Assembly: GCF_002487355.1 (NCBI RefSeq)
Contig: NZ_NTMG01000041.1
Span: 1 to 64,000, forward strand
Reading direction: 5' to 3'
From: Candidatus Methanoperedens sp. BLZ2
GTDB taxonomy: Archaea > Halobacteriota > Methanosarcinia > Methanosarcinales > Methanoperedenaceae
Length of the DNA: 64,000 nucleotides
This document shows, in pieces, positions 1 to 64,000 of this stretch. Both the position numbers and the translations under genes were made by a program. Each line of letters begins with the position of its first letter. Positions within the stretch are counted from its first letter, which is position 1. The notes below the pieces were generated by a model. The model was not told the origin of the DNA, searched no databases, and saw only the letters and a list, made by a program, of their open reading frames with translations.

Positions 1-9
1 AATGTAGAA

Positions 10-363
10 CTAGTGATTTTTTTTAAAAATAGGAAGTTTTGGGACAGCCTGTTCAATAAGTTTTAGATCATTTGTATCATGAACGATTTGTACTGATTTG
101 AATACTTCACGCATATAATTAAAAAATATATCTGCAAAATCATATCCACTTTTTTTTATATAGTCTCTAAGAGAATATGAGCTTACAATGTTCAACCTAT
201 CCTCAGCTATCATTTTTATTCCAACAAAAAATGTTTCTTCGTACACAGAAACACTTGTAATAAAAGAATCTGATGTTTCATTAAAAAATTTTCTTGTACC
301 TTCAGTCTTTTCAGTTTCTAATAAAAGACTGATGATAAAAGAAGTGTCTAAGAAGATGTCCAT
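10..363 (-). CDS. PIN-domain toxin, VapC-like (C-terminus apparently truncated)
   Basis: The N-terminus (MDIFLDTSFIISLL) has the first conserved PIN aspartate and an acidic residue follows near residue 43 (SVYEE), so it is probably a Mg-dependent RNase of a type II toxin-antitoxin pair. At 117 aa it is shorter than usual (about 130-140). The frame ends just after an eight-A run (minus strand), before the usual final Asp cluster, so a frameshift or truncation is likely. The start overlaps the end of the upstream antitoxin gene by 16 bases, the normal coupling. Family call from motifs; activity is doubtful. Confidence 0.7.
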   Translation of the reverse strand: MDIFLDTSFIISLLLETEKTEGTRKFFNETSDSFITSVSVYEETFFVGIKMIAEDRLNIVSSYSLRDYIKKSGYDFADIFFNYMREVFKSVQIVHDTNDLKLIEQAVPKLPIFKKNH

Positions 364-542
364 AATTCATTCCTTATTTTCATAATTTTATCGATTGTGA
401 TACGCTTTTTCAATTTAATAGGTTCAAAATCGATCTTTTTTTCTATTCTTACTTTGACTCTCTCCCCTTCTTTTACTTCAATCACTTTTCCAAGTGGTTT
501 AAATACACCACCTTCGTATATACATTCAAAAACTTCTGTCAT
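348..542 (-). CDS. DUF104/AF2212-like antitoxin
   Basis: A short protein beginning MTEVFECIYEGGVFKPLG and continuing with a Val/Glu/Lys-rich beta segment, the pattern of the AF2212-like (DUF104) antitoxin family. I prefer the ATG at 542 because GGTGA lies five bases upstream; an in-frame codon at 554 is also open. It overlaps the PIN toxin gene downstream, so the two form one translationally coupled toxin-antitoxin operon that sits immediately after a truncated ABC ATPase. Confidence 0.72.
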   Translation of the reverse strand: MTEVFECIYEGGVFKPLGKVIEVKEGERVKVRIEKKIDFEPIKLKKRITIDKIMKIRNELWTSS

Positions 543-575
543 TTTATTCACCATATTTTACTGCTTGAAAAATTT

Positions 576-1001
576 TTAAGCTTCATGTTCCTGAACCTCA
601 TTATTCGACATCCCCATGATGGCGCCGTAAAGCCGCACGTTGTCCTCTGCTGTTAGTTCCGGGTTGAAGCCAACGCCAAGTTCCAGGAAGGGAGCAATTT
701 TGCCGTTCACTTTTACGCTGCCTGAATCTGGAGTCAATACGCCTGCTATGATCTTCAGAAGGGTGCTTTTTCCGCTTCCGTTTTCGCCGATGATGCCCAG
801 GGTCTCGCCTTTTTTTACTGTGAAGCTGACGTCTTTTACTGCCCAGAATTCTTCGTAGGTTGAAGTGGTACCTTTTAGTGCGCCGGTGATGTGTTCTAAT
901 AGCTTTGTTTTCTTCTCGTGCGGAATGCGAAAGTGCTTGGAGACGTTCTGGACTATGATTGCGTCTTCAGATGGTTGTTTGGGGGTTTGGAGGTCGAACA
1001 T
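576..1001 (-). pseudogene. Truncated ABC ATPase of polysaccharide export (Wzt/TagH type)
   Basis: The 141 residues start MFDLQTPKQPSEDAIIVQNV and contain a perfect Walker A (GENGSGKST, about residues 73-81) and the region leading to FLELGVGFNPELTAEDNVRLYG, characteristic of Wzt-like ATPases that drive O-antigen or teichoic acid export. The frame then stops, so the ABC signature, Walker B and H-loop are missing; the intact family is at least 240 aa. It should pair with the ABC-2 permease at 2473-3234. A second decayed copy of the same segment lies at about 2105-2245. I consider it a non-functional remnant. Confidence 0.75.
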
Positions 1002-1055
1002 TGATGAGTTTAGTTTTTAATAAACAGAATACGTTAATAAATACCGATGCATTAA

Positions 1056-1085
1056 ATCTGCGTTTATCTGCGTTCATCTGCGGTT
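1056..1085. repeat. Three tandem 10-bp repeats (ATCTGCGTTT type)
   Basis: Three consecutive decamers, ATCTGCGTTT, ATCTGCGTTC and ATCTGCGGTT, lie in non-coding DNA between the ABC ATPase remnant and the second toxin gene. Similar short intergenic repeats are scattered in many prokaryotic genomes; no function is evident here. Confidence 0.6.
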
Positions 1086-1165
1086 TGGTTTTTTTCAGAA
1101 TGACCTATCATTATTCGATAACATAATGCATAAAGCTTATCTTTTATTTTCATGATGCTTTGGTT

Positions 1166-1291
1166 ATGTTTCCTTATATGTGGTGGTTGATCGGGATTTC
1201 CGCGAAGCGCCGGAAAATTATTGTATTTGCAATAGATTCGGTTTCGGTTGTTGCCCTGACATATGCGAAGCGCCAGATATTAATTCAATTA
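1166..1291 (+). pseudogene. Possible N-terminal remnant of a membrane polysaccharide-biosynthesis protein
   Basis: A 41-codon open frame encodes a short aromatic start, a basic patch (AKRRK) and a hydrophobic helix (IIVFAIDSVSVVALTYA). This resembles the first membrane segment of CapD/FlaA1-like nucleotide-sugar dehydratases, which would suit the glycan locus next door. It ends abruptly in AT-rich DNA. The similarity is weak and from memory of the family pattern; chance is possible. The rest of 1010-1325 shows no other gene. Confidence 0.25.
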
Positions 1292-1325
1292 TAATTATAG
1301 TTTTTGCCATGATTAATTCAATTTT

Positions 1326-1823
1326 TCAAGGCATCCACAAATTAAGAAAATCTACTCTTTCAAAATCAGAGTCGTTTGTTGCCATATATTCAATATTCTG
1401 GAGCTTGCAAGACGATAAATGGATTGCATCGGAAGATAATAAATTATACATTTTCATATTTTCCTCTACCATATCGATCTTAATTCCGTGTATTAACTGA
1501 AGATTTTTCATCGAAAGAATAGCTGTAACCTTACTTAGGTCCACTTCAGCAATTGCTTCGGGATTTGGTTTAATAAATCTTATGAAATCAACCGGTTGTA
1601 TGTTAAATTTATCACAAATTATAACACGAATAAAATTATGATACACTTCTGAAACAACAACTTCATTGATATAGCCGGTATATATTCCAGACTCGATTTT
1701 TATCAAAAAATCTTTCACAGAATCTCTATATCTCTTATGTCCAAGAAGGTGATAAGTAAATATATTACTATCAATAAAAACATCTGAATCTGGAGGTATT
1801 ATCTCCTGTTTCAAATTATTCAC
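1326..1823 (-). CDS. PIN-domain toxin, VapC-like
   Basis: 165 aa. DVFIDSNIFTYHLLG carries the first PIN aspartate, VVSEVYHN the conserved Glu, and the C-terminus has SSDAIHLSSCKLQNIEYMATNDSDFERV, the typical DA...ND.DF acidic pair. All expected catalytic acids are therefore present and the protein is probably an active ribonuclease toxin. It overlaps the upstream antitoxin gene by eight bases. The pair lies between two fragments of a broken ABC ATPase. Confidence 0.85.
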   Translation of the reverse strand: MNNLKQEIIPPDSDVFIDSNIFTYHLLGHKRYRDSVKDFLIKIESGIYTGYINEVVVSEVYHNFIRVIICDKFNIQPVDFIRFIKPNPEAIAEVDLSKVTAILSMKNLQLIHGIKIDMVEENMKMYNLLSSDAIHLSSCKLQNIEYMATNDSDFERVDFLNLWMP

Positions 1824-2022
1824 CAGATTCTGTCAATTCAATGGAACTATCTATTAATCCTTCATCCATTTCGCTTCCGGCTGTTCTCTCAACCAGTGAT
1901 TCTTTTTTTTTCTTCAGAACAACAAATAGTTCTTCATTTTCAGATAAACCAAGATTTATCGGACTATCTATCAATTCTAGATTTCTTCCATGAACCCTGG
2001 CTGATACAATTATTGCTGTCAT
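1816..2022 (-). CDS. Antitoxin partner of the PIN toxin
   Basis: A 68-aa protein starting MTAIIVSARVHGRNLELIDS with an acidic tail ending in LTESGE. The short beta-strand N-terminus followed by a charged tail fits small archaeal antitoxins encoded just upstream of PIN toxins. I chose the ATG at 2022, preceded by GGAG; an upstream in-frame start at 2037 is possible. The stop codon overlaps the toxin start. No specific antitoxin family is recognised. Confidence 0.65.
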   Translation of the reverse strand: MTAIIVSARVHGRNLELIDSPINLGLSENEELFVVLKKKKESLVERTAGSEMDEGLIDSSIELTESGE

Positions 2023-2104
2023 TAAATTTTTCTCCAAAATATGGTCTAATTAATCTATATATGCATACCCTTTATTTAAGAAATCCTATAATTCTATTAT
2101 GGTT

Positions 2105-2245
2105 GCCATAATGGCGCCGTAGACATTGTCCTCTGCTGCGAGTTCAGGGTTGAAGCCAATCCCAATTTCAAGGAACGGGCTATCCTACTGTTCATTTTGA
2201 CAGAACCTGAGTCGCGGGTGAGTACGCCTGCTATTCTTCTTCCCG
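2105..2245 (-). pseudogene. Second decayed fragment of the Wzt-like ABC ATPase
   Basis: On the plus strand this stretch closely matches 600-745, for instance the blocks around ATGGCGCCGTA, TGTCCTCTGCTG and GGGTTGAAGCCAA, but it has several indels and no open frame. It is therefore a divergent, broken copy of the internal part of the ATPase. The TA pair at 1326-2022 separates the two copies. A 16-bp AT palindrome (ATGATAATATTATCAT) follows at 2265-2280. Confidence 0.7.
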
Positions 2246-2370
2246 GTTTATGAATTGTTGAATCATGATAATATTATCATATTGCAACTATATATGGGTG
2301 TATCACTGCCTGGACACGATATCTGCCGCAGCGCTTCATTTAATGCAACCTGTAATCTTATGTTAAACTC

Positions 2371-2424
2371 CGCCATCGGCGGCGCGTCCACAGGGGTCTG
2401 GGGTTCGAAACCCCAGCGCCACTC
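2371..2424 (+). other. tRNA 3'-half remnant (Leu-like), possible attachment site
   Basis: The sequence contains a perfect T arm (stem TGGGG/CCCCA at 2398-2414, loop TTCGAAA) followed by a 7-nt acceptor-like strand GCGCCAC, and is preceded by a variable-arm-like segment (TCCACAGGGGTC). No matching 5' acceptor strand or D arm is found upstream, so it is not a complete gene. Such 3' tRNA pieces are typical scars of site-specific integration. It lies at the edge of the disrupted ABC/TA region. Confidence 0.4.
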
Positions 2425-2472
2425 TTGAAGGCTAAAAGACGTTTTCTACTGATGGCACGCTGCTCCGTCTGG

Positions 2473-3234
2473 TTACACCTCTTCTGCAAACCTGGGAGAC
2501 AGCTTTCGAAATAACCATGAACCGAAGACAAACATAATGATCCCGAACACCAGCACCAGGCCGAAATCAGTGAATCCTGGTAGTCTTCCATATAAAAGTG
2601 TATCCCTGTACATTTCGATCAACCTTGTGATGGGGTTCAGCATGTAATAAAGCTTGTATTCCTCAGGTATCAGTGAAATCGGGTAAACGATGGGAGACAG
2701 GAAAAAACCTATCTGCAGAAGGACTTCCCATATCTGGTTAATGTCCCTGTAATAGACGTAAAGAGAAGCAAGCGAAAGTGCGATGCCGTACACTATCAGA
2801 AAATACAGGACATGGAGAGCAGGGAACAGGAGGATTGTGGCCGAAAGACCCACGCCGAATATGAGTAGAAGGGGTATCAGCACGAGGAATTCAAGGAGAG
2901 AGCTGACCAGTGCGGACAGCACAACGCTGATTGTGAGTATCTCCCTGGGTATGTAGATTTTTGTAACAAGACTTGATCTTCCCACGATAGAGGACATAGC
3001 CATTGAGGTACCAAGGGCAAAAAATCTCCAGCCTGTCAGGCCAATGAGAATATACAGCGCAAAATGCTCCTGGTTATTGCGAAAGACGTTGTTGAAAACC
3101 AGATAAAGAACGAGCATCATCAAAAGAGGATTCAGCATAGACCAGACAAAACCAAGGGCTGAATTTGAATATTTTGTCTTGAGATCGCTTATCACGAGGT
3201 TTTTAATTAATTCTTTATATTCAAATATATACAT
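2473..3234 (-). CDS. ABC-2 type polysaccharide export permease (Wzm-like)
   Basis: 253 aa with an amphipathic N-terminus (FEYKELIKNLVISDLKTKY) and the hallmark SALGFVWSMLNPLLMMLVLYLVF of Wzm/TagG/RfbA-type permeases, followed by five or so further membrane segments. It would form the membrane channel exporting an undecaprenyl- or dolichol-linked glycan across the cytoplasmic membrane. It follows rmlA in the same direction, which suggests a rhamnose-containing glycan. Its expected ATPase, next in the operon, exists only as fragments, so the exporter may be defunct or use an ATPase encoded elsewhere. Confidence 0.85.
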   Translation of the reverse strand: MYIFEYKELIKNLVISDLKTKYSNSALGFVWSMLNPLLMMLVLYLVFNNVFRNNQEHFALYILIGLTGWRFFALGTSMAMSSIVGRSSLVTKIYIPREILTISVVLSALVSSLLEFLVLIPLLLIFGVGLSATILLFPALHVLYFLIVYGIALSLASLYVYYRDINQIWEVLLQIGFFLSPIVYPISLIPEEYKLYYMLNPITRLIEMYRDTLLYGRLPGFTDFGLVLVFGIIMFVFGSWLFRKLSPRFAEEV

Positions 3235-3274
3235 GATGATTCGGTATGTTCTATTGCCTTCGATTCAATAATCT

Positions 3275-3997
3275 TCATTCATTCGGGTTTTCTGATTTCA
3301 TTTTCCGCACAAGTTCACTCGCCCTGAACAGTGATTCGAACGTTCCTGCATCGCTCCAGAATCCATACAGCATGGAAAAATCCATCTTACCAAGGCGTAT
3401 GAACTCATTGTTCACATCCGTTATCTCAAGTTCTCCCCTGCCCGAAGGCTTCAGGGTGCGTATTATCTCAAATACACATGGATCGTAGATATATAATCCT
3501 GTAACAGCAAGATTTGATTTTGGCATTTTCGGCTTTTCCTCGATAGAAATGATCTTATTTCCTTTAATCTCGGCCACGCCAAACCGCTTGGCATCCGGGA
3601 CTTCTTTAAGGAATATCCTTGCCCCGGACTTGAAAGACTCTACTGCTTTATAGACCTTATCCTGGAATATATTATCACCCAGGATAACGGCCACATCTTC
3701 TTTATCCGCAAAATCCTCAGCAAGCCCCAGGGCTTGCGCAATACCCCCCGCCTGCTCCTGTATCTCAAAAGTAAAGTGCACGCCAAAATCGGCGCCTGAA
3801 CCCAGGAGTTCAAGAAAATGCCCTGCATGGCCGCGCCCTGAGACTATCATAATATCCTTGATACCCGCATCCATCAACGTCTGCAAGGGATAATATATCA
3901 TGGGTTTGTCATAAACAGGAAGCAAATGCTTATTTGTGACTTTTGTCAGAGGATAGAGGCGGGAACCTGTTCCTCCTGCAAGTATTATTCCTTTCAT
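3275..3997 (-). CDS. rmlA: Glucose-1-phosphate thymidylyltransferase
   Basis: 240 aa with the nucleotidyltransferase signature GGTGSRLYPLT (residues 8-18), KPMIYYPLQTLMDAGI and LGDNIF. It makes dTDP-glucose from glucose-1-phosphate and dTTP, the first step of dTDP-rhamnose synthesis in the cytoplasm. It is shorter than the bacterial housekeeping RmlA (about 290 aa), as is usual for the archaeal form. It overlaps rmlD by four bases, within rmlC-rmlB-rmlD-rmlA transcribed on the minus strand. Confidence 0.93.
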   Translation of the reverse strand: MKGIILAGGTGSRLYPLTKVTNKHLLPVYDKPMIYYPLQTLMDAGIKDIMIVSGRGHAGHFLELLGSGADFGVHFTFEIQEQAGGIAQALGLAEDFADKEDVAVILGDNIFQDKVYKAVESFKSGARIFLKEVPDAKRFGVAEIKGNKIISIEEKPKMPKSNLAVTGLYIYDPCVFEIIRTLKPSGRGELEITDVNNEFIRLGKMDFSMLYGFWSDAGTFESLFRASELVRKMKSENPNE

Positions 3998-4809
3998 GTT
4001 ACCTCAACAGTTTTTCGTTTATTTAAATAATCAGCAAGCGCATCTTTCCAGTGCCGCATCGGAGTTGTTTTTGTGTTCGTCAGGACCGAGTATTTAGGAC
4101 GCTTTGCCTTACGCGGGAATTCATCGCTGCTGCACGGCTTAACATTTGTTATTATCGCAGATGCGAATTCATACCATGAACATGCGCCTTCGTTTGTTAT
4201 ATGGTATATTCCGGGCGGATGTCCGATGATCTCTTCAGTTTTCCTGGCAAGGTCAGATGCATACGTCGGTTTACCGAACTGGTCATTTACTACTCTTACA
4301 GTATCCATCTGTCCGGACAATTTTATCATAGTATCAACAAAATTCTTACCATGTAACCCGAAAAGCCATGACGTCCTTATAATCCTGAAATCATCCGTTT
4401 TTTCAATTATATTTTTTTCACCCATTAGCTTGGAATGACCATAGACATTGATCGGACCGGATGCATCTGTTTCTAAATATTGCTTTTTGGAGCCATCAAA
4501 TATGTAATCCGTGCTGTAATGAATGAATTTTGCACCGGTGATAGAGCAGCCTTGCGCTATATATCCGGGAGCTTTGCCATTTACCTCAAAAGCCAATTCC
4601 TGATTATCTTCGCAGTCATCCACGGCAGTATACGCTGCAGCATTGATAACAACATCCGGTCCAGCCCTCGAAATGGAGTCGATGACCGCTTCTTTATCCC
4701 GGATATCAATATCACTATGCTTGAGTTTCACAGCATCAGGAAATACCTGACAGAGTTCCGTTCCCAGCATCCCGCCTGCGCCGAATATCATTGTTTTAAT
4801 TTTTCCCAC
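3994..4809 (-). CDS. rmlD: dTDP-4-dehydrorhamnose reductase
   Basis: Short-chain dehydrogenase with the N-terminal NAD(P)-binding motif FGAGGMLG, the catalytic YxxxK (VYGHSKLMGEK), and the RmlD-type blocks INAAAYTAVDDCED and RTSWLFG. It catalyses the last reduction to dTDP-L-rhamnose. Start is uncertain: the ATG at 4791 overlaps the rmlB stop as ATGA but shortens the first beta strand; the GTG at 4809 retains it and is preferred. Confidence 0.92.
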   Translation of the reverse strand: MGKIKTMIFGAGGMLGTELCQVFPDAVKLKHSDIDIRDKEAVIDSISRAGPDVVINAAAYTAVDDCEDNQELAFEVNGKAPGYIAQGCSITGAKFIHYSTDYIFDGSKKQYLETDASGPINVYGHSKLMGEKNIIEKTDDFRIIRTSWLFGLHGKNFVDTMIKLSGQMDTVRVVNDQFGKPTYASDLARKTEEIIGHPPGIYHITNEGACSWYEFASAIITNVKPCSSDEFPRKAKRPKYSVLTNTKTTPMRHWKDALADYLNKRKTVEVT

Positions 4810-5753
4810 CACCAGCGATTTTCGATGTACCATTTTACAGTATATGCCAGGGCTTCATCAAAGTCATGTTCGGGCTCCCATCCGAGCTTCGTGAGTTTTG
4901 AACAATCAAGCGAATATCGAAGGTCATGTCCGGGCCGGTCTTTAACATATTCGATCATAGATCCATCCGTTTTAAGCATCTCAAGGATCTTTTTTGTGAT
5001 CTCAATATTTGTTTTTTCAGCTCCTCCACCGATATTGTATATCTCCCCGGTACTGCCTTTGTGAAGAATAAAATCAACTGCTTTGCAGTGATCAAGAACA
5101 TATATCCAGTCGCGCACGTTTTTTCCGGTTCCATAGACCGGAATTTTCAGGTTTTCAAGCAAATTCGTTATAAATAGAGGTATAAGCTTTTCAGGATACT
5201 GGTATGGTCCGAAATTGTTGGTGCACCTGGTAATGATCACAGGCAGCTTATGGGTGATAAAGTAAGATTGGGCTAAAAGATCAGAACCTGCCTTACTTGA
5301 AGAATAAGGACTTGAAGGAGTCAGGATGTCAGTTTCCACAAACGAGCCCCTGGTTATGCTTCCGTATACCTCGTCAGTCGAGATATGAATAAATTTTCGT
5401 ATATTGTGTCTTAATGCAGCATCAAGTAGTGTAAACGTGCCAAGAACATTGGTTTTAACAAAAACAGATGCATCATCGATAGACCGGTCAACATGGCTCT
5501 CAGCAGCGAAATGCACCACATGGTCAACTTTTTCCATGAGCTCATTTACTACTTTTGAATCGCAGATATCACCGCGGATGAACGTATAGTTCGGGTTTTT
5601 TCCAATATCCTTGAGATTATCCGGATTTCCTGCATACGTTTGCTTATCAAGGTTTATGATCTCATACCCGGGATATTTTACAAGCATATGCCGGACAAAG
5701 TTGCTCCCGATAAAACCAAGACCGCCCGTTACAAGTAATTTCAATTTCCTCAC
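4788..5753 (-). CDS. rmlB: dTDP-glucose 4,6-dehydratase
   Basis: Extended short-chain dehydrogenase: VTGGLGFIGSNFVRH (NAD binding), HFAAESHVDRSI, STDEVYGS and YSSSKAGSD (catalytic Tyr/Lys), and NNFGPYQYPEKLIP. These are diagnostic RmlB blocks. It converts dTDP-glucose to the 4-keto-6-deoxy sugar. I chose the GTG at 5753, nine bases after the rmlC stop, because the reading frame upstream of it has no family similarity. It overlaps the start of rmlD. Confidence 0.95.
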   Translation of the reverse strand: MRKLKLLVTGGLGFIGSNFVRHMLVKYPGYEIINLDKQTYAGNPDNLKDIGKNPNYTFIRGDICDSKVVNELMEKVDHVVHFAAESHVDRSIDDASVFVKTNVLGTFTLLDAALRHNIRKFIHISTDEVYGSITRGSFVETDILTPSSPYSSSKAGSDLLAQSYFITHKLPVIITRCTNNFGPYQYPEKLIPLFITNLLENLKIPVYGTGKNVRDWIYVLDHCKAVDFILHKGSTGEIYNIGGGAEKTNIEITKKILEMLKTDGSMIEYVKDRPGHDLRYSLDCSKLTKLGWEPEHDFDEALAYTVKWYIENRWWWEKLKQ

Positions 5754-5761
5754 TCTCAAAT

Positions 5762-6235
5762 TCAACCGTGTTTTAATCCGGGTGCAAGTCCCCAATCGTA
5801 TGGGATTTCCTTAGAATCGGGAGGCAATCTGTATTCGTCAGGTTCTTCATAATTATAAGGCAGGGTGGGAATACTGAGGAAATATGCTGTTTGCGTGCCA
5901 ATGCCTTTGAATCCATGATATACACCCGGAGGAACGCTGATAAGTATCGGATTTTTTTCACCGGCGAACAATTCTATTAAATTCTTATATGTCGGTGACT
6001 CTTCCCTCCCATCATACAGGACGACTTTCATCATGCCATGTACACATGTGAAATTATCGGTCTGCTTCTTGTGATAATGCCAGCCTTTTACGACCCCGGG
6101 ATAAGCAGTAGTAATATAAACCTGCCCGAATTTGGTAAATATCTTATCGTCACACCTGAGGATTTCCATAAGCCAGCCCCGCTCATCAGGAATGACTTTC
6201 AGGTTTTTTATGACTACACCGTCAATGTTTTTCAT
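5762..6235 (-). CDS. rmlC: dTDP-4-dehydrorhamnose 3,5-epimerase family (RmlC-like cupin)
   Basis: 157 aa cupin with IPDERGWLMEILR, VVKGWHYHKKQTDNFTCVHG and SVPPGVYHGFKGIG. The histidines of WHYHKKQ and YHGF are the metal-free cupin active-site type of RmlC-like epimerases. It is shorter than classical RmlC (about 180 aa), as in the archaeal and FdtA-related forms, so ketosugar isomerase activity cannot be excluded. First gene of the rml operon; the divergent promoter region to the glycosyltransferase at 6353 is 117 bp. Confidence 0.87.
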   Translation of the reverse strand: MKNIDGVVIKNLKVIPDERGWLMEILRCDDKIFTKFGQVYITTAYPGVVKGWHYHKKQTDNFTCVHGMMKVVLYDGREESPTYKNLIELFAGEKNPILISVPPGVYHGFKGIGTQTAYFLSIPTLPYNYEEPDEYRLPPDSKEIPYDWGLAPGLKHG

Positions 6236-6352
6236 ATTTCCTATAATATCCTATCCAGATATAACTGTTTTATTGTATTCATTAAATAACTTTGCCAGAA
6301 GAATAAATAAAAGGCTTATACTATTATATTAGTTTTTCCATTATATGCTTCG

Positions 6353-7378
6353 ATGACTCCCAAACGAACTGTTATCGGAACTGTTTCCATAATCGTTCTC
6401 AACTGGAATGGAAAACAGTATCTTGAGACATGCCTTTCATCCCTGGTAAGACAAACTTATAAAAATATTGAGATCATATTTGTAGATAACGGTTCTTCTG
6501 ATGGGTCAATTGATTTTGTAAGAAATGAATTTCCAGGTGTCGTCATTTTAGGACATGCCGCTAATCTTGGCTTTGCGGAAGGCGTGAACAGCGGTATCAG
6601 GATTTCAGGGGGAGAATTCATAGCCACCATTAACAATGATGCCCAGGCAGATGATAACTGGATAAAAAGTCTTGTGGAGGTCATGGAATCCGATCCAGGC
6701 ATAGGGTGTTGTGGTTCAAAGATGCTGCGTTATTATGCAAGGAACATAATAGATTCAGCAGGCATCGTTATTTACCAGAATGGAAATGCATACGACAGGG
6801 GAAGAGAAGAAAAAGATACAGGGCAGTACGATATAATGGAAGAAATTTTTGGCCCCTGCGCCGGAGCAGCCCTGTACCGCAGGGAAATGCTTGATGAGAT
6901 CGGTCTCTTTGATAAAGAGTATTTTGCATATTTTGAGGATGTGGATATATCTTTCAGGATGCATCTTTCTGGTTGGAAATGTATTTTCGTGCCTGATGCT
7001 ATTGTATATCATATGCATTCCGCAACAGCCAAAAGTTCTTCACCATTTAAAATATTCTTTATCGAAAGGAACAAGCTCTGGAATATGTGGAAATATTTTC
7101 CGGTCAAGATGCTTCTTATCCAACTCCCATTCACGAATATTTATTATTTTAGATATTTAATATTATTTATAAAAGCATTCTTTGGAAAGACTCCGGAAAA
7201 GGAAGAACCTGTTTTAAATTACAGTTTCAGATCTATTTTATTTGCAGTATTCCGGGCAAAGTTGTCAGCGTATGCAAAACTTCCTCATATATTGAACCAG
7301 CGAATGAAATTACGATCAAATGGTGCAGATTTTTCCAGGCTCGATCGATGGATAATAAAAAGTCATGAGCGAATATGA
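6353..7378 (+). CDS. GT2 glycosyltransferase, rhamnosyltransferase-like
   Basis: 341 aa. The N-terminus VSIIVLNWNGKQYLETCLSSL, VDNGSSDGS and the divalent-metal motif TINNDAQAD identify a GT-A fold family 2 enzyme close to WbbL-type rhamnosyltransferases; FGPCAGAALYRREML and YFAYFEDVDISFR are typical acceptor-side blocks. It probably adds a sugar (rhamnose is plausible next to rml) to a surface glycan at the cytoplasmic membrane face. It is divergent from the rml operon; the C-terminus is basic and partly hydrophobic. Confidence 0.85.
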   Translation: MTPKRTVIGTVSIIVLNWNGKQYLETCLSSLVRQTYKNIEIIFVDNGSSDGSIDFVRNEFPGVVILGHAANLGFAEGVNSGIRISGGEFIATINNDAQADDNWIKSLVEVMESDPGIGCCGSKMLRYYARNIIDSAGIVIYQNGNAYDRGREEKDTGQYDIMEEIFGPCAGAALYRREMLDEIGLFDKEYFAYFEDVDISFRMHLSGWKCIFVPDAIVYHMHSATAKSSSPFKIFFIERNKLWNMWKYFPVKMLLIQLPFTNIYYFRYLILFIKAFFGKTPEKEEPVLNYSFRSILFAVFRAKLSAYAKLPHILNQRMKLRSNGADFSRLDRWIIKSHERI

Positions 7379-7382
7379 TGAT

Positions 7383-8279
7383 TCACTTTTTCCAGTAATA
7401 TGCATGCATGCTCAAATGTATCTTAATTGATCCGGGGATCCATTTATGGCGCAACCCAAAAAAAAATCCAGTGAATTTAGAAATGTCGTAGCATATTGCA
7501 TACGGTATTTTGATGAAATTTTCCCGCCCCACATATATTATTTCATCTATAAAATATCTGATCCCATTACTGAGAACTGCTGGTTTCATACGCATCTGGG
7601 AGAATGATACTCCTGAATCAAAATATCTCTTAAATACCTGTTTTAAGCTGTAATTATGGGAATGGAATACTGCTGCATCCGGGACATACTCTATTTTATA
7701 TCCAAGCTCATTTGCTCTTTTTGCCCAGTCATGATCTTCACTTATGATGAGTTCCTCGTTAAATTTTATATTTGTCCATACAGAACGTTTGATCGCAGAA
7801 TTTACGTTTGAGAAAAACGCATTCATATTGAAATCTTTTATTGAATACGGTTCATTTAAAATAGGAGGATAATTCCTTAGAATGAAAAATCGTTCCATAA
7901 GTGGTGTATTTTTATAAGGGATCTGTCTTCCAAAGGTCGCTGCAACATTTTCAATGGCAAGTCTACTTACGAGATTTCCAAGCCAGTTCTTATTTTCAGG
8001 GATTGCATCAGCAGAAAGATATACAATATAGTCTCCTGTAGCATATTCAGATGCAAGGTTCCGGGTCCTGCCATGTCCGAATTCACCTGGTGGTATTGTA
8101 TAAAATCTTACATCAAATCCGGATACCTTCTGTATCGTATCATCGCTTGACCCCGAATCAACAACAATGATCTCATAATCATTACGGATTTGTTGCGCCT
8201 GGATTTGTTGCAGGACTTTTCCGATAGTTGTACCATTGTTTTTTGTAAGGATGACAACTGATAATTTTATATTTTCCAT
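7383..8279 (-). CDS. GT2 glycosyltransferase
   Basis: 298 aa with VVILTKNNGTTIGKVLQQI, VDSGSSDDTI and YIVYLSADAIP, the last in the place of the DXD motif, and a downstream NEELIISEDHDWAKRANELGY that fits the ED motif of family 2 enzymes. Acceptor unknown. It is convergent with the GT2 at 6353 (their ends are five bases apart) and follows the GT2 at 8288-9433 on the same strand by nine bases, so the latter two are probably one transcript. Confidence 0.85.
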   Translation of the reverse strand: MENIKLSVVILTKNNGTTIGKVLQQIQAQQIRNDYEIIVVDSGSSDDTIQKVSGFDVRFYTIPPGEFGHGRTRNLASEYATGDYIVYLSADAIPENKNWLGNLVSRLAIENVAATFGRQIPYKNTPLMERFFILRNYPPILNEPYSIKDFNMNAFFSNVNSAIKRSVWTNIKFNEELIISEDHDWAKRANELGYKIEYVPDAAVFHSHNYSLKQVFKRYFDSGVSFSQMRMKPAVLSNGIRYFIDEIIYVGRENFIKIPYAICYDISKFTGFFFGLRHKWIPGSIKIHLSMHAYYWKK

Positions 8280-8287
8280 AAATTATA

Positions 8288-9433
8288 CTATTTTTCCTTA
8301 TCTTCAAGAATAAATATACTTATAATTAGTGCCGAAAATATGACCTGGATCCCGAGCGCCGCCATTGTCATTGATGTTACTGCTGTTCCCACTTCGGAAA
8401 GTGAACCATATCCCGATCCTATCCATTTCAGGATCACACCTGAGCCCAGGATAAGGCCCGCAAACAATAATGCAATTCCAAACATCAATCCGAACTCAAG
8501 TGAATGATAATCCAGTATTTTAGCGGTCAAACCGGTTTTGTCGATCCTGTTATGAACCATCCCGTAAACTTTCATGTAGCTGCCGGTGGCTATCGTCTGG
8601 GTGCCAATGATCAGCAGCATCGAACCAAGTATAAATGAATGCAGGCTTGTTGTTCCAACATTCCCGCGAATTGATAATGTCAGGGTCATAAATATTCCAA
8701 GTATTAATATTAACAATCCCGGGATCGAAAAAAATGGCGTAGGATTGTAAAGCATCATGAATCTTAAATGGCGCCATCCGTCTCCCCACGAGTGGAGTTT
8801 GGAGGGCGTCAGCCTGGGATAATATGTAATAGGTACCTCGGTTATTCGCAACTTTTTCCTGGCAGCTTCTATTATCATTTCACTTGCAAATTCCATCCCT
8901 TCACTTGTAAGATCAAGCATATCGTACGCTTCCTTTGTAATCGATCTCATGCCGCAATGGGAATCGCTGAGATTTGTCTTAAAAAGTTCATTAAGAATAC
9001 CTGTTAATAATGGATTTCCAATGTATCTGTGAAGCCATGGCATAGAACCTTTTTTGATCTGGCCTTTAAACCTTGTGCCCATTACAAAATCCGCATCATT
9101 TGTCATTAGAGGTTTCAGGAACTTTGCTGTTTCAGAAAGATCATAGGTATCATCTGCATCCGCAAGCAAGAAGTATGTTCCTTTTGCATGCCAGAATCCT
9201 TCAAGGAAAGCATTTCCATATCCTTTATTGTTGGGTATTACGATTTTTGCCCCAAGTGACCTTGCGATATTCCTGGAGTTATCAGTAGAATTATCCGAGA
9301 TAATTATTTCCCCGTCCCATTTTTCTTTCTCCAGTGCTAACAATGCTTTCTTGATGCACACTCCTATGGTCTTTTCCTCGTTCATGCATGGGATTATAAT
9401 CGATACAAGGGGTGGGCTCATCATACCCAGCAT
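8288..9433 (-). CDS. GT2 glycosyltransferase with C-terminal membrane domain (polyprenyl-phosphate sugar synthase-like)
   Basis: The N-terminal half carries VSIIIPCMNEEKTIG, ISDNSTDNSRNIA and LLADADDTYDL, and MGTRFKGQI, as in dolichol-phosphate mannose/glucose synthases. The C-terminal third has four hydrophobic helices (from GLLILILGIFMTLTL to VIFSALIISIFIL), so the enzyme is membrane-anchored and likely makes a lipid-linked sugar donor. I place the start at the ATG at 9433: the frame is open to 9529 but that would leave almost no promoter space for the divergent cytochrome gene. Confidence 0.84.
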   Translation of the reverse strand: MLGMMSPPLVSIIIPCMNEEKTIGVCIKKALLALEKEKWDGEIIISDNSTDNSRNIARSLGAKIVIPNNKGYGNAFLEGFWHAKGTYFLLADADDTYDLSETAKFLKPLMTNDADFVMGTRFKGQIKKGSMPWLHRYIGNPLLTGILNELFKTNLSDSHCGMRSITKEAYDMLDLTSEGMEFASEMIIEAARKKLRITEVPITYYPRLTPSKLHSWGDGWRHLRFMMLYNPTPFFSIPGLLILILGIFMTLTLSIRGNVGTTSLHSFILGSMLLIIGTQTIATGSYMKVYGMVHNRIDKTGLTAKILDYHSLEFGLMFGIALLFAGLILGSGVILKWIGSGYGSLSEVGTAVTSMTMAALGIQVIFSALIISIFILEDKEK

Positions 9434-9547
9434 ATCTTTGGAGATGAAATATCTTTTTGTTTGGTATTCTGTACATGCGATTTTTTTTAATCTTATAATT
9501 GCAAAAAAAGATATATAGTAAAATAACATATAAAATTAAACCAAATA

Positions 9548-10126
9548 ATGAAACTAGATAAAAAAATTATATATGTAACCATATTTGCGGCAGCCGTCGT
9601 GCTTTTATTAATTGCATTAAGTCCGGAATCCGGGAAAAAACAGACCGAACCCAAAACAATTCCGGAAGGACAAGCCCTGAACAAGCAGTCTGAGCCTGTA
9701 AATAACTATACGGTTATTGTATCCAAAGATGTTTGTGAAGGATGCCACATGTCAGGCAAACCCTCCATACCCCAGGCAGAAAGTGCCGGTCCTCACGTCA
9801 ACGGAGGCGCCTACTGCCTTTCCTGCCATCAAATATCGCATGAGAAACACCCGATCAACAACGACGTTACATGCGAAAAATGCCATGGGACAAGCCCTGG
9901 TAAGCCGGTCTATTCTAACGGCAGCATATCATGCAACAATTGCCATGATTATCCAGATCCGCTACTGCCAAGCAAAGGCAATTTGATCACTGTTCACAGG
10001 CCAAGAGGAGTTTTCTGCAACAACTGCCATACGGATAAATGTTCAAAATGCCATACAGAGATAGGTACAGGCGAAAGATGGATTAAAAGGATGGAACATT
10101 TTAAAGTTGTTGCAATCGGTTATTAG
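9548..10126 (+). CDS. Hexaheme c-type cytochrome, membrane-anchored
   Basis: 192 aa with an N-terminal membrane helix (IIYVTIFAAAVVLLLIAL, residues 7-24) and six CxxCH heme sites at about 63-67, 90-94, 109-113, 129-133, 157-161 and 165-169. Extra His residues between them can serve as distal ligands. It should sit on the outer face of the cytoplasmic membrane and move electrons, consistent with the cytochrome-rich metabolism of ANME-2d-like archaea. No c-maturation genes or partner oxidoreductase lie nearby. The stop codon is followed at once by the hairpin repeat at 10129. Confidence 0.9.
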   Translation: MKLDKKIIYVTIFAAAVVLLLIALSPESGKKQTEPKTIPEGQALNKQSEPVNNYTVIVSKDVCEGCHMSGKPSIPQAESAGPHVNGGAYCLSCHQISHEKHPINNDVTCEKCHGTSPGKPVYSNGSISCNNCHDYPDPLLPSKGNLITVHRPRGVFCNNCHTDKCSKCHTEIGTGERWIKRMEHFKVVAIGY

Positions 10127-10128
10127 AG

Positions 10129-10253
10129 CCTATCCGAAAAATCAATCAATATTACATTTCCGAATGAACCACAGAGGCCACCGAGAACACAGAGATATGT
10201 TTAAAAATCTCTGCGCTCTCTGTGTTCTTTGTGGTTTCAACTTTTCGGATAGG
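10129..10253. repeat. Nested inverted-repeat element between convergent genes
   Basis: The outer arms are perfect 12-mers, CCTATCCGAAAA (10129-10140) and TTTTCGGATAGG (10242-10253). Inside lies a second imperfect inverted repeat, AACCACAGAGG...AACACAGAG against CTCTGTGTTCTTTGTGGTT (about 10164-10236). It fills the gap between the cytochrome stop and the stop of the convergent membrane protein gene. It could be a small non-autonomous mobile repeat now serving as a two-way terminator. Confidence 0.75.
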
Positions 10254-10256
10254 TTC

Positions 10257-10748
10257 TTAGTGGGTATCTATATAACTCCCGGCTTCTGTCAGTAATAATA
10301 CAAGGGCCATATATATGACAATTATTTCCCCGGGAGATGATGGTACTAATCCATTAATTGCGCTCAGGTTTGCGTTCATCGCAAGAATCCCTCCTGCTGT
10401 AAGTGCGATCAGAAATCCATTCACTGTCCAGAATGCATGGCCATCGGATTTCAACTGGACTACATAAACCGCAAACAGTAACATCAGAGTAAGCCATATC
10501 TTGGCCATCATCATCCCTCCAATGCCATGTTCCAGAAAAACAAGTCTCATAATGGGATTTATCTCTGCATCTGCACCCAGTTTTTCCATCATGTAGGCGG
10601 ACGTAATACCATCGCCTAACCCAAGAGTCAGGAAAGCCATAAAAAAAAGTACGGACTGAAAACTCATTTTTCGTATGGCAAATATCGTAGCTAACTTAAT
10701 AATTTCCAGCAGTTCGATAAAGAACCCTTTCTCAACATTTTCGGTCAT
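10257..10748 (-). CDS. Four-helix membrane protein, DUF5658-like
   Basis: 163 aa with about four membrane helices. The block GLGDGITSAYMMEKLGADAEINPIMR matches the pattern of DUF5658-type proteins, in which an Asp/Thr helix is followed by an E-x-NP-hM turn. Function of the family is unknown. It is preceded by a cytoplasmic amphipathic N-terminus of about 25 residues. It is divergent from recQ with only 21 bases between the two starts. Confidence 0.6.
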   Translation of the reverse strand: MTENVEKGFFIELLEIIKLATIFAIRKMSFQSVLFFMAFLTLGLGDGITSAYMMEKLGADAEINPIMRLVFLEHGIGGMMMAKIWLTLMLLFAVYVVQLKSDGHAFWTVNGFLIALTAGGILAMNANLSAINGLVPSSPGEIIVIYMALVLLLTEAGSYIDTH

Positions 10749-10769
10749 TGTGTCCTCTTAAGAAGTTCA

Positions 10770-13166
10770 ATGCATAAGATAGTATATGAATATTATGATA
10801 ACAATAATGATCATAACTTCGAAGGAAATAAGGAATGCCAATGGATTTGCTGTCTATGGAAACCGTTATTGTCATTGAGATTATGTATACCTCCTATGCA
10901 GGCGTGCGGCAGATGCGAAGCATTAGAAAAGTGCGGATTAAAAGACGAAGGGCTTTTTGACCTGTGCCCGAAATTGAAAACCTTTGAAGATCAGAAAAAA
11001 ATCGATACAGGTTCTAATAGAAGGAACCCTGTTATCGATTATGATATACTCAGGAGGTATTTCGGATACCCTGAATTCCGCCAGCTTCAAAAGGATATAA
11101 TCCTTGATGTCCTGAAAGGAAATGATGTACTTGTGCTTATGCCCACAGGCGGGGGAAAGTCGCTGTGCTACCAGTATCCTTCACTGCTTTTTAAAGGACT
11201 GACAATAGTTATCTCACCTCTTATTTCACTGATGAAGAACCAGGTGGACAGCATGAGAATGAATGGCATTCCTGCTGAATTCATAAATAGTTCACAGAGT
11301 TATCAGGATATTATAAAAATAAAATCCGCTCTTTTACAGAACAATATCAGATTGCTGTACATTGCTCCGGAAAGATTTACAGTACCATCATTTCTATCCT
11401 TCCTGAAGGGGCTTGACATAAGCCTGTTCGCTATTGATGAAGCCCACTGTATATCAGAATGGGGACATGATTTCAGACCTGAATACAGGCAGTTAAAGCA
11501 GATAAGGCAATATTTTCCGGATGTTCCGATAATAGCGCTAACTGCAACCGCTACCCCGAAAGTCAGGGATGATATCACCACCCAGCTTGCCCTTTCCGAT
11601 TGCAAAAGATATCTTGCCAGTTTTAACAGGGAGAATCTGATCTATTATGTCAGACCCAAACAGGATGCATTCAGGCAGATTGTGGAAATCCTGCGAACAA
11701 AGCCGGGTGAATCAGGCATAATATACTGTTATAGCAGGAAAAACGTGGAAACTATTACGGAAGGCCTGAAAAGTGCGGGATTTCGGGCGCTTCCATATCA
11801 TGCGGGCTTATCTGCGAATCAAAGGAGTCAAAACCAGGAAAAGTTCATAAAAGACGACGTTGATGTACTTGTGGCCACAGTCGCCTTCGGGATGGGCATT
11901 GATAAACCCAATATCCGTTTTGTTATACATCATGACCTTCCTAAAAATCTTGAGGCATATTACCAGGAGACAGGGCGTGCAGGGAGGGATGGATTGAAAA
12001 GCGAATGCGTGCTTTTTTATAGTTATGGCGACCGGCAAAAAATCGAGTATTTTCTAAAACAGATATCTAATGAAAAGGAAAGACAAATTGCACAAAATAA
12101 GCTGAATGATATAATAAATTTCTCTGAAACAAATCTATGCAGAAGAAAACTATTGCTGGGTTATTTTGGAGAGGATTTCAAAGAAAATAACTGCAAGAGC
12201 TGCGATAACTGCCTGTTGCCAAAGGAGGAAATCGAAGCAACAGCTGAAATAATGACCATACTTTCCTGCATCGATGAAATGGGTGAGAGGTTTGGGATAA
12301 ATTATGTTATAGATGTGCTTACCGGGGGAAAGGGCAGCAGGCTCCTGCAAAATGGGCATACTTCATTAAGATCATATGGGTCAGGAAAAAACCTGCCAAA
12401 GAAAATGTGGCATGGGTTTATAAGAGAACTTATCCAGCGCGGATATTTAAAAGTTGAAGGAGAATACCCGGTCATCAAATTGAACCAGAAAAGCCGGGAT
12501 ATTTTATCGCTGTCATGGAGTGGGGTTAAAAATGAAAAAATATACCTTGTAAAACCCTTGACTATCGAAAAGCAAGGTTTAATCGAGCATAATTCTAAAA
12601 TTGAGGAGGATACAGCCGATGATGCTTTGTTCGAGAAACTCCGGATATTACGGAAAACCCTGGCAGATGCCCGGAACCAGCCTCCCTATATGATCTTTAA
12701 CGATGCAAGCCTGAAAATGATGGCATCGCGCCATCCATGCAATCCTGAGGATTTCAGGAAGATCACCGGGGTAGGAGATAAAAAACTTGAAAGCTACGGC
12801 GGCATTTTTATAAGTGAGATTCGCAGGTTTTGTGAAAAACAGGATTCATGCGGCTATCAGGTTAAAAAGCAATCAAGTGAATCCATAACCCTTGAAATGC
12901 TGGATCAAGGTATGAATCTTGATGAGATCACATTAAAAAGGAATTTATCCCTTAATACTATATATCTCCATATCGAAAAATTGATACTGTCCGGTGAAAA
13001 TATCAAAATCGAGAAGTTAATAAAGAAAGAAAAGGTCGAATTGATTTTGAGCGCTTTAACCGAAATAGGAGGGCATGCCTTAAAGCCAATAAAAGAAAGA
13101 CTGGGGGATAATTTCTCGTATGGTGAAATAAGGCTGGTAAGGGCTATGATGATGAAGAAGGTTTAA
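10770..13166 (+). CDS. recQ: RecQ-family ATP-dependent DNA helicase
   Basis: 798 aa, cytoplasmic 3'-5' helicase for recombination and repair. Walker A MPTGGGKSLC (about 124-133), DEAH box (AIDEAHCISEWGHDFRPEY), SAT-like LTATATP, motif VI QETGRAGRDG, the zinc-binding set CRRKLLLGYFG...CKSCDNC, an HRDC domain (about 630-690) and a C-terminal helix-turn-helix of the HTH_40 kind. Unusual is a roughly 85-residue N-terminal extension with four cysteines (C46, C49, C55, C66). The start could be later, e.g. Met43, but the Cys cluster would remain. Confidence 0.93.
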   Translation: MHKIVYEYYDNNNDHNFEGNKECQWICCLWKPLLSLRLCIPPMQACGRCEALEKCGLKDEGLFDLCPKLKTFEDQKKIDTGSNRRNPVIDYDILRRYFGYPEFRQLQKDIILDVLKGNDVLVLMPTGGGKSLCYQYPSLLFKGLTIVISPLISLMKNQVDSMRMNGIPAEFINSSQSYQDIIKIKSALLQNNIRLLYIAPERFTVPSFLSFLKGLDISLFAIDEAHCISEWGHDFRPEYRQLKQIRQYFPDVPIIALTATATPKVRDDITTQLALSDCKRYLASFNRENLIYYVRPKQDAFRQIVEILRTKPGESGIIYCYSRKNVETITEGLKSAGFRALPYHAGLSANQRSQNQEKFIKDDVDVLVATVAFGMGIDKPNIRFVIHHDLPKNLEAYYQETGRAGRDGLKSECVLFYSYGDRQKIEYFLKQISNEKERQIAQNKLNDIINFSETNLCRRKLLLGYFGEDFKENNCKSCDNCLLPKEEIEATAEIMTILSCIDEMGERFGINYVIDVLTGGKGSRLLQNGHTSLRSYGSGKNLPKKMWHGFIRELIQRGYLKVEGEYPVIKLNQKSRDILSLSWSGVKNEKIYLVKPLTIEKQGLIEHNSKIEEDTADDALFEKLRILRKTLADARNQPPYMIFNDASLKMMASRHPCNPEDFRKITGVGDKKLESYGGIFISEIRRFCEKQDSCGYQVKKQSSESITLEMLDQGMNLDEITLKRNLSLNTIYLHIEKLILSGENIKIEKLIKKEKVELILSALTEIGGHALKPIKERLGDNFSYGEIRLVRAMMMKKV

Positions 13167-13618
13167 CGTTCAAAAAATTCATACCTTGAAACAATTTTTG
13201 CAAATTTGTTTCCATTCGAAAGAAGTGTAATAATTGTTTCATTTCCTATAACACCCGAGCTGTTAACTGAAATTTTGGCATTTATTATTCTATCATTTAA
13301 ATATACGTTATTGGGGGTGAGGTCAAGGATATCACCTTTTTCAAATTTTTCATCAGGCTTGCCTAATTTCTCATAAATAAAATATATCTCCCCCTGTTCG
13401 ATAATTATGGTAAAATTATTCATAGGTATTTCATCACCACCCCTGTGACTTAATATGACATGGCCCATTCCTACATCTGCCGTTATAGCTGGTTTGGGAG
13501 AACTGGTGATATTCTGTGTTAAATTCTGCTTCTGCTCAGCATCTTGATTACTCATGCAGCCTGAAACAATGATCATCAATCCTGTTGCAGCAATCAAAAA
13601 TATATTCAGGTTTTGCAT
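13163..13618 (-). CDS. Archaeal lipoprotein with pilin-like beta domain
   Basis: 151 aa. The N-terminus is a lipoprotein signal (IFLIAATGLMIIVSGC, lipid Cys at about residue 21), then an Asn/Thr-rich linker with glycosylation sequons. GHVILSHRGGDEIPMNNFTIII looks like the beta motif common in archaeal type IV pilin-like domains (LxHxGGDxI). Probably anchored outside the cytoplasmic membrane. Overlaps the recQ end by four bases (convergent). Function unknown. Confidence 0.65.
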   Translation of the reverse strand: MQNLNIFLIAATGLMIIVSGCMSNQDAEQKQNLTQNITSSPKPAITADVGMGHVILSHRGGDEIPMNNFTIIIEQGEIYFIYEKLGKPDEKFEKGDILDLTPNNVYLNDRIINAKISVNSSGVIGNETIITLLSNGNKFAKIVSRYEFFER

Positions 13619-13740
13619 AAATGTAAAGTTTATCTGATTAATGGATAAACCTATCGTAAGAAAATTACCAAAAATTATTTATCCCAGTAATACTTCATAG
13701 GTTCAAATAGAACTCACAGTAATAATGTGGTGATAAAACA

Positions 13741-14550
13741 ATGTTAGGCGGATTCAATGAAGAACAAATAAGAAGATACTCGCGTCATATCATATTACCT
13801 GAAGTAGGTGGGAAAGGACAAAAAAAACTGCTTTCATCAAAGGTATTATGCATAGGTGCAGGGGGTCTTGGCGCACCAATAATTGAATATCTTGCAGCAG
13901 CAGGCATCGGGACTCTTGGTATTATCGATGATGACACCGTGGATTTGAGCAACCTCCAGAGACAGGTCATACATGGCGGCAATGTGGGAATGTCAAAAGC
14001 TGAATCTGCAAAACAATTCATCAACAATCTCAATCCTGATATCGAAGTGAAAACCTATATTGAGCGGCTGAATGCTAATAATGTTATCGATATTTTCAAT
14101 GGATATGACATGATAGTTGACGGCTCTGATAATTTTGCGACCAGGTATCTTGTTAACGATGCATGTGTTATCACAAATAAACCTCTGTCTCACGGCAGCA
14201 TATACAGGTTCGAGGGACAGGTCACAACCATTATCCCCCACAAGGGACCATGCTACAGATGCCTCTTCGAACATGCTCCTCCCCCCGGAATGGTGCCGAG
14301 CTGCCAGGAAGCAGGCGTACTTGGCGTCCTGCCTGGAATAATCGGTGTAATGCAGGCAACTGAAGTCGTGAAATATCTCCTTGGAATTGGAGAACTGCTT
14401 GTGGGTCGTCTCGTTTATTATGACGCGCTGAATATGACTTTCGATGAGATCAAGATGAGATGGAACAAGAACTGCCCGATTTGCGGTGAAGTACCAAAGA
14501 TAACCTCAATACAGGAAGAGATATATGGGGATTCATGCAGAATATGGTGA
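13741..14550 (+). CDS. moeB: MoeB/ThiF/HesA-family E1-like adenylyltransferase
   Basis: 269 aa. FNEEQIRRYSRHIILPEVGGKGQ and CIGAGGLGAPIIEYLAAAG form the ATP-binding core; DDTVDLSNLQRQ, a conserved SHGSIYRFEGQ, structural zinc pairs CYRC and CPIC, and PSCQEAGVLG with the candidate catalytic Cys are present. Such enzymes adenylate the C-terminal Gly of ubiquitin-like sulfur carriers for molybdopterin, thiamine or tRNA thiolation. Here it heads an operon with TusA- and DsrEFH-like proteins, so a sulfur-transfer role is likely. GGTGAT precedes the ATG. Confidence 0.88.
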   Translation: MLGGFNEEQIRRYSRHIILPEVGGKGQKKLLSSKVLCIGAGGLGAPIIEYLAAAGIGTLGIIDDDTVDLSNLQRQVIHGGNVGMSKAESAKQFINNLNPDIEVKTYIERLNANNVIDIFNGYDMIVDGSDNFATRYLVNDACVITNKPLSHGSIYRFEGQVTTIIPHKGPCYRCLFEHAPPPGMVPSCQEAGVLGVLPGIIGVMQATEVVKYLLGIGELLVGRLVYYDALNMTFDEIKMRWNKNCPICGEVPKITSIQEEIYGDSCRIW

Positions 14551-14555
14551 ATAAT

Positions 14556-14780
14556 ATGACAATTGAACTTGACTTGAAGGGTGAGGTTTGCCCTTACACC
14601 TTTGTAAAAACGAAACTGAAACTTGAAGAAGTAGAAAGCGGCGAGGAACTGGTCGTATTTTTTGACCATGCACCTGCTGTTGAGAATGTCCCACGAAGCC
14701 TGAAAAATGAAGGTCATAAAATAATGGGTATTGAGCAAACAGGCGATCGCCTCTGGAAAGTAAGGATAAAAAAAGCATGA
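14556..14780 (+). CDS. TusA/SirA-family sulfur carrier
   Basis: 74 aa starting MTIELDLKGEVCPYTFVKTK. The catalytic CPxP of TusA appears as CPYT: the persulfide-carrying Cys and first Pro are kept, the second Pro is lost. The fold pattern (beta-alpha-beta, ending WKVRIKKA) fits. It takes sulfur as a persulfide and hands it to DsrE-type partners. I chose the ATG at 14556 because GGTGA lies five bases upstream, overlapping the moeB stop. The next gene overlaps its stop as ATGA. Confidence 0.85.
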   Translation: MTIELDLKGEVCPYTFVKTKLKLEEVESGEELVVFFDHAPAVENVPRSLKNEGHKIMGIEQTGDRLWKVRIKKA

Positions 14781-15079
14781 AACTGGGGATACTCCTGACC
14801 ACAAGCCCTGAGAATGAGAATACCAATACTGTTATTGAAATAAGCAAAGCTGCAAGGGAGCAGGGTCATGATGTCTCTATTTTCCTGATGTATGATGGCG
14901 TTTATAACGTGAATAAAAAAGAATTTGCAGAATTGATCAACAAAGGCGTTGAAATAACCATTTGCGCATTTAATGCAGAACAAAGAAGAGTCGCTAAAGT
15001 GGATGGCATATTATTCGGAAGCCAGTATGACCATGCCTGTATTGCAAATAGTGCTGACAGGTTCATATCGTTCGGATGA
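14777..15079 (+). CDS. DsrE-family sulfurtransferase subunit
   Basis: 100 aa with KLGILLTTSPENENTNTVIEIS, FLMYDGVYNVNK and EITICAFNAEQRRV, the last holding the likely persulfide Cys. FLxxDGVY is the DsrE/TusD block. Starts within the tusA stop (ATGA). With the two following genes it resembles a DsrE-DsrF-DsrH set, which in bacteria forms a heterohexamer passing sulfur from TusA to its target. No DsrC or DsrAB is visible in the window. Confidence 0.82.
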   Translation: MKLGILLTTSPENENTNTVIEISKAAREQGHDVSIFLMYDGVYNVNKKEFAELINKGVEITICAFNAEQRRVAKVDGILFGSQYDHACIANSADRFISFG

Positions 15080-15082
15080 TTT

Positions 15083-15427
15083 ATGAAAAAAATAACCGTG
15101 ATTGTAAGAAACCTTCCTTTTAATATACGCAGAAATGCCGAGGCGCTGCGCATGAGTGTGGGATTGACGCTTCGGGAGGATAAGGTCACGGTTATTTTCA
15201 TAGACGATGGAGTTTATACAGCAACCCGCACAAAACCCGAATTGATCAATATTCCTCATCCTGTAAGAGAATTCGGGGCGCTTTCCATGCTTAAATGCAG
15301 CATGCTGGCAGATAAGCCTTCAATGGAAAAAAGAGGGATCCAGGAGATTCTTGAAAATATAAAATGTGTTGAACGTGAAGAGATAATCCGAACAATTAAC
15401 GAATCAGATATTGTTATTCCATTCTAA
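15083..15427 (+). CDS. DsrF/TusC-like protein
   Basis: 114 aa with ITVIVRNLPFNIRRNAEALRMSVGLTL and VIFIDDGVYTATRTKP, a DsrE/F fold in which the DGVY motif is clear. It contains a single internal cysteine pair region (LKCSMLA, IKCVERE), not the classical DsrF site, so it may be structural. Three bases after the dsrE-like stop; same operon. Confidence 0.75.
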   Translation: MKKITVIVRNLPFNIRRNAEALRMSVGLTLREDKVTVIFIDDGVYTATRTKPELINIPHPVREFGALSMLKCSMLADKPSMEKRGIQEILENIKCVEREEIIRTINESDIVIPF

Positions 15428-15430
15428 ATT

Positions 15431-15682
15431 ATGAAGATACTACATATTATTAGAAACCCCAACGATGCTACCCCGCTTGAGATAGCCAGATCCCAGAGTA
15501 ATGAGCATGAGGTGGCAGTTCTTCTCTTGCATGATGCTGTTTACGCGAATCCTGATATTCAACTTCAAGTATATGCCTGTGAAGCTGATGCCAGGGCAAG
15601 AGGGATCACGAAGCATGGATGTGTGGATTTTAAGAGGATAGCACAGATGCTATTTGAATATGATAAAGTGGTGTCATGGTAA
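15431..15682 (+). CDS. DsrH/TusB-like protein
   Basis: 83 aa with MKILHIIRNPNDATPLEIA and VAVLLLHDAVYA, matching the LLLxDAVYA block of DsrH/TusB. A Cys in VYACEADARARGI occupies the position where DsrE-fold proteins hold their active thiol. It is the last gene of the sulfur-relay operon, three bases after the previous stop; the convergent manC ends 35 bases further on. Confidence 0.77.
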   Translation: MKILHIIRNPNDATPLEIARSQSNEHEVAVLLLHDAVYANPDIQLQVYACEADARARGITKHGCVDFKRIAQMLFEYDKVVSW

Positions 15683-15717
15683 TAGAACCACATTTTTGCC
15701 ACAATTTTTAATGTTCC

Positions 15718-17100
15718 TTATTCTTTGACCCTTCCGAAATCATCCTCAAATCTTTCAATATCATCTTCACCCACATAATCACCAAGCTGCACCTCGATAA
15801 TTTCAAGCGGTATTGTTCCGGGATTTGATAATCTATGTTTGATTCCGGCTTTGATGAAAGTGCTTTCTCCTTTACGTAAATAAAATTCCTTATTATCAAC
15901 CCGGATCCATGCCATTCCTGTGACAACTACCCAGTGTTCGCTCCTGTGATTGTGAAGCTGAAGACTGAGTTTTTTACCAGGTGTTACTGTAATGTTCTTG
16001 ATCTTATGTCTTTCTGACTCTTCCAGTATCGTGTATGAGCCCCATGGCCTGTACACCGTCAGGTGGAATAATGCTTTATTATTATTCTGTTTCTTAAGTG
16101 ATGTCACGATATTTTTGACTTTCTGGCATGATTTCCTGGGGGAAACGAGAAGGGCATCAGATGTATCTACCACAACCATATCACTTACATCGATAAGTGA
16201 TACGATCTTATCTTTCTTGGAATATATGAGATTTCCCCTGGAATTCAAAGACATATCATCGCAATTATAAACTGCATTTCCTAATTCATTCTTGCCCGTT
16301 TCCTGGAATATCGAATCAAAGTCACCAAGGTCGCTCCATTTACATTCAAGCCTTACAACAGCCACCTTATCCGACTTTTCCATTATCCCGTAGTCAATCG
16401 AAATGGATGGAAGTTCACTGTAAATTTGTTCGATATTCTTTCCATCCGTGAAGGCTGATATAATGTCTGGCGCATGTATTTTAAGTTCCTTGAAAAAGAC
16501 TCCGGTTTCGAACATGAACATGCCGCTGTTCCAGAGACATTTTTCCTGTATGTATTTTTTTGCAGCCTCTAATCCGGGTTTTTCCCTGAATTCAAGAACT
16601 TTGGAACCGGTTTCAAAATTTTTCCCCGGTTTTATGTAACCATAGTCGGTATGAGGAGAAGAAGGTGTGATCCCGAAAGTCACAAGATATTTAGAACACA
16701 ATTTTTCTGCACTTTTTATTTTATCGATAGCTTCTATGTCAAGCAGGTGGTCAGAGGGGAAAACGCCCACAGCACACTTGCCATACTGCTTTTTTATCTC
16801 ATTCATACCTAAACATATTGCCGGAAGTGTATTCTTTCCCTGTGGTTCGATCAATATGTTTTCTTTTGGAATTTCAATCCTGAGTTCTTCCATCTGTCCT
16901 GAAACAAAAAATTTCTGGTTTTCATTTGTAACAACAAATATCCCGGAAGGATCAGATAACTTAAGGCACCGCAACACAGTTTTCTGGAAAAGCGATGTGT
17001 TTTCAAGTTTTAAGAATTGCTTGGGATATTGCTCCCTGCTCAAAGGCCACAGGCGTGTGCCCGAACCGCCTGCAAGTATTATGGATTTAATGCTGTTCAT
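15718..17100 (-). CDS. manC: Mannose-1-phosphate guanylyltransferase / mannose-6-phosphate isomerase
   Basis: 460 aa bifunctional enzyme. The N-terminal nucleotidyltransferase has LAGGSGTRLWPLSREQYPKQF and FPSDH; the C-terminal cupin isomerase has VYRPWGSYTILEE, LQLHNHRSEHWVVVTG and IKAGIKHRLSNPG with the metal-binding histidines. It provides GDP-mannose for glycan and N-glycan synthesis and complements the glycan locus at 2.5-9.5 kb. Length is normal for the family. The start codon is 12 bases after the purP stop on the same strand. Confidence 0.94.
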   Translation of the reverse strand: MNSIKSIILAGGSGTRLWPLSREQYPKQFLKLENTSLFQKTVLRCLKLSDPSGIFVVTNENQKFFVSGQMEELRIEIPKENILIEPQGKNTLPAICLGMNEIKKQYGKCAVGVFPSDHLLDIEAIDKIKSAEKLCSKYLVTFGITPSSPHTDYGYIKPGKNFETGSKVLEFREKPGLEAAKKYIQEKCLWNSGMFMFETGVFFKELKIHAPDIISAFTDGKNIEQIYSELPSISIDYGIMEKSDKVAVVRLECKWSDLGDFDSIFQETGKNELGNAVYNCDDMSLNSRGNLIYSKKDKIVSLIDVSDMVVVDTSDALLVSPRKSCQKVKNIVTSLKKQNNNKALFHLTVYRPWGSYTILEESERHKIKNITVTPGKKLSLQLHNHRSEHWVVVTGMAWIRVDNKEFYLRKGESTFIKAGIKHRLSNPGTIPLEIIEVQLGDYVGEDDIERFEDDFGRVKE

Positions 17101-17111
17101 ATCTTTTTAAA

Positions 17112-18272
17112 TCATGTCACAATTTCTTCTATTCTTTCCTGTTCGATCGCCTTTCTTATTTCCATTGCCATTCGCCTTCCGGTGCTCATGGGTTTGCGCC
17201 AGAGCGTGTTACCATACGGATGCCCTACAGAAACATGAACATTTGTCCCTCCGCCAACACGCGGCGCCACATCATAAACATAGAAATTAAGGTCTTTGTC
17301 AACGCATGTCTGAAGACAGAACGGTCCAATGATTCCGGGTTCATAATATTTCTGGGTTGCTTTGACATATTTTTCAGCAAGTTCAAATGCATCCTCCAGT
17401 AAAGATTCACGTAAGGTCGCGGAATTATGGCCGCATACTGTATATTCAGGAGTAAGCTGGCGTTCGTTCAACGCGATCTGCTGGGGAGCAGGAAGACGAA
17501 CATGTCCGTCAAGACTTGTCTCAAAGCGCCAATCAATACCGAGAAGCTCTACCCTGCTCATCTTTTCTTCAAGTGGTGAATAGAACATATCAAGGTTAAA
17601 TACAGGCCCGATGACATATCTCTCGATCCGGGCGCTTGCAAGCGCTTCTTTTGTGATTATCCCCTGTTTCAGGAAGGCCTCTGATTTTTTCCTGTATTCA
17701 TCAAAAGATGCTGCGGTGAAGAAACCTCGTTCCAGTTTCTTAACAGCATGAGGTAATTTCACCATAACAAGGCTGTCGATATCTTCAGGGCTTGCTATTT
17801 TCTCCGGATACGGAAGTCCTGCTTTTTCAAGAAGCCAGTAATAATCCCGTTCCTCTCCCCGCTCTTCGCTCCTGAGAAGGTTTCGGCTTCCGAACATTGG
17901 AACCTTGAAATTATTTTCAATTTCATCTATCCCGCAATACGATGTAAAAGAGCGGTTTGGAATAAAGATCGTATTTTTCTCCCTCATCTTTTTCTGGTTC
18001 TGCGGCTTCATTATCTCATTGAATTTAGAATAAATATCAGCGCTGTCAACTATTCCCCGAATGAGATTGCCATTTATTCTGTGGGCCTTAAAATATTGTG
18101 TGTAGGTTTTTTCCCGTCCTTTCTCACATACTGCATATGTCCTGAAACCCTCTTCTACTGCCCCATCACATACGTCCAGTGCCGAATGTGATGCCAGTAC
18201 ACCTATCGTAGTTTCACTGATATCATATTCGCATAGTACTTCGGTTATTTCCTTCCGTTCTATCATACTCAC
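17112..18272 (-). CDS. purP: Formate-dependent AICAR formyl-ligase
   Basis: 386 aa ATP-grasp protein with VLASHSALDVCDGAVEEGFRTYAVCEKGRE at the N-terminus, then IFIPNRSFTSYCGID, VKLPHAVKKLERGFF and GPFCLQTC...YDVAPRVGGGTNVH. This is the PurP family, which uses formate and ATP to formylate AICAR to FAICAR in archaeal purine synthesis, replacing the folate-dependent step of PurH. Followed by manC; there is no metabolic link between the two. Confidence 0.92.
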   Translation of the reverse strand: MSMIERKEITEVLCEYDISETTIGVLASHSALDVCDGAVEEGFRTYAVCEKGREKTYTQYFKAHRINGNLIRGIVDSADIYSKFNEIMKPQNQKKMREKNTIFIPNRSFTSYCGIDEIENNFKVPMFGSRNLLRSEERGEERDYYWLLEKAGLPYPEKIASPEDIDSLVMVKLPHAVKKLERGFFTAASFDEYRKKSEAFLKQGIITKEALASARIERYVIGPVFNLDMFYSPLEEKMSRVELLGIDWRFETSLDGHVRLPAPQQIALNERQLTPEYTVCGHNSATLRESLLEDAFELAEKYVKATQKYYEPGIIGPFCLQTCVDKDLNFYVYDVAPRVGGGTNVHVSVGHPYGNTLWRKPMSTGRRMAMEIRKAIEQERIEEIVT

Positions 18273-18331
18273 CTGTAAGTTTTAAGAGTCCATGAATGTT
18301 GCGTTTTTAAACACAAAAATTTGTGTTTATT

Positions 18332-19096
18332 TTATTTTATGTTTTCAGCAATTATTATGTTCGAACGTCCTTTCTTGATCTTTTTGATCAGACCCCGGTC
18401 TTCAAGGTCGGCGATCATGAGGCTGACCTTTGCTTCACCATATATCACTTCTTTTCTCAAGTCCTTCTGGGTTATTCTTCCGCCTTTTTTCAATATTATA
18501 TCATATAGTTCCTTGAGGTCATCGGGAAGTTCGATCCGGCTACTTTCTTCTTTTTTCTCTAGCTTTTCGGGAGGCAAAGGTACAGGTTCATCGATTATTG
18601 GAACGGCTGGCTTCTTTTTTTTCTTCCATATAAAGATAATAACCGAAATAATAATTAAAGCAACAAGAACAGTGAGAAAAGTTATGATATAATTTGTGTA
18701 ATCCGCCTGTTTTGTGTCTAATTCCCCGGTCAGGCTTATATTCCCGAGATACTCATAATCCGAATCAATAGGTGGAAACAGAATAAGATCAAGGTTCTTT
18801 GAATCATCAGGATTGTTTATCCGGAGTTTCTCTTCACCGGATAATTCCAGGATATTATTGTAATAATATTTAGCTTTGATATCATAACTTCCAGGTGAAA
18901 TATCAAAAGAATATGTTCCATCTCCGGAAACTTTATATTGCATCCTGGTGGAATTTTCTTCTATTTCCACTATCGCATTCTTAAGGGGCTTATCAAGTTC
19001 TGACCATTCATATATGCTGCCGTATACCTTTGCTGCCTGGGCGCCAGAGATCAGGATGGTTATTAGAATTATCAATAAAATAATTCGTCTTTTCAT
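18332..19096 (-). CDS. Membrane-bound winged-helix regulator with exported carboxypeptidase-regulatory-like domain
   Basis: Domain order: signal peptide (residues 1-22, MKRRIILLIILITILISG), an outside beta domain of the CarboxypepD_reg kind (GTYSFDISPGSYDIKAKYYY), a single membrane helix (YIITFLTVLVALIIISVIIFIW), a basic/proline-rich stretch (KKKKKP), then a C-terminal winged helix (LYDIILKKGGRITQKDLRKE, IADLEDRGLIKKIKKG). Such proteins can couple an outside signal directly to transcription. I take the ATG at 19096 as start because it gives a normal signal peptide. Ligand and target are unknown. Confidence 0.75.
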   Translation of the reverse strand: MKRRIILLIILITILISGAQAAKVYGSIYEWSELDKPLKNAIVEIEENSTRMQYKVSGDGTYSFDISPGSYDIKAKYYYNNILELSGEEKLRINNPDDSKNLDLILFPPIDSDYEYLGNISLTGELDTKQADYTNYIITFLTVLVALIIISVIIFIWKKKKKPAVPIIDEPVPLPPEKLEKKEESSRIELPDDLKELYDIILKKGGRITQKDLRKEVIYGEAKVSLMIADLEDRGLIKKIKKGRSNIIIAENIK

Positions 19097-19296
19097 GAAC
19101 ACATATTCTAATCTCAAAATATGGTATATATAGTTTATTATAAAGCCAAAAAAGCGTTTATAATGTTTTGTAAAGAATTATCATGCATAAAAAAACTTAA
19201 TTTTTTAATCACATAAAAGTATATTTATGTAATCTGTCATTATAGTATTGGGTATGCAATCGCGAATGCGGTTGAAATATAGAAGGAGGAAAAAAC

Positions 19297-20256
19297 ATGA
19301 AACCCACAAATATATTCAGGATATTAACACCCCTGATCCTGGCGCTGTTCATCCTGAGCTTATTCTCAGGAAGTGTTGCGGCACAGACAACAGCCAGAGA
19401 ACAGTATGAAAAAACAAAAGAGCAATACCAGGTACAAAAAGAAAAGTTCGACAATACAAGAAAGCAATTCGAAGATGCGAAAAAACTCTTTGAGGAGGCT
19501 AACAAGAAATTTAAAAATGTACGAGACAATAAATCAGATAACAGGTCAAAAGAAGAATTGATGGAAAAGGCCAGGGAATATATCCTCAGGGCAATAAACC
19601 ATACCGAAGCGCAACTTCAGGTAATGAAGAACAGGCTTGATAATCCTGAAAATAAAGGAATATTGGCCTCTGATGCTATAAAGATCATTGATGCACATAC
19701 TGCACAGCTTGAACAGATGAAAGGAAATGTCAGCCAGGCAACTACTATCGATGAAATTAGAGCTGCCCATAAAGAACTGGCAGGAATTGTAGCTAAGATA
19801 AATCTTGAAACACGTTATTTCATGGGAATGGTGCTAAACCACAGGATCGACAATTTTATAAACCAGACAGATAACGTTTCAGCAAAAGTGGATGATGCTG
19901 TTGCAAAATTGAAAGCTAACGGTACAGATACAGAAGAACTTGAGTCCGATGCAGCAGAATTCAAGAACAAGGTAAAAGAAGCAAAAGACATCCAGGCCCA
20001 AACAGTGGCTTTATTTGCAACTCATTCCGGATTTGCTGCAGATGGCACTGTTACGAATGAAAAAGATGCCAGGGATTTCCTTAAAAAGGCAAATGAACTA
20101 CAAAGAGATACGATCAAAAGATTGAAAGAAGCAGGCAAACAGTTGATAGAATTCGGTAAAGAATTCAGAAAACTTGCCCGTGGAAAAGTAAAAGTTAGTG
20201 AGAAAGGCGAACTGGAAATAAACGGTGAAGCCACTACTACACTTACTGCCAAGTAA
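19297..20256 (+). CDS. Exported coiled-coil protein
   Basis: 319 aa. A signal peptide (residues about 7-29, ending SGSVAAQ) is followed by a long charged coiled coil (residues 32-100, repeats of the KEQYQVQKEKFDN kind) and further helices with several NxT/S sequons. No catalytic motif. It probably lies in the pseudoperiplasm or is bound to the S-layer. A strong AGGAGG precedes the start. The lipoprotein at 20271 follows by 14 bases and is presumably cotranscribed. Family unrecognised. Confidence 0.75.
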   Translation: MKPTNIFRILTPLILALFILSLFSGSVAAQTTAREQYEKTKEQYQVQKEKFDNTRKQFEDAKKLFEEANKKFKNVRDNKSDNRSKEELMEKAREYILRAINHTEAQLQVMKNRLDNPENKGILASDAIKIIDAHTAQLEQMKGNVSQATTIDEIRAAHKELAGIVAKINLETRYFMGMVLNHRIDNFINQTDNVSAKVDDAVAKLKANGTDTEELESDAAEFKNKVKEAKDIQAQTVALFATHSGFAADGTVTNEKDARDFLKKANELQRDTIKRLKEAGKQLIEFGKEFRKLARGKVKVSEKGELEINGEATTTLTAK

Positions 20257-20270
20257 AGGAGAATAAAAAT

Positions 20271-20576
20271 ATGAAATGGATTTATATCTTAATAGTGCTG
20301 GTTGTAGCGGCCTCAGCTTCAGGTTGCGTTGATAAGAATCAGGCTGAAACAACTGGACAGACCCCTGCCCAGACATCGGTTTCACCTGGTGAACCTGGTG
20401 AAGCAGCAGTTACACCCGGAGCAGTTGTAACTCCGGTAATTGCAACTCCGTCAGCAGGATCACCGGCAGTTTCACCGGCACCTGATGACCTTTTTGGGAC
20501 AGAAAGTAATCTATCTGCAATAGATACTACGTTTAATGATATGAATATGGAAATTTCCTTATTGGATACCATTTAG
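20271..20576 (+). CDS. Small Pro/Thr-rich lipoprotein
   Basis: 101 aa. Signal peptide with lipobox ASGC (lipid Cys at about residue 19), then a low-complexity linker rich in Pro, Thr, Val and Ala, and an Asp/Asn-containing tail (FNDMNMEISLLDTI). Such linkers hold a short domain away from the membrane. It may partner the coiled-coil protein before it. GGAG lies nine bases before the start. Confidence 0.7.
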   Translation: MKWIYILIVLVVAASASGCVDKNQAETTGQTPAQTSVSPGEPGEAAVTPGAVVTPVIATPSAGSPAVSPAPDDLFGTESNLSAIDTTFNDMNMEISLLDTI

Positions 20577-20633
20577 GGTAGATGCAGGAGCATTTACCTT
20601 TCTTTTTTAAAAAACGAAAAAAAAGAAAAAAAT

Positions 20634-20659
20634 TTAAGAAGAATATGAATTCTTCTTAA
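20634..20659. terminator. Bidirectional terminator hairpin between rpl12 and the lipoprotein gene
   Basis: A perfect 11-bp stem (TTAAGAAGAAT at 20634-20644, ATTCTTCTTAA at 20649-20659) with loop ATGA overlaps the rpl12 stop codon. On the minus strand it is followed by long T tracts (complement of 20604-20633), the usual archaeal termination signal; T tracts also face the convergent lipoprotein gene on the plus strand. Confidence 0.75.
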
Positions 20660-20970
20660 CCGAACAAGGCGCCGAGGCCTTCCATTCCGCTTTCTTCAGC
20701 TTTCTCTTTGGATTTTTCATCTGCCTTTGGAGCTTCAGCTGCTGCCGGGGCTGCCGCTGCTGCTGCTGCCGGGGCTGCTGCTGCCGGGGCTGCAAATGCT
20801 GCCTTTGCAATGGCCTCTTCGATATTGACTCCATCAAGGGCTGAAACGAGTGCTTTTGCCCTTACTGCATCAACTTCAACACCTGCTGCTTTGATAACAG
20901 CGGTTATTCCTTCTTCAGTTACTTTCTTTCCTGCGCTGTGTAATAATAGCGCTGCATATACGTATTCCAT
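20656..20970 (-). CDS. rpl12: Large-subunit ribosomal protein P1/L12
   Basis: 104 aa starting [20 protein letters not shown], the N-terminal dimerisation and P0-binding domain of archaeal P1. An alanine-rich hinge follows and the tail ends [10 protein letters not shown], the factor-recruiting peptide. Present in several dimers on the stalk, recruiting EF1A and EF2. I use the ATG at 20970 (GGTGA upstream) rather than 20979. Last gene of rpl1-rpl10-rpl12. Confidence 0.96.
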
Positions 20971-21000
20971 TTTAATCACCTTTTATTGAATTTAACCAAA

Positions 21001-21020
21001 TAACGGGCCAAAGCCCGTTA
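21001..21020 (-). promoter_or_regulatory. Intercistronic hairpin between rpl10 and rpl12
   Basis: TAACGGGC (21001-21008) and GCCCGTTA (21013-21020) form a perfect 8-bp stem with loop CAAA or its complement. In the mRNA it lies 25 bases after the rpl10 stop and 30 bases before the rpl12 start, with no T tract behind it in the direction of transcription, so it is more likely an RNA processing or stability element than a terminator. It could help provide the excess of L12 over L10. Confidence 0.55.
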
Positions 21021-21044
21021 TAAATCTTTTTTTTGTTTTTTTCT

Positions 21045-21965
21045 TCACTTGGGTGCTGCTGCAACCTTCTCCTTTATTTTGCTGCTGACGGAGTTAGCGT
21101 CTTTTGCCATTGCCAATCTGGCAATAGACATCATCTGCGCATTTGCTTTTCCAAGCAGTACATCGATGATTTCCGGCATCATGATTTCAGCATTTATTGC
21201 AAGATTCCTTGATTGCGATGCTGCCTTTGTGAGCAGTGTGCTGATAGTTGCTTTAGCCGGATAAGCTGAGTTGACTGACAAATTGAATGCATGTTGGACT
21301 GCCAACGTCAGATTATTTGTATAAGTGGTCTCATCGACCGACAGGATCTTTGATTCATAGATCATGCCATTTTCATAAACAGCACGAAGGTCAAGGCCCA
21401 GTTCCATGGGGTGTATTTCAAGGCGTGAAAGGATAGATGCAAGTTTTGCATCAACAACATCGCCTTTTTTAGCCACGGTCTTTGTCTGGCGGATAACGAC
21501 TTTTCCACCTTCGATGCCTGCCGGGATTCCTGCTCCAGTCAATTCTCCGACTATCGGGCCGGGTGGGAAAGAAGTCGGTCCTTTCTCGACTACTATATCC
21601 TTTGGAGCGATGCCTCCTGGCTTCATTGGTGCAGAGGTCTTTCCTTTATCCAGGATCTTAAAGAGTTTGAAAGGATTCTCGTTAGTAAATAATAACGCGG
21701 TCTGATCTTCAACATATTTGTTTATCTGCTTAACTTCATCGGATGATTCAGCAAGCGCACGGTCAATTAGAGAATTCCTGCACATCTTGAGATCTGCAAT
21801 ACCGCGCAGGCTCTTTCTCATCAGCTGGAGCTGGTTAGATGGAATTCCTGTAACTCCTACAATACCGACTGAAGAATGAGTCGTTATAAGTCTTTTTATA
21901 TCCTCAATTTCATCTTTTTTCCATTTTGGGATATGAATACTGTGGTGTACTAGTTCAGTTGACAT
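21045..21965 (-). CDS. rpl10: Large-subunit ribosomal protein P0/L10
   Basis: 306 aa. VHHSIHIPKWKKDEIEDIKRLI, GVTGIPSNQLQLMRKSLRG and GPTSFPPGPIVGELTGAGIPAGIEGGKV are diagnostic of archaeal P0. It anchors the stalk to rRNA and binds the L12 dimers through C-terminal helices (YPAKATISTLLTKA...). The protein ends KIKEKVAAAPK and lacks the acidic tail with GLGALFG that most archaeal and eukaryotic P0 proteins share with P1. It starts two bases after the rpl1 stop. Confidence 0.95.
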   Translation of the reverse strand: MSTELVHHSIHIPKWKKDEIEDIKRLITTHSSVGIVGVTGIPSNQLQLMRKSLRGIADLKMCRNSLIDRALAESSDEVKQINKYVEDQTALLFTNENPFKLFKILDKGKTSAPMKPGGIAPKDIVVEKGPTSFPPGPIVGELTGAGIPAGIEGGKVVIRQTKTVAKKGDVVDAKLASILSRLEIHPMELGLDLRAVYENGMIYESKILSVDETTYTNNLTLAVQHAFNLSVNSAYPAKATISTLLTKAASQSRNLAINAEIMMPEIIDVLLGKANAQMMSIARLAMAKDANSVSSKIKEKVAAAPK

Positions 21966-21966
21966 T

Positions 21967-22608
21967 TTATACCACCTTTATTGCCGGCCCCATTGTGGAT
22001 TTTACATAGATCGATTTGACGTTATACATGCCGCGTTCGTACCTGTGCTCAATACGGTTGATTATCGCCTCGATATTCTGGGATAATTTCACAGGATCCA
22101 TATCCTTTTTACCCACCGCAATATGGAATGTCATTTTATCCTTGGACCTTACTTTTATTGAGTTCTTGGACTTGTTTATTACCTGAACGACATCCTTATC
22201 CGGGGTCAATGGTATAGGCATTTTCCCCCTGGGACCAAGCACCTGGCCAAGGGTTTTACCGATCAGAGGCATGTATGCTGCTTCTGCTATGAAGAAATTC
22301 ACTTCTTCTGCTAAATTTTTTGTTCGTGTTTTGTCTTCTCCGAGAATACTTATCTCTTCGGGATCAAAAACATAATCTGCACCAGCAGCTTTCGCCCTCT
22401 GGGCAGTATCACCTTTTGCAAATACCGCGATCTTTATAGGTCTTCCCAGGCCGTTTGGCAGGATTATTTCTTCATCAAGCCTGTTTGTAGGCTGGTTCAT
22501 ATCAAGATTTTTAAGGTTGATAGCCAGATCAACGCTTTCTGCAAATTTTCGCTCCGGAGACTTTTCCAGAGCCTGCTTGACAGCTTCTAATACTTTTTCA
22601 TGTTCCAA
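21967..22608 (-). CDS. rpl1: Large-subunit ribosomal protein L1
   Basis: 213 aa in the chosen frame. FAESVDLAINLKNLDMNQPTNR, ILPNGLGRPIKIAVFAKG and GPRGKMPIPLTPDKDVVQVI are unmistakable L1 blocks. I place the start at a TTG (22608), because GGAGG lies eight bases upstream and the family starts here; the open frame to 22722 is leader. L1 also represses its own operon by binding leader or early mRNA in archaea and bacteria; a hairpin just upstream is a candidate site. No L11 gene precedes it. Confidence 0.95.
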   Translation of the reverse strand: MEHEKVLEAVKQALEKSPERKFAESVDLAINLKNLDMNQPTNRLDEEIILPNGLGRPIKIAVFAKGDTAQRAKAAGADYVFDPEEISILGEDKTRTKNLAEEVNFFIAEAAYMPLIGKTLGQVLGPRGKMPIPLTPDKDVVQVINKSKNSIKVRSKDKMTFHIAVGKKDMDPVKLSQNIEAIINRIEHRYERGMYNVKSIYVKSTMGPAIKVV

Positions 22609-22619
22609 TATAATTCCTC

Positions 22620-22649
22620 CCGTAGTTATTCGACTATTGTCTCCTACGG
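22620..22649 (-). promoter_or_regulatory. Leader hairpin overlapping the rpl1 Shine-Dalgarno, candidate L1 autoregulatory site
   Basis: In mRNA sense: stem CCGTAG/CTACGG, an asymmetric internal loop (GA against GAATAA), an inner GAC/GTC stem and an AATA loop. The stem's 3' strand runs directly into GGGAGG, the ribosome site of the TTG start. A stem-asymmetric loop-stem shape next to the L1 start is what L1 repressor sites look like, but I did not match the sequence to a known site. Confidence 0.45.
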
Positions 22650-22722
22650 ATGATAGGGGAGTACTCTTTTCTACTATAAAGTACTTTAAGCTATCGGTTA
22701 AGTGAGCAATATAATCAAACAA

Positions 22723-23077
22723 TTTAAGATTTCAACAGCGTAAATTTTTAAAGTACACCCGAAAAAACCATAAGCTAATTAAAAGTGAAATCCCCACTCT
22801 CCAACCTGCCTGATTTATCATTCCAGCCGTTTGGTAAAATGTATTATCTTTTGCTCCATTCCTCTAAATTAAGTAGCACCCATAAATAAGCTGGTGTGAA
22901 TAAAGTAGTACTAAGATAGTTATACAGGAATAAAGGGGTACAATGTTGATTTTATACTTAAATAGACACATTTCAAAGTTGAATTTTAATTATTGTAATA
23001 ATATGATAGCACTAATTTCGATAAAAACCAAAAAGTTTATATGAGCATGTTAATTAGTAATTATTGCGAAGTAAATT
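22723..23077. other. Divergent intergenic region rpl1 / small SH3-like gene
   Basis: About 350 AT-rich bases with no credible gene. It must hold the ribosomal operon promoter (minus strand) and, on the plus strand, a TATA-like AAAAAGTTTATATG at about 23029-23042 for the small gene at 23112. Confidence 0.5.
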
Positions 23078-23101
23078 TGCCTGGTTTGATTAAACCTGGC
23101 A
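23078..23101 (+). promoter_or_regulatory. Leader hairpin abutting the ribosome site of the 54-aa gene
   Basis: TGCC-T-GGTTT pairs with AAACC-T-GGCA around a GATT loop, one T-T mismatch. The last base of the stem is the first of AGGAGA, the Shine-Dalgarno of the gene at 23112, so folding could affect ribosome access. About 35-50 bases after a TATA-like element. Confidence 0.5.
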
Positions 23102-23111
23102 GGAGAAATAT

Positions 23112-23276
23112 ATGAAATATACTATCGGGGACAATGTGCGATTCAAACTTGAAAATGGAGAGGTTGAAGAAGGAAATATACAATTCATCGAAAAGAGCAG
23201 GTATGAAGAAATATTCTATATAAATAGTTTCAGCAGATGGGCTTACAAAGTACCCGGGAAAAGAATAATACCGTGA
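23112..23276 (+). CDS. Small 54-aa protein, possibly SH3-like barrel
   Basis: Too short for routine gene calling. Starts MKYTIGDNVRFKLENGEVEE and ends with WAYKVPGKRIIP; AGGAGA precedes the ATG by six bases. The pattern (xIGDxVxFxLxxGxxxxGxI, then short beta strands and aromatic residues) is that of small SH3-like or KOW-like barrels that bind nucleic acid or proteins. No family name can be given. It has its own promoter-like region and a leader hairpin. Confidence 0.65.
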   Translation: MKYTIGDNVRFKLENGEVEEGNIQFIEKSRYEEIFYINSFSRWAYKVPGKRIIP

Positions 23277-23353
23277 ACCACCCGCCTTTTCGACAAGCGA
23301 TGGATTATACTTCCTATCAGTTATATAGTTAAACAGGTATTAAATGTTCCTGT

Positions 23354-24130
23354 ATGGTAATAACCCTGCTTTCAGATTTCGGGGATGTATATCCGGCGTC
23401 CATGAAAGGTGTAATACTCGGAATTAATTCCGATGTAAATATCGTGGACATCACACATTCAATACCGCGCTATGATATACGTGCCGGAGCGTTCATATTA
23501 ATGACCACGGCAAAATATTTTCCCTCAGGCACTGTCCATATAGCAGTAGTTGATCCTGGTGTCGGGACAAAAAGGCGCGAAATTGCAATCAAGGCTGTAT
23601 CCCATAATGGTGAGATCCATTATTTTATCGGGCCGGACAACGGTCTTCTTATCCCTGCCGCAAAAAGCATTGGAACGATAGAAGTATATGAAATTTCAAA
23701 TACAAATTTATTTCAAAAAAATATATCCTGCACTTTTCATGGCAGGGATATTTTTGCACCCGTGGGTGCGCATATTTCAAAAGGATCAAGGATTGAAGAT
23801 GCAGGCGGACAAATCTTTGATTATAAGGAACTTGATTTTGGGAAGGGGAAAAAAGTGAATGGTTCCATTCATGGCAGAGTCATATATATTGACTCATTCG
23901 GTAATATTATCACAAATATTTCCCGGGAATCGGTGGATTTTCTGCCCGGGGATGAATTATGGGTCGGGAAAAGAAGGGTAATATTTGGTAGTTCATATGG
24001 GTTTTTTAAAGAAGGCGACCCCCTGGTATTAGTGGGCAGCCATGGGTTTCTTGAGTTAGCAGTGAACATGGGGAATGCATCGAAAATGTTTGGTAGGAAG
24101 CAGGGGGATGAAGTAATAATTTCGATTTAA
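23354..24130 (+). CDS. SAM hydroxide adenosyltransferase (DUF62) family
   Basis: 258 aa. LLSDFGDVYPASMKGVI, VVDPGVGTKRREIA, FIGPDNGLLIPA and FHGRDIFAPVGA are the defining blocks of this family, which splits S-adenosylmethionine with water into adenosine and methionine. Asp in SDFG and the RDIFAP motif belong to the active site. The C-terminal half is the usual beta-barrel (IYIDSFGNIITNI). Length is normal. Physiological role is not well known; SAM disposal or adenosine supply. Confidence 0.92.
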   Translation: MVITLLSDFGDVYPASMKGVILGINSDVNIVDITHSIPRYDIRAGAFILMTTAKYFPSGTVHIAVVDPGVGTKRREIAIKAVSHNGEIHYFIGPDNGLLIPAAKSIGTIEVYEISNTNLFQKNISCTFHGRDIFAPVGAHISKGSRIEDAGGQIFDYKELDFGKGKKVNGSIHGRVIYIDSFGNIITNISRESVDFLPGDELWVGKRRVIFGSSYGFFKEGDPLVLVGSHGFLELAVNMGNASKMFGRKQGDEVIISI

Positions 24131-24266
24131 ATTTATGTTTCTGATGAATTTTTGGGATAAGTTATAAATAGTATTAGCTATTATTATCATTATCATAAGA
24201 ATCATAGGGCAATGTCAAGATTTTACGCTTTATGAACATTTAAAAATCCAATCTAAAAGGTGAAAT

Positions 24267-24935
24267 ATGCTACGAAAAAATGTCTCTATAAGTGATACCC
24301 ATTTAAAGATGCTCGACCCATTGCTTAAAAAACACCAGGGTAATTTATCTGCAGCAATGCGAGATATTATCGATTTCACCGGCTTTGTTACTGAAAATAT
24401 GGGAAGCCTGGAAACTGCAAAAGATCTTTTTAAAGAAAAAAATCATGCAATGGAGCAGACACGAAACCGCATTTATGGAATAACAATTCCCCTGACAATG
24501 TTCAGGTGGCTTTTAAGTAATAGAAAAAGCAGTTTACCCCCCATAAATGAAGCAATTCAGTTGTTTTCACAACAAAATATCAATAGTTATGATATCAATA
24601 CCCTTAACAAGGTAATAAATGAAGAGATCTCATTCCTGAACTGGCCTATTTCCGTGAATATCGGGAGTGAAAATGGTCAGATATCAATCCAGATAACGGG
24701 TATAGATCCTGAAATAAACAGTTTCTATGCAAAATTAATAACAATGTATCTCTCTAATAATAAGAGTCCTCAGAAAATAAGTAAACTATTGAATTATCCG
24801 GCATCTATATACATGTTATTCGGAAGTGCTTCCACTCAGGAAGAGGCACTAAAATCAATGTATGAAGCCTTTGGGGAAAATGGCCGGGATAAAATATCCG
24901 GGGAAAATGATATGGTTTTGATAGCATCATCATGA
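24267..24935 (+). CDS. Uncharacterised archaeal protein with RHH-like N-terminus
   Basis: 222 aa. The first 40 residues (KNVSISDTHLKMLDPLLKKHQGNLSAAMRDIIDF) have the strand-helix-helix pattern of ribbon-helix-helix DNA-binding proteins. The rest is a soluble alpha/beta region without known motif; WPISVNIGSENGQISIQITG looks like a beta hairpin. Could be a regulator of its own family. AGGTG precedes the ATG. Confidence 0.6.
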   Translation: MLRKNVSISDTHLKMLDPLLKKHQGNLSAAMRDIIDFTGFVTENMGSLETAKDLFKEKNHAMEQTRNRIYGITIPLTMFRWLLSNRKSSLPPINEAIQLFSQQNINSYDINTLNKVINEEISFLNWPISVNIGSENGQISIQITGIDPEINSFYAKLITMYLSNNKSPQKISKLLNYPASIYMLFGSASTQEEALKSMYEAFGENGRDKISGENDMVLIASS

Positions 24936-24965
24936 CTCCTATATTTGCTTAACGCAAAGCATGTC

Positions 24966-26261
24966 CTATTTTTTTAGTTTGGTTATCCAATAAATAAAAG
25001 CTATAGTTATTAAAAAGAGCATTGCAATTAATATAACATTGTAAGACACAGGCTTTTTAACAGTATCTTTTATGATTTCAGGGGTCTCCTTCGGTGATGG
25101 GCTGGAAGTAATTGTTTGCATGGGTGTAATGGCCTGCGGACGGTATACAACCTGAATACTTTCAGTAATATTATTTCCATTCGTGTCCCACGCAGTTATG
25201 GTGATGTTATTGGTCCCTTCCTGAAGCTTGACTCTTTGATCCCATACCTTTGTTCCGGAAAAATTTCCGTTTACCAGAACTTCTTTAATATCATTTTTAT
25301 CAGAAGCAGTACCTGAGATGTTAATTACCTGGTTTGAAAATATTTCGCCCTGCTGTGGCCTGTCAATTATTATCTGTGGGGGGATGGTATCAGGAACTTT
25401 GAAAATATGCCATGTGTCACCCGATGCCGCATAGATATAATCACCCGATGGATGGACTGCAATAGCGGCTCTATCTTTTATTTCATTTATAAAAAATGTA
25501 CCGGTATTATTTGGAGCATAAGGGTTGCTGACATCCAGCAGGTTATATTCAGATGTTCCATCAGCCCTGGAAAGATAAACATCATTTCCTCGTATAGCTA
25601 TATCATATACATTTTTTCCAAGAGAATGAAAGACTTCCTTTGGACTTTCCGGATCGGATACATCAACAATATAAAATCCAACTCTTTTTTCTGCACTTAA
25701 GAACACATAATTTCCAGAAACTTCAATCGATATCCCTGCCCATCCTTGAAGAGTTCCACTAATGTTAGATTTTAATACGTAAAACATTCCGGAAAGTTCC
25801 GGGTTTGTCTGATCGTTGAAATTAAAAATAAGTAATCCGGTATTTGTATCGGCTACATACATATATTTTTCAGTTACTGCAACATCATTTGCATTATCCA
25901 GGTAGGTGATCTGCTGTAATTTTGTTGGGTTTTCAGGATCACTGATATTGAGCACATATATCCAACCCGGACCTGATGCCATATACAAACGCTCTTCCAG
26001 AATAGATATCCCATAAACCTTATCAAAATCTGTCATTTTATTGAGCAGCCCGGGCTTTTCAGGATTACTTACATTGTATACCAGGAGGGAGTTCCCATCA
26101 GCAATGAACATGTAATCCTTATAGAATTCGGCATCGTGAGGTTCAGATGTTGTGAACGTGCCAACATCTGTCAAATTCTGCAGGGGTTCACATTGTGCCG
26201 GACCAATGGTTAAACCTGATATCAAAACAAGTAAAATAAAGCTGCGGATCAGAACTCTCAC
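24966..26261 (-). CDS. Surface beta-propeller protein (LVIVD repeats) with Ig-like domain and C-terminal membrane anchor
   Basis: Signal peptide (SFILLVLISGLTIGPAQC), then at least six LVIVD-type blades (e.g. YMFIADGNSLLVYNVSNPEKP, YMYVADTNTGLLIFNF), a beta-sandwich near residues 300-385 (IIIDRPQQGEIFSNQVINISG), a Thr/Pro-rich linker and a terminal helix (VILIAMLFLITIAFIYWI) ending in basic residues. It is displayed outside the cell on a membrane anchor. I chose the GTG at 26261: a TATA-like AATATAAATATT lies about 25-30 bases upstream, fitting a leaderless mRNA; the frame is open to 26339. Confidence 0.75.
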   Translation of the reverse strand: MRVLIRSFILLVLISGLTIGPAQCEPLQNLTDVGTFTTSEPHDAEFYKDYMFIADGNSLLVYNVSNPEKPGLLNKMTDFDKVYGISILEERLYMASGPGWIYVLNISDPENPTKLQQITYLDNANDVAVTEKYMYVADTNTGLLIFNFNDQTNPELSGMFYVLKSNISGTLQGWAGISIEVSGNYVFLSAEKRVGFYIVDVSDPESPKEVFHSLGKNVYDIAIRGNDVYLSRADGTSEYNLLDVSNPYAPNNTGTFFINEIKDRAAIAVHPSGDYIYAASGDTWHIFKVPDTIPPQIIIDRPQQGEIFSNQVINISGTASDKNDIKEVLVNGNFSGTKVWDQRVKLQEGTNNITITAWDTNGNNITESIQVVYRPQAITPMQTITSSPSPKETPEIIKDTVKKPVSYNVILIAMLFLITIAFIYWITKLKK

Positions 26262-26390
26262 AATTATATTATAGAGGTCGTTAATATTTATATTTTCCGG
26301 CCTTTGTCGATATTGGTAATTTCTGGTTAAGTGGAACAATTGTGGGGAAATCTATATATGGTTAAAAATGAATTTGTATGAGTAAGTAGG

Positions 26391-26427
26391 ATTATAAATA
26401 GTTAAACATGTAAATAAATAGTTTAAC
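26391..26427 (+). promoter_or_regulatory. TATA box with adjacent inverted repeat, lipoprotein operon promoter
   Basis: A TATA-like ATTATAAATA (26391-26400) is followed directly by GTTAAAC (26401-26407), 13 bases, and GTTTAAC (26421-26427), a perfect 7-bp inverted repeat between TATA and the start codon at 26441. That is a typical place for an archaeal repressor operator. Confidence 0.5.
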
Positions 26428-26440
26428 ATCAGGTGATATC

Positions 26441-27229
26441 GTGAAAAAACCATTAATGTATATACTATTAACTTTGGTCGTCCTTTTATCAGGATGTGTA
26501 TCGACAGTAACTCCAGTTGACCCATCGGACATAACAATAAGTGCTGCTCCGATCCAGATGAAAGAGTTCCAGGAAAAAGAAATATCAGTGAACGTTATGA
26601 ACAACGCTACATCACCGATAGACTCTGTTTCTGTAAAGTCACTTGAGCCTTTCACAGTTCTCTCTGGCGGAAATGTGAATATTCCTGCAAGGGAAGACCA
26701 GCCGTCCACTGTTCTCTTATCTGCAAAAATCCAGGCGCCAGGTTTCAAAGATGTTACAGGTACAACAACTCTTACAGTGTCCTATGATTCAGGAAAGGAT
26801 TCAAAAGGCAATCTCATAACCAAAACGAAGTCAATCCCTGTGAATACCATAGTTCTTCCTGATGCAAAACTTCAGTTCGTTGGCTTCGTTAAGGATATTA
26901 ACAGCATATCAGAGGCCGAAGTAACTACATGGGAAGCAAGTGCCGGAGATAATGTGACTATAACCTTTTCAATTAAAAATGATGGCAGGTCAACAATAGA
27001 TGAAAATACCCTGAAAGTATTCGTGGATGTTGATAATAAGAGAATGGGAACAAATAATTCACTCACAATCGGGAATGCAATGGCAAAAGGCGGAACATCC
27101 AATACACTACCTCTTCAAGTCCAGGTCCTGAAAAACGCACCCAATGGAGAGACAGATGTATTCGTTACTCTTATGATGGGTGATAAAGTCATTGATTCAA
27201 AGACAATAAAACTCAAGGTAAAACTATAA
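26441..27229 (+). CDS. Lipoprotein with CARDB-like beta domains
   Basis: 262 aa from a GTG start with AGGTGAT upstream. Lipobox LLSGC (Cys about residue 19). Two beta-sandwich domains follow: the second (GDNVTITFSIKNDGRSTIDENTLKVFVD) fits the CARDB adhesion module. No enzyme motif. It is cotranscribed with the next gene (three-base gap) and probably faces the S-layer. Confidence 0.72.
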   Translation: MKKPLMYILLTLVVLLSGCVSTVTPVDPSDITISAAPIQMKEFQEKEISVNVMNNATSPIDSVSVKSLEPFTVLSGGNVNIPAREDQPSTVLLSAKIQAPGFKDVTGTTTLTVSYDSGKDSKGNLITKTKSIPVNTIVLPDAKLQFVGFVKDINSISEAEVTTWEASAGDNVTITFSIKNDGRSTIDENTLKVFVDVDNKRMGTNNSLTIGNAMAKGGTSNTLPLQVQVLKNAPNGETDVFVTLMMGDKVIDSKTIKLKVKL

Positions 27230-27232
27230 GAT

Positions 27233-28126
27233 ATGAAATTGAATGTTTTTTTATTTTTATTTTTTATTCTTATTGCAGTAGCCCTTAGCGGCTGCATGAG
27301 AGAATACGGTAGCGTCTATATAACTTCAACTGATGTTATGTATTCACAGGTTGAAGACGGAACAAAACTCACTGTGACCCCGTATATCAGGAATGACCAG
27401 GATACTGATACCGGCTCACTTACAGTCAAAGTAAAAATAAGGGAACCTTCAACAAATTTAATAGTTGCAGAAAAGGATTCGGATATAGGTTATATTAAAA
27501 GCAAATCTTCTTCGTCCAGCAGTGTATCACTCAATGTTCCGAATCCCGGCGAATATGCGGTTGTGGTCCAGGTATTTGAAGGAGGAAAGCTCTTAACTCC
27601 TGAACATTTTACTCCTGTTGTTGTCAAAGCAAAACCTGCGCCAGGTGATCCATCGGATATCAAACTTATTGATATGACCATTGTCGTAACCAAACTTCTC
27701 AATGATGCGTCAATGGCTGTAGTGGATGTTTCACCCGGATTATACAATCAGGGGGGAGATTCAAATCCACTGACCCTTGAAGTGACAGCCCAGGTAGACC
27801 CTTACAATACGTATGTCCAGAGTGAGACGCTAAATATAATAAAAAGCGAGGGCAGGTCCAGGGGCAAGGTGACATTCACCATTCCCAGGAATAAGGAATA
27901 TAGTTTTTCTGTTAAAGTCCTGGAAAACGGAAAAACTGTTGCTCAGGCTGAATTGGTTGACAAAGTAAAACTGAATACTTTGAAATATAACGAACCGGTA
28001 ACTAATATTCTTGTGGAAGAAGGGAAACCAAAACCTGCAACGCCAGCAGAACCAGGATTCCTTACTGTTTCTGCATTAATCGGGATATTGCTTGTATATC
28101 ATATAATCATCCGGCGCAGGAGATGA
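27233..28126 (+). CDS. Surface lipoprotein with C-terminal PGF-CTERM-like sorting signal
   Basis: 297 aa. Lipobox ALSGC (Cys about residue 21), two CARDB/DUF7490-like beta domains (VTPYIRNDQDTDTGSLTVKV; DVSPGLYNQGGDSNPLTLEV), a Pro/Ala linker and a C-terminus with EPGFLTVSALIGILL and RRRR: a PGF motif, membrane helix and basic tail as in archaeosortase (ArtA) substrates. Having both a lipobox and a PGF-CTERM-like tail is notable. Cotranscribed with its neighbours on both sides. Confidence 0.7.
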   Translation: MKLNVFLFLFFILIAVALSGCMREYGSVYITSTDVMYSQVEDGTKLTVTPYIRNDQDTDTGSLTVKVKIREPSTNLIVAEKDSDIGYIKSKSSSSSSVSLNVPNPGEYAVVVQVFEGGKLLTPEHFTPVVVKAKPAPGDPSDIKLIDMTIVVTKLLNDASMAVVDVSPGLYNQGGDSNPLTLEVTAQVDPYNTYVQSETLNIIKSEGRSRGKVTFTIPRNKEYSFSVKVLENGKTVAQAELVDKVKLNTLKYNEPVTNILVEEGKPKPATPAEPGFLTVSALIGILLVYHIIIRRRR

Positions 28127-28132
28127 AATAAA

Positions 28133-28387
28133 ATGGAAGGGGAACAAAAGGAACAAAAAAGTGCAGGAAAGATAGAAGATAACAGTTTCCAAAAGCTGGT
28201 CAACATTGCAGTTGTTATCATGCTGGTTGGACTTATCTTTATCGCACTTTACACATTTTTTTTCGATATGCAGGAGGCAATTTCCACATTGTTTGATTAT
28301 CGTTATGTAGCTCTAATCAGATCGATTTTCAGCCTTTTAGTGATCGGTATTGGCGTCTATCTTGTGAAAATGTTCCTTTCTCGATAA
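28133..28387 (+). CDS. Small two-helix membrane protein
   Basis: 84 aa. A charged N-terminus of 20 residues, two membrane helices (LVNIAVVIMLVGLIFIALYTF and LIRSIFSLLVIGIGVYLVKMF). It is last in the lipoprotein operon, six bases after the preceding stop. No family recognised; possibly an accessory to the surface lipoproteins. Confidence 0.65.
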   Translation: MEGEQKEQKSAGKIEDNSFQKLVNIAVVIMLVGLIFIALYTFFFDMQEAISTLFDYRYVALIRSIFSLLVIGIGVYLVKMFLSR

Positions 28388-28471
28388 TCGAAACCTTTTT
28401 CTATGGTTAAACATATTGTGAGTTCGCTGGCAAAGGTTTGATATACGATGTCGGCAATTAGCACCTGTTGT

Positions 28472-28545
28472 GCCCAGATAGCTCAGCCTGGGAGAGCGCT
28501 GCGCTGAAGACGCAGATGTCCCCGGTTCAAGTCCGGGTCTGGGCA
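28472..28545 (+). tRNA. tRNA-Phe (GAA)
   Basis: Full cloverleaf, 74 nt. Acceptor GCCCAGA pairs with TCTGGGC, D stem GCTC/GAGC, anticodon stem CTGCG/CGCAG with loop CTGAAGA (anticodon GAA), T arm CCCGG-TTCAAGT-CCGGG, discriminator A. CCA is not encoded, as is common in this lineage. No intron. Confidence 0.97.
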
Positions 28546-28599
28546 CTGTTCTTTTTACTTCGAACTCTCAGGTTCATCAACAAAAAAGAGTTTAGTATT

Positions 28600-28986
28600 T
28601 TAGTATCTCCTCGGCCTGCATTTATCCAGCAAAATGACTTTTCTGGCGGTCTCTATATCATTTGTTTTGAGTCTCATTTTGAACCACCACTTGTTGCCGC
28701 CTTCTTCTACGCTGCCCACAGCAACCATCCAGAATTCCCCATCGATTACAGCCAGCCCGTAATCATCTCCGAACCATTCGGTTACCTTGTCTAAAACTTT
28801 ATCGGTTTCTTCCAGGGGCAGATCATAAAATGATTTTTTATCCTCATACTTATCCAGGAACCTCTCTGTCCCCTCTTTCCATGTCTCATCAAAAAAATCA
28901 TCAAGAAGGTTCAAATCCCTGATGCATTTTAATCCCATTTCAATTTTCTTAAACTTGTCTACAGTTTGTTCTGTATTTCTATCCAT
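28600..28986 (-). CDS. Uncharacterised small soluble protein
   Basis: 128 aa from the ATG at 28986 (GGGGTGA upstream; an in-frame GTG at 28998 also exists). Acidic, aromatic-rich: FFDETWKEGTERFLDKYEDK, WFGDDYGLAVIDGEFWMVAVG, NKWWFKMRLK. The second half looks like a small beta sheet. No motif I recognise and no informative neighbours. Confidence 0.6.
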   Translation of the reverse strand: MDRNTEQTVDKFKKIEMGLKCIRDLNLLDDFFDETWKEGTERFLDKYEDKKSFYDLPLEETDKVLDKVTEWFGDDYGLAVIDGEFWMVAVGSVEEGGNKWWFKMRLKTNDIETARKVILLDKCRPRRY

Positions 28987-29101
28987 ATACTTATTCACCC
29001 CTTCATTTAATAATATGTAATGGCAACGGTATTAAATCTATTGAAAACAATTATATACTAACAACCAGAATTGTTAATATGCTAATTTAAGGGGGTAAAA
29101 T

Positions 29102-29401
29102 ATGCCAGCAGAACCACAGAAAACATTTGAACAGAATATGGAAGCAATGAGCAAAATGACTCCGGCACAGATGCAGGATAAAATCAAAGAGCTGAGTAAA
29201 ATATGTATTTGTGTAAACTGTCCTACTTATATTGGAACCGGCGAAAACAAACTTGCATTTTGCGCAATCGGGAGAAGCACAATAATCAAGAATTATAAAG
29301 GCTGTCTATGCCCTACCTGCCCTGTCCAGAAGACATTGTCTCTCAGATGGGACCGCTACTGCCTCAGGGGTTCTGGTAAAGAGCAGGCAGGTATGAAATA
29401 A
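29102..29401 (+). CDS. DUF2769-family cysteine-rich protein
   Basis: 99 aa. Eight cysteines in ICICVNCPTYIG, LAFCAIGRS, GCLCPTCPVQ and YCLRG, the DUF2769 pattern seen mostly in methanogenic archaea. The cysteines likely bind an iron-sulfur cluster or zinc; function unknown. A GGGGG tract lies before the start. Confidence 0.8.
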   Translation: MPAEPQKTFEQNMEAMSKMTPAQMQDKIKELSKICICVNCPTYIGTGENKLAFCAIGRSTIIKNYKGCLCPTCPVQKTLSLRWDRYCLRGSGKEQAGMK

Positions 29402-29636
29402 AATTGATACATGAACAATTAAGAAAGTATTCAGAGCTGTATATTTACTTCTACCTGTGTATTTATTTCTACTTTTATTAATTCTGGATTCCACCTTTTC
29501 CAGAGCTCCTCTTAAGACTATAAAAAACCGTAAAAAAAAAGAGGGAATGTTCTTCCAATAATTCTTCTGAAGCAGCATAGTATTGCAGCTTTTACATCCC
29601 TCATAAAAGGCTATGGATGCGTATTTATCTTTACAG

Positions 29637-29879
29637 CTACTCAGATGCTTCTGCTTCCTCAGATGCTGCTGCCCTCTTGGATGTCTTTGAGTGTGCGCTT
29701 GGCATTTCCTCCTCCTCGCTGGCACCCCCCTTTACTTTCTCCATTAGCTCTTTGTTGAAATTCCTCATTCTCTCATTGTATTCTTCAGTGGCACCTGATT
29801 TTGTGCTTTTCCCATGAGATTTTCCGGCCTGTTTAACTGGCTCCTCTTCTTCAACATGTTGTTCCTCTCTTGTTGCCAT
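29637..29879 (-). CDS. Small, highly charged low-complexity protein
   Basis: 80 aa from the ATG at 29879 with AGGAGGTG upstream, a very strong ribosome site. Composition is dominated by Glu, Lys, Ser and Ala (REEQHVEEEEPVK, ASEEEEMPSAHSKTSKR) and it is probably disordered. No family. The ribosome site argues that it is translated. Confidence 0.6.
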   Translation of the reverse strand: MATREEQHVEEEEPVKQAGKSHGKSTKSGATEEYNERMRNFNKELMEKVKGGASEEEEMPSAHSKTSKRAAASEEAEASE

Positions 29880-29888
29880 ACTTTTCAC

Positions 29889-30480
29889 CTCCTTTTAATT
29901 TATATCTTGCTTTCAATCTCAGTTTCTATTATGCTCTCTTTCAAGAGTTAAAGGAAACTTTGAATGAGTTTTATATTTATTAATTGTAGCTGTTAATTAG
30001 AAAGATCGCTATAGTCTTTCATTTCTTGTTAGAACCTACTTCCCTATAATATCCTATATGCGTGCCAATATTTATATTTATACTATGTCAGGAAGTTAGT
30101 AAAGTCAATAATAACAAAAGGTGGTTGGCCATACTCTGGTATAAAAAGTTCTTTTAATAAATGTTTCATACTGATATAATGGTGAGTGAGATAAAACGAA
30201 TACCTCATCATAGCATCATGGGTGTGGAAATTAATCTCACCAAAATCTTATCTTGTGTGAACCTATCCAATTTTATCCGAAAAAATATGTAACATATTTA
30301 AAATCAGCTTTTGTAGGAGTTAAAATATGGTCAATATTTATGATGAAGATAATTAATAGCCATATAAAAGGAATTGGCTACACCTTAAAATTTTATAGAG
30401 CTTTTGATACTCTTTATCTCACTTAATTTTAATGTTTGTGAAGAATAATCATACTTAGCCTTATATTAATGTGTCTTCCA
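29889..30480. other. 600-bp AT-rich intergenic region
   Basis: No convincing gene. It contains the promoter of the small charged protein on the minus strand and, near 30181-30241, widely spaced GGTGAG/CTCACC. A 9-codon open frame with AGGAG upstream at 30327-30356 could be chance. Confidence 0.4.
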
Positions 30481-30491
30481 GGTAAAATCAT

Positions 30492-31124
30492 ATGACTGAA
30501 AAAAAGCAGAAATCCATCCTTATTGTAAGCGGTGAACCGGATATAGCTGACTTGTTTGCTGAAATGCTTCTCATGGTTGATAATACGTATATTGTTACCA
30601 CAGCATTTACAGCAAAAAGGTGTCTGGCCGGAATTAAAAAAAGTTCTCCCGATTTGGTTTTGATGGATATGGAACTTCCGGACATGGATGGATGGGATTT
30701 AATAGAAAAAATAAAAAAGAATCATTCGGATATACCTATTGTGGTCAATACATCGAAAATTCCCGTAATCAGCGATATGTTCAGGCTTTCCATGGTCTCG
30801 GATTACCTCATAAAGCCTGTAACCCTGGATTGCCTTCATATGGCTGTAAAGGATGCTATTGAAATTCCCTCATATCTTGAACAATGCGTTAAAACAATTA
30901 AATATCACAAAGAAAAGGAGGATGTATTGTATTTATTATTCTTATTATTGAAACAAAACATTCTTGACAGGAAACGATTCATCTTGCTGCGGCAGCTTTA
31001 TCCGGACCATACACTTGAAAATGACCCGGAAAGCAGGAAACTTCTTGATAATTTGAAAAAGAAGATCAATTCAGCACAAACCGAAATAAAACATTTCAAA
31101 AATGACAGGTTTTTATTAGCCTGA
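30492..31124 (+). CDS. Degenerate response-regulator receiver protein upstream of the archaellum operon
   Basis: 210 aa. An N-terminal receiver (about 1-125) keeps the phospho-acceptor position (LVLMDMELPDMDG, D59), a Thr/Ser position (VVNTSK) and the Lys (YLIKPV). The usual acidic pair after strand one is replaced: IVSGEPD instead of VDDEPD, so only E15 remains of the Mg pocket. The C-terminal 80 residues are helical, charged and of no known family. Its position 190 bases before the archaellins suggests a role in motility control. Confidence 0.8.
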   Translation: MTEKKQKSILIVSGEPDIADLFAEMLLMVDNTYIVTTAFTAKRCLAGIKKSSPDLVLMDMELPDMDGWDLIEKIKKNHSDIPIVVNTSKIPVISDMFRLSMVSDYLIKPVTLDCLHMAVKDAIEIPSYLEQCVKTIKYHKEKEDVLYLLFLLLKQNILDRKRFILLRQLYPDHTLENDPESRKLLDNLKKKINSAQTEIKHFKNDRFLLA

Positions 31125-31192
31125 TATTCTTTTAATTATTGCCATCCTTCCTCTGGTGCAGGGAGATTCACCTGCGCATTTTGCCTTATTTA

Positions 31193-31221
31193 TCACACCT
31201 TTTTCACAACACCGTTTATAT
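31193..31221 (+). promoter_or_regulatory. Archaellin promoter: tandem TCACAC/TCACAA next to TATA
   Basis: TCACAC (31193-31198) and TCACAA (31204-31209), 11 bp apart, lie just upstream of a TATA-like GTTTATATG (31214-31222). The same arrangement precedes both cheY genes. A 6-bp hairpin (TGGCGT/ACGCCA, 31258-31273) follows in the leader, about 40 bases before the ribosome site GGAGG. Confidence 0.55.
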
Positions 31222-31318
31222 GTATGCATCATGATAATGATTATAAGATGAAAGGTCTGGCGTAATGACGCCACCTAACTCTATAAATCAAAAAATATAA
31301 AATTTAAACGGAGGCGTT

Positions 31319-31879
31319 ATGAAAGCTAAAGGAACAAAATTAATAAAAAATGAAGACGCCGATGTCGGTATAGGCACTCTGATCATATTTATCGCCATGG
31401 TACTTGTTGCGGCGGTAGCAGCAGCAGTGTTGATCCAGACATCCGGTGTGCTGCAGCAAAAAGCAACAACCGTAGGCAAGGAAGCAACATCGGAAATATC
31501 TTCCAACTTGAAAATCATATCTATCATCGCTGATGTCACGGGCGAACAAGCTACGGACCTTACCTTCTCAGTAGAAATATCAGCAGGTGGAAATCCTATT
31601 GATATAAATAAAACTGTAGTGAAATATATAGATGATACAAATGCAGTATTTATTAACATTTCTGCGCTCTATACAGAAGAAAGGACTTTAGACGGAGATG
31701 CCAATATTCTATCACCAGGGGACCTTGGCAAATTTACTCTTGATCTTACTGGAAAAGAATTGGCTGCCAGGAAATCTGCCACTATCCAGATTGTTCCTGA
31801 AAAAGGTTCTATGGTAATAAAAGATATTGTTGCCCCATCAACATATGGAGGAAATACCCAGTATCAGTTATTCCCATAA
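31319..31879 (+). CDS. flaB: Archaellin (major filament subunit) 1
   Basis: 186 aa. Class III signal: basic N-terminus, DADVG with predicted cleavage after Gly17 by the prepilin peptidase, then the conserved hydrophobic filament-core helix IGTLIIFIAMVLVAAVAAAVLI and QTSGVLQQKA. The C-terminal beta domain ends in YQLFP like the second archaellin. Sequons (NIS, NKT) suggest N-glycosylation. GGAGG before the start; first of three tandem archaellins. Confidence 0.95.
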   Translation: MKAKGTKLIKNEDADVGIGTLIIFIAMVLVAAVAAAVLIQTSGVLQQKATTVGKEATSEISSNLKIISIIADVTGEQATDLTFSVEISAGGNPIDINKTVVKYIDDTNAVFINISALYTEERTLDGDANILSPGDLGKFTLDLTGKELAARKSATIQIVPEKGSMVIKDIVAPSTYGGNTQYQLFP

Positions 31880-31906
31880 AGGAAAAATTCTTTAGAAGGT
31901 GAAAAT

Positions 31907-32509
31907 ATGAATAAACAAAAAAATAACATATTAATAAATGATACGGCGGATGTTGGTATAGGGACATTGATAATATTTATTGCAATGGTTCTTGTAGCAG
32001 CTGTGGCAGCAGCAGTGCTGATCCAGACATCTGGCATTCTGCAGCAAAAAGCCCAGCAGACTGGTAAAGAAGCAGCAACAGAAGTCACATCCAATTTGAA
32101 TTTTGTCTCGATTATCGGTAATGTGAATACAAGCTCGAAGAAAGTTGAAAACTTTACCATAGCTTTACAATTGTCAGCTGGCGGGCAAAATATTGATTTT
32201 AAATCTGTTGTTGTGAAATATATTGACAGCGCTGTAACGGATACAATGGTTTACAATAGTAGTGTAGGTGTAGCTAATATAACTTCAACAATGTTTAACT
32301 ACACTGAACAGCGCTATGTTGGATCTGCCGCGAATTCCGTCCTGCAAGTAGGTGAACTTGGAATAATCACAATTAATACAACCACTGATTTAGGCCTCAG
32401 GGAAAAGGGCCTTATTGAGGTTATTCCGGAATCAGGCACAATGGTAATGAAGGAAGTAATAGCCCCCTCATCCTGGGGAACCAAGAACTATTCCCAGCTA
32501 TTCCCCTGA
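31907..32509 (+). CDS. flaB: Archaellin 2
   Basis: 200 aa with the same leader (TADVG, cleavage after Gly17) and core helix as archaellin 1, and a diverged outer domain rich in NxS/T sequons (e.g. NSS, NIT, NYT, NTT). It ends SQLFP. It arose by tandem duplication; the gap to archaellin 1 is 27 bases. Its stop lies in a terminator-like hairpin, which may set its level relative to archaellin 3. Confidence 0.95.
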   Translation: MNKQKNNILINDTADVGIGTLIIFIAMVLVAAVAAAVLIQTSGILQQKAQQTGKEAATEVTSNLNFVSIIGNVNTSSKKVENFTIALQLSAGGQNIDFKSVVVKYIDSAVTDTMVYNSSVGVANITSTMFNYTEQRYVGSAANSVLQVGELGIITINTTTDLGLREKGLIEVIPESGTMVMKEVIAPSSWGTKNYSQLFP

Positions 32510-32526
32510 AAAAGGGGAATTTTTTC
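32500..32526 (+). terminator. Terminator-like hairpin between archaellin 2 and 3
   Basis: ATTCCCCT (32500-32507) pairs perfectly with AGGGGAAT (32513-32520), five-base loop, followed at once by TTTTTT. The stem overlaps the archaellin 2 stop. It should reduce read-through into archaellin 3 and the motor genes, giving more filament subunit than motor. Confidence 0.6.
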
Positions 32527-32550
32527 CTTTTTAAAGGAAAGGAGTAATAC

Positions 32551-33189
32551 ATGAAAGCAAACCAAAAATTCCTGACAGACAATGAAAGGGGTGATATCGG
32601 AGTTGGCACTTTGATCATATTCATTGCGATGGTGCTTGTCGCCGCAGTAGCTGCCACAGTACTGATATACACAACAGGGGCGCTTCAGCAGAAAGCTACA
32701 AAGACAAGCAAAGAGGCCACACAGCAGATATCTTCAAATATCGTTGTGGAGCAGGTTCTTGGAGATAGAGGAGAAACTTCCAACCAATCAATAAATGATC
32801 TATTAATCAGGCTTAAACCGGATGTAGGTACTACTTCAATAGATTTGAGACAGGTTATTGTAACGATTATGGATTCTACTAAACGCTATGATCTAAATTA
32901 TTCAAGTGAGGGTTATAATAGTTCTAACACTACTAACACTACTAACACAACATATACTGCTATAGCAGTGCGGGATGAAGACATGTCATTTTCTAACACA
33001 ACTCCTGTACTTAACAGTGGAGATTTAATAGAAATCCAGGTATCTGCCAATGCTATACAGGGTATAGTCTTAGCCCCGAGAAAAACTTTCTGGCTATCTT
33101 TGAACCAGGAACTGGGGCAGGCGGTAAATCTCGAAATAGCAACTCCAAATTCGTTCGGAGTAAACAGGTACGTACGATTATACCCATAA
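32551..33189 (+). CDS. flaB: Archaellin 3 with tandem N-x-T tract
   Basis: 212 aa. Leader ERGDIG with cleavage after Gly17 and core helix VGTLIIFIAMVLVAAVAATVLI. The outer domain has a stretch NSSNTTNTTNTT encoded by three 9-bp repeats (32926-32952), that is, four consecutive sequons. It ends YVRLYP. More diverged than archaellins 1 and 2; may be a minor or terminal (hook-like) subunit. GGAG precedes the start. Confidence 0.94.
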   Translation: MKANQKFLTDNERGDIGVGTLIIFIAMVLVAAVAATVLIYTTGALQQKATKTSKEATQQISSNIVVEQVLGDRGETSNQSINDLLIRLKPDVGTTSIDLRQVIVTIMDSTKRYDLNYSSEGYNSSNTTNTTNTTYTAIAVRDEDMSFSNTTPVLNSGDLIEIQVSANAIQGIVLAPRKTFWLSLNQELGQAVNLEIATPNSFGVNRYVRLYP

Positions 33190-33204
33190 CAGTGGAGAGA
33201 TCCA

Positions 33205-33603
33205 ATGGGCTTTTCAACCTCTGCTGTTATGGTTATATTCATTGCGTCAATTCTGCAAATGGCGTCAATATTCTATCCCATGGCGGATATGTCATATCGG
33301 CAGGTTCAAGAAGCAAAAAAAAGTTCAAATGAATTATGGGATGAAAAATTGAATACCAAAATAGTAATCACGAACTGGGACCAGGATGGCAGAAACCTGA
33401 CTGTATTTAATAATGGCTCAATGACCCTTAATTCCAGTAAGATCAATGTAATATTAAATGGGAAATTCGACTCGTCTTATACTGTAAATCCCGGCGGTGT
33501 CTGGCCGCCTGAGACATCCATCAATGTAACGATTGAACTTGTAAGCGGCAGAGTGAAGATTATAACCGAAAATGGTGCAGCTGATTATTATTCACTGACC
33601 TAG
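33205..33603 (+). CDS. flaF: Archaellum protein ArlF (FlaF)
   Basis: 132 aa. An N-terminal membrane helix (FSTSAVMVIFIASILQMASIF) and an outside beta-sandwich rich in Asn/Thr. The position between archaellins and flaG/flaH and the size match ArlF, which binds the S-layer and forms the stator with ArlG. Fifteen bases after archaellin 3. Confidence 0.85.
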   Translation: MGFSTSAVMVIFIASILQMASIFYPMADMSYRQVQEAKKSSNELWDEKLNTKIVITNWDQDGRNLTVFNNGSMTLNSSKINVILNGKFDSSYTVNPGGVWPPETSINVTIELVSGRVKIITENGAADYYSLT

Positions 33604-33612
33604 GAGATAAAA

Positions 33613-34068
33613 ATGGGAGCAGGCGCATCAGCAACTCAGATGGTCTTTTTCATCACATCTGTAATAATTGCATTGAGTGTAGTTGGAGCAATTTTCCTGA
33701 ACATCCAATCGATTTCCTCAGCAGCAATTATGGGGAGTAAGGCATTTGCGGAACAATTGAAAACGGATATCACCATCATAAGTGATCCTGAATTGATACC
33801 TTATAACAGTAGCAGCGGCATTTATACATTTTACGTAAAAAACACGGGGAAAGAAGAGCTTGGCATACAATATATTACAGTCATCATAGACGGAACTATC
33901 GTTGCTGACAGTAACCTTAATAAAACAATTTTAGGTAACGATCCGATGTGGCTTTCAGGAGATGTACTGCAAATAAACGCGACAACGTCGCTTTCCGCAA
34001 GCAGTCATAATATCAGGGTAATAACGAATAACGGAATTGAAGATACTTTTTCATTCAGGATACCTTAA
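33613..34068 (+). CDS. flaG: Archaellum protein ArlG (FlaG)
   Basis: 151 aa. An N-terminal helix of archaellin-like type (SATQMVFFITSVIIALSVVGAIF) followed by a beta domain (GIYTFYVKNTGKEELGIQYITVIIDG). ArlG forms a filament capped by ArlF at the cell surface. Nine bases after flaF. Confidence 0.85.
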   Translation: MGAGASATQMVFFITSVIIALSVVGAIFLNIQSISSAAIMGSKAFAEQLKTDITIISDPELIPYNSSSGIYTFYVKNTGKEELGIQYITVIIDGTIVADSNLNKTILGNDPMWLSGDVLQINATTSLSASSHNIRVITNNGIEDTFSFRIP

Positions 34069-34071
34069 AAT

Positions 34072-34764
34072 ATGGCAGGATATAATTTTGTGCTTGACAG
34101 GGACGAATTGAACCAGATGCTGGGGGGCGGTTTTCCGAAAGGTTCCCTGATAATGATAGACGGTCCCAGCGGGAGTGGAAAAAGCGCACTGTGCCAGAGA
34201 TTTGCTTACGGTCTTCTTGACAATAAAAATACAGTCACCTATATTTCAACTCAATTAACCACGAAAAATTTCATCAGGCAGATGAAATCACTCGATTATC
34301 CGATAGGGATAAGGTTGCTAAAAGGCGAACTATTGTATATTCCGGTTTTTCCATTGTTAAAAGAATCAAAGCCCAGGATTGATTTTCTCCAGCGCCTTAT
34401 GGGTGCGGAAGGACTTTATGAAAAAAACATAATTATTATAGATACTCTTTCGGCGCTTATCCGATATGGGACCGATGCACAGAAAAGCCTTGAGCTAATT
34501 TCGTTTTTCAAGAAAATAACAGGTTTACAGAAAACGATTATTATTACAATGGACACCACAGAGATGCCTGCTCATGTAGTTTCCGAATTTAAAGACGCGG
34601 CTGAGATCATGATAACAATCAAAATGCGGCAGATGGGAACTGAAATGCTGCGAACTATGGTCATAAACAAATATTCGAATCCTGAAATACAGGTTGGGGC
34701 AATGATCGGATTCAAGGTAGAAGCAAAAAGCGGTGTCATGATCAACATTTCCGGGGTATCATAA
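34072..34764 (+). CDS. flaH: Archaellum ATP-binding regulator ArlH (FlaH)
   Basis: 230 aa RecA/KaiC-like protein with Walker A GPSGSGKS (31-38) and Walker B region NIIIIDTLSALI. The catalytic Glu of KaiC is not evident, as in other ArlH. It binds ATP, forms a ring and interacts with ArlI. Three bases after flaG. Confidence 0.92.
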   Translation: MAGYNFVLDRDELNQMLGGGFPKGSLIMIDGPSGSGKSALCQRFAYGLLDNKNTVTYISTQLTTKNFIRQMKSLDYPIGIRLLKGELLYIPVFPLLKESKPRIDFLQRLMGAEGLYEKNIIIIDTLSALIRYGTDAQKSLELISFFKKITGLQKTIIITMDTTEMPAHVVSEFKDAAEIMITIKMRQMGTEMLRTMVINKYSNPEIQVGAMIGFKVEAKSGVMINISGVS

Positions 34765-34777
34765 ATGAGTGATCATC

Positions 34778-36409
34778 ATGGATGATAAATTCGAAGAAGC
34801 CCTGAAAAGAAACCCGCATCTGTCAGAATATGTGGATAAATGCAAGAAAGAAAGCGGGGTAATGCCGGACTTCATGCCTAAATTATCCCGTGATATTGTA
34901 GACATTCCTGTACCTTCCATAATTTATCCTGTGGGCGACCCGATCTTTATCCATCTAAAAGGTGACAAGGTCACAAAGCAAATTTTTTATATTGCGATTG
35001 AGCCAGCCCTATCCCCGGATGAGTCAAAAAAGTATAAGGCTATAATGGATACTATTCTTGAAAAAGCTGCAGATGAAATAGTTCCTGAAAATGAGGAACA
35101 ATTGAGAAAGTTAATGATGAAACTTTTTAATGAATCGGTTCATATTGCGGGGAAATTGGCACCAATTGGAATATTTGATAAATTCCTTGGAGCAAAATCC
35201 GTATCTTTAACCCAGGATGAATATGATAAGATCTCTTATTTCCTTGACCGGGATGTCATTGGCCAGGGACCGATAGAGCCTGTAATAAGGGACCCTTACC
35301 TTGAAGATATTCATAGTATCGGAGTAAGCGGCATATATATAGTCCATAAAATAATGAACATGCTTACAACCAATTTGACTTTTGGCACCCAGGAAAACCT
35401 GAGTCACTGGCTGCATACCGTGGGTGAACGTATCGGCAGGCCTGTAAGCGATGCGCGCCCCCTGATCGATGGATCTCTTGGTGATGGTACAAGAATTGCT
35501 GCTATTTATAGTACTGACATCAGCCGGAAAGGTTCCAGTTTCACCATGAGAAAATTCATGGAAGTGCCGGCGAGTATTCCCCAGCTTATCAAGTGGGGAA
35601 GTGTAGACGCAAATCTTTGCGCATATCTGTGGCTTTTGCTTGAGAACCAGATGAGCATTTTTTTTAGCGGTGAAACAGCAAGCGGCAAAACAACAATGCT
35701 TAACGCTGCATTGCCTTTCATTAGCAGCAAATCAAAGATGTATACAGTAGAAGATACAGCTGAAGTACTTCCACCACAGCCGGCATGGCAGCAATTGATC
35801 ACGCGGCTTGATGGTCCGATCGAATCCCAGGTAGATACATTTACTCTCTTAAAAGTTGCCCTGCGCTCAAGACCAAACTATATCATTGTGGGTGAAATCA
35901 GGGGCGCAGAGGGCGCGGTCGCATTCCAGGCAATGCAGACAGGACATGCTGTTCTTGCCACGTTCCATGCGTCATCTGTCAGAAAACTTCTCCAGAGGCT
36001 TACTGGTGAGCCTATAAATATCCCGCCAACATTTGCTGATAACCTCAATGCAGCTTTGATCCTCCAGGCAATATATAGAAAAGGCAAATATTTGCGAAGA
36101 TGCACATCGGTTGATGAGATAGAAGGTTATCTTGAAGAGGCGGGAGGTGTAATAACCAGGGGAGTTTTTGAGTGGGATTTTACAAATGACAGGCATCGTT
36201 TCAGGGGTATGAATAATAGTTTCCTCCTTGACAAGATAGCTACCAAACAGGGTTATGATGATAAGCGCCTGATATATGATGACCTTGCTTTACGTGCCAA
36301 AATACTTACCAGGATGGTAGAAGAAAATATCCTGGATTATTATAAAGTAAGGGATATAATCTGGGCATACCAGGCAAGAGGTCTTGAAGGTATTCCTTTT
36401 GAGGTATGA
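34778..36409 (+). CDS. flaI: Archaellum motor ATPase ArlI (FlaI)
   Basis: About 543 aa from ATG 34778 (an in-frame GTG at 34769 is possible). Type II/IV secretion ATPase: Walker A GETASGKTTML near residue 300, Asp box, Walker B (VGEIRGAEG) and His box (GHAVLATFHASS). The hexamer powers filament assembly and rotation at the cytoplasmic membrane. The N-terminal 80 residues bind the membrane/motor partners. Followed after three bases by flaJ. Confidence 0.95.
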   Translation: MDDKFEEALKRNPHLSEYVDKCKKESGVMPDFMPKLSRDIVDIPVPSIIYPVGDPIFIHLKGDKVTKQIFYIAIEPALSPDESKKYKAIMDTILEKAADEIVPENEEQLRKLMMKLFNESVHIAGKLAPIGIFDKFLGAKSVSLTQDEYDKISYFLDRDVIGQGPIEPVIRDPYLEDIHSIGVSGIYIVHKIMNMLTTNLTFGTQENLSHWLHTVGERIGRPVSDARPLIDGSLGDGTRIAAIYSTDISRKGSSFTMRKFMEVPASIPQLIKWGSVDANLCAYLWLLLENQMSIFFSGETASGKTTMLNAALPFISSKSKMYTVEDTAEVLPPQPAWQQLITRLDGPIESQVDTFTLLKVALRSRPNYIIVGEIRGAEGAVAFQAMQTGHAVLATFHASSVRKLLQRLTGEPINIPPTFADNLNAALILQAIYRKGKYLRRCTSVDEIEGYLEEAGGVITRGVFEWDFTNDRHRFRGMNNSFLLDKIATKQGYDDKRLIYDDLALRAKILTRMVEENILDYYKVRDIIWAYQARGLEGIPFEV

Positions 36410-36412
36410 AAT

Positions 36413-38065
36413 ATGAACACAAAAGTCATATTCCATTGCCTTGGGATCTCGCAAAAAAAATATTTTATGAATTTTGTGATCCCGATAGCTATTTTAGCGA
36501 TTTTATTTCCAATTATAATCCTGCTGCTTGTCCCTTCAGTCATGGAAGGAGTTCTTTTCGTGGGTGTAATGCTTGTCCCCATTGCACTATTTTCAATCGT
36601 GATAATATATCCAATATCAAGCCTGGAAGGAAAAAAAAAAGAAATTGACAATAATATACATTATTACATTACACATATGGGTGTTCTTGCTACTTCCCAG
36701 ATGACAAGGGTTGATCTATTACTCAAGCTGTCACATACTGAAGCTTATGGTTATCTGGCAAAAGAGACCGGAAGGATATATGCTCTTATTTACTACTGGC
36801 ATGTAAGTTTCCCGGTTGCATGCAGGTTCATAGCCCAGCGAACACCTTCCATTCTTTTTTCGGACTTTCTTGACCGGATGGCGCATTCTGTCCAGGCAGG
36901 ACAGGATTTCAGGGAGTTCGTATTATCCGAGCAAACCGTGGTAATGAAAGACTTTGTGACCATGTACCAGGACTCTTTAAATTCCATAGATATGATAAAA
37001 GAAATGTTTATTTCAATGTGCATGTCTCTTATATTCATAGTAGCATTCGCGATCATCATGCCAATAATCACGGGCATGGATTCCATATTACTGCTTGGCG
37101 GCGCAATAGTTCTGTTTATAGGCACGGAATTTGTAATATTGTTATATGCCAGGTCAAAGGTTCCTGCAGACAGAATATGGCATACACTTGAAATCGAAAC
37201 AACTGCTGACCGCAGGATCAAATGGTCTATGCCGGTTTCTTTACTCCTCTGTATAATCGTTACGGGAATTGTTGTTCCATTTTCTAAATTACCAACAACT
37301 ATACTGTTTGCCACTTCATTAACTCCGTTATTGCTTACCGGACTGATAGCGCGGACTGAGGAAAATAAGATAAAAAGATATGATAATAATTTTGGAGCCT
37401 TTATCCGTTCTCTTGGCGGGGCCGCAGGGTCAAGAAGCGGACTAATTCTTGAATCATTAAAAGAATTGATTTCTCATGATTTCGGCCCGCTTTCAGAAAA
37501 TGTAAATAACCTGTATAAGAGACTCAGAACAAGGCTCAGTACTCCGCGTTCATGGGAGCATTTCGCTGCAGGAACAGGGAGTAATCTGATTGAACGTTTT
37601 GCAACGATGTTCGTGGAAGGAACAAATGTGGGCGGGAAACCAGCTTTAATCGGAGATATTATAAGCCACAATTTTATGAGTATACTTTCAATGAGAAAAT
37701 TGAGATATAGCAGCGCTTCAAGCCTGATAGGCGTGCTTTATGGCATGACCGCAGGAATTGCAGCGACTATGTTCCTTGCTGTGTCTATAATTGCAATGCT
37801 GGCAAAAATGTTTTCAAATGTTTCGATACCTGATATCGATATTGGGATTTCAATTGCTACGATTTCTGCCACTAATATTCCGCTGATGACAACGATGCTT
37901 ATGATAATGATGGTATGTCATTCACTTATGTCTGCAATGCTAATAAGAATTGTTGATGGGGGTCATCATTTTAATACCTATACTCATTTTGTAGGACTTG
38001 TCTGGATTTCCGCGCTGACTGCTGAATTGACAATTCAGGGGATGGGACCGCTATTGGGTATGTAA
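36413..38065 (+). CDS. flaJ: Archaellum platform membrane protein ArlJ (FlaJ)
   Basis: 550 aa with about nine membrane helices arranged in two T2SF-like halves (around residues 15-240 and 280-550) and cytoplasmic loops in between, e.g. FSDFLDRMAHSVQAGQDFREFV and LSTPRSWEHFAAGTGSNLIERF. It anchors ArlI and the filament in the membrane. Last gene of the motor operon; 115 bases to the first cheY. Confidence 0.95.
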   Translation: MNTKVIFHCLGISQKKYFMNFVIPIAILAILFPIIILLLVPSVMEGVLFVGVMLVPIALFSIVIIYPISSLEGKKKEIDNNIHYYITHMGVLATSQMTRVDLLLKLSHTEAYGYLAKETGRIYALIYYWHVSFPVACRFIAQRTPSILFSDFLDRMAHSVQAGQDFREFVLSEQTVVMKDFVTMYQDSLNSIDMIKEMFISMCMSLIFIVAFAIIMPIITGMDSILLLGGAIVLFIGTEFVILLYARSKVPADRIWHTLEIETTADRRIKWSMPVSLLLCIIVTGIVVPFSKLPTTILFATSLTPLLLTGLIARTEENKIKRYDNNFGAFIRSLGGAAGSRSGLILESLKELISHDFGPLSENVNNLYKRLRTRLSTPRSWEHFAAGTGSNLIERFATMFVEGTNVGGKPALIGDIISHNFMSILSMRKLRYSSASSLIGVLYGMTAGIAATMFLAVSIIAMLAKMFSNVSIPDIDIGISIATISATNIPLMTTMLMIMMVCHSLMSAMLIRIVDGGHHFNTYTHFVGLVWISALTAELTIQGMGPLLGM

Positions 38066-38076
38066 TGATAATGAGA

Positions 38077-38114
38077 TCACACTAAATTTCACACTTTTGT
38101 ATATATCGATGTGA
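38077..38114 (+). promoter_or_regulatory. cheY-1 promoter: tandem TCACAC repeats, TATA, TGTGA
   Basis: TCACAC at 38077-38082 and 38089-38094 (12 bp apart), then TTTTGTATATAT (TATA box) and TGTGA at 38110-38114, which is inverted to the TCACA repeats. The same arrangement is found before cheY-2 and, in part, before the archaellins. Confidence 0.6.
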
Positions 38115-38179
38115 TTGACCATAATTAATCATAACAGCTTTAAAATATAGAACTCTACAAAATAATATGTCGAGGAAAA

Positions 38180-38542
38180 ATGTTCGGAAAGATATTGATT
38201 GTGGATGATGCACCTTTTATGAGAATGATGCTGAAAAAAATCCTTGCTTCGAGTGGAAATGAATTAATTGAAGCCGCTGATGGATCGGATGGTGTGTCTA
38301 AATATAAGCAGCATAAACCTGACCTGGTGTTTCTGGATATAATGATGCCAGATGTTGACGGGATCGAATGCCTGAAACAAATAATGGCACATGATAGTAA
38401 TGCTAAAGTCATTATTTGCAGCTCGATAGGGCAGCAGGCGTTAGTAAATGAGGCAATCAGAATAGGTGCAGGGGATTATATTATCAAGCCATTTGATGCA
38501 GCAAAAGTCCTGGAAATCTTTTATAAAAATATGCCAGCCTGA
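38180..38542 (+). CDS. cheY: CheY response regulator 1
   Basis: 120 aa stand-alone receiver. Acidic pair D9/D10 (ILIVDDAPF), phospho-acceptor D53 (LVFLDIMMPDVDG), Ser in ICSSIG and Lys in YIIKPFD. Phosphorylated CheY binds archaeal adaptor CheF and the archaellum switch. It is a tandem paralog of the next gene; the promoters are duplicated as well. Confidence 0.95.
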   Translation: MFGKILIVDDAPFMRMMLKKILASSGNELIEAADGSDGVSKYKQHKPDLVFLDIMMPDVDGIECLKQIMAHDSNAKVIICSSIGQQALVNEAIRIGAGDYIIKPFDAAKVLEIFYKNMPA

Positions 38543-38597
38543 TATTTCAGACTGCCAGACTGCTGGATTGACACGGATGGTGTGTAATCATGTAATA

Positions 38598-38634
38598 TCA
38601 CACCAATATCACACTTTTGTATATACTGATGTGG
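38598..38634 (+). promoter_or_regulatory. cheY-2 promoter: tandem TCACAC repeats and TATA
   Basis: TCACAC at 38598-38603 and 38609-38614 (11 bp apart), then TTTTGTATATA and GATGTGG. About 30 bases are nearly identical to the cheY-1 promoter, so this whole unit was duplicated together with the gene. Confidence 0.6.
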
Positions 38635-38704
38635 TTGAGAATAGCATGTATAACGAAATCAACTTTAAAACATTGAAATCAAAAAATAATATCTCGGAGG
38701 AATA

Positions 38705-39061
38705 ATGGCTGGAAAAATATTACTGGTGGATGATGCGGCATTCATGCGAATGATGCTTAAAAAGATCATTGCACCGACAGGACATGAATTATTAGAAGCA
38801 GTCGATGGTTCGGATGGTGTTGCAAAATACAAGGAAAATAAACCGAATCTTGTATTCTGCGATATAGTCATGCCAAACGTTGATGGTATTGAATGCCTGA
38901 AGCAAATAATGGCTTTAGACAGTAATGCAAAAGTCGTTATGTGCAGTTCAATCGGACAGCAGACTGTAGTAAATGATGCAATCAAGATCGGTGCAAGGGA
39001 TTTTATTGTGAAACCATTTGACGCTGCAAAAGTTCTGGAAGCTGTTTCCAAGAATATGTGA
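38705..39061 (+). CDS. cheY: CheY response regulator 2
   Basis: 118 aa. D9/D10, D53 (LVFCDIVMPNVDG), MCSSIGQQ and FIVKPFD; all phosphotransfer residues are present. About three quarters identical to cheY-1 by eye. It heads the cheY-cheB-cheA-cheR-cheC run. GGAGGA precedes the ATG. Confidence 0.95.
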   Translation: MAGKILLVDDAAFMRMMLKKIIAPTGHELLEAVDGSDGVAKYKENKPNLVFCDIVMPNVDGIECLKQIMALDSNAKVVMCSSIGQQTVVNDAIKIGARDFIVKPFDAAKVLEAVSKNM

Positions 39062-39073
39062 TCAGGTCTACCA

Positions 39074-40135
39074 ATGTCCAGGATAAAAGTTCTTGTAGTT
39101 GATGATTCAGCGTTCATGCGTAAAATCATTATTGATATTCTGGCATCGTCTCCTGATATAGAAGTTATAGGCAAAGCAAAGAACGGACAGGATGCAATAG
39201 AAAAGATAACCCGCCTTCGGCCTGATGTAGTCACTATGGACGTTGAAATGCCTGTTCTTGACGGATTACATGCGCTTGGTTATATCATGAGTGAGTGTCC
39301 CACGCCAGTTATTATGTTAAGCGGTGCGGAATCAAAACAAGCCGATCTTACCCTGACAGCGTTCCAATATGGCGCAGTTGATTTTATCCAGAAACCTTCA
39401 GGGAACATAAGCCTTGATATGGCCAAGATAAAAGATGAATTGATAAAAAAAGTTAAAGCGGCTGCGAATGTGGCGGTCCATAAGCTTGGGTTCATAGAAG
39501 AACAAAAAGTAAACGTTCGCAAGAAAGAAAAGATCGAATCCATACAAAGAATCAGGACTAAAAAGATAATAATAATAGGTTCTTCCACAGGCGGACCCAG
39601 GGCATTACAGCAAGTCATACCCTTTTTACCTTCCAATCTTCGTGCTCCTGTCCTTATTGTACAGCACATGCCTCCCGGATTTACCAAATCCCTTGCAGAC
39701 CGTTTGAATTCCCAATCCATGCTAAAAGTAAAAGAGGCTGCTGATGGTGATATTGTGGAGGCAGGAACTGTCTATATAGCTCCCGGGGATTTTCATATGA
39801 TCGTAAAACAGCAAAATATTAATGGCGAGCTTAGAGAAGTAGTCACACTTACAAAGACTGAAAAGGTACAGGGTGTACGGCCTTCTATTGATGTTCTTCT
39901 TGATTCTGTGGCGCCGATCTTTGGAGAAAATACACTCGGGGTAATACTTACAGGAATGGGTTCTGATGGAACAAATGGCATCAGGAAACTAAAATCGTCA
40001 GGCGGCAAGGTGATAGCCGAGGATGAGTCAACATGCGTGGTTTATGGCATGCCAAGGTCCGTGATCGACCAAAAACTGGCAGATTACATTTTACCAATTA
40101 ACAAAATTGCTCAGAGCATAACGGAAAATACATAG
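39074..40135 (+). CDS. cheB: Chemotaxis methylesterase CheB
   Basis: 353 aa. Receiver domain with D10/D11 and D56 (VVTMDVEMPVLDG), linker, then the catalytic domain: Ser in GSSTGGPRALQ, His in QHMPPGFTKSLADRLN and Asp in GMGSDGTNG. It removes methyl groups from and deamidates chemoreceptors when phosphorylated by CheA. Twelve bases after cheY-2. Confidence 0.96.
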   Translation: MSRIKVLVVDDSAFMRKIIIDILASSPDIEVIGKAKNGQDAIEKITRLRPDVVTMDVEMPVLDGLHALGYIMSECPTPVIMLSGAESKQADLTLTAFQYGAVDFIQKPSGNISLDMAKIKDELIKKVKAAANVAVHKLGFIEEQKVNVRKKEKIESIQRIRTKKIIIIGSSTGGPRALQQVIPFLPSNLRAPVLIVQHMPPGFTKSLADRLNSQSMLKVKEAADGDIVEAGTVYIAPGDFHMIVKQQNINGELREVVTLTKTEKVQGVRPSIDVLLDSVAPIFGENTLGVILTGMGSDGTNGIRKLKSSGGKVIAEDESTCVVYGMPRSVIDQKLADYILPINKIAQSITENT

Positions 40136-40145
40136 AGGAAATAAT

Positions 40146-42113
40146 ATGGATGACATGGATGAATATAAAGAAATGTTCGCAGTTGAATCCGCGGAACATC
40201 TCCAATCAATGAATGATGCACTTCTCAGTCTTGAAAAAGACCCGGCTAACAGTGAAACAATAAATGTGATGTTCAGGGCAGCCCATACCCTCAAAGGCAT
40301 GTCTGCAACAATGGGTTATACAAATATTAAAGAACTTACCCATAACATGGAAAACCTGATGGACAGGGTCCGAAAAAATGAGATAAATCTTGACTCTTCT
40401 GCAATAGATGTCCTGTTTGAATGTCTTGATACACTTGAAAAAATGGTGGAAACACCGGAAAAATCCTCAGAAATTGATATTGCTTCTCTCATTGGCAAAT
40501 TATCAACAAATGACTATGTATCTGTTCCATTAAAGGATGAGCAAATAGTTCAAACTAATGCAGCACATGAGGCTATTTCGAATGATATTCCGGCCGCAGG
40601 CATTAATGCGCCCGTTAATTCCGGGGAAAAATCCGAAACAGGCAATATTTACGAAATAACTGTGACGCTTCATGAATCCTGCATGCTTAAATCTGCCAGG
40701 TCAACAGTAGTAATGAGAAATCTATCTGAGATTGGCGAGATCATTGAAACAGTCCCTCCGATAAAGGATCTGGAGGATGAAAAATTCGATCGGGAATTCA
40801 AGGTCATAATTTCGACAATAGAAGATGCCAAAAAATTAGAAGATGCAGCAAAAAAAGTATCCGAGATATCAAAAGTGGAAGTTAAATCCCACACAGGCTC
40901 TAAATCCAGGGAAAAAATCGAAGAAAAAACGTGTGTCACCGATGGGAATGGGAGTAAAACCTCTATAAAAAGCGTACAGAGCGTACGGGTAAGCATAGAA
41001 CGCCTGGATTCGTTGATGAACCTTGTAGGGGAACTTATTATAAACAAAATCCGATTAATGCAGCTTGCCAGTGTGCATAAACTGGATGATCTTGAGGAGA
41101 CGCTTGCCAGTCTTAACCGCCTTACAAACGACCTTCAGGAAGAGATCATGGCATCAAGGATGGTGCCTATTGAACAGATATTTAACCGGTTCCCGAGAAT
41201 GGTAAGGGATCTTGCGAAAAATCAGGAGAAAGAAATCGACTTGATCCTGGAAGGCGGGGATATTGAACTTGACCGTACAGTACTTGATGAAATTGGAGAC
41301 CCGCTTGTGCATATCCTGAGGAATTGCATTGACCATGGTATTGAATCCCCCGAAGTAAGAAAACAGAATGGCAAGAACGAGAAAGGAACGATCAGATTGA
41401 CTGCAAGGCGGGAAAAAAATCATGTTGTTATTGAAGCAGTTGATGATGGCAAAGGAATGGACCCGCAAAAAATGAGAGAAACTGCTGTAAAGAAAGGATT
41501 GATGACACAGGAAGAAGCAGCAAAACTTTCCGATACTGAGGCGATAAACCTGTCATTCATGGCAGGATTCAGTACAGCTGAGAAGGTAACAGAGATCTCC
41601 GGAAGAGGAGTAGGAATGGATGTGGTGCGGACAAAGATCGGAGGAATGGGCGGGTCGATTAAACTCGAATCTGTCCCGGGGAAAGGAACAATGATGAGAC
41701 TCAAGCTTCCTTTGACTGTTGCAATCATTCATTCACTGATGGTTAAGGTTGGTTCGGATATCTATGCCATACCTATTACCAATGTTATAAGGGACCTGTC
41801 AATTAAGAAAGAAGAAATAAAGACGATCAAGGGTGAAGAAGTAGTTCTGATAAGGGGAGATGTCCTGCCTCTGGTTCGATTACATAAGCTCTTTGACATT
41901 AAAGGCAATGGTTCTGAAGAACTTCTTGTGGTTGTAGTTGAACGCGCGGGCAGTAATGTGGGGCTGGTAGTAGACCAGGTTATCGGCCAGCAGGAAGTGA
42001 TAATCAAGAACCTTGACAATAACATATTAAAAGGAGTCAAAGGATTCGCAGGAGCCACGATCCTTGGGGATGGCAATGTTGCTTTGATCCTTGATGTAGG
42101 GACATTACTATGA
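40146..42113 (+). CDS. cheA: Chemotaxis histidine kinase CheA
   Basis: 655 aa. P1 with phosphorylated H47 (FRAAHTLKGMSATMG), a P2-like middle domain (about 165-255), P3 dimer helices, P4 ATPase (HILRNCIDHGIE, DDGKGMDP, GRGVGMDVV) and C-terminal CheW-like P5 (YAIPITNVIRDL). It phosphorylates CheY and CheB in response to receptors. Ten bases after cheB; overlaps cheR by four. Confidence 0.96.
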   Translation: MDDMDEYKEMFAVESAEHLQSMNDALLSLEKDPANSETINVMFRAAHTLKGMSATMGYTNIKELTHNMENLMDRVRKNEINLDSSAIDVLFECLDTLEKMVETPEKSSEIDIASLIGKLSTNDYVSVPLKDEQIVQTNAAHEAISNDIPAAGINAPVNSGEKSETGNIYEITVTLHESCMLKSARSTVVMRNLSEIGEIIETVPPIKDLEDEKFDREFKVIISTIEDAKKLEDAAKKVSEISKVEVKSHTGSKSREKIEEKTCVTDGNGSKTSIKSVQSVRVSIERLDSLMNLVGELIINKIRLMQLASVHKLDDLEETLASLNRLTNDLQEEIMASRMVPIEQIFNRFPRMVRDLAKNQEKEIDLILEGGDIELDRTVLDEIGDPLVHILRNCIDHGIESPEVRKQNGKNEKGTIRLTARREKNHVVIEAVDDGKGMDPQKMRETAVKKGLMTQEEAAKLSDTEAINLSFMAGFSTAEKVTEISGRGVGMDVVRTKIGGMGGSIKLESVPGKGTMMRLKLPLTVAIIHSLMVKVGSDIYAIPITNVIRDLSIKKEEIKTIKGEEVVLIRGDVLPLVRLHKLFDIKGNGSEELLVVVVERAGSNVGLVVDQVIGQQEVIIKNLDNNILKGVKGFAGATILGDGNVALILDVGTLL

Positions 42114-42955
42114 TGAATTTACTAACAGATATCATACATGAAGATGAGAAGGAATTTTCAGAATTGAAGTCTATCATTAAAAGAAAAATCGGATTTAACT
42201 GTGAAGACTATAAACAGCCTCACCTGAAGAGAAGGCTTGCTGTAAGGCTTCGTGCGACCGAGTCAAAATCTTATAGGGATTATGCACAGATGCTATCAAA
42301 AAGTGAGGACGAGGTAAACAAGCTCAAAGAAACATTAACAGTAAATGTCACGGAATTATTCAGGAACCCGGAAACATTTGACTCTGTCCGGAACAATGTT
42401 CTTCCGGAACTGATCAAACAAAAGGGAATTAATAAAGTCATCAAGGTATGGAGCGCAGGATGTTCAAATGGTGAAGAACCTTATTCGATCGCAATTATGT
42501 TGAATGAATTCCTTGGACATTCAATCAAAAGATATAATATTTCGATCCAGGCTACAGATATTGATGATGACTCCATTGCGAAAGCAGAAACGGCAATATT
42601 CCAGCCAAAACAGCTTGAAAAAATAGGCCAGGAAAGGATCAATCGGTTTTTCATAAAGAAAGATAATAATAATTACCAGGTCATTGATGAAGTAAAAAAG
42701 CTTGTGAAGGTGAAACGCCATGATCTGATTTCAGGCCCGAAATTTTCAGGTTTTGATATTATATTTTGCAGGAACGTTACAATTTATTTTGAACAAAGTT
42801 TGCAGGAGATATTATATATGAATTTTTATAATGCCCTGAATGATGGGGGATATTTTGTTATGGGAAAAACTGAGACTCTGGTAGGGCCTTCAACCCAACT
42901 TTTCAAACGTTTTGATTTGAAAGAAAGAATATTTCAAAAGAGGGAAAAAATATGA
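42110..42955 (+). CDS. cheR: Chemotaxis methyltransferase CheR
   Basis: 281 aa. N-terminal helical domain (GFNCEDYKQPHLKRRLAVRLRATE), SAM-binding WSAGCSNGEEPYSIAI and IIFCRNVTIYFE. It methylates receptor glutamates. It overlaps cheA and cheC by four bases each (ATGA type). Confidence 0.95.
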   Translation: MMNLLTDIIHEDEKEFSELKSIIKRKIGFNCEDYKQPHLKRRLAVRLRATESKSYRDYAQMLSKSEDEVNKLKETLTVNVTELFRNPETFDSVRNNVLPELIKQKGINKVIKVWSAGCSNGEEPYSIAIMLNEFLGHSIKRYNISIQATDIDDDSIAKAETAIFQPKQLEKIGQERINRFFIKKDNNNYQVIDEVKKLVKVKRHDLISGPKFSGFDIIFCRNVTIYFEQSLQEILYMNFYNALNDGGYFVMGKTETLVGPSTQLFKRFDLKERIFQKREKI

Positions 42956-43569
42956 CTGATATAAAAACGCTCACGGATTTCCAGAGCGATGCACTAAAGG
43001 AAGTTGGAAATATCGGGATCGGACATGCGACAACTTCCCTTTCCCAGATGGTAAATAAACAGGTGGGGATATCGCTTCCCGAACTTAAATTAATACCTTT
43101 GCTCACGGTGCCACAGCTTGTGAAAAATGAAGACCCTGTTATCGGGATAATACTTGAACTCAAAGGGGATGCAAAAGGCTTTTTGCTCCTTTTATTATCA
43201 AAGCCAACGGCAAAGTTTTTGGTAAGGCTCGTAATTGGTGAAGCCGATGTAACAAAAGGATTCGATGAAATGGAAACATCGGTCCTGAAGGAACTGGGTA
43301 ATATTATGGGGGGTACATATATTTCTGCCCTTTCAAATTTCCTGTCAATATCGATAGGTTTGTCCCCGCCATCAGACGTCTATGATATATCGGATGCGAT
43401 AATTAACCAGGTTGTATGTCTTATGAGCCCGGATGTTGAAGATGTTTTATTCCTCAAGACCCAATTTGATATTAATTCTGAAAAAATCGACGGGAAAATA
43501 TTGATATTTACTGATTCCCACTCTCTTACAAAGATGCTTGAGGCTATCAACAAGCTGGTCGGGAAGTGA
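42952..43569 (+). CDS. cheC: CheY-P phosphatase CheC
   Basis: 205 aa. Two copies of the phosphatase helix: DALKEVGNIGIGHATTSLSQ and SVLKELGNIMGGTYISALSN, both with the E-x2-N pair, so both sites look active. It dephosphorylates CheY-P and is stimulated by CheD. Ends the cheB-cheA-cheR-cheC run. Confidence 0.94.
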   Translation: MTDIKTLTDFQSDALKEVGNIGIGHATTSLSQMVNKQVGISLPELKLIPLLTVPQLVKNEDPVIGIILELKGDAKGFLLLLLSKPTAKFLVRLVIGEADVTKGFDEMETSVLKELGNIMGGTYISALSNFLSISIGLSPPSDVYDISDAIINQVVCLMSPDVEDVLFLKTQFDINSEKIDGKILIFTDSHSLTKMLEAINKLVGK

Positions 43570-43771
43570 ACTGCCGCCCTATAAGTATCTGGCTTCCTGT
43601 TTCATAGTATCTATGTTTAGATTACTCAAGCAGTCCAGAATAAGTCCAGTGGTTTTCTCCCCAACGATATAAAGCTTGATTATTGTTTTTATTATAATAC
43701 CAGCTCACATCATAATAATAAGCATGATTATACTGCTTAGTTATATCCGAATATAGAAGAATAATATAATT
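43570..43771. other. Intergenic region with probable cheD promoter
   Basis: 202 AT-rich bases without gene. TATA-like elements occur around 43735-43760. The tandem TCACAC arrangement of the cheY promoters is not present; only a single CTCACATC is seen. Confidence 0.4.
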
Positions 43772-44260
43772 ATGGATCCGAAACCTGAAAAGATAATTAT
43801 TGGAATTGCAGAACTTGTAGTTGTTCATAATCCTGCGGTACTTGTTACCATCGGTCTTGGGTCTTGCGTGGCCATTTCAATTCGTGACCCGGTAGCCCGG
43901 TACGGAGGACTTTCCCACATACTTCTTCCCAGTATATCCGAGGCAAATAATAAGAGTAATCCTATGAAATTTGCAGATTCAGCCATTGAAATGGTAGTGG
44001 AACTACTACTTGAGAAAGGCTGTGCGAAAAGGAGGTTAGAAGCAAAGATAGCAGGTGGTGCCAGCATGTTCAATATCGGAAGCAGTTCCATCAATATCGG
44101 GGAAAGAAATATCGAAGCAGTTAAGAAAAAACTCAAAGAATTGGAAATCCCGCTTATTGCCAGTGATACTGGTTTGAATTATGGAAGAACTGTCGAATTC
44201 AATATTGCTTCAGGCATTATGTATGTAAAAAGCGCTTTTCATGAGACTAAGGAAATTTAG
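43772..44260 (+). CDS. cheD: Chemoreceptor glutamine deamidase CheD
   Basis: 162 aa. Catalytic Cys in TIGLGSCVAISI, His in GGLSHILLPS, and AKIAGGASMFNIG. It deamidates receptor glutamines and activates CheC. It stands apart from cheC (202 bases) but on the same strand; last gene of the motility block. Confidence 0.95.
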   Translation: MDPKPEKIIIGIAELVVVHNPAVLVTIGLGSCVAISIRDPVARYGGLSHILLPSISEANNKSNPMKFADSAIEMVVELLLEKGCAKRRLEAKIAGGASMFNIGSSSINIGERNIEAVKKKLKELEIPLIASDTGLNYGRTVEFNIASGIMYVKSAFHETKEI

Positions 44261-44267
44261 CTATATT

Positions 44268-45143
44268 TTAATGCCCGATCTGGTGGCCAATTTCAGGAAG
44301 AACACATTCGGCACATTCGAATTGCAGCGTTGTATGGACTATCTGGAATCTTTCCCTTACTATCCGGTTTATTTCACTTATTAATATCTCTGTCTGCTGT
44401 ACATGGATCCTGTCCACAAGCACATGTGCGCTCATGGCATGGATATTTGAGCAAATGCTCCAGATGTGGATATCATGTATCCCTTTTATGCCTTCTATTT
44501 CCATCATTACCTTTGAAAGAATATCCGCATCTACATGCTCTGGTGCAAATTCAAGAAGGATACGGATTGAACCGAAAACGAGTTTGACTGCCCCATAAAG
44601 AAGCATCAGGCCTATTACAATACTTAAGATCGGGTCAACAATATTATTCCCGGTGAAAATAATAACTACTGCGCCTGCTATTACGGCTATGGATGCAAGA
44701 GCATCACCGATCACATGGAGATAGGCACCTTTGATATTGAGGTCATGATGCCCGTGCAGTTTTAAAGCAGCCCAGGCATTGACCAGAAGTCCGACAGTTG
44801 CGATAATGAGCACTTCAAAGCCTTTTACAGGAGGGGGGTTTAAAATCCTTTCATATGCCTCATAAAAGATGAAAACCGAGATCCCTATTATTGTCAATCC
44901 ATTGATCAGGGCGGCAAATATTTCAAACCTGTGATAACCGAAGGTCATATTCCTGTTGGATGGGCGCGCTGAGATCCTGATCGCACCATAGGTAAGTAAT
45001 AAGGCGATAACATCCATGAAAACATGGGCCGCATCCGAGAGCAAGGCAAGGCTGTTTGATATTATCCCGCCTGCAAATTCAAGGAAAAAGATGAATGTTG
45101 TCAGAAAAATTGCGATTTTCAGGTTCTTATTGATGTCTTCCAT
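44268..45143 (-). CDS. Cation diffusion facilitator (Zn/Co/Cd efflux)
   Basis: 291 aa from ATG 45143. Six membrane helices with the metal-site pairs HxxxD (SDAAHVFMDVIALLL) and HVIGDALASIAVI, then a cytoplasmic domain (GIHDIHIWSICSNIHAMSAHV). An H+-driven antiporter of the CzcD type exporting divalent metal. The open frame to 45182 runs into an IS605-like remnant, which supports the shorter start. Convergent with cheD. Confidence 0.92.
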   Translation of the reverse strand: MEDINKNLKIAIFLTTFIFFLEFAGGIISNSLALLSDAAHVFMDVIALLLTYGAIRISARPSNRNMTFGYHRFEIFAALINGLTIIGISVFIFYEAYERILNPPPVKGFEVLIIATVGLLVNAWAALKLHGHHDLNIKGAYLHVIGDALASIAVIAGAVVIIFTGNNIVDPILSIVIGLMLLYGAVKLVFGSIRILLEFAPEHVDADILSKVMMEIEGIKGIHDIHIWSICSNIHAMSAHVLVDRIHVQQTEILISEINRIVRERFQIVHTTLQFECAECVLPEIGHQIGH

Positions 45144-45170
45144 GTGTAATTTATTATTGGGGTTATTAGA

Positions 45171-45400
45171 GTGAACTACCACAGCCTGAAGGCATTGTAG
45201 CTTCCTGCTTCAACGAATACCTGCCGGATTCTCCACAGGCTTGAAATCTTGCAGTTCGTGCAATACTATGTCTCGTTCCTTACTCAGTCTGGTTTGAAAC
45301 TATTTAACGCTATGCCTATCCCCGAAAATAGGTCAACACTCATCTTTTGGTGTTAGCGTTGTTTTACAGCTTCATTGAATTTATGCAGAAAGCGTTTAAT
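45171..45400 (-). mobile_element. Remnant of an IS605/IS1341 (TnpB) right end
   Basis: In minus-strand sense the segment ends with GAAGCAGGAAGCTACAATG, a GCC-TTCA-GGC hairpin and GTGGTAGTTCAC, the typical 3' terminus of archaeal TnpB elements where the gene end and its guide (omega/re) RNA scaffold coincide. In the weakly open frame just before it, ELQDFKPVENPAGIR resembles a decayed TnpB C-terminus. No transposase gene remains. Confidence 0.5.
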
Positions 45401-45430
45401 GGAGAACTCGAAACATGAAGACAAAGCGTC

Positions 45431-45485
45431 ATTACCCCTACATTCTGTATAATAACACAAAATTTAATAAATATGTAGGGGTAAT
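45431..45485 (+). promoter_or_regulatory. 13-bp perfect inverted repeat around the fic promoter
   Basis: ATTACCCCTACAT (45431-45443) and ATGTAGGGGTAAT (45473-45485) are exact reverse complements, 29 bases apart, enclosing an AT-rich TATA-like stretch (AATTTAATAAAT). The second arm ends nine bases before the fic ATG. It can act as a two-site operator or as an mRNA hairpin over the start. Confidence 0.7.
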
Positions 45486-45493
45486 ATAAGAAT

Positions 45494-46402
45494 ATGGCCG
45501 CAATTAGAAAAAAAACAGTGAAAAATCATACATATTATTATATCGAGCACAGCTTCCGTGAAGGAGACAGAGTGCACAAGAAAGAGAAGATCATTGGAAA
45601 AGCCCTCCCTTCGAATATCGAAGAATTGAAACAGGAATATATGGCAGAGTTCATGGCTGAAATTTATAAAGAAAAATGGCTGGATAGATTCGATGAAATA
45701 AAAGCAGCATTCTTAAAACAGGAAAAAATCACCCCAAAATCCGCGAGGGAAAAAGAAATTGAGACTTTCGCCATCAGGTTCACCTATGACACAAACCGGA
45801 TCGAAGGCTCAACCCTTACGCTCAGGGATACGGCAGACCTGCTTGAAAAAGGGATAACTTCAGGCAAAAGACCCATAAATGATGTAAAAGAGGCGCAGGC
45901 GCACAAAAACGCATTCTACGAAATGCTGGATTATAAAAAAGACCTCTCTCTGAATACTATATTGTATTTCCATAAAAAGTTGTTCGAAAGCACAAAAGCC
46001 GACATAGCCGGAATTATCAGGGCGCATCAGGTAGCTATCGCAGGAAGCAAATTCATACCGCCATTTCCTGCAGAAGTCTATCCGCTGCTCATGGAATTTT
46101 TCAAATGGTACGACAGAACCAAAGATAAAATGCATCCGGTACAACTCGCAGCGCTGATTCACCTCAAACTTGTAACCATCCATCCTTTCGCAGATGGGAA
46201 TGGAAGAATCAGCAGATTGATGATGAACTTTATTTTTCACAAAAATGATTTTCCAATGCTGAACATACCTTATGAAAAAAGAGCCGGTTATTACAGCGCT
46301 CTTGAAAGGTCTCAGACAAAAAAACAAGAGGATATATTCTTACAATGGTTTTTCAAACGATATTTGAAAGAATGCAGGTTTAAGCCTCTGGCTAATAAAT
46401 AA
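45494..46402 (+). CDS. Fic-family AMPylase-like protein
   Basis: 302 aa. The active-site motif HPFADGNGR (about 231-239) is complete. An upstream inhibitory helix, TNRIEGS near residue 100, fits the (S/T)xxxE(G/N) motif of class II Fic proteins, so it is self-inhibited. The first 45 residues (YYYIEHSFREGDRVHKKEKIIGK) form a beta region seen in many archaeal Fic proteins. It probably transfers AMP from ATP to a protein target. It stands in an accessory region with transposon and toxin remnants. Confidence 0.92.
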   Translation: MAAIRKKTVKNHTYYYIEHSFREGDRVHKKEKIIGKALPSNIEELKQEYMAEFMAEIYKEKWLDRFDEIKAAFLKQEKITPKSAREKEIETFAIRFTYDTNRIEGSTLTLRDTADLLEKGITSGKRPINDVKEAQAHKNAFYEMLDYKKDLSLNTILYFHKKLFESTKADIAGIIRAHQVAIAGSKFIPPFPAEVYPLLMEFFKWYDRTKDKMHPVQLAALIHLKLVTIHPFADGNGRISRLMMNFIFHKNDFPMLNIPYEKRAGYYSALERSQTKKQEDIFLQWFFKRYLKECRFKPLANK

Positions 46403-46454
46403 TAAAAACTAAAAAAAAGTTGGCATTGATATTCCTATCAGCGCCCGATGTTAT

Positions 46455-46661
46455 TTAAAATCTTTTTGGTCTATGGTTCTGGTAGCATTCCCTGCAATAT
46501 ACCGGTCTGTCGCCGGATGGCTTGAAGGGTACTTCAGTTTCCTGTTTACAGTCTGCACAGGTTGCTTTGAACATTTCTCTTGGCCCCATGTGCATATCTC
46601 TTGGACCTGTTGCTCTGAATCCACCGCTGCTGCGGCTGTCGCTTTTTCTATCGTTACTCAT
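46455..46661 (-). CDS. Small CxxC zinc-ribbon protein
   Basis: 68 aa starting MSNDRKSDSRSSGGFRA (GGAGATAT upstream). Two zinc pairs: CADC and CREC (KATCADCKQETEVPF, RPVYCRECYQNHRPKRF), as in the CxxC-CxxC-SSSS type family of small nucleic-acid-binding proteins found in ultrasmall and methanogenic archaea. Arg/Gly-rich N-terminus suggests RNA binding. It follows the TRAM gene by 25 bases on the same strand. Confidence 0.8.
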   Translation of the reverse strand: MSNDRKSDSRSSGGFRATGPRDMHMGPREMFKATCADCKQETEVPFKPSGDRPVYCRECYQNHRPKRF

Positions 46662-46686
46662 ATATATCTCCGTTGATTTTGTTATT

Positions 46687-46899
46687 TTAATTCTTTCCAG
46701 CAAGTGCTGCAATTGCAAATCTTTGCATTACCCGCTCGATCTTAATCGTTACCTGGTCTCCGATTTTCGTGCCTGGCACAAAAATCACTAAACCCTGTAT
46801 ATGTGCTATTCCATCTCCTTCTCTGGCAATGCTATCGATCTTTACATCGTGGATAGCGCCTTGCGAGACCGGAGAAATTCTATCTTCTTCTGTTAACAA
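46687..46899 (-). CDS. TRAM-domain RNA-binding protein
   Basis: About 70 aa. VKIDSIAREGDGIAHIQGLVIFVPGTKIGDQVTIKIERV is a complete TRAM domain. Stand-alone TRAM proteins of archaea act as RNA chaperones, often cold-induced. I favour a TTG start at 46899 preceded by AGAGGT; the frame is open to 46944. Upstream at 46987-47003 is a GACAACT-GAT-AGTTGTC palindrome that could be operator or leader hairpin. Confidence 0.88.
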   Translation of the reverse strand: MLTEEDRISPVSQGAIHDVKIDSIAREGDGIAHIQGLVIFVPGTKIGDQVTIKIERVMQRFAIAALAGKN

Positions 46900-46986
46900 A
46901 TTTTTACCTCTGTTTATTTTTAACCAATCTACCAAAAAAAGCAAACACAGAGGGGAAAACCCTAAACTCTATAAATTACCTAATTA

Positions 46987-47003
46987 GACAACTGATAGTT
47001 GTC
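46987..47003 (-). promoter_or_regulatory. 17-bp palindrome upstream of the TRAM gene
   Basis: GACAACT (46987-46993) and AGTTGTC (46997-47003) flank GAT. It lies some 90 bases before the TRAM start, close to TATA-like DNA (AGTATATAAGC at about 47017-47027 on the plus strand), so it could be an operator between TATA and start or a leader hairpin. Confidence 0.45.
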
Positions 47004-47126
47004 AATGCAGCATAATAGTATATAAGCTTTTTGGGTACTTTTATATATACGTTCCTCTTCACACCTGCGGGTGAACAGATGTGATTTTGCGGTTTTTTTT
47101 TCAGGATCATTCCTGAAAATTTCTAA

Positions 47127-47819
47127 TCAATCCATTCCAGTGTATCCGCATACTCCAACACGCGGTGAATTGACTACAGGCAGCAGCATCTCTTCGCCGC
47201 ATTCATGACCTGAAGAACAGTCATCACAAACCCATCCTTCGTTGTTACAACCGCACCGTCTGCAAATATATGTGGCGATCTTTCCGCACGAATTGCATAC
47301 CAGTAATGGCGGTTCATTTCTTGCAAGGACCACGACCGAACTATCAGAATCTTCGATTTCCCGTTCACCAACCACTTTCAGGTCAAGCTGTGTGGTGCTT
47401 CCGAAATCATATTCATAGCTGAACTTCTTACCAGGACTCAGAACCTTATCAAGGATATAATGCATGCTTAGATCCTCTTTGAAAAACTCATCTGTCTCTG
47501 ACAAATATCTTTTTCCATCGATCACAAACATGCTCATGTGCCCGCAGCATTCCACCCATGTATCTCTCAGGAAATTATCAAGTCTCCTGAGTATTGTATT
47601 TGCAGGAACTTCAAGATACATCCAGTATTCGTTAAAGAGGCTTCCTTCGACAAGGATGGTGAATAATTTTGCTCCTACAGGCACCTGATCTCCTGAACCT
47701 TCCCTTGCTGAGTGACCGCTTGATTCCAGATGCTTCTTCATAGCTGTTTTGCTGAAGCTTTTGCTGCAAACGGCGCAGGTTCCGTTGGTTTTTTGTGGTT
47801 TAAATTGTTGATGTTTCAT
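47127..47819 (-). CDS. pRiA4b ORF-3-like protein with zinc fingers
   Basis: 230 aa. An N-terminal C2H2-like finger (CAVCSKSFSKTAMKKHLESSGH), a central domain with FNEYWMYLEVPANTILRRLDNFLRDTWVECCGH and YDFGSTTQLDLKVVG (plasmid pRiA4b ORF-3-like fold), and a C-terminal Cys-rich ribbon with CNSCGK, CRRCGC and CDDCSS. The family is linked to mobile DNA but its activity is unknown. Confidence 0.8.
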   Translation of the reverse strand: MKHQQFKPQKTNGTCAVCSKSFSKTAMKKHLESSGHSAREGSGDQVPVGAKLFTILVEGSLFNEYWMYLEVPANTILRRLDNFLRDTWVECCGHMSMFVIDGKRYLSETDEFFKEDLSMHYILDKVLSPGKKFSYEYDFGSTTQLDLKVVGEREIEDSDSSVVVLARNEPPLLVCNSCGKIATYICRRCGCNNEGWVCDDCSSGHECGEEMLLPVVNSPRVGVCGYTGMD

Positions 47820-47823
47820 TTTT

Positions 47824-48097
47824 TCAGCGACTATTTATATCTAAATATCTGGCTATTCTTAAGACGAAATGATCACCTTTTTCAATCATTTCCTGAGCTT
47901 CATCTTCAGTTATCACAAAAGTGTACTCATAATCACCTAATTGTCTTTTTTCAAAAGCACGAGTAAGTTCTTTACTCATCTCCTTTTCAAAAATAGACTC
48001 TGGATACTGATGATTCATAATCTCCTGACATTAAAAGAATTTTAGCGCTCTCCAGGTATTTTCTTGACCTCGCCATTAGAGAATCAATCTCTTTCAT
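47824..48097 (-). pseudogene. Broken HEPN-domain toxin gene
   Basis: The 5' part reads MKEIDSLMARSRKYLESA...YESSVSRVYF, a typical HEPN start, and overlaps the MNT stop as ATGA. The frame then meets a stop; the C-terminal part continues in another frame (KEMSKELTRAFEKRQLGDYEYTF...HFVLRIARYL). The middle of the domain, including the RxxxxH site, is missing. So an internal deletion plus frameshift has disabled it. Confidence 0.7.
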
Positions 48098-48414
48098 GCA
48101 GTTATGCCTTCTTTATGTATGTTTATTAACAGTGGACTTTTTACGGCCGAATAGTTCTTTTCAGATACGGGATATACTGATATTAAAGCATTATATTTCA
48201 TTTGAAGGTCTGTTATTATATTTATCATGCGGTCTATTTCCTTTCCAGGATTAACATCTCCTTCAAGCAATATTGCAAGATCAATGTCCGAATGTTCTTT
48301 TTGATCGCCTCGTGCCCAAGAACCATAAAGAATAATATTTTTTAATCGTTTTCCATAGAGATTTTGGACTTTTGCTTTGAATTCTTCGATTATTAGTTTG
48401 ATATTCTCTTGCAT
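48094..48414 (-). CDS. MNT-type minimal nucleotidyltransferase (antitoxin of HEPN/MNT pair)
   Basis: 106 aa from ATG 48414. The signature GSWARGDQKEHSDIDLAILL has the GSx10DxD metal-binding motif of the DNA pol beta superfamily. MNT proteins AMPylate and silence their HEPN partner. Upstream frame up to 48558 runs through a transposon-end hairpin and is not coding. The partner HEPN gene is broken, so this MNT may be a survivor. Confidence 0.87.
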   Translation of the reverse strand: MQENIKLIIEEFKAKVQNLYGKRLKNIILYGSWARGDQKEHSDIDLAILLEGDVNPGKEIDRMINIITDLQMKYNALISVYPVSEKNYSAVKSPLLINIHKEGITA

Positions 48415-48529
48415 GATTTTATAATTGGTCGTGAATGATTTAATGTTAACTCTTATTAGCCACTTCTGATTTACTTGTCTTTTGGATAAATAATTAAAAT
48501 TTTTTTTCTTATTCTGCAAAGCTCCAACC

Positions 48530-48700
48530 TTCTCACCCCGGAATAAATTCCGGGGCATCCATGCCTTCGGCTTCGGATTCTGTAGAGAAAGTCAACGACC
48601 CCCGAATTCGGCGGGCATCAGGTTGATGCTCATGGATTTTGAATTCCCGTCAGTTTGTTTTTTCTCAATATATTGATTCAGGCGCATGTTTGCTTAATGA
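48530..48700 (-). mobile_element. Second probable TnpB-element right-end remnant
   Basis: Minus-strand sense: GGCATGGATGCCCCGGAATT and its continuation give a perfect 9-bp hairpin (ATTCCGGGG/CCCCGGAAT at 48536-48555) followed by TGAGAAGG; a GCATCA/TGATGC hairpin lies at 48615-48629. The layout GATGC-hairpin-TGA(G/C) matches the element end at 51905. No transposase gene is left. Confidence 0.4.
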
Positions 48701-48792
48701 TTGGTGGACAAAATAACTAATGGAAGACTTTAAAAAAAATATGGTGGGGCGTAAGTATCGCCCCAGTTATAGAATATATCCTTTTGCTGAAC

Positions 48793-51504
48793 TTATTTAT
48801 GAATAACGATGCTTCCACCGCCTATTTCCTGTGGATTTACGGCTTCCATATCATCTGATCCACCCACGTTGTCATAAACAACCGTTCCCGTAGCTTTGTC
48901 CACGATCTTGATACGGAATTTGTCAACCCCTCCTCCGCCGGGTAATTGACCATCAGTTGCAGTCAAGAGAAAACCATAGTCGCCAGTGCCATTGATCGTG
49001 CCCGAGCCTTTGTACTGTGCTTTAACCCCTGCAACCACAAGCCACTGATAAACCGTACTCTTGAAGTTCAGATTGCCTTCTTTGAACTGGAACTCAGTCT
49101 CACCTGTTGGGATATTAGCTCCTTTCTGGTATTTTGAGACAAAACCAAAGTTTGCGTGTCCTTCCAATAATGTATCGGCTGTGTATGCCCCAGCTTTTGA
49201 AATAATCCATCCTCCTCCAGTCACGAATCCACCAGAAGGATCGTAAACAACAAGTAAGTTGCACTTCTCTTGTCCCGTGTTATCAACAACATCTATACCC
49301 CGGATACAAAGATCATACACACCAGGCTCCGGTATTGAGACTGTCGCTGTTACTTCCTCAGCAGGTTCGTCGAAAAGACCATCTGTCGCACTCATTGATT
49401 TCCAGGATGCTCCATCTATGCTATACTCAGCGGATTTGATATTAGAACTTCCATTTGTAGTATCATCTATCGGTGCATTAAGAATAATATCGGTGTTAAT
49501 TTTCACAGGATCGGATATTCCAACGATATTCGAAACAATTGGGCCGCTATTATCGTAACCAACAACAAAATATGAAAATGAATCCACCTGACCGCAGATG
49601 ATATTCCTATCAATGTCAGGATAGCCGGGCGAAGTTACATCATCCCAGCCTGTTCCACCCTCACTCCAGTGGAATATCTTGAGATGCGCTTCTCTCTCCA
49701 GCGGCATGCCTATATCGTCGTAGTTGATACAAACAGTGACTGGAGGTGTGAATACGGCTGATGTGGATAGTTCATAGTAATTGCCCAGAAACATAAAATC
49801 ATCTTTATCAGGTCCCGGATTTGTTGTAGATTGGGTTACAGTGGTATCACCTGCAGTTGTGACTTCATTATATAAAATTGAAACATGAGCATCAGGATTT
49901 ATTTGGACATTACTTCCTACAGGTGTGTTGCCTCGGGGTAGCCAACCGTCAGGGCTTATCCATGGCAAATTATCCCATCCACTAGAAAAGACATAAGGCT
50001 CATCACAAAAGTTATCACCGTTAATATTATTGCAGCCCTCTTCAGGAGTATCATAGTCACTATAGTAGTTGCCACCTATGGGTGCTTCAAGGTTGAAGAT
50101 ATTATTGTCGGTATAGACAATAGCCTGTGTTGGATTGTTGATTAAGTTGTTGTTATAGATAATATTGTTGCAGCAACTCTCCATATTGTTGCTAGAACTC
50201 ACCCCGATACCATATGTTCTGCTGTTCAAGACAGTGTTGTTCTTGACCATGTTATTGCTAGATTGGTACACCCAGATACCTAAGTTGTTGTCCAAGACAG
50301 TGTTTCCACTCAGGATATTGTTACTAACAAGAAACGTTACAATGCCACCCTTACTATTCGAAACTATATTGCCGCTGACGGTGTTGTAATTGCTGGATTC
50401 AGCCAGCATAATGCCAAAATTACTTTTTGAGACATTGTTGCTGCTGACATTGTTGTTGTTGCTGTTCATCACTAGAATGATGTCACCTACAAATATTCCA
50501 CCAACAAAGTCAACCGGACCGTTGTTCGAACCAATGTTTGCGTTTATCTGGTTGTTGCTGGATTTGGATAGATAGATGCCTCCAAAAATGTGGTTCGAGA
50601 TATTGTTACTGCTGACCGTGTTGTAGCTAGAAGAAATCAGCCAAATGCCCCCATAGCTGTTGTTCGAGAGATTATTGCTGCTAACGGTGTTGTAGCTGGA
50701 AAAATCCAGATAAATGCCCCCATAGCTGTTGTTCGAGAGATTGTTGCTGCTGATCGTGTTGTAACTGGATGTACCCAGATAGATTCCATATGAAAAATCA
50801 TTGATATTCAGGTTACTGATATTGACCCCTGTTCTTCCGCTGAGGAACACACCGCTACCGTCACCAAGTCCTGTCAGGGTATATCCATTGCCTTCCAGGG
50901 TTATGCCGTCGCTGTCAATTTGAATAGTATCTGTCAAATCGGTTGTCAGGGTGCATGTCTTGATTGTGGCATCCCACGTTCCAAATGTGGTACAATCTCC
51001 GCCAGTTGCATCATCAATAATAAACTTGGTGCTAGGTTTGGGCTGGATGAAGACAAGGTGCTTGTGAGATAAATCCTGCGTATAAGTATAGTTGCCATTG
51101 GCATCTGTCGTGAAAGCGACGTGATTGTGATAATTATCTTCGTATTTGTGGTAAGTAGTTAAGGGTAAAAAGCCGCCGAGAGTTATCTGCGTTGAAATGG
51201 CATCAGAATTTGACTCAATATGTATTGTAACCATTTCAGGAACAGATTCGAGGATCAGCTTAATAGATTCAGAGCTGTAAAGAGTTGTGTTCAAATACTC
51301 ACTTTTATTCAATTCAAAATAAGTTCCATTTCCTTCAATTCTCCAGGGGAATTGAAACGAATCAGAAAAATTAATTTCTGGGGGCAAAGGCAATTGTGTC
51401 TCTGCTTGTACAAATCCCACACCAACGAATAATACTAACAACGTTATTCCAAAAGCTATCCTGAGGGCATGACCTCTTTGCTTGTGAGTTCTATTAGATA
51501 CCAT
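48793..51504 (-). CDS. Large secreted right-handed beta-helix surface protein
   Basis: 903 aa. Signal peptide (IAFGITLLVLFVGVGFVQA), N-terminal beta region, then about 12 parallel beta-helix coils (about 205-470) of the NosD/PbH1 kind with the motif SSYNTVSSNNLSNNSYGGIYL, three being nearly identical. A metal-site-like NGDNFCDEPYVF follows, then a domain with VCINYDDIGMPLE, an Ig-like domain (VSNIVGISDPVKINTDIILN) and a C-terminal domain (GGGWIISKAGAYTADTLLEG) of the post-COAP-1 type. No C-terminal membrane anchor. Likely an S-layer-associated polysaccharide-binding or adhesion protein. Confidence 0.82.
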   Translation of the reverse strand: MVSNRTHKQRGHALRIAFGITLLVLFVGVGFVQAETQLPLPPEINFSDSFQFPWRIEGNGTYFELNKSEYLNTTLYSSESIKLILESVPEMVTIHIESNSDAISTQITLGGFLPLTTYHKYEDNYHNHVAFTTDANGNYTYTQDLSHKHLVFIQPKPSTKFIIDDATGGDCTTFGTWDATIKTCTLTTDLTDTIQIDSDGITLEGNGYTLTGLGDGSGVFLSGRTGVNISNLNINDFSYGIYLGTSSYNTISSNNLSNNSYGGIYLDFSSYNTVSSNNLSNNSYGGIWLISSSYNTVSSNNISNHIFGGIYLSKSSNNQINANIGSNNGPVDFVGGIFVGDIILVMNSNNNNVSSNNVSKSNFGIMLAESSNYNTVSGNIVSNSKGGIVTFLVSNNILSGNTVLDNNLGIWVYQSSNNMVKNNTVLNSRTYGIGVSSSNNMESCCNNIIYNNNLINNPTQAIVYTDNNIFNLEAPIGGNYYSDYDTPEEGCNNINGDNFCDEPYVFSSGWDNLPWISPDGWLPRGNTPVGSNVQINPDAHVSILYNEVTTAGDTTVTQSTTNPGPDKDDFMFLGNYYELSTSAVFTPPVTVCINYDDIGMPLEREAHLKIFHWSEGGTGWDDVTSPGYPDIDRNIICGQVDSFSYFVVGYDNSGPIVSNIVGISDPVKINTDIILNAPIDDTTNGSSNIKSAEYSIDGASWKSMSATDGLFDEPAEEVTATVSIPEPGVYDLCIRGIDVVDNTGQEKCNLLVVYDPSGGFVTGGGWIISKAGAYTADTLLEGHANFGFVSKYQKGANIPTGETEFQFKEGNLNFKSTVYQWLVVAGVKAQYKGSGTINGTGDYGFLLTATDGQLPGGGGVDKFRIKIVDKATGTVVYDNVGGSDDMEAVNPQEIGGGSIVIHK
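50590..50800 (-). repeat. Near-identical coils in the beta-helix gene
   Basis: Three copies of a roughly 69-base unit (reading CTGTTGTTCGAGAG...GTTGTAGCT on the plus strand) encode successive beta-helix coils. The high DNA identity implies recent internal duplication and permits slippage that would change coil number. Confidence 0.65.
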
Positions 51505-51894
51505 TTTTTCACACCTGTCCCGCTGTATTGCAGCGTGGTTGCATATTTGTCAATAGCAGGTTGTATATAAGATTTGTTAATTATATTGAGCACATAAATA
51601 ATTATTATACTAATAATAGAAAAAACTCTAATAAAAATGAAAGCTATTTTTCCACAGTGATAGAAGCGTCAAATTAAAAAATCCTTTACCTTCTGTTGAA
51701 TTTAAACGCATCCTATAATGAAGGTCTGCTTCTTGTCGGCATTACTGGTCTGACATTTTGTTCTGTATAAATAAAAATTCAGATCACTGTATTAAAATTC
51801 GAATGAAGCAATAAACGAGTTTCTTAGGCGCCGAGTTTTCAGGTTTTAGATGGTTATTCTGGATTCATATTGCCTTTCGAGAGCATGAGGGTTA
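51505..51894. other. Gene-free AT-rich region upstream of the beta-helix gene
   Basis: About 390 bases without a credible gene. The minus-strand promoter of the surface protein probably lies in the AT-rich stretch 51560-51640; a CGCTG-TATTG-CAGCG hairpin is in its leader near 51522-51536. Confidence 0.4.
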
Positions 51895-51950
51895 TATCGC
51901 CTTCAGTCACTACCACGCTTTGAAAAGCGTGGCATCAACGGGAGGATGCA
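51895..51950 (-). mobile_element. Third probable TnpB-element right-end remnant
   Basis: CCACGCTTT (51913-51921) and AAAGCGTGG (51924-51932) form a perfect 9-bp hairpin. In minus sense the order GATG-CCACGC-hairpin-GCGTGGTAGTGAC resembles the end at 45171 (GTGGTAGTTCAC). Same orientation as the other two remnants; no gene remains. Confidence 0.35.
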
Positions 51951-52017
51951 TTAAATGAGATTAGAAGAGGGCAATTCCGAAACAAATATATTGTGAAGGG
52001 GCTTGGTTATATTCCAT

Positions 52018-52602
52018 ATGAATGACAAATATAGATTAGACATCTTACAATTTTATTATGAGTTATATAAAGAAAACCCTACAGATTACGGAGATTATGA
52101 TCATTTTATTGATATATTTAATATGAATGAGAACGAGCTTGTAGGCCATGTGAGGTATCTGTATGAGAAGGAATTGTTACATTGTTGGTGTACAAAGGCT
52201 ATTCATGAATATGGTAAGCCAATACAGTGTAAGATTACTGCTCATGGAATCGATGCAATCGAACACCCAGAACTATTTGCCCGTGAAGTACCACTTCTAA
52301 ATTTAATCATTAATAGCAATATAAATAACTCACAGATATTCCAATCTCAGAATATTAGAATTGAAGATAGTTTTAATCGAATATATCGGGCAATTGAAGA
52401 ATCTAAGTTGGACGAGAACAGCAAAAAAGAAGTATCTGATGTTGTTAAAGAGTTAGAATCAGAGGGAAAAAAGAAAAAACCAGATATAGAAAAAATGAAA
52501 TCTTTGCTTGACAAGGCGCGAAAAATATGGTCTCCTATTTACGATTTGTTAAAGCCCCTTATACAAGAATATATTAAAAGATATCTGGGATTGGATTCAT
52601 AA
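52018..52602 (+). CDS. Uncharacterised protein with HTH-like N-terminus and helical tail
   Basis: 194 aa from ATG 52018 (open frame from 52003). The first 80 residues (ILQFYYELYKENPTDYGDYDHF, GHVRYLYEKELLHCW, CKITAHGIDAIEHPELF) look like a winged helix with an ITxxGxxxIE strand, common in archaeal and phage regulators. An Asn/Ile linker and a lysine/glutamate-rich coiled coil follow. The tail IWSPIYDLLKPLIQEYIKRYLG is amphipathic. Resembles effector-linked proteins of defence islands but no family is certain. Confidence 0.6.
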   Translation: MNDKYRLDILQFYYELYKENPTDYGDYDHFIDIFNMNENELVGHVRYLYEKELLHCWCTKAIHEYGKPIQCKITAHGIDAIEHPELFAREVPLLNLIINSNINNSQIFQSQNIRIEDSFNRIYRAIEESKLDENSKKEVSDVVKELESEGKKKKPDIEKMKSLLDKARKIWSPIYDLLKPLIQEYIKRYLGLDS

Positions 52603-52748
52603 CGGATGCATGATACACGTCTATCGTTGCAGTCATCGGTATACTCCGTACAATCTAAGGGCCTGTATCTAACGTTTTCAGGATTATTTCCTAACTATCG
52701 AATTGAAGTATTCCATCAATTTCCTTAAAATCACTTCCGACTTCGATA

Positions 52749-53246
52749 TCACTTCATCTCAAACTTCTCGAACCTCTCCTTCTTCGCCCTGCAAACAGGA
52801 CATAGATCCGGCGCCTCTTCCCTCGCGCATAGATATCCGCATACCTGGCACCTGTAAACCTCAACCATTTCTCCACCTCCTGCTCCTTTCTGTTCTCTAA
52901 TGCTCGGATAGCCTTTCACATAATATTCCTGGGGCCGCCGCTCCGGGATCGGGTCATGCGACTTTCTCCCTGATATCCATTCGTCATTCACATACAATGT
53001 GCACAGGCAGCATCCATACTCTGCAACATCGGGGTCCCTGTAGTTGCACGGGCAGATGATATCCATATCATCGGCAAGCACTCCGCTTGCGATACGGCAG
53101 GGGCACGACCCATAGCCATATCGGTGCTCATTATCCCACAGGCCCTGGAGAATATCATCAAGTTCATCCTTATAAGGATTGAACTTGTAACCCTCCTCAT
53201 CTGCAATTTTTTTCATTCCTGCAAACATCTCTTCAACTGTTATCAT
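52749..53246 (-). CDS. Ferredoxin:disulfide (thioredoxin) reductase beta subunit fused to rubredoxin
   Basis: 165 aa. Catalytic Cys pattern CPC (48-50), CPC (65-67) and CLC (80-82) binds a [4Fe-4S] cluster next to the redox disulfide; the C-terminal 40 residues are rubredoxin-like (CQVC at 133-136, CPVC at 149-152). The methanogen version of this fusion passes electrons from ferredoxin to protein disulfides. It overlaps the glutaredoxin-like gene by four bases and ends the PFOR operon. Confidence 0.92.
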   Translation of the reverse strand: MITVEEMFAGMKKIADEEGYKFNPYKDELDDILQGLWDNEHRYGYGSCPCRIASGVLADDMDIICPCNYRDPDVAEYGCCLCTLYVNDEWISGRKSHDPIPERRPQEYYVKGYPSIREQKGAGGGEMVEVYRCQVCGYLCAREEAPDLCPVCRAKKERFEKFEMK

Positions 53247-53500
53247 AAGCCCAGCGCCTCTCTTATTTTATCCTCACGGAAACCTATAATCACCTCATCA
53301 CCGATTATTATGGTTGGGAATCTCACATCCGGACTTATTTTCATCATTTCCGAAATTATATTCTCCCTTTCCTTTCCACTTAATTTATCCACATCCACAT
53401 AATCATATTCGATACCGTTCTTCTTCAAGAACCGTTTTGTTGCGCGACAATGAACGCATGTGCTAAGCGTATAGAGTTTTGGTTTAATATTTTTCTTCAT
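53243..53500 (-). CDS. Glutaredoxin/NrdH-like thiol protein
   Basis: 85 aa thioredoxin fold. Active site CVHC (15-18), cis-Pro region VRFPTIIIGDEVIIGF. It most likely is the disulfide substrate reduced by the FTR-rubredoxin encoded next, and would reduce target enzymes. It overlaps porB by four bases. Confidence 0.9.
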   Translation of the reverse strand: MKKNIKPKLYTLSTCVHCRATKRFLKKNGIEYDYVDVDKLSGKERENIISEMMKISPDVRFPTIIIGDEVIIGFREDKIREALGL

Positions 53501-54459
53501 GGTCCGTGCATCTCCCTGTGTTCTTCCGTAACTGCATGATGTTCCTCAGGCGGCGCGATTTCACAAATATCCGGCGATCCTTTTTCCTTATAATGCAGGT
53601 TCCATTTTTTGCAAACCCACATCTGGAGAGCATTTATATCTTCATCGCTCATGTGCCTGAAACGTCCCTGCATCATCAGGTAATCCTTTACTGACTTCAT
53701 TTTTCCTGGTTTATATGTGATCCTTTTCTCGCCGTTTTCCACTTCATACAGCGTCCACATCCCGCTTTCCACAGCCCTTTTTGTGACCTCAACGGTTCTT
53801 GCCGGGTCCATTTTCCAGCCCGGTATGCAGGGAGTGAACATATGAAGGAAGCGGAAACCCCTGATATTTTTTGCCTTCTCCACTTTTCTTATGAAATCAA
53901 GGGGCTGGCCGATGGAAAGCGTAGCATAATACGGGATTTCATGCGCTACAACGATATCACCGAGATTTTTCTTGAACCTCCTGTTTCCCTGGATATGCTT
54001 TCCTACAGGCGTAGTCGTGGTCCATGCGCCAAAAGGCGTCCCACCGCTTCGCTGTATCCCTGTATTCATATATGCCTCATTATCAAGGCAGATATAAAGA
54101 ACATCATCATTACGTTCCGCAGCACCCGACATGCTCTGCAAACCGATATCATAAGTCCCGCCATCTCCTGCAAAGCCGACCACAGTTACTTTTTTCCCTT
54201 TCTTTTCAAAAGCCGCCTGCATTCCGGTCAGGCAGGCTCCGGTATTTTCAAAAGCTGTATGGAAAAACGGCACTTTCCATGCTCCATACGGGAATGTTGT
54301 GCCAAACACCACACCGCAGCTTGCAGGGACATATACGGCAGTATCTTTTCCGAGAACGCGTATCGCATTCCTTATCGACATGGCAACACCGCATCCCGGG
54401 CATGCGGTATGTCCTGCCGTAAAAAGATTCTCATCCGGCAGTTCCTTTATTGTGATCAT
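53497..54459 (-). CDS. porB: Pyruvate:ferredoxin oxidoreductase beta subunit
   Basis: 320 aa. HTACPGCGVAMSIR (cluster Cys), the thiamine diphosphate motif GFAGDGGTYDIGLQSMSGAAERNDDVLYICLDNEAYMN and GTPFGAWTTTTPVGK. Catalyses pyruvate + CoA <-> acetyl-CoA + CO2 with reduced ferredoxin. Overlaps porA by four bases. Confidence 0.95.
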   Translation of the reverse strand: MITIKELPDENLFTAGHTACPGCGVAMSIRNAIRVLGKDTAVYVPASCGVVFGTTFPYGAWKVPFFHTAFENTGACLTGMQAAFEKKGKKVTVVGFAGDGGTYDIGLQSMSGAAERNDDVLYICLDNEAYMNTGIQRSGGTPFGAWTTTTPVGKHIQGNRRFKKNLGDIVVAHEIPYYATLSIGQPLDFIRKVEKAKNIRGFRFLHMFTPCIPGWKMDPARTVEVTKRAVESGMWTLYEVENGEKRITYKPGKMKSVKDYLMMQGRFRHMSDEDINALQMWVCKKWNLHYKEKGSPDICEIAPPEEHHAVTEEHREMHGP

Positions 54460-55628
54460 ACGGTTTCACCCCGCGTATCATGCCAATTTATCTCATTAAC
54501 TTTTTCACCCTTTGCTGCCTTTCGTGTCAACTCGAACATCTTCATTATCTGCTCCTTTGTCACATCGCGGCCTCCTAATCCTGCAAGATGATTGATAACA
54601 GGTATTGTCATCCCAAAAAGGGCTGAGCGCACCTCATTATATACCTGCCCTCCCCCGTGATAGGATATCGAGCGGTCAAAAACACCAAGGGCGCTTAATT
54701 TTGATACCGCTTTTTTTAATTCCCGCGAAGGAAATGGCCTGAAAAATCGAAGCTTTATTAAACCCACCTTTTCTCCTTTTTGCCTCAATTCATCCACAAC
54801 CTCACGGGATGTACTTGTGACGGTTCCCATAGTGATCAAAGCAATTTCGGCATCATCCATCCGATATGTATCAATCAGGCCCCCATAATCCCTTCCGAAT
54901 TTTTTTGCAAATTTGCTGTTTATTTCCTGGATTACTTCTTTTGAGGATTCAACTGCTCCCGCAGTTTGTCTTCGCATTTCCATAATATATTCAGGAGGCA
55001 TGAAAGTCCCGATCATCGCAGGTCTTGCAGTGTCAAGGATGATATCGGGCTCATAAGGTGGCAGGAATGAATCGATTTCCTCCTGCTGCGGGACATCAAC
55101 CGGCTCAACAGTATGCGTAAGTACAAAACCATCAAGACAGGGCATCACAGGAAGGAGAACCCGCTTATCTTCAGCTATCCTGAAAGACTGGATCACCATA
55201 TCCAGAGCTTCCTGGTTATCTTCTACATAAAGCTGCAACCATCCGGAATCCCGCGCGCCCATGGAATCATTGTATTCGCACCAGATCCCTGGCGGCCCAC
55301 CAAGTGTACGGCTGGCATCTGGCATCACAATTGGAAGCCGAAGAGGTGCTGTAGCATAGAGCATCTCATGCATGAATGCAAGTCCCTGGGAAGAAGTTGC
55401 AGTAAATACCCGTGCACCCGCAGCAGATGCTGCTGCTGCTGCGCTCATTACGCTGTGCTCTGACTCCATTGTAAGGAACTTTGCATCAAGCTCGCCATCA
55501 TTGACAAAATCTGCGATATGCTCTATTATCAGCGTCTGCGGAGTTATCGGGTAAGCCGGTACTACCTCCACGCGGCAAAGTTTTGCACCGATCGCAACAG
55601 CATGGTCGCCTGTAATTACTTTCTTCAT
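54456..55628 (-). CDS. porA: Pyruvate:ferredoxin oxidoreductase alpha subunit
   Basis: 390 aa. N-terminus [26 protein letters not shown], then [32 protein letters not shown] and [23 protein letters not shown], as in archaeal PorA. It provides the pyrimidine-binding part of the thiamine site and the CoA domain. Overlaps the gamma-delta gene by four bases. Confidence 0.95.
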
Positions 55629-56524
55629 ACGCGAGCCCTCACCATTTTTATCGCATCAACAGGGCATTCGTTGGCGCATACGCCGCATCCTTTGCAATAA
55701 TCGTAATTGGTCATGAGGTCTCCCCTGTTGGATATCCTGTGGATCGTGCCTTCAGGACAGTAAAACCAGCATAAAAGGCACATAACGCATTTTTCCCTGT
55801 CCCTCAACGGACGATATGTAGCCCAGCCCGATACTTTATTCTCGATAAAACTTCCAGGACCGATAAGACCTGCATCAGTTTTACCTTCAATAAGAGATCC
55901 GCCCACTGGCATTTCCTGATATGTGGGCAGCCATTGTTTTCTTGCTTCAAGCTTTTTTATGCCCCTGCTTTTCCCAATAATTGTCTTTTCATACGCAGTC
56001 CGTGCAGCAAGCGCATTTCTTTCACCTGTTTTTTCTCCGAGCTTTTCACCGAATTTTCTCTTGATCGATTCTTCTAAGGATTCTATCTTTACAACCCCTG
56101 TTGCTTTTGCAAATGCCCCCAGGATTGCGGTATTGGTGATCGGGGCTTTCAGGATTTCAAGCGCTATGGATATTGCATTGACAGTCGCTGTGTTGATGAT
56201 CTTACCCAGATCTATGTCTTCCGGTCTTTCCTTTGAGTTAATAACCGCAATACCTTCCGGTTTCAAACCTGATACAACATCAATTGTGTCAAGCAGCGAA
56301 TCATCAAGCACGACCACGCAGTCGGGATTGTATACCTGTGTTTTACTGAATATTTTTTTTGAATCGATACGCGTGAAGGCAAGAACCGGCGCTCCCCGTC
56401 TTTCAGCCCCGAAAAAAGGAAATGCTACTGCATAATTTCCTTCATTGACAGCAGCCTCTGCAAGGGTCTGGGCAGCCATGACCGCCCCCTGTCCGCCACG
56501 ACCATGAAATCTCACTTCGTACAT
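55625..56524 (-). CDS. Pyruvate:ferredoxin oxidoreductase gamma-delta fusion
   Basis: 299 aa. Residues 1-180 are the gamma subunit ([41 protein letters not shown]); residues 200-299 are the delta ferredoxin with two [4Fe-4S] motifs [13 protein letters not shown] and [14 protein letters not shown]. In most archaea porC and porD are separate; here they are one protein. The clusters carry electrons to ferredoxin. Confidence 0.94.
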
Positions 56525-56530
56525 GACTTT

Positions 56531-56752
56531 TTATTCACAGGAGCCGGGTAAAAGTATATTCCCGCAATCACTGCATACAAATCTCGGGAGACCTTTTTTC
56601 AGTATCCTGACAGGCGCCGGATATCCTCCCTCCCATATCGGAAGGTCAATCCTGTGTGCATGTCCCATACAGAGCCCTTTTCCGCACATGATGCATATGG
56701 CAACGGATTCTTCAACAGTCTCATTTCGTGCGCATTCAAAACATCTCAACAT
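56531..56752 (-). CDS. DUF2180-family zinc-finger-like protein 1
   Basis: 73 aa from ATG 56752. Cysteine pairs CFEC, CIMCGKGLC, CSDC in the DUF2180 pattern, with conserved GHAHRIDLPIWEGGYPAPV. Probably binds zinc or iron. It is paralogous to the next gene upstream and lies between McrC and the PFOR genes in the same run. Function unknown. Confidence 0.82.
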   Translation of the reverse strand: MLRCFECARNETVEESVAICIMCGKGLCMGHAHRIDLPIWEGGYPAPVRILKKGLPRFVCSDCGNILLPGSCE

Positions 56753-56757
56753 AGCGA

Positions 56758-56970
56758 TCACCAATTCTCCTTAAGGGCTTCATGACAGGGCGGACACATT
56801 ATTCGTTTCATTTTCTCAATATCCTTTTCAAGCCTTACAGGATAGTCACCTTTCCAGACAGGCGTTTCTTCATATATCGCATGTTCCATGCAAACGCCCA
56901 TACCGCACACTATACAGGCCGCCACTGCGTCCGTATTTTTCCCCATTTTAGCACAAACATAACATTTCAT
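56758..56970 (-). CDS. DUF2180-family zinc-finger-like protein 2
   Basis: 70 aa: MKCYVCAKMGKNTDAVAACI, CGMGVCMEHAIYEETPVWKG, CPPCHEALKENW. Same Cys/His pattern as the previous gene, so a tandem duplication. Six bases after mcrC. Confidence 0.82.
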   Translation of the reverse strand: MKCYVCAKMGKNTDAVAACIVCGMGVCMEHAIYEETPVWKGDYPVRLEKDIEKMKRIMCPPCHEALKENW

Positions 56971-56976
56971 ACTAAT

Positions 56977-57660
56977 TCACTCTTCCTCACTTGCCATCAG
57001 TCCTTCTTTTATCAATAGATCGCTTCTTACTGCATGGGTTGATTCTATTTTCTGGCCAAGTATCTGCCGGATCTCTTTTGCCAGTTCATTTAGCTTTATT
57101 CGTGAACAGGTCTCTCCTCTCGTTATTCCACTGACGATCGCAGCCACGGTTCCTTCTGTTTCCGGATTTTTGGGTTTTACAAGTTTTGTTTTAATTCCTG
57201 CTTTTGCAAAATCCTCAAAATCAATAGGATATTCACAGGCTACTACTGCAGGGATATTTATATATTTCAATATCTTTTTTGTTTTTGAGATTATATGGGA
57301 ATTCACATTTCCCATATTGAGCAATACAATTTTGTGCCTTGCTATCTGTTCTATCTCTTTAGCTGTCAGACCGAAATTTGCTCCATAGCCTCTTGAAACA
57401 TTAGAAGATCCGGTTTCATCCATTGGAACACCCGCGCCAGCCTCAAGCACAAGAACACTAACCTGTATACTTTCCCGCCTGAGACCCTGCGTTATTTCAC
57501 ATACCGGTTTTGTGATATGCCTGCGGCCTGGGGACATGGCAATAGCTACCACATCAGGTCTTGCTGCCTCAGAGAGGGTGCCTCTCTGGGCAAGACCGCC
57601 ACCCCGGCCAAGGCCCATTGTCTCCCTGCAATCTACTAATTGTGTTTCTCTTCCGAACAT
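56977..57660 (-). CDS. mcrC: McrC-family protein (methyl-coenzyme M reductase operon protein C)
   Basis: 227 aa. GRETQLVDCRETMGLGRGGG, LAQRGTLSEAARPDVVAIAM, SPGRRHITKPVCEITQGLR and VLVLEAGAGVP are near-invariant McrC blocks. McrC is part of the machinery activating nickel enzyme MCR and is confined to archaea with MCR, which marks the lineage. Here it is not with mcrBDGA but between ferritin-like and PFOR genes, so it could be a paralog serving the same activation complex. Confidence 0.92.
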   Translation of the reverse strand: MFGRETQLVDCRETMGLGRGGGLAQRGTLSEAARPDVVAIAMSPGRRHITKPVCEITQGLRRESIQVSVLVLEAGAGVPMDETGSSNVSRGYGANFGLTAKEIEQIARHKIVLLNMGNVNSHIISKTKKILKYINIPAVVACEYPIDFEDFAKAGIKTKLVKPKNPETEGTVAAIVSGITRGETCSRIKLNELAKEIRQILGQKIESTHAVRSDLLIKEGLMASEEE

Positions 57661-57662
57661 GA

Positions 57663-58082
57663 TTATTTTTTTACCTTAAGTAAGGTTTGCCATGTATCTG
57701 CATGGTCTTCTTCATCTGAGAGTATCTCTTCAAGCATAAGTCTTGTTGTGGGGTCATCTTCCTCTATGGCAAGTTTGATATGTTCCTTATATTGCTCTAT
57801 AGCATGATTCTCCTTTGCCAGGTCATCCTGTACCATTTTCTTTAAGTCTCCGCCTTCAGCTATTGGCTCGGGTTTCTTTGTTGGTGTTCCCCCAAGATAT
57901 ACAATCCTCTCACCGAGCTTTTCAGCATGGTCCATCTCACTTTTTGCAATTGATTTGAATATTTCAAGAATGGCAGGACTTTCCATTCCCTCTCCCTCAT
58001 AATGATGCTTCATATACTGTATGATAGCGCTCAATTCTTCTTCTCTGTCCTTATTCAATGCATCTATTATTTTCTGGCTCAT
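57663..58082 (-). CDS. Bacterioferritin/DPS-like four-helix protein
   Basis: 139 aa. Ferritin-like ligands E-x2-H in the two helix pairs: ELSAIIQYMKHHYEGEG, SEMDHAEKLGERI, ENHAIEQYKEHIKLA, LSDEEDHADTWQTLL. Stores iron or reduces peroxide. Overlapping neighbours: its stop lies two bases before mcrC start. Part of the oxygen-protection set. Confidence 0.9.
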   Translation of the reverse strand: MSQKIIDALNKDREEELSAIIQYMKHHYEGEGMESPAILEIFKSIAKSEMDHAEKLGERIVYLGGTPTKKPEPIAEGGDLKKMVQDDLAKENHAIEQYKEHIKLAIEEDDPTTRLMLEEILSDEEDHADTWQTLLKVKK

Positions 58083-58152
58083 ATTTTCCTCCCGTTTGAT
58101 CTTATATCATTGATAAATCAATGAATATTAATATATTTCAATCTTATCTTAT

Positions 58153-58560
58153 TTACTGCCTTTTTCTTCCAGGCATACAGCCATGACCGCTGCCGTATCC
58201 TTCTCTTCCCTCTGTTCCCTCTATAAGTTTCAGGGCTCTCCTGCACGCTGCTACGCCGGGTGCGCCCGAAGTAATGAAAATTACATTCATTGTCTCCATT
58301 ATTTCTTCTTTTGTGGCACCGTGGTTGAGTGCGCTTCTCATCTGTGATTCGCAGCAGGGCTCGCATCTCTGGGCTGCCATGACAGCAAGGGACATCAATA
58401 CTTTGACCTTTGCAGAAAGGGCGCCATCCTCCTGGATCTGGTCATCGCATTTCTTATAATGTTCAAACATATCGGGATTCATTTCACCCATCATATTCAT
58501 TATTTCAGGAGTAAATCCCATTTTACCTTCTATGCTGTCTATTACTTTCTTAGGTTCCAT
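58153..58560 (-). CDS. AhpD-like carboxymuconolactone decarboxylase family protein
   Basis: 135 aa. The active-site motif CEPCCESQMRSALNHGATKEEI contains the CxxC and the following Glu/His of AhpD-like peroxidase helpers. A helical N-terminus and GVAACRRALKLIEG follow. Probable thiol-dependent peroxidase activity. It lies 70 bases before the bacterioferritin-like gene. Confidence 0.87.
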   Translation of the reverse strand: MEPKKVIDSIEGKMGFTPEIMNMMGEMNPDMFEHYKKCDDQIQEDGALSAKVKVLMSLAVMAAQRCEPCCESQMRSALNHGATKEEIMETMNVIFITSGAPGVAACRRALKLIEGTEGREGYGSGHGCMPGRKRQ

Positions 58561-58596
58561 ATTTTTCTCCCATGGTATCTTTGTTTAAGAGTTTAT

Positions 58597-59046
58597 TTAA
58601 TCCTTTGCCTGCAATTTTGAAAGGATTTTTTTTATTCCTTCCTTATGTCTTGTTTCATCTTTCATTGATTTTTCAAAAAATTTGAACGCTTCATCATTTC
58701 CTTCACCGAATGCCACTTCTGATGCATCTGATTTATCTTTCTCCGCCTGTATTTCTCCTGCAAGCATATTCAGAAGATTTGTTCTTGTATCTTTGACCAT
58801 TCCCAGGAGAGCTGCAAATTGGGCGGCATGAGATGCCTCATCCATTGCAATATTAAAAAGATAAGCTGCAATCTCTTTTTCCCCTTCCTCCTCTGCTCTT
58901 TTTGACATGGCAAGATATAATGCTATATCATTTGATTCCGAATCAAACGTTTTCTCCATTATTTCCATTGTTTGCATTTTTTCTACTGCAGATTTTACAC
59001 TAAGTTTTGATTCTTTTATGTAATCGATCACAACTTCCTCCTCCAT
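58597..59046 (-). CDS. Rubrerythrin-like ferritin protein
   Basis: 149 aa from ATG 59046 (GGAGGA upstream). Diiron helices with FDSESNDIALYLAMSKRAEEEGE, AMDEASHAAQFAALLG, MLAGEIQAEKDKSD and MKDETRHKEGIKKI. No rubredoxin domain is present, so electrons must come from a separate protein. Probable peroxide reductase. An open frame to 59118 overlaps the next gene's end and is not used. Confidence 0.87.
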   Translation of the reverse strand: MEEEVVIDYIKESKLSVKSAVEKMQTMEIMEKTFDSESNDIALYLAMSKRAEEEGEKEIAAYLFNIAMDEASHAAQFAALLGMVKDTRTNLLNMLAGEIQAEKDKSDASEVAFGEGNDEAFKFFEKSMKDETRHKEGIKKILSKLQAKD

Positions 59047-59087
59047 CCTCTTAATTTGTCTTTCAAGTATAATAAAAGATTGGATTG

Positions 59088-61535
59088 TCAAATCGATTCG
59101 ACCTCCGCATCCGCCCATCTATCAACAAAAAGATACTTGAGCATATCTATTATCAGGAAATTTGAATCGGTTTTTACCTCGATAGTCACTAAATTATCTT
59201 TCTGGCTAAATAATACTGAATCCAGGAGCTTTTTTTTCCTGTCCTTCACTGCGACCTCAAAACAGACCATCCCTTCATGTTTCTTAATGTCAAAACCAAG
59301 TCCATTTAAAAGCAGGTATTCCTGCAAACGATTCTGGAAACTGTACTTTGAAGGATCGTCCCACAGTGATACTATCTTAAAATTATTTCCGACTTCTTTT
59401 CCGTCGAAAGATGAGATATCCAATAGTGATGATTCGATATTCTCTTCCTTGAGGCGCTCAATGAATATTTCCTGACTTCCCGAAAATTCAAAATCATACA
59501 GGAATCGGCCGAAAAGGAAACCATATCCTTTGGAAGCTTGCATATTCTGCACCTGCCTGCATAAAAGATAGTCCTTTATAAGTGCAGGTATTTGTTCAAG
59601 AATAGATTTCCCGATAAATGCGCATTTTGCTTCCGGGGTCAGGTATCGCCCGGATTCTTTTAAGGTAACTGCTGCCTGCACGATCTTTGGCCTTTTCTTT
59701 TTCTCTACGGTATTTTTGAGTCTTTCGAGATCTTTCTGTAAAACCACAGGAACCGATAAAAGTTTTTGTTCTTCACATCCCCCGCACCCGATGCAGCCAC
59801 CTTTTCCTTCAAGACAATATCCATTGTCTGTAAAATTCATGGATCTGGTATACATTTTATAAAGAAATGACCTGGCAGGAGTGCCTTTCAGGCTTTCAAA
59901 AGGAAAAACGTAATTCATGTCTTTAGCTTCGGATATTCCATTGCCTGATGCTGATCTTAAATCACAGATAAGCAAATTTTTGTCACCGATCATATGTTCA
60001 CCATCAAAGTATCCACCCTTTCTGGCAAATCCGGAAATGACCCCAAAACATTCAAAACCTGCAAGAACAATATGCTGCGATATCAGGAATTCCTCTATAT
60101 CCTGTGCCATCCTGAACTCAAAGTTATTGGTTTCACAATCCCTCTTAATATCCCCTTTTATCTTTTTTATGCTCTCAGGATCTTTTATGGTCCGGCTGAA
60201 TTGCAGGGGTGTAAAAGGAAGGTTTGAAAGAAGACTGAAACTCATAATTGTCCTGCAGCCCGGTGATAATTTTGTTTTTAAATTTTTAAGCTTCATTATG
60301 AAAGTTTTGAATTCCCGGCAGTCATTTTCATTTTCAAGACCTGTAATTATGAAAAATAATTTTATTTGCCTTGGTTTTCTCGAATAGATATGTTCAAGCG
60401 ATATGAGAAGTTCCTTTTCAGACAAACTCTTATGCAAAAAACGTCTCATCCTGTCGTTTATCCCTTCCACCCCCAGCGTGAAAGTCCTTTTCCCGGAAAG
60501 TATCTCAAGATCAAGAAGCTCAGGGTGCATTGCGATGATGTCTGCCCGCTGGCTCTTGAAATTCACAAATTTTGCAATTTCATTAAGGCCAGCGATTATT
60601 ATTGAGATTCCTGTATGAAGATTGAAATTAAAACTCAGAAAATCAAACCCGGTAGGTGCATGTTTTACTTTTACTTCAAGCGCTTTTGAAAGGATGTCCC
60701 CGGGTTCATATTCTCTGAATGGTTTTCTTGTATGCCCTTCAAAGCAGAATGAACAGAAGCATGGGCACCCCTGAGTTATCTGGAGTTTTACCGTATTCTC
60801 AATATCGGTATTCAATACCGGGTATTCGGTTATAATATACGAAGCCTGCGGCGTTTTAGGGGGAGCAATACCAATACTATCCGGGATCGGAAGCCTGATA
60901 TCAAACAATCCTTTTACTTCGGTTTCAAGAAGATGCAGTACCAGCTTCTTTGGTTTTTCTTTACTGTCATTCACGATAGAAGCGATTTTCCCGACAGCTC
61001 CTTCGCCTTCCCCGAAAAATAGCGCATCAATAAAAGAATCGCCTTCCGGCGATATGGCACATTGAGCCATCAGTGCATTTGAGCCACCCATAATTACGAT
61101 GGGGCGAAGCGTTTGTCTTTCTGACTTCAGGGCCGGGATCCCGGTATTTGAAAAGAGATATGGCAGATTGAATAATTCCAGGGTGAAAGAGTTGGATATC
61201 AGAATAAGATCAAAATCATTTATTGGACGGAGGGATTGGATGCCCAGGAAAAATGGTATTTTGTTATCATTGAAAAACCGGATATTCTTTGGATCGGGAA
61301 AAAATGCATAATCAATATATGCCAGAGGCAGAGCTCTTCGTATTTCCTGGAAAAGAAAATGATGCGTTATGGATTCCCTGATATTTTGAAAAGGAGAGAG
61401 ACGAACGATCAATACCCGCAGCCGGGCATTCTCAAATCCCGGGTTATTGAATGTGGGATTTGCGCGGGGAAAAAAGATGCGGTATCCCTCAATCTTATGA
61501 AAATTCTTTAATATAATTTCGGAATGATCAATCAT
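59088..61535 (-). CDS. Radical SAM protein, B12-binding-like N-terminus, TIGR03960-related
   Basis: 815 aa. The N-terminal 240 residues resemble a cobalamin-binding-like domain without the DxHxxG motif but with GGSNALMAQCAISPEGDSFIDALFFGEGE. The radical SAM cluster motif is C257-x3-C261-x2-C264 (TQGCPCFCSFCFEGH). A second set (CLEGKGGCIGCGGCEEQ, about 585-601) may bind another cluster. The C-terminus contains a possible ferredoxin-like domain. Substrate unknown; maybe tRNA or protein modification. It heads the long minus-strand run of redox genes. Confidence 0.85.
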   Translation of the reverse strand: MIDHSEIILKNFHKIEGYRIFFPRANPTFNNPGFENARLRVLIVRLSPFQNIRESITHHFLFQEIRRALPLAYIDYAFFPDPKNIRFFNDNKIPFFLGIQSLRPINDFDLILISNSFTLELFNLPYLFSNTGIPALKSERQTLRPIVIMGGSNALMAQCAISPEGDSFIDALFFGEGEGAVGKIASIVNDSKEKPKKLVLHLLETEVKGLFDIRLPIPDSIGIAPPKTPQASYIITEYPVLNTDIENTVKLQITQGCPCFCSFCFEGHTRKPFREYEPGDILSKALEVKVKHAPTGFDFLSFNFNLHTGISIIIAGLNEIAKFVNFKSQRADIIAMHPELLDLEILSGKRTFTLGVEGINDRMRRFLHKSLSEKELLISLEHIYSRKPRQIKLFFIITGLENENDCREFKTFIMKLKNLKTKLSPGCRTIMSFSLLSNLPFTPLQFSRTIKDPESIKKIKGDIKRDCETNNFEFRMAQDIEEFLISQHIVLAGFECFGVISGFARKGGYFDGEHMIGDKNLLICDLRSASGNGISEAKDMNYVFPFESLKGTPARSFLYKMYTRSMNFTDNGYCLEGKGGCIGCGGCEEQKLLSVPVVLQKDLERLKNTVEKKKRPKIVQAAVTLKESGRYLTPEAKCAFIGKSILEQIPALIKDYLLCRQVQNMQASKGYGFLFGRFLYDFEFSGSQEIFIERLKEENIESSLLDISSFDGKEVGNNFKIVSLWDDPSKYSFQNRLQEYLLLNGLGFDIKKHEGMVCFEVAVKDRKKKLLDSVLFSQKDNLVTIEVKTDSNFLIIDMLKYLFVDRWADAEVESI

Positions 61536-61847
61536 ATCTGCTGTTAATTCTCTGTGCCCAAATTCTAAACCCTATTAACCTTCATGAACATAATGCCTTT
61601 TACAGAATAATGGTTTTTACAAAATATCATAATATTTAATAAAAATGTCATCATGATATTATTAATTCAAAGAGTAAGATTTATTAATGAGTTTTTTCAT
61701 AATAGTATTCAGTGAAGTATTTGGTTCGAGAAATAGTTTTCTTCAAAAATAACCCAGCTGGATTTTGTATAATTTATTTTTAATAATATTTACTAAAAGA
61801 TACTAAATAGTTATGATAATTTTTAATAATAAAGAGGAGGATAAATT
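61536..61847. other. Divergent AT-rich intergenic region
   Basis: About 310 very AT-rich bases without gene. It must hold the promoter of the radical SAM gene on the minus strand and of the small Cys protein on the plus strand (TATA-like TTTAATAATATTTACT near 61790). Confidence 0.45.
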
Positions 61848-61994
61848 TTGAAGTATTGTGTTGATTGCAGACACTTCTCAACAAAAGTGAAAGGAAGCAA
61901 CAGGGAACAATACGATGGTTCCTGCACCAGGATGAAAAAAAATGTGTATGAAACAAATCTTGGATGCAAAGAATTCAATGAAGAACGCGTTTAG
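61848..61994 (+). CDS. 48-aa four-cysteine protein
   Basis: Too short for routine gene calling. TTG start with a strong GAGGAGG six bases upstream. Sequence MKYCVDCRHFSTKVKG at the start, then a Cys in DGSCTRMK and another in LGCKEF: the C-x2-C...C...C layout suggests a small zinc or iron site. It ends six bases before the permease start, so they are probably cotranscribed. Confidence 0.7.
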   Translation: MKYCVDCRHFSTKVKGSNREQYDGSCTRMKKNVYETNLGCKEFNEERV

Positions 61995-62000
61995 GCATAA

Positions 62001-63290
62001 TTGAATCAGCTTCTGGCTGTTGGTGTTTTTTTATTTACGTATGCACTGATAGTCCTTAAGCCAAAAAAGATCAATGAAGCCCATGCGGCTTTAATTGGCG
62101 CGGTCCTTTCTGTAATATTCCTTCTCAAGCCTCACCAGGTACTTGAAGCTCTTGGTATTTCGACACAGGAAATGCCAGTGCCTCTTGTTACAACATGGAA
62201 TGTAGTTATAATTCTTATAACCTTAATGATTATCTCAAGTCTTCTTGATGATTACGGGTTCTTTGCATACTGCGCAAGGAAAGCGATACATGCATCAGGG
62301 AACAGCGGGCACAAATTATTTTTATATACATATCTTGTGGTCTCATCAATAGCTCTTTTTGCCGGGAATGATGTCGTCATCCTGACTACAACTCCCATTA
62401 TCCTTATTTTTTGTAAAAATGCCGGGATAAATCCAAAACCATATATGTATGCATCTTTTTTTGCTGCAAATACGTTCTCAATACCGCTTTATATCGGGAA
62501 TCTTACAAATATCCTGATAGGGGATAGTTTCGGGCTTGATTATTTCGGATTTACCGGATACATGTTCCTTCCTACGATCGCAGCAGCTTCTGTAAATTAT
62601 CATTTATTGAAATATATCTTCAGGAAACAGATACCGCTTAGTTTTAGCTTGAAAGATGATTTCGAAGTAACTATAAAAAATAAACCTATTGTAACCCTGG
62701 GACTTGTAGTATTGCTTGGCGTCATCATTTTTGGAGGTATAGCGAATTATTATAAAGTGCCAATATCCTTTGTGACATTAAGCGGGGCTTTGATCCTGTT
62801 GATTTCCGAGAGAAGAATTGCACATCGGCTAAACATGATATCATGGAATGTTGTGGTCTTTGTTATCGGGCTTTTCATCGTAGTAAAAAGCCTGGATGCA
62901 AGCGGAGTAAATAGCAAAATAGGCGAAATGGTTTTTACAGGATTGAGCGATAATATTTTCATCGCAATTTATTCCATGTCGCTTTTGTCTGCTTTAATGT
63001 GCAATCTTGTAAATAATATTCCCATGACAGCCATGATGCTTTCAATAATCCAGCAGGCAAATCTATCCCCGTCAATGAACACGGCAATGGGTTACTCGCT
63101 TGTTATCGGTTCAAACCTTGGCGCCAATTTTACCACATTCGGGGCGCTTGCCGGGATACTCTGGCTTGAAAGCGCGCGCAGGTATGGATGGAATACTACA
63201 ATGACCGATCTTCTTAAGATCGGATTATTCGTTACTCCTATTGCCATACTGGGAGCAAGCATAGTGCTTGCGGTAGAACTATCTTTTTAA
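62001..63290 (+). CDS. ArsB/NhaD-superfamily ion permease
   Basis: 429 aa with 11-12 membrane helices. AGNDVVILTTTPIILIFC and MCNLVNNIPMTAMMLSII with NNIP, then GSNLGANFTTFGALAGILWL are the two inverted re-entrant signatures of the IT superfamily (arsenite, citrate and Na+/H+ carriers). Substrate cannot be settled; no arsR or arsenite genes nearby. Starts at a TTG. Confidence 0.87.
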   Translation: MNQLLAVGVFLFTYALIVLKPKKINEAHAALIGAVLSVIFLLKPHQVLEALGISTQEMPVPLVTTWNVVIILITLMIISSLLDDYGFFAYCARKAIHASGNSGHKLFLYTYLVVSSIALFAGNDVVILTTTPIILIFCKNAGINPKPYMYASFFAANTFSIPLYIGNLTNILIGDSFGLDYFGFTGYMFLPTIAAASVNYHLLKYIFRKQIPLSFSLKDDFEVTIKNKPIVTLGLVVLLGVIIFGGIANYYKVPISFVTLSGALILLISERRIAHRLNMISWNVVVFVIGLFIVVKSLDASGVNSKIGEMVFTGLSDNIFIAIYSMSLLSALMCNLVNNIPMTAMMLSIIQQANLSPSMNTAMGYSLVIGSNLGANFTTFGALAGILWLESARRYGWNTTMTDLLKIGLFVTPIAILGASIVLAVELSF

Positions 63291-63364
63291 AATTTCCGGC
63301 CCTGACACTCTTTAATTTCGTGAATCGATACATTCTATTTCTGGATAACAGTAGATATATATCT

Positions 63365-63383
63365 GTTTGAGTAGTACTCAAAC
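63365..63383 (+). promoter_or_regulatory. 19-bp palindrome in the eL20-prefoldin promoter
   Basis: GTTTGAGTA (63365-63373), G, TACTCAAAC (63375-63383): a perfect palindrome with one central base. A TATA-like AGATATATATC (63353-63363) lies just upstream, so the palindrome spans the stretch between TATA and the expected start of transcription, the best site for a repressor. GGTGAT precedes the ATG at 63402. Confidence 0.6.
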
Positions 63384-63401
63384 CCCAGTTCAGGTGATAT
63401 T

Positions 63402-63581
63402 ATGAATTTTATAGTCAAAGGAAATTTCAAAGCAGGACAAAAATGGGAACAATTTACAAAAAAGATAACAACATTAAACAAGAGTCTGGCATTAGAAAAG
63501 ACATTTTCCCTTCTTGGAAGCGAGCACAGGTTAAGACGCAGTTTAATTAAGATAAATTCAGTAGACGAGGCTAAAGAATGA
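63402..63581 (+). CDS. rplX: Ribosomal protein eL20 (L18ae/LX)
   Basis: 59 aa: MNFIVKGNFKAGQKWEQFTK, then LALEKTFSLLGSEHRLRRS and IKINSVDEAKE. This is the short archaeal LX/eL20 protein of the 50S subunit. It overlaps the next ATG as ATGA. The eL20-prefoldin alpha order is conserved in archaea. Below 60 codons, so easily missed. Confidence 0.93.
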   Translation: MNFIVKGNFKAGQKWEQFTKKITTLNKSLALEKTFSLLGSEHRLRRSLIKINSVDEAKE

Positions 63582-64000
63582 GTGGTGTATTGAACCAGCA
63601 GCAACTAGCGGAATTATCAGAAAAGCACCAGGTCTACCAGTACCAGGCGGAATCCATTGCACAGCAGATAAATATGGTTAAGTTGACAATCAAGGATGTG
63701 GAGACTGCATTGACCACAATCACTGCTTTAAAAGACGAACCATCGGGGATAGAAACACTTGTGCCCATCGGTTTTGGTTCTTTCGTCAAGGCGAACCTGG
63801 TAAATACGGATACTATTGTTGTTGGAATCGGGGCGGGAGTGAGCGTTGAGAAAAAAATAGACGATGCCAGATCATTCCTTGAAAAAAGGAAAGATGAACT
63901 TACAAAATATTATGATCAGCTGAACACTACAATAGCAAAGATTGGCCAGGAACTTCAAAATATAGAGAAAATAGTTCAAAAGCACCAGCAATCCCAGCAG
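63578..64000 (+). CDS. pfdA: Prefoldin alpha subunit (3' end beyond the window)
   Basis: 141 codons are visible, no stop before the end. MSGVLNQQQLAELSEKHQVY starts the first helix, LVPIGFGSFVKANL and TIVVGIGAGVSVEK are the central beta hairpins of the alpha subunit, and ELTKYYDQLNTTIAKIGQEL is the returning coiled coil. With beta subunits it captures unfolded proteins for the thermosome. Only a few residues should be missing. Confidence 0.95.
   Translation, partial: MSGVLNQQQLAELSEKHQVYQYQAESIAQQINMVKLTIKDVETALTTITALKDEPSGIETLVPIGFGSFVKANLVNTDTIVVGIGAGVSVEKKIDDARSFLEKRKDELTKYYDQLNTTIAKIGQELQNIEKIVQKHQQSQQ

Follow-up and report, generated by a model that had tools for sequence, protein, structure and literature searches.

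A conserved pair of promoter half-sites before an archaeal class II fic gene, a probable operator of Fic autorepression through an N-terminal domain

Described systems and the Methanoperedens locus

Class II accounts for about 80% of Fic proteins, and next to nothing is known of the control of this class (PMC9755527). The closest described system is CccR of Yersinia pseudotuberculosis, a class II Fic protein with a C-terminal HTH for which negative autoregulation was shown; its operator, AGATAATCAT-N26-ATGATAATCT, places 10-bp inverted half-sites with a 26-bp spacer around its own promoter (PMC9755527). Fic-HTH fusions of the SO_4266/SoFic type were proposed earlier as regulators of fic (PMC2686095). 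For a Fic family protein of Methanoperedens, we found no paper in the literature searched, which was mostly outside subscription journals.

We analyzed a stretch of 64,000 nucleotides from Candidatus Methanoperedens sp. BLZ2 (the window), in which a fic gene is preceded by an inverted repeat (Table 1). The nearest named relative of the encoded protein is from Candidatus Methanoperedens (90% identity). The Fic/Fido family motif HPFx[D/E]GNGRxxR is present as HPFADGNGRISR, with only small changes among orthologues. Inhibition is predicted from TNRIEG, which follows the class II pattern (S/T)xxxE(G/N) and shares a chain with the Fic motif, N-terminal of it. The AlphaFold2 model (pLDDT 92) has N-terminal strands and a helix followed by a FICD-like Fic core (E 4e-15).

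Table 1. Features of the fic locus, in window coordinates
Feature	Position	Strand	Basis
Apparent relic like the C-terminus of type I restriction HsdS (FIEFMQKAFNGELET, stop)	45371..45418	+	resemblance to HsdS ends at L004 and L008
Distal half-site (left arm), ATTACCCCTACAT	45431..45443	+	exact inverted repeat; kept in 16/16 close orthologues
TATA-like box TTTAATAA, with A-rich BRE-like bases upstream	45463..45470	+	read from sequence
Proximal half-site (right arm), ATGTAGGGGTAAT, on the ATG side of the TATA-like box	45473..45485	+	inverted repeat; co-varies with distal arm
fic, class II Fic protein, 302 aa	45494..46402	+	PF02661, E 4.6e-21; FICD-like fold
N-terminal domain (N-domain), proposed DNA-reading module	45494..45730	+	AlphaFold2 model; domain-operator association
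Class II inhibitory motif TNRIEG, residues 100-105	45791..45808	+	sequence; invariant in 16 orthologues
Fic active-site motif HPFADGNGRISR, residues 230-241	46181..46216	+	sequence; PF02661 match; orthologue alignment

Similarly to CccR, the window locus has a single-gene class II Fic with an inhibitory motif and two promoter-flanking half-sites, here conserved with the gene; autorepression is what we propose here. Unlike CccR with its C-terminal HTH, the Fic core of the window protein ends without an HTH, and the candidate reader of the DNA is a non-HTH-like N-terminal domain of three strands. The promoter is of the archaeal TATA type rather than −35/−10, and we saw no sign of secretion for the window Fic, while CccR is a secreted effector. 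A search for a fused HTH or winged helix gave only Fic in Pfam and no C-terminal HTH in the model; therefore, the protein is not filed among Fic-HTH proteins, though the description that it works like one stands. Both designs join Fic to a DNA-binding module (a candidate one here), but the module, the protein end that carries it and the operator words are different. Type II toxin-antitoxin operons, Phd-Doc among them, also combine a Fic-fold gene with palindromic operator sites at the promoter. In those operons, however, a separate antitoxin binds DNA, whereas the window Fic has no conserved partner and carries the inhibitory motif in its own chain.

The repeat, its promoter and its conservation

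The earlier note on this DNA described a perfect 13-bp inverted repeat around a TATA-like stretch, and re-measurement of the coordinates and of complementarity bore this out. The two arms are 13 nt each and 100% complementary, with a 29-nt spacer. The right arm ends 8 nt before the fic ATG (45494), so that the ATG begins at the ninth base past the arm. Roughly estimated at uniform base composition, the chance that 2 kb contain a perfect inverted repeat of 13 bp with arms spaced by 50 nt or less is ~0.0015. We found no further copy of an arm in the 64-kb window with two mismatches allowed, and a pattern search of the 3.7-Mb genome returned the arm pair once; a dispersed element, the finding that would have spoken against the note's reading, was thus looked for genome-wide and not seen. 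Single arms with at most one mismatch had 10 matches in the genome vs 31 for the reversed control pattern, i.e., the arms were the rarer.

We consider it likely that the repeat is the fic operator and that Fic represses its own gene through the N-domain. The half-sites flank the TATA-like box, persist with this Fic family, co-vary, and switch with the type of the N-domain. Each N-domain of Fic, which is probably dimeric, would take one half-site; one bound half-site would lie upstream of BRE/TATA and the other between TATA and the transcription start, where bound Fic would block TBP/TFB and RNA polymerase. Transcription of fic would then occur only while free Fic is low. Such control at the DNA would replace a partner antitoxin and would be added to the built-in class II inhibitory helix.

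A TTTATAA-like element sits at the equivalent place in relatives, and transcription is expected to start at about 45489-45494. With normal archaeal TATA spacing the transcript would begin at or just before the ATG; hence neither arm would be in the mRNA. This bears on the possibility that the arms form an mRNA hairpin covering the fic start codon, as might be suggested in the window's species by how near to the ATG they lie and by their full complementarity. However, the conserved box between the arms puts the left arm upstream of the expected start, the arms are mismatched in relatives, and several clades have direct repeats at that place. We regard the hairpin as very improbable.

Besides the window's own fic, we found 17 close orthologues, two of them partial; the full-length set, the window included, had 16 members. 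When aligned on the ATG, all 16 had both arms, one TTACCCCTACA-like and one TGTAGGG[GA][TC]AA-like, with a centre-to-centre distance of 41 or 42 bp. Between the second arm and the ATG lay 8 to 17 nt, and the perfect 13-bp match was seen in just the window and G017. The conserved feature is, therefore, two half-sites, TTACCCCTACA and TGTAGGG[GA][TC]AA, with 41-42 bp between centres. The presence of both arms in 16/16 full-length close orthologues is the decisive evidence for the claim that the repeat was unlikely by chance; close relatives having fic have the repeat too, and the note's reading was not refuted. The two-site operator, one of three options in the note, is now strongly supported; the other two, mRNA hairpin and element ends, are disfavoured. 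Going beyond that note, we conclude that the N-terminal domain probably reads the site and that the site is not necessarily perfect or inverted.

In 60 relatives, a strict pattern of the pair matched 13 places in 13 genomes (three places matched also in the reverse reading), and 12 of the places were before fic; the reversed control pattern had zero matches in the same relatives. More broadly, both window-type arms were present at 57 Fics, 54 of which, from several archaeal phyla, had them at 40-42 bp. The arm variants change together: ACCCTTACAT occurs with ATGTAAGGGTA, TATACCTACA with TGTAGGTATA, and TACGGCTACAT with ATGTAGCCGTA. Complementary cells numbered 590 of 741 compared to a mean of 560 (sd 5.6, maximum 580) in 2000 shuffles; because relatedness inflates such a test, we take the co-variation as support, not as proof.

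The remaining place is L339 (G016:C56:33681-33726), where a window-type operator is an orphan, with fic gone, and adjoins a type I restriction HsdR-like ORF. At L186, L190, L193, and L196 the operator is retained while fic is broken past the N-domain by deletions or frameshifts. The short N-domain ORFs at these four loci were considered as stand-alone repressors; they are actually broken fic genes.

The absence of an adjacent partner antitoxin held as well: no neighbour family was common to more than 4 of 21 fic loci, the most widely shared one (4/21) being HsdS-like. The lack of a conserved adjacent antitoxin gene at the 21 loci speaks against a type II toxin-antitoxin module. Control of a self-inhibited Fic through the DNA site, which the note offered as a possibility, is supported; the protein carries both TNRIEG and HPFADGNGRISR. 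In L004 and L008, fic is preceded by HsdS-like ORFs, and the window has the apparent HsdS-like relic just upstream of the operator. Since neighbours vary by locus, Fic and its operator seem to travel together, in some cases to type I restriction loci. The window also contains, at 48094-48558 (−), an ORF like a minimal nucleotidyltransferase (GSWARGDQKEHSDIDLAI), MntA-like by eye.

The N-domain and operator words of other Fic subfamilies

In the AlphaFold2 model, the N-domain has antiparallel strands at residues 2-9, 12-23, and 26-35, then a long helix at 42-79; modelled alone, it has the same fold as in the whole protein. Its ~40-45 residues follow the pattern I-K-K...G..YYYL..S.R.G.KV.K..KYLG, which is common in archaeal Fics. 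A Pfam scan, Foldseek with the domain alone, and a profile search against PDB chains found no relatives in Pfam and PDB. The order strand-strand-strand-helix agrees with the AP2 / Tn916-integrase arm-binding type, to which Foldseek and the profile search gave no significant match, and we do not assign the domain to that type. As the domain is without a fold relative, the argument for DNA binding comes from association and not from the fold.

We surveyed the domain by a scan of named genomes and by profile searches in four archaeal groups. N-domain matches, some of them in non-Fic proteins, were counted by genome: 166 of 279 sampled genomes had one in the phylum to which the Nanoarchaeota locus L091 belongs, 77 of 196 in the group of the Micrarchaeota locus L060, 30 of 194 in that of the Methanomassiliicoccales locus L070, and 50 of 295 in the window's own phylum. 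The window's own genome has a 57-residue ORF (L326, G000:C79) that is the N-domain alone, with no duplicated promoter word evident.

Strong inverted repeats (an ungapped inverted-repeat score of at least 9 on −80..−1) were found at 32 of 65 N-domain Fics, taken as 70% identity representatives, compared to 11 of 101 domain-less Fics and 9 of 300 neighbouring ORFs. The first fraction is an undercount because some clades use direct repeats; for example, direct repeats ~30 bp apart are at the promoters of L064, L076, L206, and L237. Spacing differs by clade (26-44 bp for inverted and 29-31 bp for direct repeats), as does orientation. A general rule that both half-sites share one face of the helix was considered and dropped, given the 41-42 bp in the window's clade and the ranges elsewhere.

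In more distant N-domain Fics, the same position of the promoter is taken by unrelated arm words, among others AGTTACCAATACAT, AGTTATACCTAC, AGTTATCACTGA, TGTAATGGCA, GGTGACCACA, and AGTTATCCCCACA; one related fic carries the operator GGTGACCACA/TGTGGTCACC. Differing words were observed even inside one genome, at the G348 paralogues L050/L231, L237, and L239. For some N-domain Fics, e.g., of the L308 type, we did not find a clear repeat. The N-domain Fics L308, L310-L312, and L314, without a clear promoter repeat, have a degenerate active site (RPFESGNGLVGR).

A second archaeal Fic class (L020-L028, L030, and L078) has an HTH-like C-terminus, no N-domain, and conserved ATCGGAT / CCGATACCGATA repeats around the start; in the Fic-HTH-type L021-L028, conserved ATCGGAT/CCGATA repeats are at the promoter. 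This class is probably another autoregulated Fic, closer to CccR.

The N-domain on other proteins

The N-domain also heads IS1634 transposases (NF033559) and PheS (NF003210), and at the loci L353, L351, L349, and L239 it is carried by a GlgE-like enzyme, a FAD-dependent oxidoreductase, a PEP-utilising mobile-domain protein, and an MntA-like nucleotidyltransferase. Several of these genes have promoter words of their own. The word GTGGTAATTAA is duplicated at N-domain-PheS promoters (significant in 4 of 6 tested), where it is present in 1-5 copies, the last one between TATA and the ATG. The FAD oxidoreductase gene has TTGTGGTGACTA twice and the PEP-utiliser gene GTGGACACAA twice, each at its own promoter; the GlgE-like gene has the promoter words TGTAGTCATA/TATGACTACA. 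A duplicated promoter word was not found for the MntA-like N-domain gene.

A natural swap gives the strongest support for autorepression. The N-domain of the Fic at L206 is 64-71% identical to the N-domain of N-domain-PheS and no other sampled Fic N-domain exceeds 49% identity to it; the remainder of L206 is Fic. The L206 promoter has TTTGTGGTAATTAA in two copies; this Fic and N-domain-PheS have in common both the type of N-domain and the promoter word GTGGTAATTAA. The word was absent from 131 other Fic promoters (0/131) and from PheS genes without the N-domain (0/28); three PheS that had been flagged as domain-bearing were weak false positives. As read from the sequences, the promoter word tracks the domain rather than the gene.

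The same evidence weighs on the possibility that a separate regulator, with its gene elsewhere in the genome, uses the repeat as its operator, the N-domain doing other work such as target or oligomer contact. DNA binding by Fic is something we infer, for a domain with no known fold relative, and one operator outlives its fic (L339), all of which would suit a separate regulator. Conversely, the paralogous clades each own a word, even within G348, so that every word would require a dedicated regulator of its own; the word accompanies the N-domain into PheS; and the pair has one target per genome, with no linked regulator gene found. We hold a separate regulator to be unlikely and retain autorepression by Fic as the preferred reading.

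IS1634-family transposases resemble the window locus in having the N-domain and TGTAGGG-type words, and differ in that the catalytic part is a DDE transposase; an operator role is weaker there. In two IS1634 elements, TGTAG[GA]G[TC]CTAA or a close variant recurs close to the element ends and ahead of the transposase gene, and at the promoter alone the duplication of the word was without significance. These words are a hint that the operator sites descend from transposon-end recognition sites. They would also be the reason to take the arms of the window for mobile-element ends. Nothing but the promoter lies between the arms, however, and the pair is single-copy per genome; a mere chance match is opposed by fixed spacing and co-variation across phyla that exceed chance. 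Either origin, element ends or chance, is hardly credible.

We lean, by a modest degree, towards a wider reading in which the N-domain is a portable, previously unnamed archaeal module of self-regulation: a host gene (Fic, PheS, GlgE-like, FAD oxidoreductase, or PEP-utiliser) would have matching promoter half-sites and be autorepressed, with a possible common ancestry with the DNA-end-recognising part of IS1634. Archaeal class II Fics gain an operator together with a candidate domain for reading it and numerous natural variants of the site. If the N-domain binds DNA, it would be a plug-in autorepression module fitted by evolution to unrelated enzymes, a tRNA synthetase included, and the pairing of N-domain type with DNA word would be a ready-made recognition code.

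An N-domain tRNA synthetase may act as repressor of the operon that encodes it. In genomes of the L091 phylum, L342-L348 and L350 are phenylalanyl-tRNA synthetase alpha subunits with the N-domain and repeated GTGGTAATTAA at the promoter. PheS was assigned by family scan for L342, L345, L347, L348, and L350, and also for L344, at the same place, and is presumed from N-domain and length for L343 and L346. The ~550-aa N-domain ORFs of L342-L348 had been considered as transposases like L214 and L226; the family scans gave PheS instead. A pheT-like ORF is located downstream of PheS in L344, L347, and L348.
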